NCBI RefSeq assembly: GCF_039555335.1
Contig: NC_092629.1
Span: forward strand, 5,503,432 to 5,567,431
DNA length: 64,000 nt
Direction of reading: 5' to 3'
From: Amphiura filiformis
Lineage: Eukaryota > Echinodermata > Ophiuroidea > Amphilepidida > Amphiuridae
Position numbers and translations under genes: made by a program. Positions within the stretch are counted from its first letter, which is position 1. Every line of letters starts with the position of its first letter. The notes below the pieces were generated by a model. It was not told where the DNA came from and did not search any database. It saw only the letters and a list, made by a program, of their open reading frames with translations. This document shows positions 1 to 64,000 of this stretch, in pieces.

Positions 1-719
1 TATATATTCGAGCTAAAACAGGTTCTAAATTCCATGGTTTGTAAAAGAAATGAGGGGAAAATCGAGCCACAGAGATGAGATTGTGCCCAAAAGTCGGCGC
101 GATTTACCTCACGCCGGAGTAAACGGCATTTTGGGATATGAAAGTCACACGGGCATTACGCATACTTGACGATGAAGAATCGGTGCACAATAACATGCAT
201 TAAATGCCCACAAGTCATAAACGGTGATATTACACTCGGTATTATACGCGTTTGTCATGTATTGTCAGGGTAATTTACTCCTAATTTGTCTTGAAAACAT
301 GTTAGATTATAACCATGCTAAAACGGAGAAATTACACTTAATTGAAGTGAATTAAAATCTATCCTAAGGCGTGCACTTTTATGTCTCTTTCTTGTCAAGG
401 TATATGAGAGCATAATATGTGCGTTACAAGTGAGAAAATGACTGTCTTTTGTTGACATGGTGAAAACAGAACCTTGAGGGGCTGCGATGATTTTGGTCAT
501 TAAGAGACAATAAGAATGCGAACGCGACGATAACTTTAAATATTCAACCGTAATGAGTCTTTAGATCATTTCATAATCTATTGATAACGTCCTAAAAAGA
601 ACAAATGGTTCTTTCATGTGGAAGAACCATTTTAGGGGTTTAAGAATAATTTTGGATCTCAAAGACGAACTATATTACATAACAGAATCAAATTAGATGG
701 AATGCTGTCATTATAATTC
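1..719. other. No recognised feature
   Basis: I see no gene, tandem repeat or paired inverted repeat that I can name. The longest open frames are about 60 codons and look like chance. Confidence 0.5.
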
Positions 720-720
720 A

Positions 721-865
721 AGACCGAATTAAAAGACTAGTTTGCGTATGACGTCCTGTCAACTAGACCGAAAATGCCGTACTGCGCAGGTCAACATTAA
801 CAACCAATCACATTGCGCCTTTGCCCTGACGTCAGACGCAAACTAGTCTTTTTAATTCGGTCTTC
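721..865. mobile_element. Short MITE with TGACGTC in both arms
   Basis: The ends are inverted copies of AGACCGAATTAAAA-GACTAGTTTGCGT (about 28 bp, a few differences), so the unit folds back on itself. Just inside each end lies TGACGTC. The right one is a full CRE palindrome, TGACGTCA, at 827-834, and a CCAAT box lies at 805-809. It has no coding capacity. The element class is not decided, because the duplicated target bases are ambiguous (TCA or TTCAA). Confidence 0.7.
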
Positions 866-886
866 AATTAATGTTCTACGTACTAG

Positions 887-1045
887 GCTTCAATATAAAA
901 AGTCCAAGTTTTGAGATATTTTCTTAAAATATCAAGATCTTACTCAAGAACCACTGAACCAATACTAGGCTTGTTTGTACGCATTTAAATGCATTTTTAT
1001 GCTGATTCCAAATATGGACATGAAAATGTACAATTCTTCATGTTT
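887..1045 (+). repeat. Dispersed repeat, AACCACTGAACCAATACT family
   Basis: The same block, with GGCTTGTTTGTAC and a TGCATTTTT-ATGCTGATTCC stretch after it, recurs at 23262-23412 and 57055-57220. Similarity covers about 150 bp and there are no clear inverted ends. The origin is unknown. A degenerate LINE or SINE 3' end is possible. Confidence 0.6.
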
Positions 1046-1972
1046 TGTTTATTTTTTTTATAAAGAAGGACTGTTTAATGTCAAAGAAGAACCTTTAAAT
1101 GCTACGTTGAACCTATTTTATCTAAAATCTGACGAAGTTTGCATTTTAATTAGGCTATAGTTTGGTTTCTATAGGTGAGAGATTGGACTCACGAGGCCCC
1201 GGTGTCACTGCAAAAAAGTTGGGCAACATTGTACCCAACGTTGTGGAAATATGTATCACTATCAACTGCTGGGCAAATCCAAAACGCGCAAACGTTGTAG
1301 AATTTGCATTCGTTTCACCCAATTTTCACCAATCATGTACAGTATTCCGGGCATGTAAGCCTATTTCCCAATGTTGGACTCCGATCGATCATAAATTCCA
1401 CATTTTCTTGAATATTATTTGAACAACACGTTAATAAAAGACGTCGCTCAACAATGATTCAACCAACTTTGGATTAAAGTAAAAATCTTGTATCTGCCCT
1501 AGTTAGTAATTAATTACATAGCAGATACTATAGAAGAACAATAAACACTTATTAACTTAATGAGCCTTACTGATCATACAATACCTGAACACAATGCCGA
1601 TTAACTTCAAATTCGGCACATGCGAAAAGGCCTCTAATATAAACACCTTATCGACAATATCAGCCAATATCAAGTATTTGTCAATCATAATTAATTAAAA
1701 CAATAATCCGCTAAAACAAAGCCTGTTGAACAAATACTTGATTCCATAACTAATACTTAATTTGCCCTGTTTAATATAAATTTGTTATTTTTAATTTCAT
1801 GTCGGCAATCTTCCCACGGAGGCACCGTCAGCAGCAAACCTAGACCTGACTCAGTGACTGTCGATTTTGTATCGTCCGACGCGACGCGGTGATCGGGACT
1901 TAACCGCTTTATAACCCAAATAATAGAAACAACTTGATTTAAAGAGACTTAAGCGGGCTTCAGACTCCGAGT
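1046..1972. other. Unassigned, with a CpG-richer patch near 1800-1910
   Basis: No gene is recognised. The stretch near 1795-1910 is richer in G+C and CpG than its surroundings and could be a small promoter or an untranslated exon, but no splice or coding signal decides it. Confidence 0.3.
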
Positions 1973-2230
1973 ATTGTACGTACAATATTGTATGTACAAT
2001 ATGTACGTTATTTAATCTATTGCCATTCTATTTCCAGTAATGTTTAAGTTCTAACGAATGTTTGATGACGAAAAATCGATAATATGCTACATACAATATC
2101 TAGCAGAAATATATTATCGATTTTACGTCATCAAACATTCGTTAGAACTTAAACATTTATACTGGAAATAGAATGGCTTAGAATAGATTAAATAACGTAC
2201 ATATTGTACATACAATATTGTACGTACAAT
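1973..2230. repeat. Near-perfect 258-bp palindrome (foldback element)
   Basis: Arms at about 1973-2085 and 2111-2230 are reverse complements with very few mismatches, around a loop of about 25 bases. The outer tips are themselves palindromic (ATTGTACGTACAAT repeated). Transcripts would form one long hairpin. It is probably a foldback MITE, and no target duplication is obvious. Confidence 0.8.
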
Positions 2231-3027
2231 AAAAAGTCTGTATACTGCTTTATAAGGAATCATTCCCCGGTCATCGTCCACAAATTGTGTTTCTTAAATT
2301 TCATTGTGATGTTTATTTTGCATATATTTGTGGCAATGGAGAGTTGGTTTAAGCCGAGCTCCGTTTACCATTCATCACTTGTGAGACACTTTAGAGGACA
2401 TCTTCAAAATAAAAGTAGTCGCTAAGTGGCGAATAAAAACCGACAATTATAGATAACGGAACGAGATGAAATAACGTTTGTCACAAGTGCCGGTAGATGA
2501 CATGTGTTGTGTGTATTTGTGTTTATATCCGGGGTGCCAACATTTTTTAATAGTGATGTGAACTGTGACGTTAAGATTTAACATTATTAAGGGTGAAATG
2601 ATTCAAATGAAGGGAAGGCATACTTGCCAGCTACAAGTAGAAATCTAACGCCGTTTTTTAGCCTTGTATGCGAGTGGAGAGTAGCGCCACTATCGGTCGC
2701 ATGTGTGTCATGCCAGTTATATAGGAAGATGGTTTCACTGCTTTTTCTTTCTTTCAAGTTTCACAGTAGTATGTAGTGGCAAGTAATGAATTAGGCCCTA
2801 ATCATGGGGATAGTGACCCTCCACTCCTGAAATGTGTGGGGTGTGTATTTCAACTGGAATAGCCCATTATAATCACAATTTACCGTACCTTGATGAGGAC
2901 CAAGCAAAAATATTGAAATACAATCATATAGTCATGTAATAGATAGGGAATGGGGCGTATGAATTTCAATTGGAATATCTCAATCATCTACTGTTGATAG
3001 CATTAAATAAACCGCATAGTGCTGTAA
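2231..3027. other. Unassigned, with decayed ATTCC-family halves
   Basis: About 2835-2875 and 2945-2985 hold half copies of the ATTCC palindrome family (GTATTTCAACTGGAATAGCCC type). One stray 26-bp satellite unit lies at about 2986-3004. The rest shows no gene. Confidence 0.4.
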
Positions 3028-3515
3028 GCTATCTACTGTTGATAGCATGGTAAGCTATCTACTGCTGATAGCATGGTAAGCTATCTACTGTTGATAGCAT
3101 GGTAAGCTATCTACTGCTGATAGCATGGTAAGCTATCTACTGCTGATAGCATGGTAATCTATCTACTGCTGATAGCATGGTAAGCTATCTTCTGCTGATA
3201 GCACGGTAAGCTATCTACTGCTGATAGCATGGTAAGCTATCTACTGCTAATATAGCATATGGTATGCTATCTACTGCTGATAGCATGGTAAGCTATCTTC
3301 TGATGATATAGCATATGGTATGCTATCTACTGCTGATAGCATGGTAAGCTATCTACTGCTGATAGCATGGTAAGCCATCTACTGCTGATAGCATGGTAAG
3401 CTATCTACTGCTGATAGCATGGTAAGATATTTACTGCTGATAGCATGGTAAGATATTTACTGCTGATAGCATGGTAAGCTATCTACTGCTGATAGCATGG
3501 TAAGCTATCTACTGG
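3028..3515 (+). repeat. 26-bp satellite block 1, forward orientation
   Basis: About 19 tandem copies of a 26-bp unit. Each contains the dyad GCTATC-N7-GATAGC followed by ATGGTAA. Copies differ by one or two bases, and two longer variants insert an extra TATAGCATATG. Each unit holds two inverted WGATAR-type sites (AGATAG on one strand, TGATAG on the other). This block runs opposite to the other three. Confidence 0.95.
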
Positions 3516-3800
3516 TGAAAAGGGTCAATAATCAACCTGAGGATTGTTGGCCTTATTTGGTCAATAATTCAAACAAAGTATGCCTATGTCCACAAAAATG
3601 AAAATATTCCCTGGAATGGAGTGTCTAGATTAAACAAAACTCACAAAAATCCAATTTAGGATTTTTCCTATTTTCATTGTGCATGTGTTCCAAAATGGTT
3701 GTTTTTGCACCAAATCTGTGTTTATTATATTAACTTGAATAAATACTAAATGGTTTTCACCGTTTTTAACATTATTCGCCATTATGTACTTTGCTGGCAA
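3516..3800. other. Spacer between opposed satellite blocks
   Basis: About 285 bp of A+T-rich DNA separates the forward block from the reverse block. It has no coding signal. It may be the unique centre of an element whose arms are the satellite blocks. Confidence 0.5.
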
Positions 3801-5487
3801 TGCTATCAGCAGTAGATAGCTTACCATGCTATCACCAGTAGATAACTTACCTTGCTATCACCAGTAGATAACTTACCTTGCTATCAGCAGTAGATAGTTT
3901 ACCATGCTATCAGCAGTAGATAGCTTACCATGCTATCAGCAGTAGATAGCATACCATGCTATCCGCAGTAGGTAGCTTACCATGCTATCAGCAGTAGATA
4001 TCTTATTATGCTGTCAGCAGTAAGTAGATAGCATACCATGCTATCAGCAGTAGATATCTTACCATGCTATCCGCAGTAGGTAGCTTACCGTGCTATCAGC
4101 AGTAGATAACTTACCATGCTATCAGCAGGAGATAGCTTACCGTGATATCAGCAGTAGATAGCTTACCATGCTATCAGCAGTAGATAGCTTACCATGCTAT
4201 CAGCAGGAGATAGCTTACCATGCTATCAGCAGTAGATAGCTTACCATGCTATCAGCAGTAGATAGCTTACCATGCTATCAGCAGTAGATAGCTTACCATG
4301 CTATCAGCAGTAGATAGCTTACCATGCTATCAGCAGTAGATAGCTTACCATGCTATCAGCAGTAGATAGCTTACCATGCTATCAGCAGTAGATAGCTTAC
4401 TATGCTATCAGCAGTAGATAGCTTACCATGCTATCAGCAGTAGATAGCTTACCATGCTATCAGCAGTAGATAGCTTACCATGCTATCAGCAGTAGATAGC
4501 TTACCATGCTATCAGCAGTAGATAGCTTACCATGCTATCAGCAGTAGATAGCTTACCATGCTATCAGCAGTAGATAGCTTACCATGCTATCAGCAGTAGA
4601 TAGCTTACTATGCTATCAGCAGTAGATAGCTTACCATGCTATCAGCAGTAGATAGCTTACCATGCTATCAGCAGTAGATAGTTTACCATGCTATCAGCAG
4701 TAGATAGCTTACCATGCTATCAGCAGAAGATAGCTTACCATGCTATCAGCAGTAGATATCATACCATGCTATCAGTAGTAGATAACGTACCATGCTATCA
4801 GCAGTAGATAGCTTACCATGCTATCAGCAGGAGATGGCTTACTGTGCTATCAGCAGTAGATAGCTTACCATGCTATCAGCAGTAGATAGCTTACCATGCT
4901 ATCAGCAGTAGATAGCTTACCATGCTATCAGCAGTAGATAGCTTACCATGCTATCAGCAGTAGATAGCTTACCATGATATCAGCAGTAGATAGCTTACTA
5001 TGCTATCAGTAGTAGATATCTTATTATGCTGTCAGCAGTAAGTAGATAGCATACCATGCTATCAGCAGTAGATAGCATACCATGCTATCAGCAGTAGCAT
5101 CATGCTATCAGCAGTAGATGGCTTACCATGCTATCAGCAGTAGATAGCTTACCATAGTATAAGCAGTAGATAGTTTGCCATGCTGTCAGCAGTAGACACG
5201 TTTAGCTTACAATGCTATCATCAGTAGATGGCTTACCATGCTATCAGCAGTAGATAGCTTACCATGCTATCAGCAGTAGATAGCTTAACATGCTATCAGC
5301 AGTAGATAGCTTTACATGCTATCAGCAGTAGATAGCTTTACATGCTATCAGCAGCAGTTAGCTTATTATGCTATCAGCAGTATATAGCTTACCATGCTAT
5401 CAGTAGTAGATAACTTACCATGCTATCAGCAGTAGATAGCTTACCATGCTATCAGCAGTAGATAGCTTACCATGCTATCAGCAGTAG
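3801..5487 (-). repeat. 26-bp satellite block 2, reverse orientation
   Basis: About 65 tandem units of the 26-bp satellite in the reverse orientation. Long runs of nearly identical units (about 4200-4720) suggest recent homogenisation. Distinct variants, such as GTCAGCAGTAAGTAGATAGC (near 4013 and 5031) and a GACACGTTTAGC variant near 5200, recur in block 3, which marks a higher-order structure. Confidence 0.95.
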
Positions 5488-6608
5488 ACATAGGGCCTGC
5501 ACTTTGGCTCGTTTTTTGCAGGTTTACATGGTCCAATAATCACAAGATGACTGACATGTGGTAACAAAGGAAGCAGTCACTGCAATTTGATTATGTCCCA
5601 TATGATTGGCCATTCAAGACACCCATGTGAATATACTATAGCGGCCTTTTCAAAATATTATACCTGTTTGCTTGATTGCATTGACAATACCCGGGAACAA
5701 TAGGCCTACACACAGTATATGCTTTGGACAAACCTTTTACAATAAGCATGATAAGTGATGATGTGACCTCCAGATTTATACATCGTTCGTCTCGCACACT
5801 GACAACATTTGATTGAATGGACTGTAGGCTACTGCGTCGTGATTACGGTGAAGGACACTTTTCAAATCCTTTGTTTGGAGCCAATCAATAAAAGCATGCA
5901 GGGCCTCTATACCCATGCACAGTTTATCCCTTACATAACCTTCTGGCAAAGTTATGTAATGATCGGATTAATACTATATATATAGCAGTAGGTAAAAACA
6001 AGTTTTGAATAATCCGCGCTACAAAGTCCCATTCAGTGATCCCAGCGATTATGTTTTGCCTTAGACACACGGCTTTCGGCTGAACCACTGCACTAGCAAG
6101 CTTTGTTAGCACATCTATGACAATGACGAAAGGTACAAAATCAGCCATATAAGGCATTTAGATAGCAGAAGACACCAAATGACCAAATTGGTGTTTTATG
6201 ACCTTTGACATTCTTTTGTGGCGAGTGACATGGTCTTTCAATTCACGCCGAGTGTCCTTGACAGGTTTGACTATGCTTCAGTGGTCATGAAAGAATTCAA
6301 AAGATAACCTCTGCCCCAATAATCCCAAGCAATTGTCTGAAACTGCTCCTCGGATCATAAGAACTCAGTCCTCAAATGATAGTCATAGTAATGTCCAAAA
6401 TATAAAAATTACTGACTATCATTGAAGACCGAGTTCCGCAGTCTAGTATCCAAAATCTGAATTTTGATGATTTTTACGATCGTCGGGATGAAAAAAATCA
6501 AAAAATCACTGAATATTCCTTTAGTTCCCCTCTCCTTACCCTGGCAATATAAATCAAAGAAAAATAAATAAAACAAGAAAAGAAAAAAAAAAGACAAAGA
6601 AAATAAAC
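5488..6608 (-). repeat. Composite repeat, left copy
   Basis: Most of this stretch is the reverse complement of 8555-8756 plus 10109-11206. Examples are GGGCCTGCACTTTGGCTCG at the satellite edge, the CACCAAAT...GACATTCTTTTGTGGCGAGT segment (6160-6230) and the 6410-6605 segment. The stretch around 5790-5910 (with GATTACGGTGAAGGACAC) instead matches 10800-10930 in the same orientation, so one inner piece has flipped. It contains the uninterrupted target of the mariner-like element near 6417. No gene. Confidence 0.8.
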
Positions 6609-6635
6609 CAAATTAAAGACTTAATGTACGATCAT

Positions 6636-6835
6636 TATAATACTCAAAATGCTGAAATAATACTATATTATTTTTGTCAAATATTGTGTCCACACTTAAA
6701 TATCATTATGTTAAAATATTTGAACCCAGCAAACACAGAAATGTTCTTAAAATGTTTTTTTAAAACCTGTTAATAACATTTAAATGTCGGGTTATATAAA
6801 GGTCATGAAAACGTTTTTAAAATGCTGAAATAATA
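6636..6835 (+). mobile_element. Fragment of CCCAGCAAACACA / AACGTTTT repeat
   Basis: This matches the left part of the element at 13050-13745, including CCCAGCAAACACAGAAATG near 6726 and AAATGTCGGGTTATATAAAG. The right end is missing. Confidence 0.7.
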
Positions 6836-8420
6836 CTAGTAATAATTATCGGGAATGGTTTCTGTTAATTTTGAGCTGAAATAATAAGGTAAAGTGAAAG
6901 AAACACTGCTTGTTATTTTGGCCGTTTAACACGCAGTTCTATGGGAGGACATTATGACTTTATGTCGAACTTTGCTCTATTTACCTACAAACACAAGCAA
7001 TTTGGCTGATTCCATTTAGGTGCAAGTTGTACACATTACAAATATGCTAAAAAATCAGGTTTGAAAAAAATTAACCAAATTCATATTATAAGATCGTATT
7101 ATGACTTTAAGGGATCTGGAATGAGCGTTTCGATAGTATTTTTTGTGGGACATGAGAGCACATCAGACATATCGAATTGCATTCTGAATACGAAGAATGT
7201 CTTTCTGATATCAAATAAATTTCATTGAAATTTATGATATAATACAAATTTTATGACAAATTATTAAAATTTGATATTTTTCACATTTTTGATATATAAC
7301 AGTCCTCGAAGTAAATATCATAAATCTAATGATATATTCTTAAACAGTCCCTGGTATACCATACATGTATAGTCCTATGTATAGTAATTTTGCTTTATCT
7401 GTTTTGTGCTGTTTAAACAAATAGTTAAACATAATTTCCATAAAATGTAAGCTGTTACTGTCAGATATGTCCCCTTTTAATTTTGAGCAGAACAAGTGAG
7501 GTAAAGCAAAGAAAATTGGAATTTACTACTACTACTACTAGCGCCAAAGAATGTTATACGATTGTAAAACGGTACGATCCTTTAGGGTGTGTGTGTGTAG
7601 GTGTGCGTATGTGTGTCCTGCACGCGTATTTTTTTCTGTAACTATAATGGGACGCAATACGATACCGGTATGTTATAAGAATCAAACTTACAAGAAAATG
7701 GCTCTTGTCAAATCCTACAATTCTGTCAGAGAAAATATGCATATTTGCATTAAATTTTTAATTAATTGACATAATTGATTAATTAATAAATATTTTATTT
7801 AATGATTTATCATAATTCCAAACATGTCAAACAATGTGTCAAATTAAAGCTAATGAAATGCTTTATAAATTGGTCAGATAGAGCACATTTTGCAGAATGC
7901 ATTTATTATTTTAGTTACATGACTCCAAACATTCTATTCCAATTTTTTGCTATACACGCATAGGAGCTGTACTTTTAAAATCCGCGCCTAATCAATAATA
8001 ATAGTCTTTCACTCCATTGTCAAACCTAGAGTGTGATGGTTTTGTAGCAGATGACAGTGCTAATTCAAGCCTGTCAAGGTCAGTTAGTAGCCACTTGCTG
8101 AATGGATGGCCATTATCAGCTATCAAAGAGATGCCTTGTGCAGCTGCCAATCACAGTAGAGGTTTGATAACATTTTGTTAAAAACCCAAATGTGATATAA
8201 GGACAAAGCTGTGCATGTTGGTACTTAATTGTTTGGATTCTTATGTTGAAATGCCCTTGTATTAGTATTTTTATGTGTAGTGTATATTGTTCATAAATTA
8301 TATAGCTTTTAAATTATGGGCATTTTTGCTCTGTTGCACTGTACCATTATGGAATATGAGCAAATCAATTACCGACACAAGCAGGTATACAGTGCATTAC
8401 TTTATTTTTATTTCGTATCT
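6836..8420. other. Loop between composite copies; nothing recognised
   Basis: A+T-rich DNA between the inverted composite repeats. A short (ACT)n run lies near 7527. The frames of 60-72 codons near 7550-7770 overlap on both strands and show no domain. Confidence 0.4.
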
Positions 8421-8520
8421 CAGGAGCACAGCTCACTTGGTAAGGCATCAGAATTTTGTTCACGAGCGCTTCGAACTTTAAATCGGAAGGTGGTGAGTTC
8501 GAGCCTCATCACGGTCACAT
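8421..8520 (+). repeat. tRNA-derived SINE head
   Basis: Internal RNA polymerase III promoter boxes are visible. An A box lies in CAGCTCACTTGGTAAGGC (about 8429-8446) and a B box in GGTGAGTTCGAGCCTC (8492-8507). Their spacing is longer than in a real tRNA, and no acceptor stem closes, so it is a SINE head and not a tRNA gene. The T-rich body that follows (8520-8756) recurs inverted at 6409-6605 without the head. Confidence 0.65.
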
Positions 8521-8758
8521 TAATTTTATAAACCAAATATTGTTCGAACTTTTCATATTTGTTTTTCTTTTATTGTTTCTTTTCTTTGTCTTTTTTTTTC
8601 TTGTTTTATTTATTTTTTTCTTTATTTTTCTTTGATTCATATTGCCAAGGTAAGGAGAGGAGGGAACTAACGGCCCATTCAGTGATTTTTTCATCCGGAC
8701 GATCGTAAAAATCATCAAAATTCAGATTTTGTACTGCGGAACTCAGTCTTCAATGATA

Positions 8759-10106
8759 CAGGGTGTATCAAAATTAAGTATACAGTTTGAAAAATGCCGC
8801 TAGATTAAAAAATATGAGGTCTGTGGTCAAAATTCTCTAGTTGATAACTAAATCAACATCTTGTCCTGCAATAGCTGAAAAATCACTGGCGTGTGACCAA
8901 TAATAAGGATTTGATGGCTACTTTTGTGAACCGAGCACAAAAAGCAGTTGCGCGAAGTCAATAAAAATCAAAACAACATACAAATCACAAAACAGTCTCA
9001 CCACTTTCTTTACTGTTTACAGTAATGACAGTTTTAGTCTTGGTCTTCCACATGCCCACAATTCTTCTGTAAGCAGATTTCGGCTCTTTTCAACATGGCG
9101 TTTACACCACGTCTAATGAGAGGTCTGTCCTGCCTGAGACTGTCAACTTGTGCAATTATGTGTCTCTCAAGTTCATCAAGGTCTACAGGAGGACTTGTGA
9201 AAACATTTGATACAAACTCTGCTTCATCGCCAATGATGAAACCTTCCAGGAAACGTAGTGGACAGGCAAGAAGCCACTGACAGAACACAGTGCGACGTTG
9301 GTGATCGGCTTGCTAAAGTTGATGTCTCCTTATCGTCTGATAGGAAATCGCAAGTCATAAACAAGTTATTCTGTTAAAGGTTGCAGATGGTAATCCAAGT
9401 CCATTCCCACGGCAGCTAATTTGACCTCCTGTTTGCCCCGCCTGCAGAGTGTTACGGACTGCTAGGATATTAGCTGCAGATCTTCCAGTTCGGGGGCGAC
9501 CACAATGTCCTCTGTTCAAATTATGACTCGTTTCAGTTATCTGATACTTCGCAACATTTTTGTAAATAGCGCCACGTGAAGGGAATGTGCATTTGGGTAC
9601 TGCTGACGGAATCTCCGAAGCACTTCTGCTGGACTCTGGGTGCGATGGTACACTGCAACAAGGAAGGCTCTTTGCTCTGGCGTGTACTGTGGTGTATCCA
9701 TTTTAATGTTGCTATTCTCCTTGTCAAGTAAAACCTAGCATAATTATGTAAGGAGATAGTTGCCCAGATTTACTAAAAGTCACGTGTTATGTAACTCACA
9801 CATGCAATGGATTTGAACCCTAACAATGAGGACAAATGATCTGTACACCTGCAGGTTTCTCTTGGCTGCACAACAATAACAAGCACCTGGCATTAAAACC
9901 AAATTGACTTCGCGCAACTGCTTTTTGTACTCGGCTCACAAAAGTAACCACCAAATCCTTATTAATGGTCACACGCCAGTGATTTTTCAGCTGTAGGAGG
10001 ACAAGATGTTGATTAAGTTATCAACTAGAAAATTTTGACCAAAGACCTCATACTTTTTAATCTAGCGGCATTTTTCAAACTGTATACTTAATTTTGATAC
10101 ACCCTG
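8759..10106 (-). mobile_element. Mariner-like DNA transposon, internally deleted, long TIRs
   Basis: The element starts CAGGGTGTATCAAAATT and ends with its reverse complement. It is flanked by TA on both sides (8757-8758 and 10107-10108), the target of Tc1/mariner/IS630 transposases. The inverted repeats run about 200 bp inward with few differences, unusually long for mariner. The left composite repeat preserves the same site without the insert (near 6417, reverse complement), which confirms both ends and the TA duplication. At 1348 bp it carries only parts of a transposase gene. Confidence 0.92.
9034..9701 (-). pseudogene. Transposase remnant, mariner superfamily (DUF4817-type)
   Basis: The gene starts at 9701 with MDTPQYTPEQRAFLVAVYH, followed by SPAEVLRRFRQQYP. 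This resembles the N-terminal helix-turn-helix found in many animal mariner-like transposases (DUF4817 type). A frameshift breaks it after about 45 codons. Further on, GRPRTGRSAANILAVR is legible in another frame. The last 84 codons (9288-9034) resume with FCQWLLACPLRFLEGFIIGD-EAEF, which contains a first catalytic-type Asp. They then jump directly to a C-terminal region (LDELERHIIAQVD ... AMLKRAEICLQKNCGHVED). The central catalytic part with the other acidic residues is absent. The copy cannot encode an active enzyme and could be moved only by a full-length relative. The family assignment is from memory of the motif pattern. Confidence 0.8.
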
Positions 10107-11207
10107 TATAGTAGTCAGTAATAATCTTTTGGTCATTATATGACTATCATCATTTGACGACTGAGTTCTTATGATACATCATCCGAAAAGCAGTTTCAGA
10201 CAATTGCTTGGGATTGTTGGGGCAGAGGTTATCTTTTGAATTCTTTCATTACCACTGAAGCAGAGTCAAACCTGTCAAGGACACTCGGCGTGAATTGAAC
10301 TGACCATGTCACTCGCCACAAAAGAATGTCAAAGGTCATAAAACATCAATTTGGTGTCTTCTGCTAGTGGTTCAGCCAAAAGCCGTGTAGGCCTATTTAA
10401 GACCAAAATAATGCATTTACGTGAATCTGTAATTACAGACAGTATATAAATTAGCTACATGTAGGCCTATTTGAATGGGGCTTCAACTTCGTCGATACTG
10501 CCGTTTTCTTGGGGTTTTTGCCAATTTTTTTCATTAAAATTTTTTATAAAAGTAACAATTTGATTTTTTTTTCACTTTCGCTGGGATCACTGAATTGGGC
10601 TTTGCAACGCGATAGGCCTATATTCAATACTTGTATTCACCTACTGTTATAGCATTAGTCCGATTATTACACAACTTCGCCAGCGTATTCAAGACATGCA
10701 AATAATCACCTAGATTATGACGTAGCATACCGTAAATATGGCGGAGTACTCAAATTCATTCAACAAAAGCATGATTACAAGCTATTGCAATCTACCGCGA
10801 CAGCTCGTCTCACACACATAACAAATGCACTATACGATCAAATAGGTTGACGACAACGTTTGATTGAATGCACTGCATTGCGCCATGATTACGGTGAAGG
10901 ACACCGGTTCAAATCCTATGTATGGAGCCAATCAATAATTTCACGCACATCCTCTATTATTGCCAAATTATTGCCCGGGATGAGTACACACTGTAAAAGA
11001 GCTATTGTTATAATGTTTGATGAAATCGTGTTTAACTATTAGCTTAAGAACGGCACAATACAGATAAAGCAGACAGATTTACTACATGTGGTACATGTAT
11101 ACATAATAGGGAATGTGTGTGAGTCGAGTATTACCTAATTATAATAGGGGCGTATTCAAAAATGAATTCACGCCCCTTTCAAATGTCGAGCCAAAGTGCA
11201 GGCCCTA

Positions 11208-13049
11208 TGATAGCTTACTATGCTATCAGCATTAGATAGCTTACCATGCTATCAGCAGTAGATAGCTTACCATGCTATCAGCAGTAGATAGCTTACCATG
11301 CTATCAGCAGGAGATAGCTTACCATGCTATCAGCAGTAGATAGCTAACCGTGCTATCAGCAGTAGATAGCATACCATGCTATCAGCAGTAGATAGCTTAC
11401 CATAGTATAAGCAGTAGATAGTTTGCCATGCTGTCAGCAGTAGACACGTTTAGCTTACAATGCTATCATCAGTAGATGGCTTACCATGCTATCAGCAGTA
11501 GATAGCTTACCATGCTATCAGCAGTAGATAGCTTAACATGCTATCAGCAGTAGATAGCTTTACATGCTATCAGCAGCAGTTAGCTTACCATGCTATCAGC
11601 AGTAGATAGCTTACCATGATATCAGCAGTAGATAGCTTACCATGCTATCAGCAGGAGATAGCTTACCATGCTATCAGCAGTAGATAGCTAACCGTGCTAT
11701 CAGCAGGAGATAGCTTACCATGCTATCAGCAGTAGATAGCTAACCGTGCTATCAGCAGTAGATAGCATACCATGATATCAGTAGTAGATAACGTACCATG
11801 CTATCAGCAGTAGATAGCTTACCATGCTATCAGCAGTAGATAGCTTACCATGCTATCAGCAGTAGATAGCTTACCATGCTATCAGCAGGAGATAGCTTAC
11901 CATGCTATCAGCAGTAGATAGCTAACCGTGCTATCAGCAGTAGATAGCATACCATGCTATCAGTAGTAGATAACGTACCATGCTATCAGCAGTAGATAGC
12001 TTACCATGCTATCAGCAGGAGATGGCTTACCGTGCTATCAGCAGTAGATAGCTTACCATGCTATCAGCAGTAGATAGCTTACCATGCTATCAGCAGTAGA
12101 TAGCTTACCATGCTATCAGCAGTAGATAGCTTACCATGATATCAGCAGTAGATAGCTTACTATGCTATCAGTAGTAGATATCTTATTATGCTGTCAGCAG
12201 TAAGTAGATAGCATACCATGCTATCAGCAGTAGATAGCATACCATGGTATCAGCAGTAGCATCATGCTATCAGCAGTAGATGGCTTACCATGCTATCAGC
12301 AGTAGATAGTTTACCATAGTATAAGCAGTAGATAGTTTGCCATGCTGTCAGCAGTAGACACGTTTAGCTTACAATGCTATCAGCAGTAGATAGCTTACCA
12401 TAGTATAAGCAGTAGATAGTTTGCCATGCTGTCAGCAGTAGACACGTTTAGCTTACAATGCTATCATCAGTAGATGGCTTACCATGCTATCAGCAGTAGA
12501 TAGCTTACCATGCTATCAGCAGTAGATAGCTTAACATGCTATCAGCAGTAGATAGCTTACCATGCTATCAGCAGCAGTTAGCTTATTATGCTATCAGCAG
12601 TAGATAGCTTACCATGCTATCAGTAGTAGATAACTTACCATGCTATCAGCAGTAGATATCTTACCATGCTATCAGCAGTAGATAGCTTACCATGTTATCA
12701 GCAGTAGATAGCTTACCATGCTATCAGCAGTAGATAGCTTACCATGCTACCAGCAGTAGATAGCTTACCATTCTATAGTATAGCTTACCATGCTGTCAGC
12801 AGTAGATAGCTTACTATGCTATCAGTAGTAGCTATCTTATTATGCTGTCAGCAGTAAGTAGATAGCATACCATGCTATCAGCAGTAGATAGCTCACCATG
12901 CTATCAGCAGGAGATAGCTTACCGTGCTAACAGCAGTAGATAGCTTACCATGCTATCAGCAGTAGATAGCTTAACATGCTATCAGCAGTAGATAGCATAC
13001 CATGCTATCAGCAGAGATCGCTTACCATGATATCAGCAGTAGATAGCTT
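11208..13049 (-). repeat. 26-bp satellite block 3, reverse orientation
   Basis: About 71 units in the same orientation as block 2. It contains repeated multi-unit modules. The set ending in GACACGTTTAGCTTACAATG occurs near 11400-11463, 12312-12377 and 12402-12466, and also near 5150-5217 in block 2. The GTCAGCAGTAAGTAGATAGC variant is at about 12193 and 12847. Confidence 0.95.
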
Positions 13050-13745
13050 CCCAGCAAACACAAAAACGTTTTAAAAACGTTTTAAATAAGTTATATTTTG
13101 GCTTTTGGTTTAGGTAAAAACGTTTTAATAACATTAAAATGTCGGGTTATATAAAGGTCATGGTAACGTTTTAAAACGTTTTGTATGAAAACACACTACA
13201 ACACTATTTTTTAAATGTTTTCAAAAAATGTTATTTTAAACTATTTTTGCAAACATTTTTGCCAAATATTTTGTCAATACTTAAATAACATTATGTTAAA
13301 ATATTTGAACCCAGCAAACGCAGAAATGTTCTTAAAATGTTATTTTCAAAACCTTTTAATAACATTTAAATGTCGGGTTATATATATAAAGGTCATGAAA
13401 ACGTTTTTAAACGTTATTGAAAATATTTTGGGCAAACATTTTTTGCAAAATATTTTTCAACCCCAAAATAACATTCTGTTTAGAATGTTTTGTATCACGT
13501 TTTCAAGAATGTTTTTGGAATGTTATTAAAACGTTTTTATAACCTTTATATAACCCGACATTTAAACCTTTTCTGTAAAATATTTTTGTTTGCTGAGCAG
13601 TAGATTATCAAAAAATGTTTTTTCAGGTTATGAAAACGTTTTATACTCTTAATATACCCTTTATATAACCCGACATTTAAACGTTTTCTGACAACCTTTT
13701 ATAACCTTTTGCGAATGATGTCGAAAACGTTTTGTGTTTGCTGGG
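13050..13745. mobile_element. AACGTTTT foldback element inserted in the satellite
   Basis: Ends CCCAGCAAACACAAAAACG and CGTTTTGTGTTTGCTGGG are inverted. The interior is rich in AACGTT and in inverted copies of TATAACCCGACATTTAAA. A second related copy is nested at about 13310-13596. The flanks join into a normal satellite unit if a TT is duplicated (AGCTT / TTACTATC). It has no coding capacity. Related pieces are at 6636-6835, 22915-23190 and 59440-59905. Confidence 0.8.
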
Positions 13746-13930
13746 TTACTATCAGTAGTAGATATCTTATTATGCTGTCAGCAGTAAGTAGATGGCATAC
13801 CATGCTATCAGCAGTAGATAGCTTACTATGCTATCAGCAGTAGATAGCTTACCATGCTAATAGCAGTAGATAGCTTACCATGCTATCAGCAGCAGCTAGC
13901 TTATTATGCTATCAGTAGTAGACTAGACAG
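13746..13930 (-). repeat. 26-bp satellite block 4
   Basis: About seven units, the continuation of block 3 beyond the inserted foldback element. It includes the GTCAGCAGTAAGTAGAT variant near 13777. Confidence 0.9.
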
Positions 13931-15171
13931 CTATCAGCATGCTTTTAAACAAGTTTGGACAACTCATGTAATTTGCATAAATCCAAGATGGCTACTGGAC
14001 ACCATCTTGAAAATATAGTTGTTGAAACACTTGCAAAAAAAGTTTCAATAGAATGAGATATAATACCACTTCAAAGGGTTTTGGGGTGTCTAGAATGCAC
14101 TTCATGTATTTTCTCAATTCAAGGTCAAGGTTATGTGCTAAAGGTCAGTTCATGGTCACATGCTAGATACATGGCCGTTACACCTGAACTGACTTTGTAT
14201 CAAAAACAAAATGACACCAGAAATGGCATACAATGGCGAGAGTTGGTCAAAATTCCCATTTTTTGCAACCAAGCTAAAATTCTTCTTGGACCCCATGGGA
14301 TTACAAATTAACGTAAAAAGTCGACAGGAAAAAACACTTACAGGTAAATGGACCATTACAAATGTACATATTTTTGTTATTTCAGTGAGTGTTTCCATGA
14401 ACTAGACGAAAGAGTGTGGCCTATAAATAGCTACAACCTTCGCCTTTTGCTGCCAACATTGAATAAATTTTGACCTTGTTCTTATATGTATCAAAATGGT
14501 GTTTGCCGCAAAACGCCTCATTTACTCATATTGGATCACATATAATGTTTCATTTGGTAAAACAAGATAACATTTTTTGATACCAAAAAATAAATACCGG
14601 TACTGTATTTTTCTGGAATCAGGCAGGAGTAGGTGAAAAGCTCTATAGCGTACAAATAGAAATATCATATGTGGTGTGATCACACAAAATCATGTCTTAA
14701 ATGTTTTTATTGTATTGCTCTTGATGTAATTTGTTGTAATGTGTGCAATTGTATGATATGTTTTATATGCCGTTTTTATTGTGTATTATATGTATGGCCT
14801 TTGTGCCACCTGGGAACCAAGGGAGAACAGTGCCAGTGCATTGATTGGTCACCCCATAAATAAATCAGTCTGAAGTCTTGACATATTCAAATTTCAGTTT
14901 TTTACATGATTGTATAAAGTATTTGCAAAGCTACATTTTGCAGAAAGTTGAAATTTATCGCTTAGTTCCAAAGAATTGTTTCCAAAACAGCTATTCAACA
15001 AAAGTAATTATTGTCTTTGTTTGGCCATATCTGAAATTCAATATATCCGACTTACAACTGATTTGCTTGATCACACCATCACATACAGTTATTTGTTTAA
15101 TTATTGACAACATCAATAAGACACAACACATTCCTTGTAAATTTCTAACTAATTTATTATACAAAAGACAG
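13931..15171. other. Unassigned; possible LINE 3' end near 14690-14865
   Basis: The stretch with GTATGGCCTTTGTGCCACC and GGGAGAACAGTGCC, ending near an AATAAA at about 14855, has the look of non-LTR retrotransposon 3' ends from marine animals. This is recognition from memory only. A 135-codon open frame at 14878-15285 is A+T-driven and has no domain. Confidence 0.25.
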
Positions 15172-15334
15172 CAATTATTACGAGATCTTCAGCATCAAAC
15201 GCTCCTGGAGCACATCCTAGCGCTATTCATGGCATGTATTCCATTGATTGTGCTTCAGGTTCACAAAATGTTGAAGATATCTTAAATATGCCAAATACTT
15301 TTAACAACAAATTAGAAAGAATAAACAATTACAG
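15172..15334 (+). CDS. Candidate internal exon, unknown protein
   Basis: A 163-bp segment is bounded by an acceptor and a donor. The acceptor is CAAAAGACAG preceded by a T-rich tract and the branch-point-like CTAACTAAT. The donor is ACAG|GTATAAG. One frame stays open across it and encodes about 53 residues, beginning near IITRSSASNAPGAHPSAIHG, with Ser/Ala/Pro composition and then an acidic-to-basic stretch ending ERINNY. The codon composition looks more coding-like than the A+T-rich frame that overlaps it. I do not recognise the protein. No neighbouring exon was identified, so chance remains a real possibility. Confidence 0.3.
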
Positions 15335-16017
15335 GTATAAGCTCAAGTTCATGCAGTCTTCAAGCCATAGGCATAGATCCTGAGGGAGGGGGGATGGGAG
15401 ATAAATCCTCCCAATATTTTTCCAGGGGGGATGGTGCATACAATCATCCCCCAATGTTGATGCCTGTATGTGGGTTTCTGACTAAATTAACCTCATATTT
15501 GGCCATTTTAGCCCCCCAAAATGCCACTTTTTGCACGCTACGCACAAATATTTGCAACTTTTGCACCATGTTTCATCATTTTAGCTTCAATATGGCAAAA
15601 TTATTTGCTAGCTTTGCGCGCATTTGTACCATAAACTTATTTGTCTGCCAAAAGTCAATGGATTCACTATATTTCAAGAATTTTGTTCCAACCCCATCCC
15701 CAATGTCATAAAGAAATCTACACCACTGCTTCAAACACAAAATTGGTGGCACATGAAGTTTACCCAATGCATGCAATAAACTTTGGAAATGACTACATTT
15801 TGTTGGACCCTGAGGTACAGTCTACATGACTGAATGTCACTTGCATCCTTACTTGCTTACTTACTCAAAGGGGGATCCGATTTCTGGCATCTGGGCTAAT
15901 TTTGGCCCTAAACTGGCCATAATTGCCATCCCAGAGGTCAAAGGTCATACGAAACAACATAATAAATATCAGGGGTCACCTTGGTGGTTGAGAACTGTCC
16001 TTGTATCACAGCAATGT
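15335..16017. other. Unassigned, with fragments of dispersed repeats
   Basis: Includes a G-rich patch at 15383-15430 and a CCCCCAAAATGCCACTTTTTG stretch of repeat type. No gene is supported. Confidence 0.35.
15935..15947 (+). promoter_or_regulatory. Perfect DR1 nuclear-receptor motif
   Basis: AGGTCAAAGGTCA is two AGGTCA half-sites in direct repeat with one base between, the consensus for HNF4 and RXR-type dimers. It is a sequence match only. A similar GGGTCAAAGGTCA lies at 41743-41755. Confidence 0.45.
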
Positions 16018-16114
16018 GCTATTCTAGTTGAAATCATACACACTTGAATCGATGTAAGACATGAACTTAATTCTCCACACAGGGGGTGTAGATTTCAAAT
16101 GGAGTCACTTTAAT

Positions 16115-16440
16115 TTAAAGGAGGATTTCGTGCCGGATTTCGTGATCCTAGCATCCTCTTTTTATGACATTTTTTAGTAGATATCCTCAAAAAAAGATTA
16201 TTCCCAAAATTTCAGTTGATTCCAATTTTGCGTTTGTGAGTTATGCATGATAATGTGTGTTACACTGCTCCCTAGGCCACTGTTGTAATTTCGTTCTGGT
16301 ACACCAGAACGTAATTCAAATTTGACGATATTTTGACAAAACGAATTAATCTGCACGAAATTTTGGGCACATAAACATTATGTAGCCAGAGGTTTCCAGT
16401 GGTATAAAAATCTTAACTTTTTTGGGAAAAGTGGGGGGCA
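16115..16440 (+). mobile_element. TTAA-bounded MITE, family B, 3'-truncated
   Basis: It begins TTAAAGGAGGATTTCGTG and matches the reverse complement of 34239-34538 through GGTTTCCAGTGGTATAAAAA. The matching right end is lost. A short palindrome, CGTTCTGGTACACCAGAACG, is present here but not in the other copy. Confidence 0.7.
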
Positions 16441-17410
16441 ATATAAACTATCGGTCCATTTTTCCTATTCCACTCCGTATTAAACCAGATGACCTCTACA
16501 AACCCCTGCATGCTACGCTATAGGACCAGCAACAGCCGTCGGCGGTTTAGTGTTAAAATCGGGAAAATTGTAACAGTCACTATTTATGCAGAGGTCTATA
16601 TGGATTTCATATATATTTGTACACTTCGTGTATTTTTTTCGTGAATTTTGATGGCTGTTATACACACCGACCGATTTTTTTTTGTACTAAAAATACTACA
16701 AAATCACCCATACCACAAAACACGCGACCTTGCATAGGACTGAGCTAGTCTCACAGTGCACCAGCAGCTCTCTGCAGAAAAACTGCCCTGGAAAAGGATT
16801 GCAGTGTCGCAGCAAATATGCTAAGGTGTCTGAACCTAGTTAACGGTTTATATTAACTAAATTTACCCTTTTTTACTTCAACAAGTATAAGCTCCGCCCA
16901 TCAGTTTCAATTTGATAACGGTAAGATATTTCAGTAAGTTTTCAGGTCAAAATATCTCTGCTTGTCAGGTCACGTAAACTCAAGGTTATTGAACGCTGTT
17001 CTCCACATAGGATATTTTGGTTGATTCCAGTTTTCAGCGGGTATGATTTTATAATATTTTTACTACGTGGCATGATTATATATGCTGCTTTTTTGTTTAT
17101 TTTAACAAATAGTGATTACTGTTACTTATATTTGTCTTTGGATGAACTACAGAAAACATATCAGTTACTATACTTTACGTTTCAGCGCATAAAAACTATT
17201 ATATTGTTCCACTCTTTAAATACCAACCACCTACTCGTGTGAATAATGCTACAGTCTGAACTGATATGGTAAATGGTAGCAAGGTCGTCCTTCGGATAAG
17301 TTGCTGTTGAACCTGGTATATCATGGAAGGTCGTGGTTAACCCAAATTAATAGACGTTTGTGGGACAAAGGTCGCGCCTATGCACCACACAGTAGAAAGA
17401 TTGAATTGGA
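16441..17410. other. Unassigned insert sequence
   Basis: No gene is recognised. Part of the DNA separating the two halves of the ATTCC copy. Its origin is unclear. Confidence 0.3.
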
Positions 17411-17455
17411 TAAGTAACCTCATATGAAATTCACACTCCCTGTGTGGAAGATTAG

Positions 17456-17625
17456 CAGGGGTGTAGCTGGGAAGGACAAACTGCCCCCAGAAAATTTTCA
17501 GGGGAAAAATGGGGATGGCAAAGAGTAAAGTGTGCTTAAATGACTAAAAATCGGACAAAAAATAGACAAATGGGTACAAAAATTTGGTCTTGCCCCTTCA
17601 CACTAAAATCCTGGCTACGCTACTG
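17456..17625. mobile_element. hAT-like MITE with 8-bp target duplication
   Basis: The element reads CAGGGGTGTAGCTGGG ... CCTGGCTACGCTACTG, so both ends are imperfect inverted repeats starting CAG. AAGATTAG is duplicated at 17448-17455 and 17626-17633. Uninterrupted ATTCC-family relatives read GAAGATTAAGGTCATG across the same point, which confirms the junction. Eight-base duplications and CAG ends fit the hAT superfamily. Confidence 0.75.
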
Positions 17626-17683
17626 AAGATTAGGGTCATGTATTCCATAGGGTGTATGGATTTTAACTGGAATAGTCCATTTA

Positions 17684-18355
17684 AAAATGTGAGATATGTA
17701 ATAGATAGAAACAGGCAGGTTGAAATGGGGGGGTGAAAAATATTCTTGAAATATAGTGAATCCAGCACATTTTGACATATTTAATGTATGGCGCAAAAGT
17801 GGAACAAATTTGCACTTTGCACTTTTCAGGCTAAAATAATAGGCTATTCCACTTGAAATCCATAAACCCCCATGGAAGACATATGTTCTTAATCTTCCAC
17901 ACAGGGAGGTGAATTTCATAATTATATTGAAAAAAATCCATATAATAACTTAATAAGCTTGTTTGTGTCATATTTTGTATTTCCAAATAACCTCACCCTA
18001 TATCCCAGCCCTGTGTGCTTATTTGACTACATGTATTTTCCTTCCATGCCAAAATGACAATTACATGAATATTATTATTGTGTGTTGAGTTTCATATGGC
18101 ATGTATGGCTGGATAAGTAAGCGCAGCGGTTTGAAAAACCGGCCTCATCTGGCCTGAGTAGCTTGTATCGTCTCTCATACAAATATGTAAAACAATACAA
18201 CTCATTTTTTGTTTAAAATATTACCGGTCTATATAAATCTGCATTTAACCTAACCTAATTAAAAAGCATCATTTAATTTCAATCAATCAATCAATCTTAG
18301 CGTAATATTAATCCACCCAACACGGGCTACTTGAGTTTGAAATTAGCTTGATGCC
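17684..18355. other. Unassigned, with an ATTCC half copy at about 17835-17925
   Basis: GGCTATTCCACTTGAAATCC starts a half copy of the ATTCC family. The remainder is A+T-rich, with a short ATCA tetranucleotide run near 18280. Confidence 0.4.
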
Positions 18356-18484
18356 ATGGACTCAACCGCATCGGATGCGCTGAGTCAAGAGGGCCACAGG
18401 AACCGTGACACGATTTCGGAACAAGATAAAAGTGACGTGAGTTACGAGCCGCGGCATGCCCAAATGGTTACCGAGGGTACTTGA
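18356..18484 (+). CDS. Candidate first coding exon, unknown protein
   Basis: An ATG in a good initiation context (GATGCCATGG) opens a 42-codon frame: MDSTASDALSQEGHRNRDTI, then SEQDKSDVSYEPRHAQMVTEG. It is hydrophilic, CpG-rich and unlike the surrounding A+T-rich DNA. Possible donor sites are GTGAGT at 18437 and GTACTT at 18477. Without a donor the frame ends at TGA 18482-18484. No homologue is recognised. It could be a start exon, a small frame or a fragment of an unknown repeat. Confidence 0.3.
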   Translation: MDSTASDALSQEGHRNRDTISEQDKSDVSYEPRHAQMVTEGT

Positions 18485-19767
18485 CATTTATTGGTGAAAA
18501 AGGTCCCCTGTAAGTATAGCATGACATACTGGCCTCATTTACTCTGTCTTGTTATACCTAACTTCTAGTTATTTCTTACACAACATAAGCTTATCATCTA
18601 AATTTGTAGGAACACCTTCCCAAGACTTGCCATGTTTGTTCTTGCATAAATTTGTATGCCTACATTATTGGCTTAACTGCAAACATGGTTCCAAATTGAA
18701 TGTAGGGTCATTTTGTACAAGATTGGTTCCTGGTGTTTGTTATTGACAACTGCACATCAAAAGGGTTAAATAAAATGTGTGTGGAATAAATAATGAGAAA
18801 ATACCTGGAAACCAGCTAAATTTCACTCCCAAGATCATCATTCAAAGAAGATATCTAAGCTATCCCAGAATCCTTTGCAACAAGATATTTCATCTCATTA
18901 CATCAAATGACACTCCCATTACTTTTTGGACCGGGCCAGCATGAGCTGGCCTGGTACTTATTAGTGGGAAATAAAAAATTGTTGTTTCTAGAATATGAAT
19001 AAGATAGAATTCGTAAAGAAAACAGGTGGACCTGGAGCAAGTTGTTTTGATAATGTTTAAACGTGTAAACATTAAAGTTGTATGTGAAGGGAATTTTTGT
19101 GTTGAAACAATGATGAAAAATTAACAGGTTGTTTAATTTTTTTAGGAATGAAATTAAACGTTGTTAAATTAATACAAGTCAGTCGCTCTGACAGTTACAG
19201 CATTCACCTTGAGTAATCTTTCATGTGTAGTTTCACTTGGGGTTACCAAGTTAAAGAGACTGCCATAGTCAAAGGTCACCATGGTCGAGGTCGGGACACG
19301 CTATTAGTATTACATGTACTACCCCCACTGGGTCACTTGCAGCTAGCATAGCAGTATGCGACTGTGAGTGAACCTGATAGATAGTGAGGGTCTAGTCTCC
19401 TTCACTATTTATACCATCGGACTACAAACTATCTTGGCAAAATTCACTTTAAAAGGGAAAGCCAGCCTCAATGTACAAGAGGTCTTGTAATTAGTTTGGG
19501 TCACCGTAAAAGGCATTTTTAGGATCACGCTTACATCCAATTTACATGACAGTCCTCCAAACCATCAATAATGAGAACATGCACACTGAAACAGCATGTT
19601 TCATTCATTACTCCAAATTGTTTCGTCTTTTTGTCTTTTCTGCTTTTTACCTATATGCCTATTATTAATATTAAGAAATACATTGCAGTTTTTAGTTTAT
19701 TCGCTATATAAACCTCACCTTACGGACATTTATATTTTATATTAATTCGCAATGTATAGTTTACTAC
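18485..19767. other. Unassigned; possible tail of the outer LINE near 19600-19767
   Basis: A segment at about 18845-18930 resembles 54355-54420 (CCCAGAATCCTTT ... AAATGACACTCC). GGCCAGCATGAGCTGGCC at 18935-18952 is a hairpin. Immediately left of the inserted LINE, the minus strand continues in a way that could be the last codons and 3' untranslated part of the outer LINE. Confidence 0.35.
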
Positions 19768-21296
19768 AGAATCAGAATCAGAATCAGAATCAGAATTTAT
19801 TGACATTCACCATATAACAGGTATGGTCAAAATACAAGACAACACTAAACTACAACTAACACAATTTTTAAAATTACTATTATAAACTAGCACAATAATA
19901 CTGTAACACTGAAAACTAATTAATCAATTTATTGATGATCGTAGATCAAATGCAGATTTAACATATTACACTTACACTTACACTTACAGGATTGATGGGA
20001 TTAATTATAGGTTTAGGCCTTTCAGTACCCCATATCCATTTTCTTTCCAGTGCTGATCAATCTTTCCTTTAAACTGATTTGTAGTATTAACTCCAACAAC
20101 ATCTTCAGGAAGGTTATTCCACACATCTACCACTCGCTGGGAGAAGAAGAACTTCCTCAAATCCAAACCTTTCTTCAGCTGCCTTTTGAAGAGTTTGAAT
20201 TTGTGACCCCTGGTGCCTGTGTTATGAGACATGGTGAAAAGCTGATCTGGGTGTATATCTTCCAAGCCGTTGAGAATTTTGAAGACCTCGATCAAGTCAC
20301 CTCTCAGTCGCCTGATCTCCAAGGGATACAGGTTCAGTTCTTCAAGTCTTTCTTGGTAGGGCTTCTCCCTCAGGCTTGGAACCAGTTTGGTAGCTCTTCT
20401 TTGGATCTTCTCAATGGCTTTGATGTCTTTTACCAGGTAGGGGTTCCATGCCTGCACACAGTATTCTACGTGTGGGCGAATGTATGCCTTATACAAGATA
20501 GGGAAGCTCTCCTTGTCAATGTGCTTGAAAGTTCTCTTAATAATCCTCAGGCTAGTCATAGCTTTGTTGGCTGCCTTTGTGCATTGCAGACTTGGTGTGC
20601 AGTCGTCTGTAATGTATACACCTAGATCTTTCTCCTCTTTAGCTGTCATGATTTCTTCTTCCCCTAGAACATAGCTTCTCTCATTGTTGTTGATTCCCAT
20701 GTGCATGCACTTGCATTTGGAGGCATTAAACCGGAGGAGCCACGTATCTGACCAATCTTTGAGATGGTTTAGGTCTTCCTGGATATCATCACCTCCTTTA
20801 GAGCTGTTCTTCTGGACCCTGTTGTAAAGCTTTGTGTCATCAGCAAACATCTTTGTTTTGGACGATACCACTTCTGGCAGATCATTGACATACAGGACGA
20901 AAAGGATTGGTCCCAATACTGAGCCCTGCGGTACGCCGCTTAGGACATCAGCCCACTCTGACGGTGCAAGCCTTTCCTTACTCCAACTTGTTGTTTCCTG
21001 TCTTGTAGGAAAGCTGCAATCCATTCAAGGATTTTGCCGGAGATACCATAGGCTCTCAGCTTTGACAAAAGCCTTTTGTGAGGGACTGTGTCAAAGGCTT
21101 TTGAGTAATCAAGGTATATAACATCAACTCCAAATCCTTCATCTAAGCTGTCTGTCACATCTTCTAAGGTGGTGAGCAAATTAGACATGCATGATCTTCC
21201 ACTGGTGAACCCATGTTGATCCTCTGAAAGAAGGTTGTTCTGGTTTACATGCTTGAGTATAGCATCCCTCAGTAGTGACTCCATGATCTTGCAGGG
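19768..21296 (-). mobile_element. 5'-truncated CR1/L2-like LINE
   Basis: The element reads right to left, from the middle of the reverse transcriptase to a 3' untranslated region that ends in a short (ATTCTG)n tail at about 19770-19797. A (TGTAAG)n run lies near 19967-19988. Short repeated 3' tails instead of poly(A) are typical of CR1/L2-type LINEs. The 5' break at about 21296 joins directly to coding sequence of another LINE, so this copy is nested in it. Confidence 0.85.
20005..21284 (-). pseudogene. LINE reverse transcriptase, frameshifted
   Basis: RNA-directed DNA polymerase of the non-LTR retrotransposon. The first frame (21284-20940) has the palm motif with LDYSKAFDTVPH, holding the first catalytic Asp. 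The second frame (up to 20005) has GVPQGSVLGPILFVLYVNDL, then FADDTKLY with the catalytic Asp pair, then LRFNASKCKCMHMG, and a long C-terminal part typical of CR1/L2 elements (YIRPHVEYCVQAWNPYL, VVDVWNNLPEDVV). A single-base frameshift lies near 20961-20978, between the finger/palm region and GVPQGS. The N-terminal endonuclease is missing because of 5' truncation. The C-terminal frame is 339 codons long with no stop, so the copy is fairly young. Confidence 0.9.
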
Positions 21297-21852
21297 TAAT
21301 TAGCAACTACATGAACTGTATCATGATCGTTAGCACTCATAATTAAATGAAATTTGTTATTAACAAACATTGAATTGAAATCAAATATATCACTAAATTT
21401 ATCAAACAAATTACCACGCAAGTCATTATAAAGCGAACAACGCATAACAAAATGGAATTCATCTTCAACCGTGTGAAAAAAAAAAAAAAAAGTACAAAGA
21501 CGATTTTCAGGAGGAATTTTTGGTGAGGAATAACGGCCCTTTTCAATCATGAGTTGATGAGCGCTGATACGAAGTTTACAAAAAGCAGATCTTGCAGAGC
21601 GGTTCAAAAGCATAACATAATTCTCCATTGAAAATGTATCTTTGAACTGACAGTATGTTTGCAATTTAGGCGAGTGATTTAACCATAAGTTATCATACGT
21701 TGCTTTTAAACAAGAAACAATCACCGAATCAAAGTTATTCTTAGAAATAAGAATAGGTTTGTACCATATATCTTCTTTTTTAAGCAATCCCAAAATATTT
21801 TTAATTCCAGTAGACCAAGAAAATGACTCAATACTACATATAATAACTATTA
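21297..21852 (-). pseudogene. C-terminal end of a second LINE (outer host element)
   Basis: In frame from about 21852 (CSIESFSWSTGIKNILGLLK), through KLRISAHQLMIEKGRY and PPENRLC, to VEDEFHFVMRCSLYNDLR. This arrangement resembles the Cys/His region after the reverse transcriptase in several LINE clades (R-x-C-x-x-C ... EDE-x-HF ... C). Here the segment after RLC is a phenylalanine run encoded by a 16-base A tract at 21476-21491, so the second Cys of the expected pair is missing. The frame is cut near residue VVANY by the inserted CR1/L2-like LINE. A stop near 21855 limits it upstream. Confidence 0.65.
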
Positions 21853-22548
21853 GCTAGTGTCAAGCACATAAAGGACTGATAACTCACTACCATGACTACA
21901 AATACAATCTTCACTTTTAGACTGTATTTTTCTGATTGTGTTGATTGTTAGTCCGAAACTCCTGCGAAGCTATGGACACGGCATCTTACCTACTCCGTTT
22001 AAATAATAATCTACATTGTGTGTTTTCTCTTCAATCATTTTCATCATGTTGAATGTAATTTTATGAAGTGTCATTTTATTTATAATTAATAAATTAAGAC
22101 AATAATTTGTTTATTTTCTATAAGTGCATGTCAAATGGGTACATTGTTCAATACTATAGGCCTATACATTTATAAATTATGCCCATATTATAGCTAGGAC
22201 CTAAAAATGTTTATCCATAAAACGATACAGGATAGCATAGATAATTACTTGAACAATACTTGTAATTGTATATTCTAATTTCAAAACAATAACATCAACT
22301 GACCGCAGGTAATTGCGCAACTTGCAGAATATTAAAGGAAGATTACCGATATGTTTGCAGAATGATTTCTTTATCATCAATTACACGTACATCATTATAT
22401 TTTATGTCCCAAATATAATTTCAGACCATCTCTTGCCATCAAATACTATCAAAGAAAAGAATATATCAAAAGCATTACTCATACTTCACACGGAATCAAT
22501 ACTGTCCCGGTCCATCCCTTTTTAAAGGGATTTTTATTACAGCTTGCC
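21853..22548. other. No recognised feature
   Basis: A+T-rich, and may include decayed upstream sequence of the outer LINE. No domain, tandem repeat or inverted pair is recognised. Confidence 0.35.
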
Positions 22549-22745
22549 TTGAGAATCTAGACTGGCTAAACATGGGTCAATATAGTCAAGAATAATTTTG
22601 CAAGATCTGGATGTGCTCTGTTCATTGAGGTACATTTCCTCAATATGGACCCATGTTGCACAAGATAGCAAATCAGTACAGGAAATTGAAATGAAAAAAA
22701 AATGCATTGTGGGAAGTATAAGATATTTTCTCTGAACATCGAGGG
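22549..22745 (+). repeat. Dispersed repeat shared with 54448-54605
   Basis: Both copies contain TTGCAAGATCTGGATGTGCT, GACCCATGTTGCAC and TTGTGGGAAGT in the same order. No terminal repeats are clear and the origin is unknown. Confidence 0.65.
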
Positions 22746-22914
22746 ATAGAATCTAGAGCGTTTTTTAATGTTTGCACAGCAAAAAGACGTCTTAAAGACC
22801 AATCATTATTGTATTCATAGTATTGTGAACAAATATATATGACACTTGGATCCATCACTTCAAACACGGGTGTGGTCAGTCAGAAATACACATATTATTG
22901 TTTGAAAACACATT

Positions 22915-23190
22915 ACAAACAATATTCTTAAAATGTCATCAAAATGTTACTGTAAAATTTTTTTTTTTTTGCCAACATTTTTTGCCAAATATTTTGTCAA
23001 CATTTAAATAACATAATAACAATACGTAAGAATATTTTACAGTAAGTTTTCAAAAAATGTTTTTGAATGCTATGAAAATGTTTTATTCCATTTATACACC
23101 CTTTATATAACCAGACATTTAAATGTTTTCTGGCAACCTTTTCTAACCCTTCGCAAGTAATGTTGAAAACGTTTTGTGTTTGCTGGGTAG
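22915..23190 (+). mobile_element. AACGTTTT foldback element, partial
   Basis: Shares CCAAATATTTTGTCAA, ATATAACC-GACATTTAAA and the end CGTTTTGTGTTTGCTGGG with the element at 13050-13745. The left terminus is eroded. Confidence 0.7.
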
Positions 23191-23261
23191 TAATGTGTGA
23201 GGTGTCATTTTAAAGCCAAAAAATCAATCTAATTTCTATCTTGCACCTTGCTGCCATATAG

Positions 23262-23412
23262 GCTTCAACTTAAGTCCCAAATGTTTAGATATTTTCTGAA
23301 AGAGCTAGCAAGAACCACTGAACCAATACTGGGCTTGTTTGTACTCATTTTAATGCATTTTTCATGCTGATTCCAATTACGACCATGAAAATATAAAATT
23401 CTGACATTTTTG
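23262..23412 (+). repeat. Dispersed repeat, AACCACTGAACCAATACT family
   Basis: Second copy of the family seen at 887-1045, with GGGCTTGTTTGTACTC and TTCATGCTGATTCC in the same order. Confidence 0.6.
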
Positions 23413-23733
23413 AATTTTTAAAGAAAATTTGGAATTTGTTGTGAGCAGTCCTCACCCTCAGGCCACACCCATGTTGAGATGGTTAAGCAATCTACATGTA
23501 CATTTTTAATGCCAACTCCCATGTTGTAGTGGGTAATTCTAGGTAATTTTAAGTAATTCTTTTACATGTATAAGATATCTTTTGGAATTGAACACTTTGA
23601 AACCTATATTGTGTACACAGCTACATCATGACTTCAAATAATTAAAAGAATTCAGCTGTTTTCTCAGAACCATGCACCTACATTTTTGGTGAAAACGGTT
23701 GCGATTTGTTTGTCTTGACATGAGAATCAAGAA

Positions 23734-24215
23734 AAAAGTTGCCATTCCATTTGAAATTCATACTCCCTCTATGGAAGACTTGTACTTCAACACAGGAGCC
23801 TGCCCCCCAACTCAACTTCAAAGTTGGCAACCATGAGAGTTACCAAATCTTTCAAAGACCCCCTTTGCAATGATTTTTCATCAAATTTACCCCCCTTTTT
23901 CATACAAAATCAAGGACAAAATTTGGCTTTGGTAACTCTCATGGTTGCCAATTTTGGGTTGAGTTGGGGGGCTGGGCACAGGAGTGTGAATTTCAAATGA
24001 GGTTACCTGAACAAGTGACTCCATTTGAAAAACACACCCCCTGTGTGGGACATTAAGATCATGTCATCCATAGTGAGTATAGGGATTTCAACTGGAATGT
24101 CCCATTTTGGAGCAGACGACACTGAATGGGTGACTCCATTTGAAATTCACACTCCCTGTGTGTCAAGTCTTCCATAGGGGGTGTAGGGATTTCAACTGGA
24201 ATAGCCCAATTAGCA
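23734..24215. repeat. ATTCC-family copies in tandem, one interrupted
   Basis: Alternating TGAAATTCACACTCCCTGTG and its complement, ending TTTCAACTGGAATAGCCC near 24210. The first copy is split by the element at 23799-23976. Confidence 0.75.
23799..23976. mobile_element. 178-bp foldback MITE with 8-bp target duplication
   Basis: The arms GCCCCCCAACTCAA and TTGAGTTGGGGGGC extend inward through GGCAACCATGAGAGTTACC and its complement. CACAGGAG is duplicated at 23791-23798 and 23977-23984. Removing the element and one duplicate restores the usual ATTCC-family sequence (CACAGGAGTGTGAATTTCAA). Eight bases fit hAT, though the ends are not the usual CAG. Confidence 0.8.
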
Positions 24216-25034
24216 GGCATCTATTGATATACACTCATTGCTGTCAAATTTGCTCTCATTTTTTTTTCTAGGATTCCATCTGCTCAAGTATTTTAGGATT
24301 CTAATAGCTGAAGTGCATTATACATTATATTGATATACATGTGAACTATGTTTTGAAAATTGATATAAAATTCATTCAAAACACTAACCCGTCAAGTAAA
24401 TCTGAATTAATATAAACGTACTGTAATATTAAATACAAAATATGACATGTTTTAACAGATGCTGGATTCAACACAAATAAGGTCAACAGTACTCAACATT
24501 TGTTTTCTTTCCTCAAATAAGGCTAACAGCTTTTATACATATTTGGGTCCCATAATATTCACACATTATTTTCATATTTGTATATTGAAGTCCTCGTATT
24601 TTCAAGAGTGAAAGATTTTGTAATCGACCTTTGCAAAAGGACTTTTACAAAAAACACGGATCATCAAAACATATTCTGACAATAAATTCTGGCGATTCGA
24701 GTGTGTCTTCGACCACACAGTGGACACTGCATTCAATATGATGCATCAACTAAAGAGCAATGCGATAAATGATATTTGGTGTGAAAAATCATACCACCCA
24801 CATGCACATCAAACGTGCGTTCCCAGTCCAGGGAGAAGGGTACTCGGTACAAATAACCATACAGGGACGTGCTGCAAACTTGGGTTGTATTTTTGGTCCA
24901 TTCCATTTGTATATCAATGACACCTTCTAGGCCAATTTTGATATATGGCATATAAGGCATTTTTTCCCCAAAATTGTCTAAACTTTTTCGGAAAATGTTT
25001 GCCTCCCTGTAACTCATATGTCAGACAATATTGA
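24216..25034. other. No recognised feature
   Basis: A+T-rich, no gene supported. The overlapping frames near 24720-25017 lie on opposite strands and show no domain. Confidence 0.4.
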
Positions 25035-25210
25035 TATAAAATTGGATCGGTTGAGCCCATATTTATTGGTCGAGCTATGAGTTTTAAAATATTGGACGAG
25101 ACGTAGTCGAGTCCAATATTTTACAACTCATAGCGAGACCAATAAATATTGGGCGTAAAGCATCCAATTTTATCATTATTATTTTTTGGATCCAATATTA
25201 TCACAACTTG
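25035..25210. repeat. GAGCCCATATTTATTGGTC palindrome family, copy 1
   Basis: Arms around GACGTAGTC fold back: ATTGAGCCCATATTTATTGG pairs with CCAATAAATATTGGGCG. The same unit is at 41352-41545 and 58930-59128. Its outer edge reads TTTTGGATCCAATATT. A MITE is likely, but no target duplication is certain. Confidence 0.8.
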
Positions 25211-25370
25211 TTCAATTTGGCCTAAAATGATGGGTTAACATTTCTTGACAAATTGGTATTTCAAATAATCTCAGGGGCAAACTAGCCTCTACCCAAACCA
25301 AACTTGAGTACCCCCTAACCGAGAATGAACTAATTTTCAAAGATTTCTAGGTCTATTGGACTATTAAGCA

Positions 25371-25505
25371 CTGCTATTCTAGTTGAAATCCATACACCAC
25401 CTATGGAAGACATGACCATTATAGCCACCCACAAATTTCAAATGGGGTTACCTGAATGAGTGACTCCATTTGATATATGCACCCCCTGTATGGGAGATTC
25501 TATTA
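25371..25505. repeat. ATTCC-family copy, truncated
   Basis: It starts GCTATTCTAGTTGAAATCC and runs to CCCTGTATGGGAGATT. The right quarter is absent. Confidence 0.7.
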
Positions 25506-25745
25506 CCCCCACGACCCATTATTCAAAATCGCGCACTGTGATTTGTTGAAACGCGTCACGTGACAGACCATTAATTAGCGATAAAGTGTCAAGGGCAATG
25601 AACTTTATGTTCTTCTCGCATCACAGCGCACTGCAAAGCGCGATGCAGTATATTAGCGTCGTTACGCATTCTACGCGAAGCATCACGCTTAGTTACGCGG
25701 TCACTTACGCTTTGGCTACGCGTAGGAGCTCCACCTTGATTTGCA

Positions 25746-25873
25746 GCATTATCCTTTACACGCAAATAATGTGTCCTCTGCAGTAAAACGTTTAAATAAT
25801 GGGTTCGGCTGCGCCTCACCCATTATTTACGTTTTTACTGCCTTGGACACATTATTTTCGTAAAGGATAATGC
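25746..25873. repeat. Palindrome with CpG-rich neighbour
   Basis: GCATTATCCTTTACACG-AAATAATGTG and its complement flank the loop TCGGCTGCGCCTC. To its left, 25500-25745 is unusually rich in CpG for this window (CACGTGAC, GCGTCGTTACGC). It may be part of the same larger element. Confidence 0.65.
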
Positions 25874-25916
25874 ATTACCCTTTATTTCTTAATTAAAGTC
25901 ATGGCTTTATACTGGA

Positions 25917-26838
25917 ATCTACCAAAAAAACGTTGACAACGTAAGGGGCTGTGCAATAATAATCAGCCCCGGGGTAAAATTTCGAACGGCTCGCCAAAAA
26001 TCGCTTGCCCCCCCTCTTGGCCCGCCAAAAATCGCCCCCCTTCGCCCGCCAAAAATTCTTTTGCCCCCCCTTGAACATGCCAAATTTTGGGATCCCAAAT
26101 TCCAAAATTTAAATGGTCTAGATGTATGTTGCGAGCGCAGCGAGCAGGAAAATTTGCATATTTAAGCGTTTCCGTACCGTTTTCCTAAGCCTTTTTAAAG
26201 CATTTTATTAAAAGGTGCCCGTGAATGCGTGCCAAAATCGCTGCCCCCCCCTCTCTCGGCTTGCCAAAATTGCTTGCCCCCCCTTTCGTCTCGCCAAAAA
26301 TTTCTTGCCCCCCCAATTTTACCCTCCCCAGGGCTCATAATTATTGCACAGCCCTAAAGAAAGCAGCAAGTTTAAAAAGCCCCACCTCGGCTCACTTTTT
26401 GAAACTTGGTCCCATTTGTAAAACGTACTGATTTCCTGGGACTGATTTAAACTTTATCATAATATTATCAACTTCAAACATTTCCAGATGTGTATTGTGT
26501 CTTTAATGTCCCAATGCGATATTAATTTGTAAGATCAGAAAGGTTATAATCTTGCTCTTGCATGGTAAGCCAACATCCTATTATGTTTTGTTTTATAATA
26601 TTAATTTCATGATTAATGATCGAATTAAATGAATAACAAGTAGGCATATAATGCCAGTCATGCTATTATTAAAACGTTATAACTTGTTGGAAACACTGTA
26701 TTTTGTTTTAAAAAATAAAATAAAACGCCGATTTTCCTGTCGATGTTCAAAATGGGACCAAGTTTCAAAAATTGAGCCGAGGTGGGGCTTTTTAAACTTG
26801 CTGCTTTCTTTACGTTGTCAACGTTTTTTTGGTAGATT
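25917..26838. repeat. Inverted repeat pair, left arm split
   Basis: About 100 bp at 26737-26838 (GGGACCAAGTTTCAAAAATT ... ACGTTGTCAACGTTTTTTTGG) recurs inverted at 25917-25944 plus 26356-26430. The left arm is interrupted exactly at 25945-26355 by a MITE. The arms read as similar short peptides, but no gene is supported. Confidence 0.75.
25945..26355. mobile_element. PIF/Harbinger-like MITE with TAA duplication
   Basis: The ends GGGGCTGTGCAATAAT and ATTATTGCACAGCCC are inverted. TAA lies at 25942-25944 and 26356-26358. The uninterrupted partner arm reads straight across (reverse complement of CTTTACGTTG). Three-base TWA duplications and G-rich ends fit PIF/Harbinger. The inside is repeats of GCCAAAAATCGC and C runs, with no coding capacity. 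Confidence 0.75.
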
Positions 26839-27014
26839 TCCTTTCTTTTTATGAATGAAGCCGAGTAGCTCCAAGCTTGAAAAGTCATCAGGTTACAAAG
26901 TACTCCATAAGACAAATAAAGCGAAAAATAGAAGTTTGAATAATATTATCCTTGATTTATGACAATAAAAATACGAGTAGGTCTATATGTAGCTAGACCT
27001 ATAACTAAAATGTA
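26839..27014. other. Unassigned spacer
   Basis: Short A+T-rich stretch before the minisatellite; nothing recognised. Confidence 0.4.
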
Positions 27015-28100
27015 CGTGGTTCTTTGTAGCCCTGGGGCAATCTAGTTGGATATCCAAATTTCGCTGTTTGTGGTTCTTTGTAGCCCTGCAGGCAATCTAG
27101 TTGGATATCTCTATTGAGCGGCGGTTGTTGGCGGTCTTTCGCGGTTCGTGGTATTCCTTTATTCTTCAAGCCCTGTCCTCTATCGGGCTAATTTATTGTT
27201 TAAGCTTGTTGGATATCCATATTTCATGTGTGTGGTTCTTTTATTTCTTGGGCAATCTAGTTGGATATCCAAATTTCGCCGTTTGTGGTTCTTTTTTGTA
27301 GCCCTGCAGGCAATCTAGTTGGATATCTCTATTGAGCGGCGGTTGTTGGAGGTCTTTCGCGGTTCGTGGTTATAATTTTCCTTATCCTTCAAGCCTTGCC
27401 CTCTATCGAGGGCTAATTTATAGTAAAACTTGTTGGACATCCATATTTCGCGGTGTGTGGTTCTTTATAGCCCTGCGGGGCAATCTAGTTGGATATCCAA
27501 ATTTCGCGGTTTGTGGTTCTTTGTATCCCTGCGGGGCAATCTAGTTGGATATTTCTATTGAGCGGCAGTTGTTGGCGGTTTTTCACGGTTTTAATTTGTA
27601 GGATATCCATATTTCAAGATTTGTGGTTCCTGAGTCCTGCGGGGCAATCTAGCTTTCGCGGTGTGTGGTTCTTTATAGCCCTGCGGGGCAATCTAGTTGG
27701 ATATCCACATTTCGCGGTTTGTGGTTCTTTGTAGCCCTGCGGGGCAATCTAGTTGGATATTTCTATTGAGCGGCAGTTGTTGGCGGTTTAAATTTGTAGG
27801 ATATCCATATTTCGCGGTGTGTGGTTCTTTATAGCCTAGTTGGATATCCAAATTTCGCGGTTTGTTGTTCTTTGTAGCCCTGCGGGGCAATATGGTTGAA
27901 TATTTCTATTGAGCGCCAGTGTTTCTATTGAGCGCGGTTTGTGGTTTTAATTTGTAGGATATCCATATTTCAAGATTTGTGGTTCCTGAGTCCTGCTGGG
28001 CAATCTAGCTGGATATCCAAATTTCGCGGTTTGTGGTTCTTTGTAGCCCTGCGGGGCAATCTAGTTGGATATCCCTATTGAGCGGCGGTTGTCGGCGGTC
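27015..28100 (+). repeat. Composite minisatellite, unit about 56 bp
   Basis: Repeated modules: GTTGGATATCCAAATTTCGC, GGTTTGTGGTTCTTTGTAG, CCCTGCGGGGCAATCTA. A second, longer module with TCTATTGAGCGGCGGTTGTT alternates with it, giving a higher-order pattern. GATATC recurs in nearly every unit. Several 60-80 codon frames here are products of the repeat. Confidence 0.9.
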
Positions 28101-28174
28101 TTTTGAGATTTAATTTTCCCTTTAATTTCGGGTGCCCCCTCCTCCACATCCCGAGGATGCTTTTCAATAATTTA

Positions 28175-28500
28175 AATTATACGGTGTCAAAAATTACTAT
28201 TCCTTGGTATGATAATTTATCTTAACATGTTGACTTATATTGTTTGTTAAGTCAACTGGACGTGACAAAATATCCTGCTATGTAGACATTAATTTGTTGC
28301 TAAATTGACTTGGCATAATAAATTATTTCGCGAAGACGACATCCATTTTTTGTATGTCGACTTAGCATGATAATTTATCTTGCCATGTGGACTTGTTTGT
28401 TCAGTTGTCTTGGCGAGATATTTTATATCGTCATGTTGACATAATGCTGATAATAAGTCGACATGGCAAGATAATTATCTTGTCAAGTTGTGTCACATAG
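28175..28500. repeat. Degenerate palindromic tandem repeat
   Basis: About six diverged copies of a unit around GACTTGGCATGATAATTTAT and CTTGCCATGT. Half units alternate in orientation, so neighbouring copies can pair. Confidence 0.6.
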
Positions 28501-29040
28501 ACACTTCCGTACTATATATGCTTGATAAATGTTATTTGGATATTATTTTTTCCTGCTGGCCTTCCATACTAGCGGAACAATTTTCCACACCTACAGAGTG
28601 TTTGTAATCAACCTACCGGGACGGTATGACAATTGTCATGTTCTACGATAGCTGAAGATGACAGAGAGTCAGGTCTCTAAATCGATTCAACAACCATTCA
28701 TACATATCACAATCATGTTTTATTGGCCTTATCATGCGAATTTGCCCGTGGTAGGACACAATATATTTAAATGAGAATAACAATGAGTAACGTCGTATTG
28801 CATACCCTATAATACCTGATATAGTTTCTTGTGTTATTCAGATTTCTTTTAATCCTTGATGGTGTTGTATCACACTATGCTGTGTTTTTAAATAGGCCCT
28901 TAACACAATAAACAATTTCCCTGAGAATCAAACAACTTGCTTTAATAAAAATAATAATATCACAATAGGACTTGATGTTTAAAATTATGTTATCCTTGAT
29001 TAATGACAATCAATTGTTTAATAAAACATTGAAAAAAAAT
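28501..29040. other. No recognised feature
   Basis: Unassigned, A+T-rich. TGACAATTGTCA near 28626 is a short palindrome. Confidence 0.4.
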
Positions 29041-29120
29041 CAGTTGGTCACCGGGTTTCGAACTCGGGATAGCGTATCTGGAGTCAAGCGCCCTAACCAC
29101 TAGGCCACGGGCCTCTGCTG
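29041..29120 (-). repeat. tRNA-derived SINE head or decayed tRNA
   Basis: On the minus strand TGGCCTAGTGGTTAGG is an A box (29092-29107) and GAGTTCGAAACCC a B box (29053-29065). The spacing fits a tRNA, but the acceptor strands do not pair and the anticodon stem is poor. A functional tRNA gene is therefore not supported. Confidence 0.65.
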
Positions 29121-30207
29121 TAAATTACTGTGTCGAAATACAGCATTTATTATATAAATGGATGCGTCGTCCGATAAGAACAAAAGAATTGTGAAAAACT
29201 TGATTTTTTGGCGAATGGGGCTCAGAATTTGTATGTAGGGTATCTCAGAAACTGCTAGGGTATATTTGGAAGTGAATCTGAAAAAGTAGTGTGAAGGTGA
29301 TAACCAGGTAGACCTGTAGCAGTGTCCAAAAATTCTGGATCCGTATGATTTGCAACTAATTTTCGCTATGAAATACCGCGTGAAATGGAAGCAAAAATAT
29401 TTGTTTATTACGAACAATGATTGACTGTAGGATTGGTGGCCCTTTTGGAATTAATGAGTTGTCAAGATATTACACCTGGGACTGTAAATAACATTTACCA
29501 TGGTTTTAGATACATTTTATCCCCAGCGAAAAATAACATCGAACAATAGAAGTCAAGTGTTTTAATGTTAGGTGTAAATATAGTCTCGCGGGAGCATCTG
29601 TTATTAGTCTTCTTTATCAGTCTTTTTTTTAAAAACTTGCTGGTCACGGCTACCGCGTGACTCTAATAGCCTGTTGAAGTTGACAATAATATGAAATTGT
29701 CAAATTGATCATTTCAATTAACTTGCAAAATTGGTATACAAAACAAACAAATAAATAATTAAACAGTTGCATTGAATATATGTGACGTCCCACTCCCATG
29801 TCAAAAGGAGACACTTTTGGGCAGGATCGTTACAATCGTAAATGGAGAAATAGCCAAAAATCTGCCCAGGGGCGATTTTTTTCACAATATGGGTTTTTTG
29901 CGAATTTGTGATGTTATTAATGTTTAAAATATTGTCTGATAGTTTCAGATCGGAATATAACTGGTATCTTGTATTTTTTGAGACATTTTTCAAGGTAAAC
30001 CCTACTCTCAACATTGTCAATAATATTTTTAAAGGCCGATATCTCAATTTCCAATTTTATAATACCATAACTTACGAACTCAATATCTTCACTTAGGAAT
30101 GTCCGATTTCATTGGGGAAAACGGCGTTGTGGAGCAAAATATCTCTATATTTAAGATATTTTCAATGTTTTTCATTTGTGACATAATCAGATTCAACTAG
30201 GTCAATG
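29121..30207. other. No recognised gene
   Basis: Unassigned. The open frames of about 105-109 codons on the minus strand (29417-29100 and 30047-29718) are A+T-driven and carry no domain. Confidence 0.4.
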
Positions 30208-30393
30208 AGCAATTCCAATTGTAATCCTTACCCCTATGGATAACATGACCCTAATCTCATACACAAGGAGTGTAGATTTCAATTGGAGTCACCCATTATT
30301 CAGGTAACCCATTTAAATTTCACACTGCCTGTGTGGAAGGTTAAGAACATGTTTTCCATCTAAGGGGTGTATGGATTTCAACTGGAATAGCCG
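30208..30393. repeat. ATTCC-family palindrome
   Basis: Full-length copy, AATTCCAATTG ... GGATTTCAACTGGAATAGCC, foldback throughout. Confidence 0.85.
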
Positions 30394-30429
30394 AAATGAA
30401 GGGGATTATCATCACCTTTACGCTGGCAT

Positions 30430-30560
30430 GAGAATCGAACCCACAACCTTCCGTTTACTAGTTGGATGCCTTTGAATGATTACATTAGTACCCAATTCTA
30501 ACCATTGTTTATCAGTGGAAGCTAGTAGCCTAATGGATAAGGCATCCAACTAGTCTACAA
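30430..30560. repeat. Opposed tRNA-Arg-like SINE heads
   Basis: On the minus strand GGGTTCGATTC (30442-30432) is a B box. On the plus strand TAGCCTAATGGATAAGGC (30526-30543) is an A box of tRNA-Arg type. The segment ACTAGTTGGATGCC occurs on both sides, inverted. This looks like two head fragments facing each other. Confidence 0.6.
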
Positions 30561-30692
30561 ATCATATGCCGGTGCTGCATTTGCTGTCTTTTACTTCAGT
30601 TGTGTTGTGTGTCGGCCAAGTCTAGTTTAACACTTTGGGTTGGTCAACTATTTACTCTTTCCAGAATAAAATATACAGCAATTGTTCCACAT

Positions 30693-30909
30693 TGGGCTCT
30701 TCCAGTTGAAATCCACACTACCCCTGTGGAAGATTTTGGAAATATGTTCCACAGGGGACGTATGAATTTCAAATGGAAATAGCACATTATAGGCAGCTCA
30801 ATTTGAAACTCATGTTGAATCTTTCTGTGAGGGTGTATGAATTTTATATGAATGTATTTTTCTAAAATCTTCTACAGGGGGAGTGTGGATTTTACACGGA
30901 ATAGCCCAA
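30693..30909. repeat. ATTCC-family palindrome, second subfamily
   Basis: Here the outer ends are followed by CCACACTACCCCTGTGGAAG instead of CCATACACCCCCTATGGAAG. This copy preserves the uninterrupted centre that is disrupted in the copy at 59936-60540. Confidence 0.85.
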
Positions 30910-31700
30910 TTTGTGCTTATGCAGGATGTGCAACCCCATTACCCATTATCAATACAAATTTAAACGCTGTTTTAAACCGAGGCCTAAAAAATTATATTGC
31001 TGAAAAAATAATAATCTGAAAAAATAGGGTCACATTTTTTTTTCTAATTTGATTTTTCGTTATGTGGTATAAAGTTTGCAATTCGTACTGCACAACTCTG
31101 ATATATTTAATAGAATACAAGCCTGAAAAACCATATAAATGATTGTTTAAATTGGTATTTTGTGGTGAAATTGGGTTTTTTAAAATATTGTATGTGGCAA
31201 AATAATTAAAAAGAAAAAAAGTAAACCGACCGACTGACCCAAATTTAGGAACTTTAATGCAATACAAACTTTTTTTTTTCAGTCTAGGCCTTTTACAGAA
31301 TGACCACATTATTCTTAAACAAATTGGTTAACTTTTGAGACTCAGTGTCCATAAATCTTTGGTCGACAAAAACAATCTTTTTGGCGAGTTTCTCTCAAAT
31401 ACAAAGGATGAAATTGCTTACAAGTAGTTGTATGAGTGGACAAGTATTTGTACGAGAAGCCATGTGGGAATTCTTACTACAATTCCAGGCCTCATTAAAT
31501 CCACAATAATATTATTGTATAATTTTATCATCATACATATTATATAATATAAACACCTCAAATAAAGAAAGTACACTGTCATATAACTGTCCTACATCAA
31601 AACCTGATCTTGTTATGACAATTTAATTGATAAGACTGTGTGCAGAATCTTGTTATCTCCAATTTGATACCAAATTTGCTACCAAATACTCAAAATTGAC
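30910..31700. other. No recognised feature
   Basis: A+T-rich. A 105-codon minus-strand frame (31309-30992) has no recognisable domain. Confidence 0.4.
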
Positions 31701-31708
31701 CAAGTTTC

Positions 31709-31998
31709 TGAAAGTTGGTGCATTTTCAAAAGTTGTAAATCAAAATGATGCACACGGTTGAAATTACTAAGCGAGATCAAGCTTGCTTGCCCGGGATGGG
31801 CTCCTGCTGACTATCCCAAGTGCGGTACAATGCGTGGTTGATTCAACTGGATTCAACATGGATGAATGAAGGTTATGCACATCAAACTTGGGATGGTCCG
31901 AAGCCGGCACATCGTGGGCAAACAAATATGACTACCCTTAGCAATTTTGACCATGTGCATCGTTTTGATTTGCAACTTTTGAAAATGCACCAACTTTC
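31709..31998. repeat. Foldback element with a G+C-richer core
   Basis: The arms GAAAGTTGGTGCATTTTC and GAAAATGCACCAACTTTC, about 60 bp each with few mismatches, enclose about 170 bp. That core includes CTTGCCCGGGATGGGC and CCGAAGCCGGCACATCG, richer in G+C than its surroundings. No target duplication is clear. Confidence 0.75.
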
Positions 31999-32223
31999 AT
32001 ATATCGGTATCACTCTTTGGCAATAATGAAACTGAGAAAAAAACAAAACATAAGAAAATGGACATATAAAGGTTCATAACTTTGCAACCAAGTATTTATG
32101 AGAGCTAGGGATTCAACATCAGTAAGTGTAGGTACTGAGCAAGTTAGTAATTGTAGTAACTCATTTTTCAACATTTCCGACTTTGGCCTGAGTAGATCAG
32201 ATCAGGTCACATCTGTATTATAA

Positions 32224-32439
32224 TTAACCCCATGAGAACTACCTGCCGATTGGCCAAAATGAATATTGTGTCCAATTTTGAACCAATCAAGGAGAGTATT
32301 AATAAGATTGGATCATCTGCAAATGCAAATTTGCCAATAAATAGTTTAAAGCCTAGTCATAATTGGAATAAAATGTGCATTTCAAGTTATCAACCAACCA
32401 GAAATGCTGTTAGATGACCAGTAGAGTCTAGGGAGTTAA
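32224..32439 (+). mobile_element. TTAA-bounded MITE, family A
   Basis: Begins TTAACCCCATGAGAACTACC and ends AGTCTAGGGAGTTAA, imperfect inverted ends. It contains several CCAAT boxes (GAACCAATCAAGG, CAACCAACCAG, CGATTGGCC). Confidence 0.8.
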
Positions 32440-32880
32440 GCCTAGGTAAAAAGCTTTTGTATTGGTTGTATTTGTTTGTCAGGCACAGACAAGCACACAG
32501 AAGAGCAAGTTTTGTTGAATCCGGTCTGTGTTGAAATTATAACTCTAATAATAATACCATAGTCAATAGATGCTTATTAAAGTAGTTTTCAAATTCTAGT
32601 TAAAATTATTAAAAATCGGAAGTAAACAATTGTGATAAATATTGTGCATTTTGATATGTTCTATTTAAAATGTGCCATATTGTGGAAGATTTGAGGCAAG
32701 TTTCCCCATATCTAATGTACGGGTTGACATTGTGCACTATAATAATAATCAAATCAGGATATCCCACTGAACCACCAGCTTATGGATCACGAGACCAAGT
32801 CCCACAGGCAGCTCCGGGGAAGGGGGGGGGGTTGAATTTATAGCATTTCTCCATTGGCATTGACAACAGGTATTCATACT
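32440..32880. other. No recognised feature
   Basis: Unassigned. A run of ten G at about 32822-32831. Confidence 0.4.
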
Positions 32881-33042
32881 GGGCTATTCCTGGTGAAATC
32901 CATACACCCCTATGGAACATATGACCTTAATTTCACACACAGGGGGTGAAGATTACTACATTTGAAATCTACACTCCCTGTGTGGGATATTAAGGGCACG
33001 TCTTCCATAGGAGGTGTATGGATTTAAACTGGAATAGTCGAA
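32881..33042. repeat. ATTCC-family palindrome
   Basis: GGGCTATTCCTGGTGAAATC ... GGATTTAAACTGGAATAG, nearly full length. Confidence 0.85.
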
Positions 33043-33603
33043 TACAACTGCATTTTGATTTCCTTATTAGTTTAAGGCAATTCAAAGACCAAACACAATT
33101 GCTTGGCGGGCTGTCTATAATTGAGAACCAGTGCCCTGTGGTAAACCCACTGAAACTCTTGTGTCCTGGTATGCAGCAGGTAAAAGTTACAGGATATGGT
33201 ACAGCCATGATGCACTTGTTAACAAATGCACCCTATTTATCGCATAAAAATAACTGGGTCACAGGTTTATAGCTAGGCAAATTTTAGTGCCGGGTAAATT
33301 TATATGAAATGGTACAAAATTGAAATTTTGATAAGAATTGCTCATTTTTATACTGATTGTTCATTGATTTTGAAACATTTGAGACTGGAGTGCCGGGTAT
33401 TTGGGCTCAAAATTAACTTGAGTGCCGGGTGGAAATTAAGAGTGCTGGGCAGGGCCGCCCGCCACCGCCCAGCGTAGCTACAACCCTGCTGGGTCACATT
33501 ATGATATGTACGTCACAACTTATATTTCATGACATAATAATCAGCCAATCAAGACCCATAGTTTTGTGGTGTAAGTGGTACATGGGCAAAAATGTAAATG
33601 GGC
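33043..33603. other. Unassigned repeats
   Basis: Repeated GTGCCGGGT phrases at about 33287-33430 and a short GCGTAGCTACAACCCTG piece resembling hAT-MITE ends. No gene is supported. Confidence 0.35.
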
Positions 33604-33795
33604 TACTGTATACGCCAATATTTTCGCGTACAGATATTTTCGCGGTTTTAAGTATCACTGACAATTTCGCAGTTGTTGGCAACTTATATAGTAAAATACA
33701 TAAGAAATTTCTTCATTTTAACATATTCGCAGGTTATTATTTTTGCGGGCACATATTAATCCGCGAAATTAAAAAACACCACGAAAATTACAGTA
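33604..33795. mobile_element. MITE with TACTGTA ends
   Basis: TACTGTATACGCCAATATTT at the left, and an end that reads AAAATTACAGTA, with repeated TTTCGCG words inside. It lies directly against an ATTCC-family copy. A terminal repeat this short makes the class uncertain. Confidence 0.55.
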
Positions 33796-34073
33796 TTCCA
33801 TTTGAAATCTGCCATACCCATGTGGAAGATTTAAGAAAAGTTTTCCACAGAGGGAGTACGTTTTATAAATGGAATTTACTAAGGTTAATTACTTTGAAAT
33901 CCATACTCCCCTGTATATGGTTTTACATATATTTTCTACAACTGGAGTGAGTATTTCAAATGGAAGTTACCCAATTGTCTATTCTATTTGAAATCCATAC
34001 TCCCTCTGTAGACTTTAGCTAAATCTTCCACAGGGGAGGGTGGATTTCAAATGCAATAACCCAATACTGATGA
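33796..34073. repeat. ATTCC-family palindromes, second subfamily
   Basis: Two joined copies with TCCATACTCCC and TTCCACAGAGGGAGTA phrases, ending GGATTTCAAATGCAATAACC. Confidence 0.75.
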
Positions 34074-34238
34074 GGAGTACAGTCAAATAAAAACATACAA
34101 AATGTGACATCTGTTGTGATCAATTTAGAATGTACCATTTTATTCTCTTAAATCCTTGTTGAATAAATACACAATATCATTCTTTTGAATGTAGTTTCCA
34201 CAATTCAGCAAAATAATAAAAACATTTAACACTAGTAC

Positions 34239-34538
34239 TTAAAAGGGTATTTCGTGATCCCCAGCCTCATTGCCCACTTTTCTCAAAAAAAAGTTGAGAT
34301 TTTTATACCACTGGAAACCTCTGGGTACATGATGTTTATGTACCAAAAATTTCTTGCAGATAATTCGTTTAGCAAAAATATCGTCAAATTTGAATTTCGG
34401 AGCAGTGTAATACACATAATCATGCATAACTCGCAAACAAAAAATCGGAATCAACTGAAATTTGGAGAATAATCTTTTTTATAGCTACTGAAAAATGTCA
34501 TAAAATGAGGATGCTAGGATCACAAAATCCTCCTTTAA
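34239..34538 (-). mobile_element. TTAA-bounded MITE, family B, complete
   Basis: TTAA at 34239-34242 and 34535-34538. The ends AAGGGTATTTCGTGATCC and GGATCACAAAATCCTCC are imperfect inverted repeats. The inverted, truncated relative is at 16115-16440. The TTAA duplication fits piggyBac- or Kolobok-mobilised elements. Confidence 0.8.
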
Positions 34539-34540
34539 TA

Positions 34541-35001
34541 CAGACAGCAAAAGAATTGAGTTATCAATTATGTTCACCCCTGTATATCATACAAAAAGAC
34601 AAATATGTCAAAAATTAAAACCAACAGCCAATACCTGAACCCTTTAGCTCTAATTTAAGATCTCATTTGTTGAAATCGATTGAGCGTTAAAGAAATGGTG
34701 ATCGAAAAACCAAGGAAGGAACAAAATCAAAAGTTGCACTTTCATGTTCTAATCAATGAAAGCACGGCGCTAGTTCTCTTATTTGAGAATGCGTACAAAT
34801 CAATAGGGCATCCAATGGAGAAATCGGCAACTATCGAAACATCTTCCTTGGGATTTTGGATCACCGTGTCTTAATTTTTCTGACCAATTTCAATGAATGA
34901 TGTCTTAAATCCAAGCTAAAAGATTATGACATACCTGTCTTTGTTTAGGATATAGCCTACAGGAGTGAAAATAAATGGTTCCCTTACTGTTTTGCTGTCT
35001 G
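34541..35001. mobile_element. Tc1/mariner-like MITE, CAGACAGCAAAA ends
   Basis: CAGACAGCAAAA at the left pairs with TTTTGCTGTCTG at the right. TA flanks both ends (34539-34540 and 35002-35003). Weaker pairing continues inward for about 70 bp. It abuts the family B element. No transposase is encoded. Confidence 0.8.
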
Positions 35002-35003
35002 TA

Positions 35004-35835
35004 TGACCACATGATGAAATAGAGATACCTTTGAATATATCTCTTTGCCTCAATGAGGCAGAATCAAAGAGTACCAACTCTGCCATATTTGACTGTCGCT
35101 CATGGAGGGTAAATTACTAAATAATGTACCTCTGGATAATTTTGTTTTGTGTCAAGCAAAGTTTGCTTCAAAGTGTGTTGATACTTGCTATAATGTGCTG
35201 TGCCAAAATGCACGCTAATTGTTGAGTGCGTAAACCTTTGGAATGCTACGCAAATTATCATTCAATATCAGGCTCTTGTCAAGAAACGCTGTCAGTACAC
35301 TATTTGCCCTCCAGGAGCGACAAACTAAAATGGCTGGTTTACCATAGCATTACACACTGGGAATTTTGAGTTGGTACCCTCTGGATCTAACCTCTATGAT
35401 TTGCTTACACTACAAGACCAAAAGAATAATGGTGGGGCAAATGCTTTTAGTTAAAAAAAACCAGTATATTGAAATCATGATATCACAATTACTCTGAATT
35501 CGCCCTTTTTAAAAAAAAGCAAAACACAAAGTACAATAAATACACTTTCTTATTTTTGTATGGGAAATACGAAGCTAATAAAAATTAACTTGCCATGTCA
35601 GAATCCTTTACTGAAACTAACAATGTATAATTACAATGCTTTCTAACAAGCACACCACAACAACAATATATGAGGATTTTTCAATTTGGAAAAGACCCCC
35701 CCCCCAAAAAAAAAATTTCTTCACAAGCATGTGCAGCTGACAGTATAGGGAGTTATGGGCCCGGATGCCATGTTATTCTTTTAAGTTAAAACCCAAAAGT
35801 GTCAAATTGATTCATAGGAGCTCGAAGTATCAAAT
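35004..35835. other. No recognised feature
   Basis: Unassigned. Homopolymer runs of C and A at about 35697-35718. Confidence 0.4.
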
Positions 35836-36010
35836 GTGCTATTCCAATTGAAATCCAGAAGATATAACCTTAATCTTACACACAAGGAGTGTGAATTTCA
35901 AATGGGATTACCTGAATGTGTTACTCCATTTGAAATCTACACTCCCTGTGTGGGAGATTAAGGTTGTGTCTTCCATAGGGGGTGTATGGGTTTCAACCAG
36001 AATAGCCCAA
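35836..36010. repeat. ATTCC-family palindrome
   Basis: GCTATTCCAATTGAAATCC ... TTTCAACCAGAATAGCCC. A small deletion follows the left end. Confidence 0.85.
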
Positions 36011-36054
36011 TCTGAGAATTTTGAAAAAATCTCAAAATATTTCATCAACTAAGT

Positions 36055-36290
36055 TTAACCCTAGCACATATATGTGCTCTACTGCCTTTCTTACAGAGCC
36101 CCTGATTGGATAATCACATGATATAATCATCTGAGTAACCAATCAAAATTGAGCTTGTAGATCTCTGGGCAATTACAAGCTTAATCCCCTTTAGCTCTAC
36201 TTACCATTCTTACCCTATCTCTGATTGGCTCAATACATCATGATATAGCTTGATTTATAACCAATCAAAATAGTTCTTAGAGGCCGATAA
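36055..36290. repeat. CCAAT-rich repeat related to family A
   Basis: Starts TTTAACCCTAGCAC. Two related segments (36108-36160, 36220-36275) each run from TGATTGG to AACCAATCAAAAT. The right TTAA end is not found. Confidence 0.5.
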
Positions 36291-36689
36291 ATTGTTCCAT
36301 TCCAATAGTTTAAAACACTTAACAATGTACAACATTTACAAATTGACTTCAACAGATGAACCTTTTCTAAATACAGTCCAACCTCTTTTATCTGACCAAA
36401 ATGAGGTATGCACAAAACAAGTTAGACCGGGTGTAACATTGGACTCGGTCTAACCATGGAGGTTAGAATTAGGGAGGGATCCTTTTACAATTTTTTTCCT
36501 CATTTACTCCTAGCAAAGTCCAAAAGTTGAACTGCAGCCATCTAATATTAATCTATGTGAATTTAACTTTAACTGGATCTACAATGATATAGAATAAGGT
36601 ATGTAAACACCAAAAAATTCCTTCTTCATAGGACTAATCTCTAAAGTTACACCTGGTCTCATTTGTTTTATGCATACAGACCCAAGTGT

Positions 36690-36869
36690 TTAACCCCATG
36701 AGAACTACCTGCCGATTGGCCAAAAAGAAGTTTTCATTATCAATTGGCCCAATCAGCAACATTTGTTTGAATAATTTCACCACACAATAAAATTGGGATG
36801 AATTATTTGCAAATCTGCATTCTGATTGGTGACCAATGTTAGATTGGCAGGTAGTGCTCAGGAGGTTAA
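36690..36869. mobile_element. TTAA-bounded MITE, family A, palindromic form
   Basis: TTAACCCCATGAGAACTACC pairs with GGTAGTGCTCAGGAGGTTAA. TTAA at both ends. CCAATCAGC, GATTGGTGACCAAT and ATTGGCC lie inside. Confidence 0.85.
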
Positions 36870-37738
36870 GTTCAATGTATGAAATGTTACAGTAACCACA
36901 TATATTTAGATTATTTTATCAAGCTTATTATACATGATTTTGGATGTTATTATAATATAAAGAATGATATTCCGACTGACCGGCCCTACTGTGGTTTTGT
37001 GGACAAGCAAGCTACAATTTTGACCTTGGTCTGACCAGCCAGCCACCATCCTTGGGAACTACAGATTTTGTCAACTGCCCCAAGAATTGACAAACTGTCC
37101 ATTCTGATCCTCAACATAGCTACATTTTACATTATTTTACATTACCTTTTGAAGGTCGAGGGGTAATGCACCAAATCTTTAAAAAATCATTCCAAATCAA
37201 ATTTGTGCATTTTTGTATGGAGTATAGGTGTGCTAACATATACCCTGCCAGTGATAAGAACGAACAATTCATAATCATAATTCATCAAGTCCTCCATAGA
37301 ACTCCATATTAAACAGCCAAAATAGCCAGTGTGTGTTCTTTTACATTCTATTGTTATTTCGGCTTTAAGCGGACAGAAACTTTTTCTGACAAATTGATAT
37401 TATTTCATCATTTTCCACTTTGAGTAGAGAATAACAAAACTAAAATTTGATGGAAATCGTACAATATGACTTTAAGCATTCCTAAACAAATCATTTGTAC
37501 TCCTTTGTAGTGGCCACTGACAGTGCATTTAATAACACCTTATATATTTATGGCTCTGATAAGGGTATCAAAGCTGACAAAAACAAATTCTTGAGGACTA
37601 TAAACTGACTACTGCGGTTGCTTTTATGTCACCGGGATTCCAAGTCAACAATGTTTACTCTGATCTCATGTGCAAATTATTTCCCTATCATAACTTAATA
37701 ATAATCTGAACCTAGCAGTACATGTACAACTGATATAT
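36870..37738. other. No recognised feature
   Basis: Unassigned A+T-rich DNA. Confidence 0.4.
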
Positions 37739-37927
37739 TGGGCTATTCCAGTTGAAATCCATCCACCCCTTATGGAAGACATGACCTTAATCTCCCACAC
37801 AGTGAGTGTAGATTTTAAATGGAGCTACCCATTCAGGTATCCCCATTTGAAATTCACACTCCCTGTGTGGAAAAGTAAGGTCATATCATCTGCAGATGGT
37901 GTGTGGATTTCAACTGGAATAGCCCAT
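37739..37927. repeat. ATTCC-family palindrome, best full copy
   Basis: GGGCTATTCCAGTTGAAATC ... TTTCAACTGGAATAGCCC, about 189 bp, foldback from end to end with a second set of inner inverted repeats (CCCACACAGTGAGTG / CACTCCCTGTGTGG). Confidence 0.9.
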
Positions 37928-38591
37928 TGCTAGAAATCTGTCCAGCAAAGTTTGTTCGGCTTTTAATAGGTGAAAAAAAAAAAAAGATTCACAAAACCGT
38001 GTATTGATATAGAATGGTGTGCACGCAATTGTGTGCAGCACTTACGCTAGTTGTGTGTTGCGTAATGCGTGACTGCTAGAATCACAAAATACCTTTAAAC
38101 TAACAAAAGTGACAGACATTGGTCAGATTTCTTTCCAGGAACTAAAATATGACATTTCTTGTAATTTTGTGAGGAAAATGTGGGAAAGTAAAATTAATGT
38201 TTTTTCCTCTTTAAGCTTTAAAATTGCCCTGACATCACAAAATGGCGCTGGTCATTTTCAATTGGGTAATGATAGTTTAAAGGTGCTTAATTAGGCTACT
38301 CTGCGGGTGTCATGATACAAACCCAACATGTTCATATTTCATGATTACATAACTACCACAAGATGTTTGTTTTCCTATCTTGGTTGCCATGACGATGACA
38401 TAACTACCATGGGTTGTTGTAGTTGCGTTGTTGGTTGTGGGGCGGACGCGGATAGCCCTGTTGACCTTGTTGTTCATGACTCTGAAATGATTCAAAAGAA
38501 ACAAATAAATGGTAAACTTAAAATAATTGAACTGGTAAAACAAAAAGACACAACATTTATTCATTCATTTCCAATATATTTGGATTTTAGG
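37928..38591. other. No recognised gene
   Basis: A short direct repeat, ACATAACTACCA, lies near 38347 and 38398. Opposed open frames of 84-89 codons overlap here and show no domain. Confidence 0.4.
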
Positions 38592-38759
38592 TATTGACCT
38601 TTTCGGTAAATCCCAGATGTCGTCATTTGATGTGACACCGATACGAACATCATTTAGTGAACATTGTTACTGCGCATTGCAAGTCGATCGGCATGACATC
38701 AAATGATAACATCTGGGGTCTAATGCAAGGAATTATGGGATTTACCAAAAAGGTCAATA
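38592..38759. mobile_element. 168-bp MITE with TATTGACC ends
   Basis: TATTGACCTTTTCGGTAAAT at the left is the inverted match of TTTACCAAAAAGGTCAATA at the right. Inner pairing continues (CAGATGTCGTCATTTGATG / CATCAAATGATAACATCTG). It has no coding capacity. Confidence 0.8.
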
Positions 38760-39554
38760 GGTATGTACACATGACAGGGCTTCAAGCAAGCCTATGCAAA
38801 AATATAGCAATATTACAGGGACATTTTGAATGAAAATATAGGACAAACATAGGAACGGAAGTCAAATACAGTGGGTATCAGAGACCAGTAACTATTGTTA
38901 AGGGGAAAGTTCTGAATATACTTTATGTTTGCATGATGATGTGTACATCATTTTGGACTGGTATGACCATCTACATAATATATTGGGCCAAAAATAGAGG
39001 CTAGTAAAATATACCTGCTGTCATGCTGAATGTGTGGAAATTTTCAATCTTAAATAAAATTCACTAGTGCAAGTGAACAAAATTCATGTTAATTTCCTAA
39101 ATTTGGAAAAAAATCTAGGAATTATAGGACATTTTGTAATATAGGAAACTCTGCTAGATCACAGGTACAATGGTCCACTTTCAAAAATTCTCAGAAGCAA
39201 CCACTTTAAAAGTTACACTAAACTCAAACTTCTAAAAAGATTAGCCAGAGATTTCACACTTGCAGTTATGTAGTTGCTATACTTTTCAAAATAATTGCAC
39301 TCAAATTAAATTATGCAGCTAAAACATAATTCTTATCAATTGTATTGCTTGTAATTCATTGTGTACAACTTACTACGACTCAAGACTGTGCAGATTTTCA
39401 TTTGGGAGGTGTTTAATAGTTGAGCCATCATGGTTGGTGTGAAGTTCTGGTTAACAGGACTCTCAAGGTCTAACCTTTGTCACAAACCACTTTGAGATTG
39501 TTACTGTTATGATAGGAAACTCTAAGTACTTGTTGCACTTGATTTTGAGATAAT
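38760..39554. other. No recognised feature
   Basis: Unassigned A+T-rich DNA. Confidence 0.4.
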
Positions 39555-39617
39555 ATCCATAAAAGGACCTATTCAATCCATAAAAGGACCTATTCAATCC
39601 ATGTAAGGACCTATTGA
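39555..39617 (+). repeat. Three copies of a 21-bp tandem repeat
   Basis: CCATAAAAGGACCTATTCAAT twice and a diverged third copy starting CCATGTAAGG. Confidence 0.85.
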
Positions 39618-39851
39618 AATACCTCTTGCAAAATTAAAACACTGCTAAGAGTCAAGTAGGGTTAGTGTTGACTCCGCCAAAGACAACCCGCCTCAGAAGT
39701 TTTTTGCAGTCTTTTGTCCGGAAAGTGTGGCAGTAAAATCTAAACCCTTCAGGGCAATAGAGAGTTCAAGGTACTAGGGTTTTTGTGTATGAAGTGTGGT
39801 GCGGTGTAGAGTACACAGAAAATAAGTTTGAGTATAAGTAGTAAGAGTTGC

Positions 39852-39971
39852 ATGTCGTCAAAAAGAGAAGAACAAACTTTTTTTGAGAGAAAGAACGCGA
39901 GGACAGTCCCAAAGGACAACCACGGAGAGATTCAAGATGATCGCTTCAAAAATGAGCCCCAATTATCTTGA
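39852..39971 (+). CDS. Candidate small frame or first exon, unknown protein
   Basis: A 39-codon frame, MSSKREEQTFFERKNARTVP then KDNHGEIQDDRFKNEPQLS, strongly hydrophilic, with coding-like composition. It sits in a region richer in G+C than its flanks (about 39660-40200). GTATAAGTAG at 39832-39841 could be a TATA box a short way upstream, and ATTAAAG lies at about 40069. That spacing could also fit a retrotransposon LTR, but no TG...CA ends with matching target duplication were found. Product unknown. Confidence 0.25.
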   Translation: MSSKREEQTFFERKNARTVPKDNHGEIQDDRFKNEPQLS

Positions 39972-40214
39972 CAAGAGGCTTGTCAACAATACGGTCGTTG
40001 GCCAGCGTACGCACGCTCTCCAATATCAGTAGGTACCTCCACGCTTCGTCGACCACTAAACGGTCGATTAAAGATTGTATTCAATATGAATGCAAACATG
40101 GGGTTGCGTGTTGGCATACTGGATAACAGGGCCCTTGGGGTTTGAGCACGATGCAGGGTGTATGGTTACAGGTGCCTTGCCTAGCCACCAGAATCAACTA
40201 CTGGTTTTATTGCC

Positions 40215-40890
40215 AGTTTGTTTGGCCGTGTCTAATTGATACCGAGCGATGGCGATGAATTTTTTTCTTTTGGAAACTGTTGAATATAAAATGATCAATT
40301 GTTGCATACATGTACAAATTTTAAAGATTTGAACTAAGAAACAACTAATGGTTCACTTGTGATTGAATTTGATCATGCCTAGTTGATGCTGAGCAGGGTG
40401 ATAGGAGTTTTTTCTGGAAACTTGAATAGAGTTGTCAAGTGTTGCATAAACATGTACACATTTTGAAGATTTAAATGAACGAAAAAAGTAATTGTTTTCC
40501 TACAATTGTGTTTGGCCCCGGGGTTTGACCATGTCTAGTTGATGCCAAGTGATGGTGATGGTATATTCTTTCTGGAAACTGTTGCATATAAAATTGTCAA
40601 TTGTTGTATACATGAACAAATTTTGACGATTTGAACGACTAAACAAGTGATGGTTACTTGCGCTTGAGTTTGGTCTACTTGATGCTGAGTTTAGTCATGT
40701 CGAGTTGATACAAAGCGGCGGTGATGGATTTTTATAGAAGGAAACTTCAATATAAAATTATCAATGATTGCATCATTGTACAAATTAGGTAGAAACAAGT
40801 CATGGTTTTCTTGCGATTGAGTTTAGTCATGCCTTGTTGATACCGAGCTATAGCAATGGAATTTTTGTGGAAACTGTTGAATATATAGAT
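40215..40890 (+). repeat. Degenerate tandem repeat, period about 130-170 bp
   Basis: Five diverged copies starting near 40227, 40375, 40528, 40694 and 40828, each with CATGTCTAGTTGATGCCGAG-like text, GGAAACTGTTGAATATAAAA and GTACAAATTTT in order. No long open frame spans the units. Confidence 0.8.
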
Positions 40891-41351
40891 TTGTCACTTG
40901 CTGAATAAAACGACTGATTTTGAACACACACCAAAATACTGCTTTCTTGCCCCTATCCGCATGTTTATGTTACCACATAAGTTAACTGTAAAACGTATAT
41001 TGAAAATTTTTTGGAAAATTTGGCTCTTCACCCCCCACCAAACTTTTTGGATTCTTGAGCGGACTGGGCAAAAACAATTAGGGTAAATAATTCACAACTT
41101 CAGTCAGCAAAAAATATTTAAGTCGAACATTAACAAGTTTGTGCCCCCAGTTCCAAAAACGTAGCTACACCACTGGATGTAACTGGTACAGATAGGGACA
41201 GTCATGGGTTAACACCCTACTCTTTTTGAAACCTGCTGTGATATACATGTCTGGGTATCTCTATACACAGGACTGACAGTTTAACATACCCTCCAAAAAA
41301 CTTCTTTCTTTCTGCCGACCACTACATTTGCTCTAGCACTTACATGCTTAC
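40891..41351. other. No recognised feature
   Basis: Unassigned. A piece reading CGTAGCTACACCACTGG near 41160 resembles a hAT-MITE end. Confidence 0.35.
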
Positions 41352-41545
41352 ACCGATTTTGATTGAGCCCATATTTATTGGTCGAGCTATGAGTTTTAAA
41401 ATATTGGACGAGACGTAGTCGAGTCCAATATTTTAAAACTCATAGCAAGACCAATAAATATTGGGCGTAAAGCATCCAATTTTATCATTATTATGTTTTG
41501 GATCCAATATTTTCACACACTTGGATTCATCAAAGCATAATAATG
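41352..41545. repeat. GAGCCCATATTTATTGGTC palindrome family, copy 2
   Basis: Same arms as copy 1, around ACGAGACGTAGTCGAGT. A second inverted pair follows (CATTATTATGTTTTG and CAAAGCATAATAATG), so the unit may end at about 41545. Confidence 0.8.
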
Positions 41546-41742
41546 ACCTAACTTGGTCACAACCATCATTGACCATGCCCCTACATGTCATATGAAACTC
41601 ATGGGGTCAAAGGCAGGGGTCATAGGGGTCAAAAACGTGATTTCAACTCAAAATGCTTCTCTCACAGATTACGTAGGACAGTGACACCACGTGCACACAT
41701 GCATTGTTATTATCCAGTGTCTATGGGGTCCTCACAGATTTG

Positions 41743-41755
41743 GGGTCAAAGGTCA
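41743..41755 (+). promoter_or_regulatory. DR1-type nuclear-receptor motif
   Basis: GGGTCAAAGGTCA, within a stretch holding several further GGGGTCA half-sites (41600-41770). It is a motif match only, and the surrounding text looks repetitive. Confidence 0.4.
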
Positions 41756-41849
41756 TTAAGGGGTCACTTCCGGTATAAAACGAAAAACCTTCAAAATTTT
41801 TATTTGCTAAGAAAAACATAGGACAGTAACGGTATGTTCACACATAAAT

Positions 41850-42030
41850 TGGCTAACAGCTATAAGCCAAGTTCAAAAATCGAACAGCTATAGCTAAACT
41901 AGCTGTTCAAAAATTGTGAAGGCTAAATTATAGCTGTTCCAAGCATGTAGCAGCAAAGCTACTGGCTGTTCAAACTTACAACTGCTGAGTAACAGCCTAG
42001 TGAAGGCTTAATTAGCTGTTCACTTTGGTA
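41850..42030. repeat. Cluster of AGCTGTTC words
   Basis: AGCTGTTC, GCTGTTCAAA and inverted GAACAGCTATAGC recur at irregular spacing, with alternating orientation, for about 180 bp. Confidence 0.5.
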
Positions 42031-42204
42031 AGGCCTCTACCGTGTGATAGATGACAGGCAGGTCCAATATTTTGAGTAGTGGATGCCGGTGCATATTTCT
42101 CATTCTAAGTCAGTTAATTATTATTTTGATAACTAAAACTAGTTTTATTTAGGAAAAAATAAAGTTACAAGACTTATGGTCACAAAAACTCCCCAAATTC
42201 TAAA

Positions 42205-42377
42205 ATGAACGAAACCTGTTTACAAATTCAGTTGCGTGTAGTGTGTGGCATATTATGCACTACACTAAAGCTAGTGCGCACCTCTGTAACAATGCAGACC
42301 ATATCCTCTACCGTGTGATAGACGACATGCAGGAACTAATGAAATTCATCGCTTACAAGCTAAACTACAGCTACTGA
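42205..42377 (+). pseudogene. Broken paralogue of the small frame at 62911
   Basis: Opens MNETCLQIQLRVVCGI, close to MNKTCLQLLLLVLYHV at 62911. After an indel the similarity continues in another frame, LYRVIDDMQELMKFIAYKLN, against LYRLINDIQKPMKCSAYKLT. Both stop with TGA at the same place. About 110 bp upstream also match. Either a small gene family or a repeat with an embedded frame. Confidence 0.45.
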
Positions 42378-42465
42378 CAAAGAATTCTAAATAAACCATA
42401 GGAGAGCAGAAGTCAGAATTTAATCTAGATGTTGCTAATTAAATTTAGACTTTGAAACCAAGTAA

Positions 42466-42540
42466 CCACAGTCAGGACTTGAATCCGGGACCTCATGCAC
42501 CAGAAGCTTGTACTCTAACCACTACGCCATGCTCTCCTGC
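42466..42540 (-). repeat. tRNA-derived SINE head
   Basis: On the minus strand TGGCGTAGTGGTTAGAG (42529-42513) is an A box and GGATTCAAGTCC (42486-42475) a B box. The stems of a real tRNA do not close. Confidence 0.65.
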
Positions 42541-42704
42541 AATTTTTTTTACAATGATTTTAATAATGTGACTTGGAATTGGCTCAGTTCCTATGATCAG
42601 GATGCTCTAAATAGTGGGCTCTGTGAAACAGCCACTGAGTCTGCCAGGGTGAGGGTGACTGGAGTGTAATTGGTATAGATGGTTCATCACATCCAGCAGT
42701 AATA
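42541..42704. other. Unassigned
   Basis: Short stretch between the SINE head and the minisatellite; may hold the SINE body or its 5' flank. Confidence 0.3.
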
Positions 42705-43312
42705 TAGGTCTATTGCCATTTGGTCTAATACCATTTTGTCTAATTCCCGTTTAGTCTATATTCAATTGGTCTATTACCAGAAAGGCTAATTGCCACTTAG
42801 TCTAATAATCATATAGTCTAATGTCCATTTAGTCTAACATTGTTTGGTCTAATAACCGGTATGTCTACTAACCATATAGTATAATAACCATTTGGTCTAA
42901 TATTTCTTTAATAACCATTTGGTCTAATAACCGTTTGGTCTAATAACTGTTAGGTCTAATACTCGTATGGTCTAATAACCAGTTAGTCTAATACCATTTC
43001 GTCTATTTATTAATAAACTAAATGCCTGTAAGACTAAATGGTGTGTAGACCAAATGGGTATTAGACCAAATCGCTATTAGACTAATTGGTTATAGACCAA
43101 ATGAGTATTAGACTAAATGGTTGTTAGACCAAATGGCTTTAGACTTATTGGTTATTAGACTAAATGGTTATCGGACCAAATGGTTATCGGACCAAATGGT
43201 TAAAGGACCAAATGATTATTGGACGTAGTGGATATAGACCTAATGGGTTTAGACGAAATGGATGTAGACGAAATGGATATTAGACCAAATGGTATTAGAC
43301 CAAATGGCAAAT
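42705..43312. repeat. Head-to-head inverted minisatellite
   Basis: About 18 copies of CATTTGGTCTAATAAC-type units read forward to about 43010. About as many of the complement (GTTATTAGACCAAATG type) follow to 43312. The whole can fold into a hairpin of about 300 bp. Units are 16-18 bp and diverged. Confidence 0.9.
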
Positions 43313-45191
43313 CCCCGTAATATAAACCAGTGCTGATGTGACTGTGTTTTGTGTGAGCAAGAATGGAAGATTCGATTCTCTTTATATTATTACAAAAAAT
43401 AGGTCTTTTTAATTGAAGAAAATATAGAAAGCACAGAATATTTGCACAGAACGGAGGAGCACACAATCAAGACGCCCACATTTTTGGTGATGGAGGAGCA
43501 GGTGATCACACCATTATTCCTGTGGTGTGATTAAGAGAGAGCCACCCTTGACAAGATAGGAACATTAAAGGGCAGAAAAACCTAACCTAATAAAAAAGAC
43601 TCACAGAATGAATACTTTGCAATAGACAAATCCAACGAGCCAAGTGATGGTCAGAATTTAGTCGGCCATGACCATGACTGGGTCCCCGGCGCACCAAACT
43701 GGTGTATTGTGTTGTAAACTTTCATCATTCTATTGTCTATGTCTAACATGGGTGATGAAATGCAGTTTAAAATCCCCACCAAGGACGCATCATTTCATAT
43801 TTCAGGTGGGATATACCCGACGGGGACCCAGCTTTGGCTGCCATTGAGGTGTAGGAATGTGTGAAATTGGATTCGTCTATACCCCCTTGGCTAAATAAAG
43901 GCAGGGGGGATAAAACTCGTCTAACTTCCTAATCACACACAAAAAAACCCAACAACAAACAAACAATTCCTGTGCCACCACTGGTTAGGACTTAATACAT
44001 GTAAAGGCCTTGCTTTTGTATTTTAAAGAGTTTGATGCATGTTGTGGCTTCACTTTTTTCACTTGTATGAAATAATATAAATTTAAATCATTTATTTTTG
44101 AAAGACAATTTTGCTCTCGGCAAGCAATCCTATAAACATGATAAACCTATATTACTCTTTATGATTTATTATCAACTACATCCTCAATCTGTAAACATTA
44201 AATAATACACTACAAACAATCTTATAAACCTATATATATTTTTTTTTGTAAATTTACTCATTCCTTCAAGATGATTTCTCTCTGTTTTCTTTTTTTAAAT
44301 ATTTACAGCTTCTACATAATTTGCCTCAAAGCTACAGAAATACTTTCCCACCCCTCAATTAGCAAAGCCCAATTTACCAAATTCTTATCCAGGGTTGCCA
44401 AACCTGCAGTTTAATAGCCCAATTGGGCGACTTTTGAAGACTTTCCTCACGACTTATGACAATTTCATGTCCCACAGAAATGAATTGTTAAGAAAATAAA
44501 TGGAGCAACTTTTCAACTTTGGCTTTCATATGATTTCCGATAGTTTCCTATCCCATACAAACCAATGGTTAAGACAAAAATTGGGTGACTTAAGTATTTG
44601 ACCCGCGATTTGGGATGCAAGTTTTCTGTTCTTATCTAGGTTAGTAAGTCAACACACTAGTTCAACTGTTGTTTTCTTTAATCAAACTGTAAGTGTGTAA
44701 AATTAGTCCCTCAAGGCTTGCCATAACAGCTCCAAGAAAGAAAAAGGGCGGGAAGAAAAAACAAACTTTTCCCAACCTCCTCCAAATAAAATGCTGTCTA
44801 TTTTACAGTCAAAAGAACTGTTAAGAAATAACCCATAGGGTATTCCACAAGTAGTGATGGGCTATTGTTATTATTGAGGGTGAGACCAACGCCTTGTATT
44901 TGTTGTAGGCAGGAGACCTATTTTATCACAATTTCCGCTCAATATTCTTGAAATCTGTTGGGATGATGGGAGGAGGAAAACACTTTCTGGTTCATTTTTC
45001 TTGAAGATGTGAGATGAGAATAAATTATCCACTTCAAGGAGGAGTTTGTTAGTTTAAGGTTATGTTACCCTTTGTTGTGCTATTTGCAAGCTGAAAGGCA
45101 TCCACACATGGTGGTTGGCTGGTGTTTTTATATCGAGTCATATTCACCAAGGCAGACAATAATGGGAGTGGCCCAGGGGGTGTTGGATGGG
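43313..45191. other. Unassigned, with one inverted pair
   Basis: TGGGTCCCCGGCG (43680) and CGACGGGGACCCA (43820) form a pair about 130 bp apart inside a G+C-richer block at 43600-43870. The rest is A+T-rich with no gene recognised. Confidence 0.4.
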
Positions 45192-45560
45192 TGTGAAATG
45201 GGGGAGGATGACCTGGTAGCCCTAGAGTAATTTTAAGGGCTAAATTTACAGCCATGAGAATAAATTTTGATGAAAAAGCAGTATGATTATGAAAAACACA
45301 CAAAATATGGCCAGAATGCCCCAAACTGGCTCAAGATATATGGACATTGGATAACAAAAAACAGGAATTGTGAAATGGGGAGGATGACCCAGTAGCCCTA
45401 CAGTAACTTTAAGGGCTAATTTGACAACCATGAGAATAAAATGTTAATAAAAAAGCAGTATGATTATGAAAAACACATACAATATGGCAAAAATGCTCCC
45501 AAACGGACTAAACATATATATAAAAACATGGGACATTTGGATAGCAAAAAACAGGAATTC
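45192..45560. repeat. Direct duplication, period about 177 bp
   Basis: GTGAAATGGGGGAGGATGAC ... AACAGGAATT at 45192-45368 recurs at 45369-45560 with substitutions and small indels. Confidence 0.8.
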
Positions 45561-45678
45561 CTGTTTAAACAGGAAAATTCTCATGCCGATTTTAGTTGTT
45601 TAGGGACAGAGTCCTGAAGAAAGCTGTAGATCTTTGGGATTCTTTCTGAAGGTTTATAGGAGTGCTGGGAGTGTAAGC

Positions 45679-45892
45679 GTAACCCCCTGGACACATAACT
45701 GGTCATCTAACAGCATTTGTGAATGGTTGATAACTTGAAATGCGCACTTCAATTGCCAATTATGACTAGGCTTTAAATGATTTATAGTCAAACTTGCATT
45801 TGCAGACGTTCTTTTTAGCACCCTCCTTGATTGGTTCAAAATTGGACATAATATTATTTTGACCGATTGGCAGGTAGTTCTCCTGGGGTTAA
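45679..45892 (-). mobile_element. TTAA-type MITE, family A, reversed
   Basis: It reads as the reverse complement of 48415-48634. The right boundary is TTAA (45889-45892). The left boundary has decayed to GTAA. Confidence 0.8.
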
Positions 45893-47152
45893 AGGTTCTG
45901 TTTTGCCAATATGTCACTGGTAATTTTACATTTACATGTAACCCCGCAGTACCCATGGGCTCTACATGCACCATCCGAATTATTATGATTTAACAAAAGA
46001 CTATAAATCACCAAAATCTGTAATTAAATTGCAATATTTTTGATCCTCTGCTGGCATTTTTCAGTCAAATAATCTATACTACTGAAACAGCTGATTTTAC
46101 ATGTATACAGTAATTTCTGTCTCAAACTCAATCTACTTCTGGCCAAAATACTAGCCTATTTTACATGTATGTTCTGTAAATATATTAGTAAATAAAAAAT
46201 AATCCCAAAATGGAAAATCAGGGTCGGCTGGGCCTGTAGAACAGTTTTTTTTTGTCTTAACCATTTTTGTTTATTTTACCTGAGAAAGTGAAAAAAATAC
46301 AACAACAACAACAACAATAACATAGGGTTCTCCCAGACTATCAATAAAAACATTCCACTTTTCAATAACCAAATCACAAAACTTCAGACTGATAAATACA
46401 ACAACATACTTGAAATCAACTACCCACCTACCTACCTACCCCTCATCAAACAAACCTTGCTCACACTACAAAATATATGGATATTGCATTCATTTTACAA
46501 TTTAGCACGCTCACTTTCGTTTTGAAAAGAATTCAATGAATTTTTCATGACTTTTGACCGGTCTCTTAAATTCCATGACCAACATCAAATATTCAATGAC
46601 AATTCTACTATATGTACATGTATTTTACATGAAATTCAGAGACAGAGAAAAATTCAATTTCTATATTGAAGTATTTTGTAGTAGTTCTAGTTAAAACCAT
46701 GTATCCCTTCTAATAACTGACACAAGTTCCAATAAAGGTATCCATTCTAATTAGTGACCAGCAAGGCATCATTTCATGCATTCAATTCAGCTTATATTGT
46801 GTACAATGGTACGATTATTGGCCATTATGGAATATTAGCCGTGGTAATTGAATTCACTCGCGGATACAATTACATACCCGATACTAAACACAAGCGGAAA
46901 CTCACTATGAAATTTCAAACGTCATCTATGGCAAAGCGAGGGGGTGAGTGAACTGGTTGTAACTGCCCAAATAAACCACCAGCTAACTATGCAGGAAGTC
47001 AGCGAAAGATTATGAAATTTTATCTTAAATCAAACACGGAAGACACCGATTTGTAGGAACGAGAAACCTCGCGGGACGAGGGTACAACCGGGTATGATGA
47101 CAGGGCTTGCAAATTTGCATGCGTTTTCTCTCCCGTTTTGATTTTTACCTAG
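45893..47152. other. Unassigned, with a possible donor site near 46932
   Basis: An (AAC)n run at about 46300-46317. A 65-codon frame (46754-46951) ends at a strong splice donor-like AGGGG|GTGAGT, but no acceptor or domain supports an exon. Confidence 0.3.
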
Positions 47153-47345
47153 CCGCGAGGCAGGGGGAAATTTAACGTCGTCATGGTACACGGCAATTTG
47201 AAGTGCCATTACATCAGTTTGCGGGGATACGTTTACTAGTCTGAAAGCCTTCAAGTAGCTCCTCTTCAAATCATGTGACCCCTGGGCCTCGCCTGTCACG
47301 ACTAATGCATTACCAACCCAATAGAAAACCCTGCTTGTTTTAAAA
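47153..47345 (-). CDS. Candidate exon, unknown protein
   Basis: The minus strand has an acceptor-like TTTTTGTATGAAGCAG and a donor-like CGGCTAG|GTAAAA about 193 bp apart. The open frame between contains DFKTSRVFYWVGNALVVTGE, LKRSYLKAFRLVNVSPQTD and MALQIAVYHDDVKFPPAS. Base composition and codon choice look coding, and the block is richer in G+C than its flanks. The frame also continues past the donor to about 47030, so the end is uncertain. No family recognised. Confidence 0.35.
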
Positions 47346-47365
47346 TCATTGTCTGCTTCATACAA

Positions 47366-48414
47366 AAATCACATGATTTTGACAGTTTTTCCCCAAAATG
47401 ACAGATTTTAACAAAATACTTAACCAAAACTTGTCATGTTCATTCTTGTTTGAAGAATGTTTAATTTTACACACATTTAATAAATAAACTTTGAAAATTT
47501 ATACAAAAATGTGACTTTTTTCTTTTTTTTTTTGATAGCAGCCTACAAATGGTTAGCAAAACAAGAAAATGCACAGCACACTATGCTTGGCAGTAAAGCA
47601 TCATGGGATATGTTGACAATTCTCGTTCCCGCAGCAGTTAAGTGAATAGTGGATCGCGTCTTGAAAACATACGCTAATGGAGAGTACAACAGCAAAAATA
47701 CATGCTATCCCATAGTGCATTGCAAGAAATTGAGCGAATACACATGTACCTCAATATTCTTTACTTTAGAAAGTGGTCATTGTTCATATACATCAACAGG
47801 CATCGGCCATACATCTTGGGAGTATTATCTAAAACAACATAGGCTAAAGAATTGCCCTCAATTTGACCAAAGGACAGATTATGTGCTGAATTAAGACTTG
47901 GAAGCAATGCATTCTGGGAGCTCTGCTATGGAAGAGTACAGTAGTAACTTCAGTAAAGAAACAAGCCAAATTGTTTGGACTGTACAGTTAGGGGAAGGTA
48001 TGACAATAGATGGCCTGCATATATAGAGTCGGTCATCAGGGCGGCCATTTTCTATCCCCTGTTTCACCCCAAGGCTTACTACTAAATATCTAGTGCAGGT
48101 ACCGGGTACTCGAGTCATGAAATACAATGCTAGCTGGTCCTTCTATTCAATCGCTGCGCATGCTACACATACATGTGATGGGTAAATAACCCAATCACAG
48201 CTGTGCGTCATGCACGCACCGTCTGACTTGATTGTTGTGTTCCTTCTATGATTTACTTTTAAACTCTAAACATGCAGCCACCAATATTGTATATGCCACA
48301 TTATGTTTTGTTACAGAAATAAGATCAAATCTTTAAAATGTCAATATGTTAACAAAATCAAAATGATAAGATGTACCCAAAAAGTACTAACATGCCTATT
48401 ATTAGATCAGTGGC
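47366..48414. other. No recognised gene
   Basis: Unassigned. Two phrases with a GCATTnTGGGA word (near 47590 and 47910) resemble dispersed repeat text seen near 54880. Confidence 0.35.
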
Positions 48415-48634
48415 TTAACCCCACAAGAACTACCTGCCGATTGGCCTAAATGAATACAGTGTCCAATTTTGAACCAATCAAGGAGGATATTTAAAATAAA
48501 ATCATCTGCAAAATAATGCAAGTATGACCATAAATAGTTTAAAGCTTAGTCATAATTGGCAATTGAAATGAGCATTTCAAGTTATCAACCAATCAGGAAT
48601 GCTGTTAGATGACCAGTAGTGTCCAGGGGGTTAA
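48415..48634 (+). mobile_element. TTAA-bounded MITE, family A, complete
   Basis: TTAACCCCACAAGAACTACC ... AGTGTCCAGGGGGTTAA, TTAA at both ends. The CCAAT boxes are in GAACCAATCAAGG, CAACCAATCAGGA and, inverted, CGATTGGCC. Confidence 0.85.
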
Positions 48635-48826
48635 GAACTGTTTCCAACCACTACAGAAAGAGTCTTACAACTTATGGAGTCTATGGAGCAAATTCTTACT
48701 ACACATGCAAGGCATACTGCACTATGCTAATTCTCTATTGTTCAAAGTACGGAGACCTGTTTACTTTTTTAGCTCAAATTTCATGCTACATGAAGAATGA
48801 CAGAGTTCAACTAAAACCATGCTTCT

Positions 48827-49131
48827 TTAAGGTTGGTATTAACCCTAGAATTTATGGAACTTTTGGGCCTCATAAATTCTGGGAATGGGAAAGATATGAT
48901 GAATCCATTCTGTGATGTGATATATTTAAAAAATACTGAGGGAAAACCATAAAAAGCATGATTCTAACCAAAAAAAAACAAAAACAAAAAAACAAAACTG
49001 TAACAAAGAATTGACAACCCAGTTGGATATGTCATGTCAAATGTTTCCCATTCTAAATATGTATACTTTCAACAATTTAGCAGGTATGAGCCCAAAAGTT
49101 TCCTTAATTCCAGGGTTAAGACCAACCTTAA
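48827..49131. mobile_element. TTAA-bounded MITE, family C
   Basis: TTAAGGTTGGTATTAACCCT pairs with AGGGTTAAGACCAACCTTAA. The arms run about 45 bp (through ACTTTTGGGC). A related left end is at 50156-50260. Confidence 0.85.
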
Positions 49132-49203
49132 CTGCGCCAGCCAAATTTGAATTGTTGAGTGACAAAGAACTCTAAGTGTATGTCATAAAAAAGTAGCAAC
49201 ATT

Positions 49204-49360
49204 GGGCTATAGCAGTAAATCCATACACCCCCTATGGAAGACATGATCTTTACTTCCTATGGGGGGGGGGGCAGATTTCAAACGGAGTCACCCAGTCATG
49301 TAACCTCATTTGAAATTCATGCTGTCTTCCATAGATGGTACGGATTTCAACTGGAATATA
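49204..49360. repeat. ATTCC-family palindrome, degraded
   Basis: TTGGGCTATAGCAGTAAATC ... GGATTTCAACTGGAATA. Confidence 0.75.
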
Positions 49361-50155
49361 GAAGAGGGTGTTTAATAGAAGTGGACATTCAATAGAGTAA
49401 ATATGTAGCTGTACAGATGTACTTGGAAAGAAGTGCTAAGACAGTTGATACTTGGAAAAATTCTGAAGGGGAGGAAGGCTGGTGGGGCGGGGGCACTCAA
49501 CTTAAATTTTGATAAAAGTTTTGCACTGGGAAACTACTGAGAACTGATTTTTCGGGCAAAATAGGACTTCTGAACTGAAATTTCAACATATTTTTTTGGG
49601 CTAGTGAACTAAACTTGGGCAAAGTTATATGCCTAATTTGAGCTTGAGTTGAATTTTGTGAAAGTGAAGCTGAAGACCTATAGCATGATCCCCAAATGTG
49701 GGTTTTCGGAACTGCAAGAGAGCCTGAAACAGGATCCTTGTCCGCTGCAAATACCCGTACCACCAAGCCTGGAAAAAATAGGCAATTTGGCAATCTCCTT
49801 GCTTGGAAATTTGGTCATTTGGAGGGAAATTTTGCTTTTCTGGATAAAGAAATTACTAAGAAATGATGGGAAATTCTACTAAATTGGAGGGAAATTGATC
49901 TCTCTTGCCGTGAAATAAACATATTTTCCAGGTTTGCATGTGAGTTCCCCCTCTGAGAGCAAGGCTATATAGGTTGAGTACATGTTATGAAAAATATTTA
50001 CAGACTAAAATAAAATGAAAATCTATGTTTTGATTGCACAAGTATGTTTTACATCCTGTCTGCAGTACATTAATGCAACACAAAATCATCAAACAAATAT
50101 AATAACCAGCGATTGGTTAGTATCTTGTAGTGTTTGCATATCACAAAGTGCCCCT
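49361..50155. other. No recognised feature
   Basis: Unassigned. Confidence 0.4.
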
Positions 50156-50260
50156 TTAAGGTTGGTCTGAACCCTGGAACTTTCAGGTCTCATAACTTCT
50201 AAATTGTTGGTCTTAAGTTAAAAAAGTATACATATTTAGAATGGCAAAGACTTGATAAGT
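50156..50260. mobile_element. TTAA MITE family C, left end only
   Basis: TTAAGGTTGGTCTGAACCCT, then TCTCATAACTTCTAAATTGTT, matching inner parts of 48827-49131. The right end was not found. Confidence 0.6.
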
Positions 50261-50547
50261 TCATCTGTGAGGTCAAATTTGGGCCAAAATGCCATTTTTG
50301 GCCCAAAATCCCCAAAACAACGGTTTTTGGCCAACTTCTTTTTCGTGCATCCTAACAAAAAAATTCTTTTTTTATTAATTTTTAAAAACGAGATCAAAAT
50401 ATCTAGGACCTGTTTTTTTCATTTTTTTGAATTTTGACCAATTTCACCAAAAATATTTGAAATTTGGGCCAAAATCTGGCTTTTTATGATTTTTTTGAAA
50501 AATCAGCATTTTTTGACCATTTTTGGTGCAAATTTCTCAAAGAAGTA
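50261..50547. other. Low-complexity T- and TTTGGCC-rich stretch
   Basis: Short words such as TTTTTGGCC and its complement alternate. No gene. Confidence 0.45.
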
Positions 50548-51601
50548 TGAAATAGTTATCTACTACTGATATCATTATTGATGAAGTAGCTATCTACTGC
50601 TGATATCAGTATCGATAGAGTAATTATCTACAGTTGATATCAGTGTTGATGAAGTATCTATCTTGATGAAGTAGGTATCTACTGCTGATATCAATATTGA
50701 TGAAACAGCTATCTACAGCTGATAACAGCATTGATGAAGTAGTTATCTACTGCTGATATCAGTATTGATAAAGTAGATATCTACTGCTGATAACAACATT
50801 GAAGAAGTAGCTATCTACTGCTGATATCAGTATTGGTGAAGTTGCTGATATCAATATTGATAAAGTAGCTATCTACTGCTGATAACAACATTGATGAAGT
50901 AGCTATCTACTACTGATATCAGTATTGATGGAGTAGCTATCTACTGCTGATAACAGCATTGATGAGGTAGCTTTCTACAGCTGATAACAGCATTGATGAG
51001 GTAGCTATCTACTGCTGATATCAGTATTGATGAAGTAGCTATCTACAGCTGATAACAGCATTGATGAGGTAGCTATCTACTGCTGATATCAGTATTGATG
51101 AAGTAGCTATCTACTGCTGATAACATCATTGATGAAGCAGCTATCTACTATTGATATCAGTATTAATGAAGTAGATATTTACAACTGATATAGGTATTGA
51201 TGAAGTAGCTATCTGCTGTTGAAATAAGTGTTGACGAAGTAGCTATCTTCTGCTGATATCATTATTGATGACGTAGCTATCTACTGCTGATATCAGTATC
51301 GATAGAGTAACTATCTACAGCTGATATCAGTGTTGATGAAGTATCGATCTTGATGTAGGTATCTACTGCTGATATTGAGTTTATTGACAAAAAAATTGCT
51401 CATATCCTTTTGTTTCTTACTGTTTTTAACAGTAAGAAACCATCTCCTCCTGATATCTGTATTGATGAAGTAGCTATCTATTGCTGATATCATTGGCGAT
51501 GAAGTAGCTATCTACTGCTGATATCAGTGGTGATGAAGTAGCTATATACTGCTGATATCGTATTGATGAAGTAGCTATCTACTGTTGATATCAGTATTGA
51601 T
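50548..51601 (+). repeat. 34-bp satellite, left block
   Basis: About 31 units containing CTATCTACTGCTGATATCAG followed by TATTGATGAAGTAG. The core CTATCTACTGCTGATA is the same as in the 26-bp satellite at 3-14 kb. A non-satellite insert at about 51374-51440 (GAGTTTATTGACAAAAAAAT, then a TTTCTTACTGTT hairpin) resembles sequence just past the right block at 53800-53838. Confidence 0.95.
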
Positions 51602-51674
51602 TGTGATGTGCCCTGAGTAATTTAATTTGATGATTTATCTTTGTTTACAAAGTTACATGAGTGATGACATTTTG

Positions 51675-51865
51675 GGGGAATTCCCCTCTCAAAGTGAGCA
51701 AAACAAGTTGAATCATATCTAATTTGGAATATTTGGAAATCCCCTCAGGAAGTGATGTAATGGGATTTCCCCTCAGGAAGTGATGTAATGAGAAAGGTGA
51801 ATGTTAATTTTATAATTAAGGCTTGGGGAATTCCCACAATTGGCTATTAATACTTGGGATTTCCC
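51675..51865 (+). promoter_or_regulatory. Cluster of five kB-type sites in the LTR U3
   Basis: Five exact kB-like decamers: GGGAATTCCC (51676-51685, inside palindromic GGGGAATTCCCC), GGAAATCCCC (51735-51744), GGGATTTCCC (51762-51771), GGGAATTCCC (51826-51835) and GGGATTTCCC (51856-51865). Two of them are each followed by a copy of CCTCAGGAAGTGATGTAATG, with an ETS-type AGGAAGT and an ATF/C/EBP-like TGATGTAAT. The last kB site ends ten bases before the TATA box. Confidence 0.7.
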
Positions 51866-51874
51866 AGGGCCTGA

Positions 51875-51882
51875 TATATAAG
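51875..51882 (+). promoter_or_regulatory. TATA box of the solo LTR
   Basis: TATATAAG, just downstream of the last kB site. Transcription would start about 25-30 bases further on. Confidence 0.7.
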
Positions 51883-52547
51883 AAAAGGTAAACATATTTC
51901 TTCACAGTTTATAGTGTTGATCTGGGCTAGCTAGCTAATATGCTTACAGTCCAATCCCTTCAAAGAAAGGAAATTGCAAACCAGAAATATTTTATGTAGT
52001 CAAAGTACTACTATTTGCCAGTGTTGTCGGAGAAGATCTAGAATACGCCAAAGAACGTACTTCTTCCAAGAAAGGAAAATATATTCTTCTGTCGACTTGC
52101 TGAAGTCTGGTGTTTTGATTCAACGCAACTGTCAATACAAGTGGGGACAACTGCATCGCAGTCCTGCTTCCTGAAGATATTGTGTGAAAGGTGGAAATAG
52201 CACCAAGTTGGGAGAAATCAGCGCAAGGAGTTGAGTTTGGAGCAAGCAGCGCAAGGAGTTAAGTTTGGAGGAGAAAGCAACGCAAGGAGAAAGCAACGCC
52301 ATTTTTGTGTGAGGATTTCATACGCAAGGATATTCATAAACTCAAGTGTTCACTGGACTTAGCTGATTTTCGCAGGACAAGTGAATAAGGATATATTACA
52401 TCAGTCGTCCAGAACATTGCAGGAACTTTATGATCGCCAAGAAGAAGAATGCTGGCTAAGTACAAACTAGATAAAGAGTGATTATATTTGATTAGTGTAT
52501 ATGTGCATTTGTTGTCATTATATTGTACCAAACAAAACTTGCTTTCA

Positions 52548-52553
52548 ATTAAA
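52548..52553 (+). terminator. Polyadenylation signal of the solo LTR
   Basis: ATTAAA, followed by a GT- and T-rich stretch (TTGGTTTTTGTTAG), suitable for 3' end formation at the R/U5 border. Confidence 0.55.
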
Positions 52554-52662
52554 GACTTGGTTTTTGTTAGCTTAAACAAACAGTGTATTTGTGTTGTGCA
52601 TTCGTGTGAGTTCGGGTAAAAGGTGATTTTGGCCTTGAGTCAAGTACGACTCGTAACATGAT

Positions 52663-53698
52663 GAAGTAGCTATCTACTGTTGATATCAGTATTGTTGAAG
52701 TAGCTATCTACTGCTGATATCTGTATTGATGAAGTAGCTATCTACTGCAGATAGCAACATAGATGAAGTAGTTATCTACAGCTGATATCAGTATTGGTGA
52801 AGTAGCTATCACCTGCTGATAACAGTATTGATGAAGTAGCCATCTACTGCTTATATCAGTATTGATGAAGCAGCTATCTACAGCTGATAACAACATTGAT
52901 GAAGTAGCTATCTACTGCTGATATCAGTATTGATGAAGTAGCAATCTACTGCTAATAACAACATTGATAACGTAGCTATCTACTGCTGATATCAGTATTG
53001 GTGAAGTTGCTGATATCAATATTGATTAAGTAGCTATCTACTGCTGATAACAGCATTGATGAAGTAGCTATCTTCTACTGATATCAGTATTGACAGAGTA
53101 GCTATCTACTGCTGATATCAATATTGATGAAACAGCTATCTACAGCTGATAAGAGCATTGATGAAGTAGCTATCTACTGCTGATATCAATATTGATGAAG
53201 CAGCTATCTACATCTGATAACAGCATTGATGAAGTAGCTATCTACTGCTGATATCATTATTGATAAAGTAGCTATCTACTGATGATATCTGTATTGATGA
53301 AGTATCTATCTACTGATGATACTGATAACAGCATTGATGAAGTAGCTATCTTCTACTGATATCAGTATTGACGGAGTAGCTATCTACTGCTGATATCAAT
53401 ATTGATGAAACAGCTATCTACAGCTGATAACAGCATTGATAAAGTAGCTATCTACTGCTGATATCAATATTGATGAAGCAGCTATCTACAGCTGATAACA
53501 GCATTGATGAAGTAGCTATCTACTGCTGATATCATTATTGATGAAGTAGCTATCTACTGATGATATCCGTATTGATGAAGTAGCTATCTACTGATGATAT
53601 CCGTATTGATGAAGTAGCTATCTACTGCTGATATCAGTATTGATGAAGTATCTGGCTACTGCTGATCTCCATATTGATGAAGTAGCAATCGTAACATC
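52663..53698 (+). repeat. 34-bp satellite, right block
   Basis: About 30 more units continuing the same array beyond the LTR. Multi-unit modules repeat, for example the set ending AACAGCTATCTACAGCTGAT near 53130, 53410 and 53480. Confidence 0.95.
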
Positions 53699-54060
53699 AT
53701 TTCTTTATTTAGGAAAACAAAGAGGTGCCTGGTATTCTACCCAGCCATGCACAAACATGACAAAATCAGGGGAATGAATCTAATGTTACTATATTGATTT
53801 TGAGTTTATAGGCAAAAATGTTGCTCATATTCTCTAGTTAAATTATTGTTTTTTATTAACTTATCACATGTAATTGCCTATAACCTGTAAACCAGAAACT
53901 TCATGGGGTTTGCATTAAAATGTAAGCATTTTTGAAGGGCTAGTACCTGATGTAAAAGAAATTCTTGAAATATATATATTATCTTAGTTTTTAGGCCAGA
54001 AATAACACAGAATAATGTGTTTTTACCTAGTGTGACTAAAGAAAGCCGCAGAATCAGACT
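53699..54060. other. Array edge, unassigned
   Basis: GAGTTTATAGGCAAAAATGT at about 53804 matches the insert at 51376. Otherwise nothing is recognised. Confidence 0.4.
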
Positions 54061-54119
54061 AGCCAATGATGACGTCCATATGTGTGTCGCTTAAGGAGCC
54101 CGCTGGGACGTCATTGGCT
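54061..54119. promoter_or_regulatory. CCAAT-CRE dyad
   Basis: AGCCAATGATGACGTCC (54061-54077) and GGGACGTCATTGGCT (54105-54119) are inverted copies, each combining CCAAT with a TGACGTC CRE half-site. It could be a bidirectional promoter core or the ends of a small MITE. Confidence 0.4.
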
Positions 54120-54447
54120 GTATTTATTTTCTATTGAGCATTCCATACAAAATGAGCGATTCATGTGTGTGGAATATTCAATGAAATCACCTCCTTATAT
54201 GTCTGAATCTACTTGCATTAACAAGGGGGTAAGGGGTGGGGGAAGAGAGCGATATGGACATGACAAGATTAGACACGACAGAGGCAGACAAAGACACAGA
54301 CAAACAATTCAAACCAACAACCTGTTCCAGGTGTACCAGGGAAAATATCTTACCCTTCCCAGAATCCTTTACAACACGATGCAACACCACAATGAATTAA
54401 ATGACACTCCTATTACTTTGAACAGGTTCCATTTGTTTTCAAGTTGA
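54120..54447. other. Unassigned
   Basis: About 54355-54420 resembles 18865-18925. The 121-codon plus-strand frame across this stretch is overlapped by a minus-strand frame and has no domain. Confidence 0.35.
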
Positions 54448-54605
54448 GCATAGACTGGCTATATTTGCAAGATCTGGATGTGCTCTGTTCATTGGGGTCA
54501 CTTTTTGTCACTATCGACCCATGTTGCACTGGATATCATATTAGTACAGAAAACTGAAATAGAAGAAATGTATTGTGGGAAGTGTAAGGTATCCTCTCTG
54601 CAGGT
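54448..54605 (+). repeat. Dispersed repeat shared with 22549-22745
   Basis: TTGCAAGATCTGGATGTGCT, CGACCCATGTTGCAC and TTGTGGGAAGTGTAAG in the same order. Confidence 0.65.
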
Positions 54606-54765
54606 GCACACTCCTAATTATTTTTAAAAAGAACACAGGTTGAATTCCAAGTTAAAGTTCCTCAAACAACTGGGATTTTAACTAACTGCTAATATTGCTT
54701 AAAATGTTGTCAGTATCAAAAAGGACGAGTGGAATACATGGATCCAGGGTTTCTCGACCAAAAGT

Positions 54766-54912
54766 CAGTTTGACCGACATTCCGTCCCACAAGGTAATAG
54801 GTGTATTGCATAACAATAGATACAGCTCAGAGGTTGATCCATCTTCTTTTGATATGCAGGGTTATGCAATATGCTTATTGCATTGTGGGAAGGAACTTGG
54901 GTCAACATGACT
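54766..54912. repeat. Foldback repeat
   Basis: TTCCGTCCCACAAGGTAATA ... ATTGCATAAC pairs with GTTATGCAATATGC ... GCATTGTGGGAAGGAA about 60 bp away. Both strands have an open frame because the arms encode similar words in each direction. Confidence 0.6.
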
Positions 54913-55678
54913 TCCGGTAGGGAAATCCAGTACCCATATATTGCTAACTGGGGCATCCCGTGCATATCTCTACTTAATTAGGCATGTGTCTTACACAAAC
55001 TTGCCTGATACAATTTGAATACTTCACATTATCCACAGAAAAAACACAGCAACATAGAGAATTCAGATTAAAATTAAGTATCCATGAAAAAGTTCACACA
55101 ACAGGCATGATGAAAGACATACAATATTTTCCCCCTGGGAATCACAAGAGAGTGTGCTTCTCATGTTAAAAATCAGATTGTTACCAAATAAAACCGTTAT
55201 AATAGTGACAATAGTTACAATATTTCTTGCGGGAAGATATATTATGACATCAATATTGTAGGACTATTTAAGTTTTACACTAAGTCACCTAGCATAGGCT
55301 GATATCTTAATTTTGCCTATTTATAGCACTTCAAATTTTGACATAAATGCACTGATAGTTAGATAAAATATTAATTAAAGGTGCTTGACAGCCTCATCCC
55401 CCATCAAAAATGTAGATTTGGGTATAAGGTGAAAGCTCATATTTTCCTTATAACCCCAGTGAAATTTTAGGCCTGCAATATGTTTTATTTAGGCAGTATA
55501 AACATATCATAGAAATAGTTTGATGGTTACCATCCATGGAAGTCATGTACCATTCTATGGGCTACTGTGATACAAGTTCTTGCTTCTACAATCCAATTCG
55601 CTGCAGCAATTTATGTCAAAACTTGAATTAAGAATATCTGAGTGATGGGCCTCAATAATACGGTAGTAAACACAAATC
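54913..55678. other. No recognised feature
   Basis: Unassigned A+T-rich DNA. Confidence 0.4.
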
Positions 55679-55960
55679 GGGCTATTTCATTAAAAATCCA
55701 CACTACCCCTGTGGACGATTTCACTAAAGTTTTCCACAGAGGGAGTATAAGTTTCAAATAGAATAGACATTTGGGTAAATTCCATTTGAAATACTCATTC
55801 TAGTTATGGAAGATATAGGCAAAGCCATAATACAGGGTGAGTATGGGTTTCAAAATGATTAACCCTGACCAATTACATTTGAAAAACATACTCCCCCTGT
55901 ATAAGACATTTCCAAAATCTTCTAGAGGGGTAGTGTGGATTTTAAATGGAATAGCCCAAT
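55679..55960. repeat. ATTCC-family palindromes, second subfamily
   Basis: GGCTATTTCATTAAAAATCC ... GGATTTTAAATGGAATAGCCC with inner TTCCACAGAGGGAGTA phrases. Confidence 0.8.
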
Positions 55961-56614
55961 CAAACAGTTTGACTCAATATTTTTCAATTTATCTGGACAA
56001 ATTTTGGGGCAAGATTGCCAGAAAAATGAGAAAAAGATGTCTGGTCAGAAACAGGATATGCGAAATAACATATTGTGCACAATTTTCCATAACACACGCT
56101 CAATAGCTTGAAGTCAAACTGTTTGATTATTAAAGGTGGCATTATATTCGGACCACAATCTAGTCATGCACCTTTAATTGGTATGCCATGTTACAAGTTC
56201 TACGTTATCATCTTACGGTATTTTGCTCAAGTTTGACACAAATGCACAAAACTATCTGTAATATAGGTATATAGGTTAGCTGTAGGTACTGAAAAGATAA
56301 ATTTGATATAAATTGATCAGCCTCAAATACAAGTCTTTAATCTTCATTTTACACCCTGTTACAACTTGTCAGCTCTCTAATTATCAATTTTTGTCAGTTG
56401 CCAAGAACTGATGCACATTTTATCAACCAGTCGTATTTTTTGTCAGCTTTTCAATGTCATACTGTTTTGAAGAGGAGCCACTTCAACCCAAGCCATCTTC
56501 TTGGTTTACTCCTGTTATTCTCTGCATTAATACTTTGCTACCATGAACAACTTCACTGTTCTAAAATGATGTGTTTGGGTTCAAAACTAGACATATGACA
56601 TGTGCTGCCGTATG
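55961..56614. other. No recognised gene
   Basis: AAACAGTTTGACTC near 55963 and GAAGTCAAACTGTTTGA near 56111 form an inverted pair enclosing about 130 bp. Otherwise unassigned. Confidence 0.4.
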
Positions 56615-57018
56615 TTAACCCAATGAGTACTACCTGCTGATTGGTTACAAGAAGACTATTATGATATATTGAGCCAATCAGCAACATGGTAATGGTGGTT
56701 GGGCTAAAGAATAAGCTTAAACATTTAGAAGCTGTAATTTTGTTGGTCAATTGTATGAATATTTTGCATAATAGGCCAATCAGAAATCTTGTAAAGTTCA
56801 AATATTATTAAGGATATCACCGTTACAAAGGTATCTCTTAACCCCCCCCTAGGCACTATTGGTCATCTAACAGCATTTCTGATTGGTTGACTAGGCTTTA
56901 AACTATTTATGGTCAAACTTGCATTTGAAGATGATCTTATTAATACCCTCCTTGATTGGTTCAAAATTGGACACAATATTCATTTTGGCCAATCAGCAGG
57001 TAGTTCTCATAGGGTTAA
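56615..57018. mobile_element. Two adjoining TTAA-type family A copies
   Basis: A left-end copy starts at 56615 (TTAACCCAATGAGTACTACC). A second copy in reverse runs 56838-57018, with TTAA at both ends. It carries TGATTGG and CCAATCAG boxes as in other copies. The right end of the first copy has decayed. Confidence 0.75.
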
Positions 57019-57054
57019 CCATAAAATAACAACATTAATACTCTGCATGCTAGC

Positions 57055-57220
57055 CATAGGCTTCAACATAAAAAGTCCAAGTTTGAGATATTTTCTTTAA
57101 AGTTTCAATGAGCTATCTCAAAACCCGCTAAACCAATACTACGCTTGTTTGTACTCATTTTAATGCATTTTTCATGCTGATTTCAAATATGGTCATGAAG
57201 ATTTAATATTCTTAAAATTT
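57055..57220 (+). repeat. Dispersed repeat, AACCACTGAACCAATACT family
   Basis: Third copy, ATAGGCTTCAACATAAAAAG ... TTCATGCTGATTTC. A short fourth piece is near 57375-57410. Confidence 0.6.
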
Positions 57221-57639
57221 TTAATCAAAAAAAAATTGAAACTTGTCGTCTGCAGTCAGTCGGCACTAGAAACCCACAAAACACACGGCAGCCTTGGAAT
57301 GGATGGATATATATATATCAAATTTTGCATTTAAACTCTTCAAATATTCCGGTTTGTTATTGATTTAAAAAAAAATCTCAAGAAGCACTGTACCAATACT
57401 ATACATGTTTGTACATCTTCAATGAAATCCTTAATAATCATTAATTTATCGTATGGTCGAAATTTGAGTTAATTACAGTTTTGATACCTGATGTTGTTTT
57501 TGGGTTTAGCAAAACCCTAAGTGAGGGTTAAAAATGACAAGCTCGCATCCACGGTCGATCAAATCCACTTCACAACATTATCATTTGCTATCAAGTAGAA
57601 CTAGCAACTAAAAAAAAAAATCCCTTTACTAGGCCTCTA
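57221..57639. other. Unassigned, leading into a CpG-richer block
   Basis: No repeat is named. The A+T-rich text gives way to a G+C-richer, CpG-containing block at about 57620-57780. Confidence 0.35.
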
Positions 57640-57653
57640 GTTACCATAGCAAC
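57640..57653. promoter_or_regulatory. Perfect RFX X-box
   Basis: GTTACCATAGCAAC is an exact, symmetrical X-box (GTTRCC-AT-RGYAAC). X-boxes of this form are bound by RFX factors and mark promoters of cilium genes in animals. It sits at the edge of a CpG-richer block with CGACGCCCGTCG and TGCGCGG, about 200-350 bp upstream of candidate start codons. Confidence 0.55.
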
Positions 57654-57987
57654 CTCAAGTATGCAAAGAAGTACTTGAGACTGTGTCTCCGCTAGGCCAG
57701 GCCTCGGGTTTGCAGAAACTTGATGCAGCGACGCCCGTCGTTTGCCGCCGAATCTCTGCGCGGAATTATTCATAACTTTTTTTCTTTTCTAGCTTCTCCA
57801 GAACTGTTATTGCTGAGCACTTGAGTTGTCATCCAAGACATCGTCATGACGACAAGTACCCACGATACCCTGGGCTTTTGCTTCATCAGCATGCATGAGC
57901 TGTTTTCTGCTCCATTTAGTGTGGCACTTTCGTGAATTATTTTGCGTGTTTCTTTAATTTATTATTACAACGAATTTGCCGCCCTGA

Positions 57988-58133
57988 ATGACGAGTTTAG
58001 CACCTCGTGGCTTAACAGATATCGTTGAGAATTTTAAATGCAGATCTCTTTTTTTCTTATTATTTGTCTGCTAATTTACTGTAGAATATTCAGCACTAAG
58101 TCTGTTGATGTTATCTTAGCGCATTGCACAAAG
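57988..58133 (+). CDS. Candidate 5' exon(s) beside the X-box, unknown protein
   Basis: Two weak pieces. ATG at 57988 opens MTSLAPRGLTDIVENFKCR before running into a T-rich tract. At 58085-58133 a 49-bp segment has an excellent acceptor (TCTCTTTTTTTC ... TTTACTGTAG) and donor (ACAAAG|GTATGT), with one open frame, IFSTKSVDVILAHCTK. No convincing donor ends the first piece, so the link between them is unproven. Another ATG at 57847 is possible. If the X-box is functional, a ciliary protein would be expected, but none is recognised. Confidence 0.28.
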
Positions 58134-58929
58134 GTATGTATTTTTATCATAAAATTACGCCATTTTTTAAATTCCTGGAAACAAAATGCAAGCCAAGCAA
58201 AACCCAGTACAAGATACTGTACTTCATTATAATCAGGCCAATTGCAATGCATTTGAAATAAAGAAAACAAATCAGAAATTATTTTGACAACTGATATTTT
58301 CAAAATGACCTTTGTAATCTGTGTTCAGCATCATAGGGTTAGGACACATATGAATATATATGCAAACATATGTAAATATGAATATGCAAATATACTGTGT
58401 AAATATTTTAGTTGTAGAGCTTACTGTCATGTGTTTTTGCTATTTACACTACCATCATGCCAAATGTATTTTTTCGTTCAAAATTCACCTTCAAAAATAA
58501 TGAAATTCATAGATATTATGGAAAAATCTACATTTCCTAAAGACTAATACTTGTTTGGTAGAAAGTGTTAATGGTTGAAAAGAAGATGAAAAGAAAAGAA
58601 AAAGTAGAAGAAAAAAAACAAATAACCAAAACGATAAAAAGACTACTTGTTCAGTAAATCAAATTCATAGCATGAAGGGAAGAGTACAACTGTCAATTTC
58701 TTCTGCAGGGTCCCCAATATATGTAGGTCAGAAATAACAGGACAGTGGCCCAGATAGGTCATCCGCAGATATGGGTGGTGATTCATGTGAAAATTTTTTT
58801 TTCCATTTTTGTGAAAACCCTTTTTTTTTCTCCATTTTCAGCCAATTTTACAAGTTTACCTGAAATGACCTTTTACCTGTAGTATGTGACCTTGAACACC
58901 AAGATTACATGAAAGCTTTGGCTCAAGTT
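58134..58929. other. No recognised feature
   Basis: Unassigned A+T-rich DNA. Confidence 0.4.
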
Positions 58930-59128
58930 TGATATAAAATTGGATCGATTGAGCCCATATTTATTGGTCTCGCTATGAGTTTGAAAATATTGGATGAGAC
59001 ATGTCCAATATTTTAAAACTCATAGCGAGACCAATAAATATTGGGCATAAACATCCCATTTCAGCATTATTATGTTTTGGATCCAATATTTTCACACACT
59101 TAGATTCATCAAAACATAATAATGGTTG
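58930..59128. repeat. GAGCCCATATTTATTGGTC palindrome family, copy 3
   Basis: Same structure as copies 1 and 2. The centre here is shortened to ATGAGACATGTCC. It ends with the CATTATTATG / CATAATAATG pair. Confidence 0.8.
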
Positions 59129-59439
59129 CAATTGGATGTGAACTGTTCATGTTCTTCAAAAGCCTTACATAATTGTTGATGGACAAAAACACATGTATGG
59201 ACACACAATTCATGATCCCATTTAGTCTTTGTCAAAGACTACTCGTGATTGAGTGGGGTGGGGGGTGGTGGCAGCGCAGCCGCGACATCGAGTAGTTAGA
59301 ACTAGCCACTATGGTTTCCAAGAGTGTGTAGTTCCCAGTAGTTTATCTCCCTATAGGTAATAAAAGTACATGGTCTTTAACACAGACTAGATGCCATTAG
59401 GTCTTTTCCTTCGGATAACCTAATTATCCAAGTCAAGTT
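59129..59439. other. No recognised feature
   Basis: Unassigned. GTGGGGTGGGGGGTGGTGG near 59256 is a G-rich run. Confidence 0.4.
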
Positions 59440-59905
59440 TTCCAAAAATGTTTTTGGAACATTATTCAAAGATTTAAGGGTAGACGAGGTATTGTTGGTC
59501 GAAGCAACCTAAAAATCGATTTTCATTATCTAGATCAATATATTAGTGAAAATTAACACCTTGATGTTTTGCAAAAGTTCATTCTACAAATCGTATACTT
59601 TGCAAACTTGCTTAATTTATTGTTGTTAATTAGTTATATACGCTTTTACAAAAGTGTTGTTGTTTCAGCCCTCTTTACAACGTAACTCAAGAACCACAGC
59701 ACCTTTAAAAGTATATCTGTGATATTTTAATTCTTCTACACGCTCGCTATGAATTGAGCAATGCAGTTTTTGCCAAAGCTCGCTACCATTCGTAAGATGC
59801 TGGGAACTACCAAATCACAACAGTTTAAAATAATTAATAACCTTAATATGTTCTTTATATAATCCGACAATAAAACTGTTTCTGTAAAACATTTTGTATT
59901 TGCTG
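59440..59905 (+). mobile_element. AACGTTTT foldback element, interrupted
   Basis: AAAATGTTTTTGGAACATTA at 59447 and TTTATATAATCCGACA ... TTTGTATTTGCTG at 59853-59903 match parts of the element at 13050-13745. About 360 bp between them, starting AGGGTAGACGAGG, is foreign. Confidence 0.5.
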
Positions 59906-59935
59906 TGTAAATACAGTATCTCATTGTCAAAATCT

Positions 59936-60540
59936 CTATTCCATTTAAAATCAACACTCTCCCTGATCTTCCACAGGGGGCGTATGAATTTCAAATAGAA
60001 TGAACACATTAATCAACTTTAAGGGGGTACTACACCCCTGTCCAATTGTGTGCCTATTTTTGCATTTTTCTCAAAATTTATAGCGCATTGGTGACAAGTA
60101 AAATATGTATATTATAGGGGCAAGGACTACAACTACTGCACTGAAAATTCAGCAACTCAAGGCAAGTACTTATTGATTTATTGATCAAATAGGGGTTTTC
60201 CCTCATTTTCGACTGTAACTCCACAATTGTTGTCCGTACTGAAATAAAATATTCAGTGCAGTAGTTGTAGTCCTTGCCCCTATAATATACATATCTTACT
60301 TGTCATCAATGCGCTATCATTTTTGAGAAAAATGCAAAAATAGGCACAAAATTGGGCAGGGGTGTAGTACCCCATTAATTGAAACTCACCCTCCCTCTGT
60401 GGAAGGTCATGGTTGAATTTTTCTCAGAGGGTGTATGAACTGCTTAATGTGTTCATTTCATTTGAAATTTATACTCCCCCTGCGGAAGATATTCCCTAAA
60501 TCTTCTACAGGAGTAGTGTGGATTTTAAATGGAATAGCCG
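59936..60540. repeat. ATTCC-family palindrome, interrupted
   Basis: CTATTCCATTTAAAATC ... GGATTTTAAATGGAATAGCC. The copy is split by the TTAA element at 60023-60374. Compared with 30693-30909, the sequence is continuous once the insert and one TTAA are removed. Confidence 0.8.
60023..60374. mobile_element. TTAA-bounded MITE, family D
   Basis: GGGGTACTACACCCCTG pairs with CAGGGGTGTAGTACCCC. TTAA at 60019-60022 and 60375-60378. The arms continue about 130 bp (GCATTTTTCTCAAAA, GCAAGGACTACAACTACTGC and complements) around a short loop. It has no coding capacity. Confidence 0.88.
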
Positions 60541-62829
60541 AATAATAATCTAAAATCAAATCTGCAAAACTGTGTTGGTGTTTTATCTATTTCTTTTAAA
60601 GTAGAAATGATGTTTACTTTGTTTAATACCTAAATCTGCTTTAAATCTTGCTTATCGAGTCTTTTATTTTTTATTCATGCATGGCAAGAATTCTAATTTC
60701 TCCATTAAACAACAACCCCCTACTTTTACAAACTCTTGATTTAAGCATTGAGCACACTTAGTAGTAATAATTAACATTATATTAAACTGTCTGTACTGGC
60801 CTAGTTGTTATCACACTGGCCATTGCTAATAGCCAATTACCAATGATCAGAGGAAGCTTTTTAAATTGCAAAGCAACAGAAATCAAGCAATTCTCAGTTT
60901 GTTTTGTGCATGAACATTTGCTTACAATCAGTGGGAAAAAAGGATTTGTTGGGGTGGGTGGGGCAGAGGGAGAGGGGAGGGGCAGAGGGAGAGTGGAGGG
61001 CAAAATTTTGCATGATTTGCTTCAAAAAGAGGGACTTTCTTTGATTTTCTGATGGGGCGGGTCGTGATTAAAATCAATGCCTAATTTTGGAGGTAAAATG
61101 CCACTGCCTACAATAGTTTAAGTGTCCTGCTTTGACATGGCAATGATTTTAGTTAGCTTTATGAAGAAATCCAGGTTACTGAAATACTGTATCACTTGCA
61201 TTGCATTTCCAGTCCATGTGACATTGCATGATAGGTTTGCAACCATGGTTTACCTGCTACTCTGAGGCTACTGTTCACTGCCTCATCTACCCTGTGTTGA
61301 TTGGGCTTGTTGGGGGCATGTGTGTAGGGTCAGAGACTGCAGCAATTAACGGAGGCTGAGCAACATATGATATGCGTAATAAGTTCTTGGGTAATGCATA
61401 TTTTAGCTGTGTACTTCATCTGACATGCGGTGGTAAGAGAGGAGAAGCTGTCCGCCATAATATTTGAAATTTTCAGGCACTTTTGTAGGCAATTATTGTG
61501 AAATCATGCCCTCAAGTTTTGTTGGAATATTATGTTTTGTTGGAATCTTAAAATGGAAGAATTTCTGATCAATTTCTATAGAGTTGAACTTGCAAAAAAG
61601 TGACCTGCTAAATTTAACCCTGCAAGTCAATGTTACCCCATTTTATGGTATGTGTAGCCATTTCAAACATAAGTTGAAAAAAAAATAGATTGATTTTGGC
61701 AGCCAATCTGTGCAAGCCTGCATTTCAGAATAAACTGGCCTATAAACTGGTTAAAACTACAGTAATGGCATAACCAGAAGTATTTAGAGGGGGTAAAGGT
61801 GACTATCAAGTGTGTGTGTGTGTGTGTGTGGGGGGTGAGTTTGTAATTACCTGCAAACATGGACCTATATTAAGATACATACATCACAAATGTGGACACA
61901 CCTGCAACTGTGGTTGCTGGCTATAATCAGGACAACAATGCATTGAAAAGTGGTCCACGTTGAGGGGGTTCAGGACAGGTCACGGTTCGATAGGATGCTG
62001 TCGGGTGTGTGCGGTCCATGGGGTATCGATTGAAATCAGATGTGTGTGTCCTCTAGGATTTACAAACAGAGGGTGTGTGTGTGTGTATGGGGGAGGGGTT
62101 TAACAAGAAACAAACACTGATGATGATGTTTTACACTGCCACATAATGAACATTTTTGTTGCACCAAATGACTCAATATATCGATGACTGAAAAATAAAA
62201 GTCGGTTCATTTCAAAAGCTAGTAAAAACATGAACATCACTACACCAAAAGATGGAAATTCACTAAAGCACAAGCCAGTCATATAACACGCATAGCACAC
62301 TTGGTGTACGTGCTGTGCCCAACTGCATGTATGCCGTTCTATATTATTCAACGATGTAATGAGTCGTGCCTTGAGTTGAATAGAATTAGAAAGCATACGC
62401 TTGCTGCTACACGGAACATGTAAAAAAAGTTGTACGGAGAAACAGAAATGGTAGAAATTTGAAAAGTTGTCATTTGGAGAGTTGCATACAATTAGCAATG
62501 GAGTTATGTAGTTACCTTCCTAACAGAGAATTATGATAGAAGGGGATTGTTGTTAATGTATTGGAAATGTTTGTACTTTTGGAGAGTTAAAATGTAGTGA
62601 GTTGTCACATTCAGAGTATTGGCAGAGTTAATTATTTGGAACATGTTTTGGGGATAGGCATTTTGCAACTTTTAAGATGTCTACGATTTCTGTTTTTCTG
62701 TTAATTACACCTGCCGTGCTAATTTTGCGTCAGTTTCCACAAAAATAAACTATTGGATTGACAGCCTATCCTCTATGACACGATCGAGGATGGTACAAAC
62801 AAAATTCATAATGTTTATTCTCATTCCTA
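60541..62829. other. Unassigned, with microsatellites
   Basis: (TG)n at 61810-61830 and a shorter one near 62073-62086. A purine-rich GGGGCAGAGGGAGAG run near 60960-61000. A 132-codon minus-strand frame (62498-62100) is Cys/Phe/Ser-rich but has no recognised domain or splice context. Confidence 0.35.
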
Positions 62830-62910
62830 GTCAGCTAAATATTAGTACAATAACTAAAGATTTTATTTAGCAAAATTAAATTACCGCTATGAAAACTCCT
62901 CTATTCTAAA

Positions 62911-63117
62911 ATGAACAAAACTTGTTTACAACTTCTATTGCTCGTACTGTATCATGTGCTCATATTAGCACAAGGTCTACACCTACAACGTGCTACATAT
63001 ATGCGTGCTTCGGTAGATGTGTTCCGCATTGACGTGGGCACTCTCCTCTATCGCCTCATAAATGACATCCAGAAACCAATGAAATGTAGCGCTTACAAGC
63101 TAACCCACACCCACTGA
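62911..63117 (+). CDS. Small frame with signal-peptide-like start
   Basis: 68 codons from MNKTCLQLLLLVLYHVLILA, a basic-polar start followed by a leucine-rich hydrophobic stretch and GQ-type polar text (AQG), as in a signal peptide. Then about 45 residues with few Cys, ending SAYKLTHTH. A frameshifted relative lies at 42205-42377, and homology extends upstream of the ATG. The shared C-terminal codons and stop hint at past coding constraint, but a dispersed repeat with a chance frame is an equal possibility. No family recognised. Confidence 0.35.
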   Translation: MNKTCLQLLLLVLYHVLILAQGLHLQRATYMRASVDVFRIDVGTLLYRLINDIQKPMKCSAYKLTHTH

Positions 63118-63149
63118 CAAAATTATATGCTGATTTATCTATCTTGGCT

Positions 63150-63341
63150 GAAATGACTGGGGTTGATAGGGTATGCATGATGCATCAGTTACAGCAAGAA
63201 ATGACTGGGGCTGATAGGGTATGCATGATGCATCAGTTACAGCAAGAAATGACTGGGGCTGATAGGGTATGCATGATGCATCAGTTACAGCAAGAAATGA
63301 CTGGGGCTGATAGGGTATGCATGATGCATCAGTTACAGCAA
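63150..63341 (+). repeat. 48-bp minisatellite, four copies
   Basis: Units begin at 63150, 63198, 63246 and 63294, and differ by one base (GGTTGATAGG in the first, GGCTGATAGG in the rest). Each contains the palindromic GTATGCATGATGCATCA. Because 48 is a multiple of three, the array stays open on both strands. That is an arithmetic effect and not evidence of coding. Confidence 0.95.
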
Positions 63342-63424
63342 GAACGAACTGGGGAAAACACAGTGAAGACATGATCAGAGTGACAGTATAATCAAGGATT
63401 CTCGAGTAATAATTTACTATATGA

Positions 63425-63550
63425 TAAGCCCAGGCCTGGAAATAAGTCGGTCTGAACCAGGAGCCAAACATTTGGAAAAGCGGCTCCTGGTCCTGTAATT
63501 TTCTAGTGAACCAGGAGCCATTTTCAAAGAGCCAGGAGTCATTTTTCTTA
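63425..63550. repeat. ACCAGGAGCCA repeats
   Basis: AACCAGGAGCCA at 63455 and 63512, its complement CGGCTCCTGG between them, and GAGCCAGGAGTC at 63529. Neighbouring words can pair as hairpins. Confidence 0.7.
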
Positions 63551-63553
63551 AAG

Positions 63554-63933
63554 TATCAAAATGCTTATTTTTGTTATTTCTACAGCTTTCGATGCTCACC
63601 TGAGACTTTTAGATCCATGTTATTTGTTATTTAACTTATTATATTATTAATTATTGTCACAAGTTAACAAATAACAAGTTATACAATGAATGTTATTATA
63701 TCTGAACAGACCAGTTGAGTCTTATTTTATTATTTTTTTTACTTATCAAAATGCTTATTTTTGTTATTTCTACAGCTTTCGATGCTCACCTGAGACTTTT
63801 AGATCCATGTTATTTGTTATTTAACTTATTATATTATTAATTATTGTCACAAGTTAACAAATAACAAGTTATACAATGAATGTTATTATATCTGAACAGA
63901 CCAGTTGAGTCTTATTTTATTATTTTTTTTTAC
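63554..63933 (+). repeat. 190-bp tandem duplication, nearly identical
   Basis: 63554-63743 is repeated at 63744-63933. I see no difference except one T in the terminal T run. Either a very recent duplication or an assembly artefact next to simple repeat. Confidence 0.92.
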
Positions 63934-64000
63934 TTATTTTATTTTATTTTCTAATTTTATTTTATTTTATTTTATTTTATTAATTTATTTTATTTTATTT
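63934..64000 (+). repeat. (TTTTA)n simple repeat to window end
   Basis: Imperfect TTTTA pentamers continue to the last base. Confidence 0.9.

Follow-up and report, generated by a model that had tools for sequence, protein, structure and literature searches.

The insertion at 51602–52658 of the window, the whole 64-kb stretch of DNA that was analysed, is a solo LTR. The best explanation of its sequence, which we favour with moderate confidence, is that its U3 carries an enhancer built of kB sites and that the parent element was most likely driven by Rel/NF-kB factors. The insertion and its surroundings comprise the following features:

51602–52658, plus strand: solo LTR, 1,057 bp, TGTGATG...CGTAACA
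51598–51601: TGAT target-site duplication, left copy
52659–52662: TGAT target-site duplication, right copy
50547–51601: 34-bp satellite block, left of the insertion
52659–53690: 34-bp satellite block, right of the insertion

The coordinates, the TG...CA ends and the TGAT on both sides are exactly those claimed in an earlier note on this DNA. The terminal inverted repeat of the LTR is short and imperfect (5 of 7 bases, by eye), and the target duplication is of 4 bp. Each of the flanking satellite blocks extends for ~1 kb. When the flanks are joined with one TGAT, the 34-bp satellite aligns without a gap at the junction; the single 1-base gap in the alignment falls elsewhere, in a neighbouring unit. 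The satellite is therefore continuous once the insertion and one TGAT are taken away, which places the insertion point and the target duplication beyond reasonable doubt.

A repeat listing of 51602–52658 showed only short repeats and no second long one, the closest internal counterpart of the initial 25 nt agreed at 16 of 25 positions, and no second copy of the LTR was found within the 64-kb window. With the internal region gone and one LTR remaining, the insertion is a solo LTR, presumably formed by recombination between two LTRs. The target duplication, the continuity of the satellite and the presence of signals in LTR order all bear out the earlier claim to this effect. As to superfamily (Ty3/gypsy, BEL/Pao, Copia or retrovirus), a 4-bp duplication alone is not decisive, and no internal sequence is present. 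The LTR gave no match by blastn against phages and plasmids, exact LTR patterns gave 0 matches in four scans of viral contigs, and one exact U3 pattern gave 0 matches in prokaryotic genome contigs. The satellite likewise gave 0 matches in prokaryotic genome contigs and viral contigs, and protein searches with two ORFs that occur by chance in the LTR found nothing. Since only viral, plasmid or prokaryotic sequences make up these collections, and the exact patterns were short, little can be read from an absence there.

Elsewhere in the window, a 26-bp satellite unit, GTAAGCTATCTACTGCTGATAGCATG, occurs in both orientations at 3024–5488 and 11209–13922. This unit and the 34-bp unit around the LTR (50547–53690) both contain AGCTATCTACTGCTGATA, and the shared core suggests that the two satellite families descend from one ancestor and that the period has changed.

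Within the LTR, candidate regulatory signals are arranged as follows:

51602–51903, plus strand: putative U3, containing all five kB-like sites
51675–51686, no strand assigned: kB1, GGGGAATTCCCC, a perfect 12-bp palindrome
51735–51744, no strand assigned: kB2, GGAAATCCCC
51762–51772, no strand assigned: kB3, GGGATTTCCCC
51825–51835, no strand assigned: kB4, GGGGAATTCCC
51856–51865, no strand assigned: kB5, GGGATTTCCC
51875–51882, plus strand: TATA box TATATAAG, the sole TATAWAWR on the plus strand of the LTR
51901–51906, plus strand: initiator-like TTCACA, with a predicted start at the A at 51904
52548–52553, plus strand: poly(A) signal ATTAAA, with GT-rich sequence next downstream

The five kB-like sites span 191 bp directly above the TATA box, in good agreement with the five in 190 bp noted earlier. 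The TATA box was also rightly placed just below the last site, although the spacing is 9 bases and not ten. When non-overlapping matches to GGRRNNYYCC are counted, the 64 kb has eight sites, of which the 304-bp U3 contains five; the remaining three are at 24094, 54950 and 60192. The corresponding Poisson probability is ~5e-12, calculated from an outside rate (0.0143 expected per 304 bp) that rests on just those three sites. The pattern GGGRNWYYCC has eight distinct, partly overlapping starts in the LTR, while 5,000 dinucleotide shuffles of the LTR gave a mean of 0.05 and a maximum of 2, none reaching eight; palindromic cores inflate such counts, eight overlapping starts corresponding to five separate sites. 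The stricter GGG-N4-CCC occurs four times in the LTR. With 5,000 shuffles in each case, this number was reached twice when the whole LTR was shuffled, once for 51602–51905 and four times for 51672–51870.

These nulls, shuffle and Poisson alike, treat the kB sites as independent and take no account of duplication, and the motif had been picked in the earlier note once the sequence had been inspected. As shown below, three of the sites belong to a duplicated module, so that the count of five and the Poisson value of 5e-12 overstate the evidence. If the module is counted once, three events remain, for which P(≥3) is ~5e-7 (calculated by hand at 0.0143 per 304 bp), or ~1e-4 over some 210 stretches of 304 bp. 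As a control, all 64 palindromes of the form XYZ-N4-z'y'x' were scanned, with hand-listed satellite ranges excluded, for clusters of at least four in 200 bp. Apart from the kB half-site, such clusters were formed by AAA and TTT, both near 13 kb, and by TGA, whose cluster at 63178 lies within a 48-bp tandem repeat. We conclude that the clustering of kB sites near the core promoter exceeds chance, with the caveat that duplication has contributed to it.

The sites kB1–kB3 each lie in a copy of one module, module A, whose layout is TGATGNNAT, kB, CTC and (AGG)AAGTGA:

51662–51700, plus strand: module A copy 1, with TGATGACAT, kB1, CTC and AAGTGA; repeat family D4, 64% to the reference
51730–51757, plus strand: module A copy 2, a 28-bp tandem repeat; the D4 reference (100%)
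51758–51785, plus strand: module A copy 3, a 28-bp tandem repeat; D4, 86% to the reference
51747–51753, plus strand: first AGGAAGT, ETS-like
51775–51781, plus strand: second AGGAAGT, ETS-like
51753–51761, plus strand: first TGATGTAAT, ATF/C-EBP-like
51781–51789, plus strand: second TGATGTAAT, ATF/C-EBP-like

We take AGGAAGT to be ETS-like and TGATGTAAT to be ATF/C-EBP-like. The two repeats of an ETS plus ATF-like block described previously are present, but the module in fact has three copies, kB1 included. Alignment of whole units placed all three pairs among kB1–kB3 above every one of 1,000 shuffles. Since whole-unit scores contain the kB core itself, the flanks were also aligned with the core removed. 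On the flanks alone, the kB1–kB3 and kB2–kB3 scores were reached in 0 of 2,000 shuffles each, while kB1–kB2 was marginal (119 of 2,000).

The whole units of kB4 and kB5 also align well (3 of 1,000 shuffles), and a second module made up of these two sites was considered. It was rejected: with the core removed, their flanks show no similarity beyond that of shuffled sequences, the score being reached in 1,364 of 2,000 shuffles. The whole unit of kB5 scores 26 against the unit of kB3 and 23 against that of kB4 by way of the shared core. Among the six other whole-unit pairs, kB3–kB5, kB2–kB5 and kB1–kB4 look good (0, 4 and 12 per 1,000 shuffles, respectively) and kB3–kB4, kB2–kB4 and kB1–kB5 do not (211, 463 and 485 per 1,000); judged by their flanks, none of these six pairs is persuasive, with 179 to 1,965 of 2,000 shuffles reaching the score. 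The flanks of kB4 thus have no detectable kinship with those of the other sites, and those of kB5 are at most weakly related to those of kB2 and kB3. One three-copy module, together with kB4 and kB5 in unrelated flanks, implies at least three separate gains of a kB site by one promoter. Retroviral U3 regions commonly contain duplicated enhancer units.

The predicted start, A 51904, is 29 nt downstream of the TATA box as counted from its initial T, and lies within a sequence, TTCACA, that we regard as initiator-like. The same combination at the same spacing accompanies 3 of the 31 plus-strand and 4 of the 35 minus-strand TATAWAWR matches in the 64 kb; because it recurs in this way, it is suggestive, not rare. 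The downstream ATTAAA reported in the earlier note is present at 52548 and is the only AATAAA or ATTAAA on the plus strand of the LTR. By consensus only, the TATA box, the initiator-like A and ATTAAA stand in the LTR order U3, R, U5. An R region from 51904 to the poly(A) signal at 52548 would be ~660 nt, which is long; transcription might therefore begin at a more downstream position, in which case the kB cluster would be an upstream enhancer rather than a promoter-proximal one.

The U3 also differs from the rest of the LTR in its CpG content: 51602–51905 (304 bp) has no CpG, as against 18 in 51906–52658, where 4.5 would be expected in the U3 at the LTR-wide rate. CpG-free stretches make up 524 of the 9,646 stretches of 304 bp in the window whose C × G product is at least that of the U3, so the absence of CpG from the U3 is mildly unusual. 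The GC content of the 64-kb window is 36.5%; that of Amphiura filiformis is given as 36.67% (PMC11310086).

These features suggest a working model. An LTR retrotransposon would have inserted into the 34-bp satellite array, duplicating TGAT, and the two LTRs of the integrated element would later have recombined to leave one. In the parent element, the U3 enhancer would have consisted of the five kB-like sites, three of them in the tandem module, beside a core promoter of TATA box and initiator. Rel/NF-kB dimers would bind the palindromic kB cores, probably joined by ETS and bZIP partners at the ETS-like and ATF/C-EBP-like sites of module A, and would activate transcription from the TATA promoter wherever a cell has Rel in its nucleus, for example in immune or wounded tissue. 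The earlier proposal that the promoter is used by Rel/NF-kB is upheld as far as the motif anatomy goes; the use itself is predicted from motifs. From the same anatomy we infer the identity of the factor, the start site, the inducibility of the promoter and the use of kB sites by the LTR family.

Published work is consistent with such a model. NF-kB proteins of four non-echinoderm holozoans are described as having highly similar binding preferences, with some variation, and the GGG-N4-CCC palindrome serves as an NF-kB consensus in that study (PMC13042239). In the brittle star A. filiformis, whose data would bear on this LTR if its host is such an animal, one cluster of early wound-response genes is reported to be enriched in NF-kB motifs around start sites, and 80 of 4,695 repeat families are reported to rise in the immune phase, with 23 of 4,695 rising in the proliferative phase (PMC11310086). 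We advance, tentatively and as a possibility that we consider doubtful, the wider proposal that the duplicated, CpG-free Rel enhancer of a brittle-star LTR family would tie its transcription to wound and immune signals, and that copies of the family would be found among the immune-phase repeats.

Alternative readings of the same features have to be weighed. The solo LTR being real, its GGG(A/T)4CCC sites could be read by another factor (e.g. HIVEP/Schnurri), or could serve expression in the germline or in development and not immunity. Sequence by itself does not tell apart factors with a common motif, HIVEP/Schnurri-type zinc-finger proteins recognise kB-like DNA, and inheritance of a transposon requires transcription in the germline. 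Nevertheless, the ETS-like and TGATGTAAT motifs repeat along with the kB core in module A, and immune-type composite enhancers combine such motifs, so that we regard a different reader as rather unlikely. The binding preference of Rel proteins, reported to differ little between unicellular holozoans and cnidarians, argues in the same direction (PMC13042239). Alternatively, the kB cluster could be incidental and of no regulatory importance: a small number of sites would have arisen by chance, and local duplication would have multiplied one of these. That three of the five sites fall in one repeated module, that palindromic cores inflate the counts and that the motif was chosen after looking are all in keeping with this. 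It is, however, quite improbable in view of the unrelated flanks of kB4 and kB5, which point to three or more gains beside the only plus-strand TATA box of the LTR, and of the presence of just three such sites outside the U3 in 64 kb.

As to the class of the insertion, neither a coding region nor a second LTR is present to confirm that it is an LTR, and it might in principle be something else, for example a composite repeat or a DNA transposon. The TG...CA ends, the 4-bp duplication and the order of TATA box, initiator and poly(A) signal make any such origin scarcely credible; a DNA transposon was rejected because a long terminal inverted repeat is absent from the inverted repeats listed for the insertion. 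The earlier note had also suggested that the solo copy could act as an inducible enhancer or promoter. For co-option by a host gene there is precedent in the Drosophila invader4 solo LTR at Bin1 (PMC8439047), and primate endogenous retroviruses and Alus are reported to have introduced NF-kB and IRF1 motifs (PMC12583588). The present copy, however, has satellite on either side, and the 118 ORFs of at least 68 aa scanned in the 64-kb window included no firmly identified host gene. The suggestion thus finds no support here, and co-option of this copy appears very improbable.

The Pfam scan of the 118 ORFs, from which hand-listed satellite ranges were excluded and in which shorter exons would be missed, gave RVT_1 in two ORFs and single matches to zf-CCCH_12 (4.9e-6), Innexin (0.00072), DUF6812 (0.001) and Toxin_16 (0.0012). 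When 30 of the 118 ORFs were rescanned singly, one RVT_1 match was located, and so was the DUF6812 match, which fell below its cut-off. The matches to zf-CCCH_12, Innexin and Toxin_16, to which no ORF was assigned among those 30, are not relied on. In the 64-kb window, no tRNA was found by ARAGORN and there was no Rfam match at gathering score. The reverse transcriptase is that of a LINE:

20008–21299, minus strand: LINE reverse transcriptase, in two overlapping open frames

Pfam assigns it to RVT_1, and we take the LINE to be CR1-like. Among the best 120 of 7,234 matches to the frame at 20008–21024 (minus strand), one protein matches at 95% over 58% of the query, and the closest organism-named protein is one of Amphiura filiformis, at 75% over 83%; the other organism-named proteins among the matches listed are from birds, at 40–47%. 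The host is thus likely, on indirect grounds, to be an invertebrate and an echinoderm, probably an ophiuroid, although a single LINE can mislead.

The window is also rich in tandem repeats. At 27016–28116 there are 56-bp repeats with GC-rich GCCCTGCGGGGCAAT, arranged in neighbouring diverged arrays. Within 42707–43307, an array of ~16-bp units of the GTCTAATAACCAT type has its apparent inverse complement, of the AGACTAAATGG type, ~25 bp past it, the two forming a large inverted satellite. A 48-bp unit at 63150–63344 (4.1 copies) and a 190-bp unit at 63554–63937 (2.0 copies) each show 99% matches.

LTRs regulated by NF-kB are already known. Production of HIV-1 is stimulated by binding of NF-kB to its LTR, and the ERVK LTR is described as having several NF-kB sites (PMC3598470, PMC10968565). 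The LTR described here shares the presence of kB sites with these vertebrate retroviral LTRs (HIV-1, HERV-K/ERVK) and has five of them, three in a repeated module. It differs in being probably invertebrate; the likeness is one of motif content, and its regulation by NF-kB is predicted. Neither GGGCGG nor GAAA-NN-GAAA has a match in 51602–52658. A review reports a putative NF-kB motif in the LTR of zebrafish EZR1, with which zebrafish Rel homologues interact (PMC10968565). An NF-kB-type motif in an LTR is common to both elements, although EZR1 has a vertebrate host and one putative motif described, and the likeness is by description only.

Among invertebrate elements, the Drosophila invader4 solo LTR FBti0019386 is reported to provide Bin1 with immune-factor sites and an infection-specific start (PMC8439047). 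Both it and the present insertion are solo LTRs with immune-factor motifs, which here are predicted only. The invader4 copy, of 347 bp, carries Caudal and DEAF-1 sites instead of kB sites and lies in the 5'UTR of the gene, whereas the LTR described here is embedded in satellite. Drosophila 1731 has a stress-inducible LTR that requires a short U3 sequence, according to titles cited in PMC2678813. A kB-like nature of that sequence was not found in the excerpts of this source, where kB motifs figure in HIV-1 titles of the reference list, and the likeness is again one of description only. The excerpts of PMC4246233 mention Rel factors, not kB sites in an LTR. As a weak indication, none of the papers listed from the mostly non-subscription literature was plainly concerned with clustered kB sites in the LTR of an invertebrate. 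While NF-kB-regulated LTRs as such are known from HIV-1, ERVK and EZR1, the LTR family described here may be new.

The anatomy of the U3 suggests that injury or infection may have activated the element. If so, it would be a clear counterpart, in an invertebrate, of the vertebrate retroviral LTRs that are driven through kB sites, and could explain part of the expression of repeats in the immune phase of brittle-star regeneration. Copies of such an LTR would be dispersed, ready-made immune enhancers and hence raw material for the regulation of host genes. If the family responds to Rel, invertebrate LTRs would have reached the solution adopted by vertebrate retroviruses, that of tapping immune signalling through multiple kB sites.
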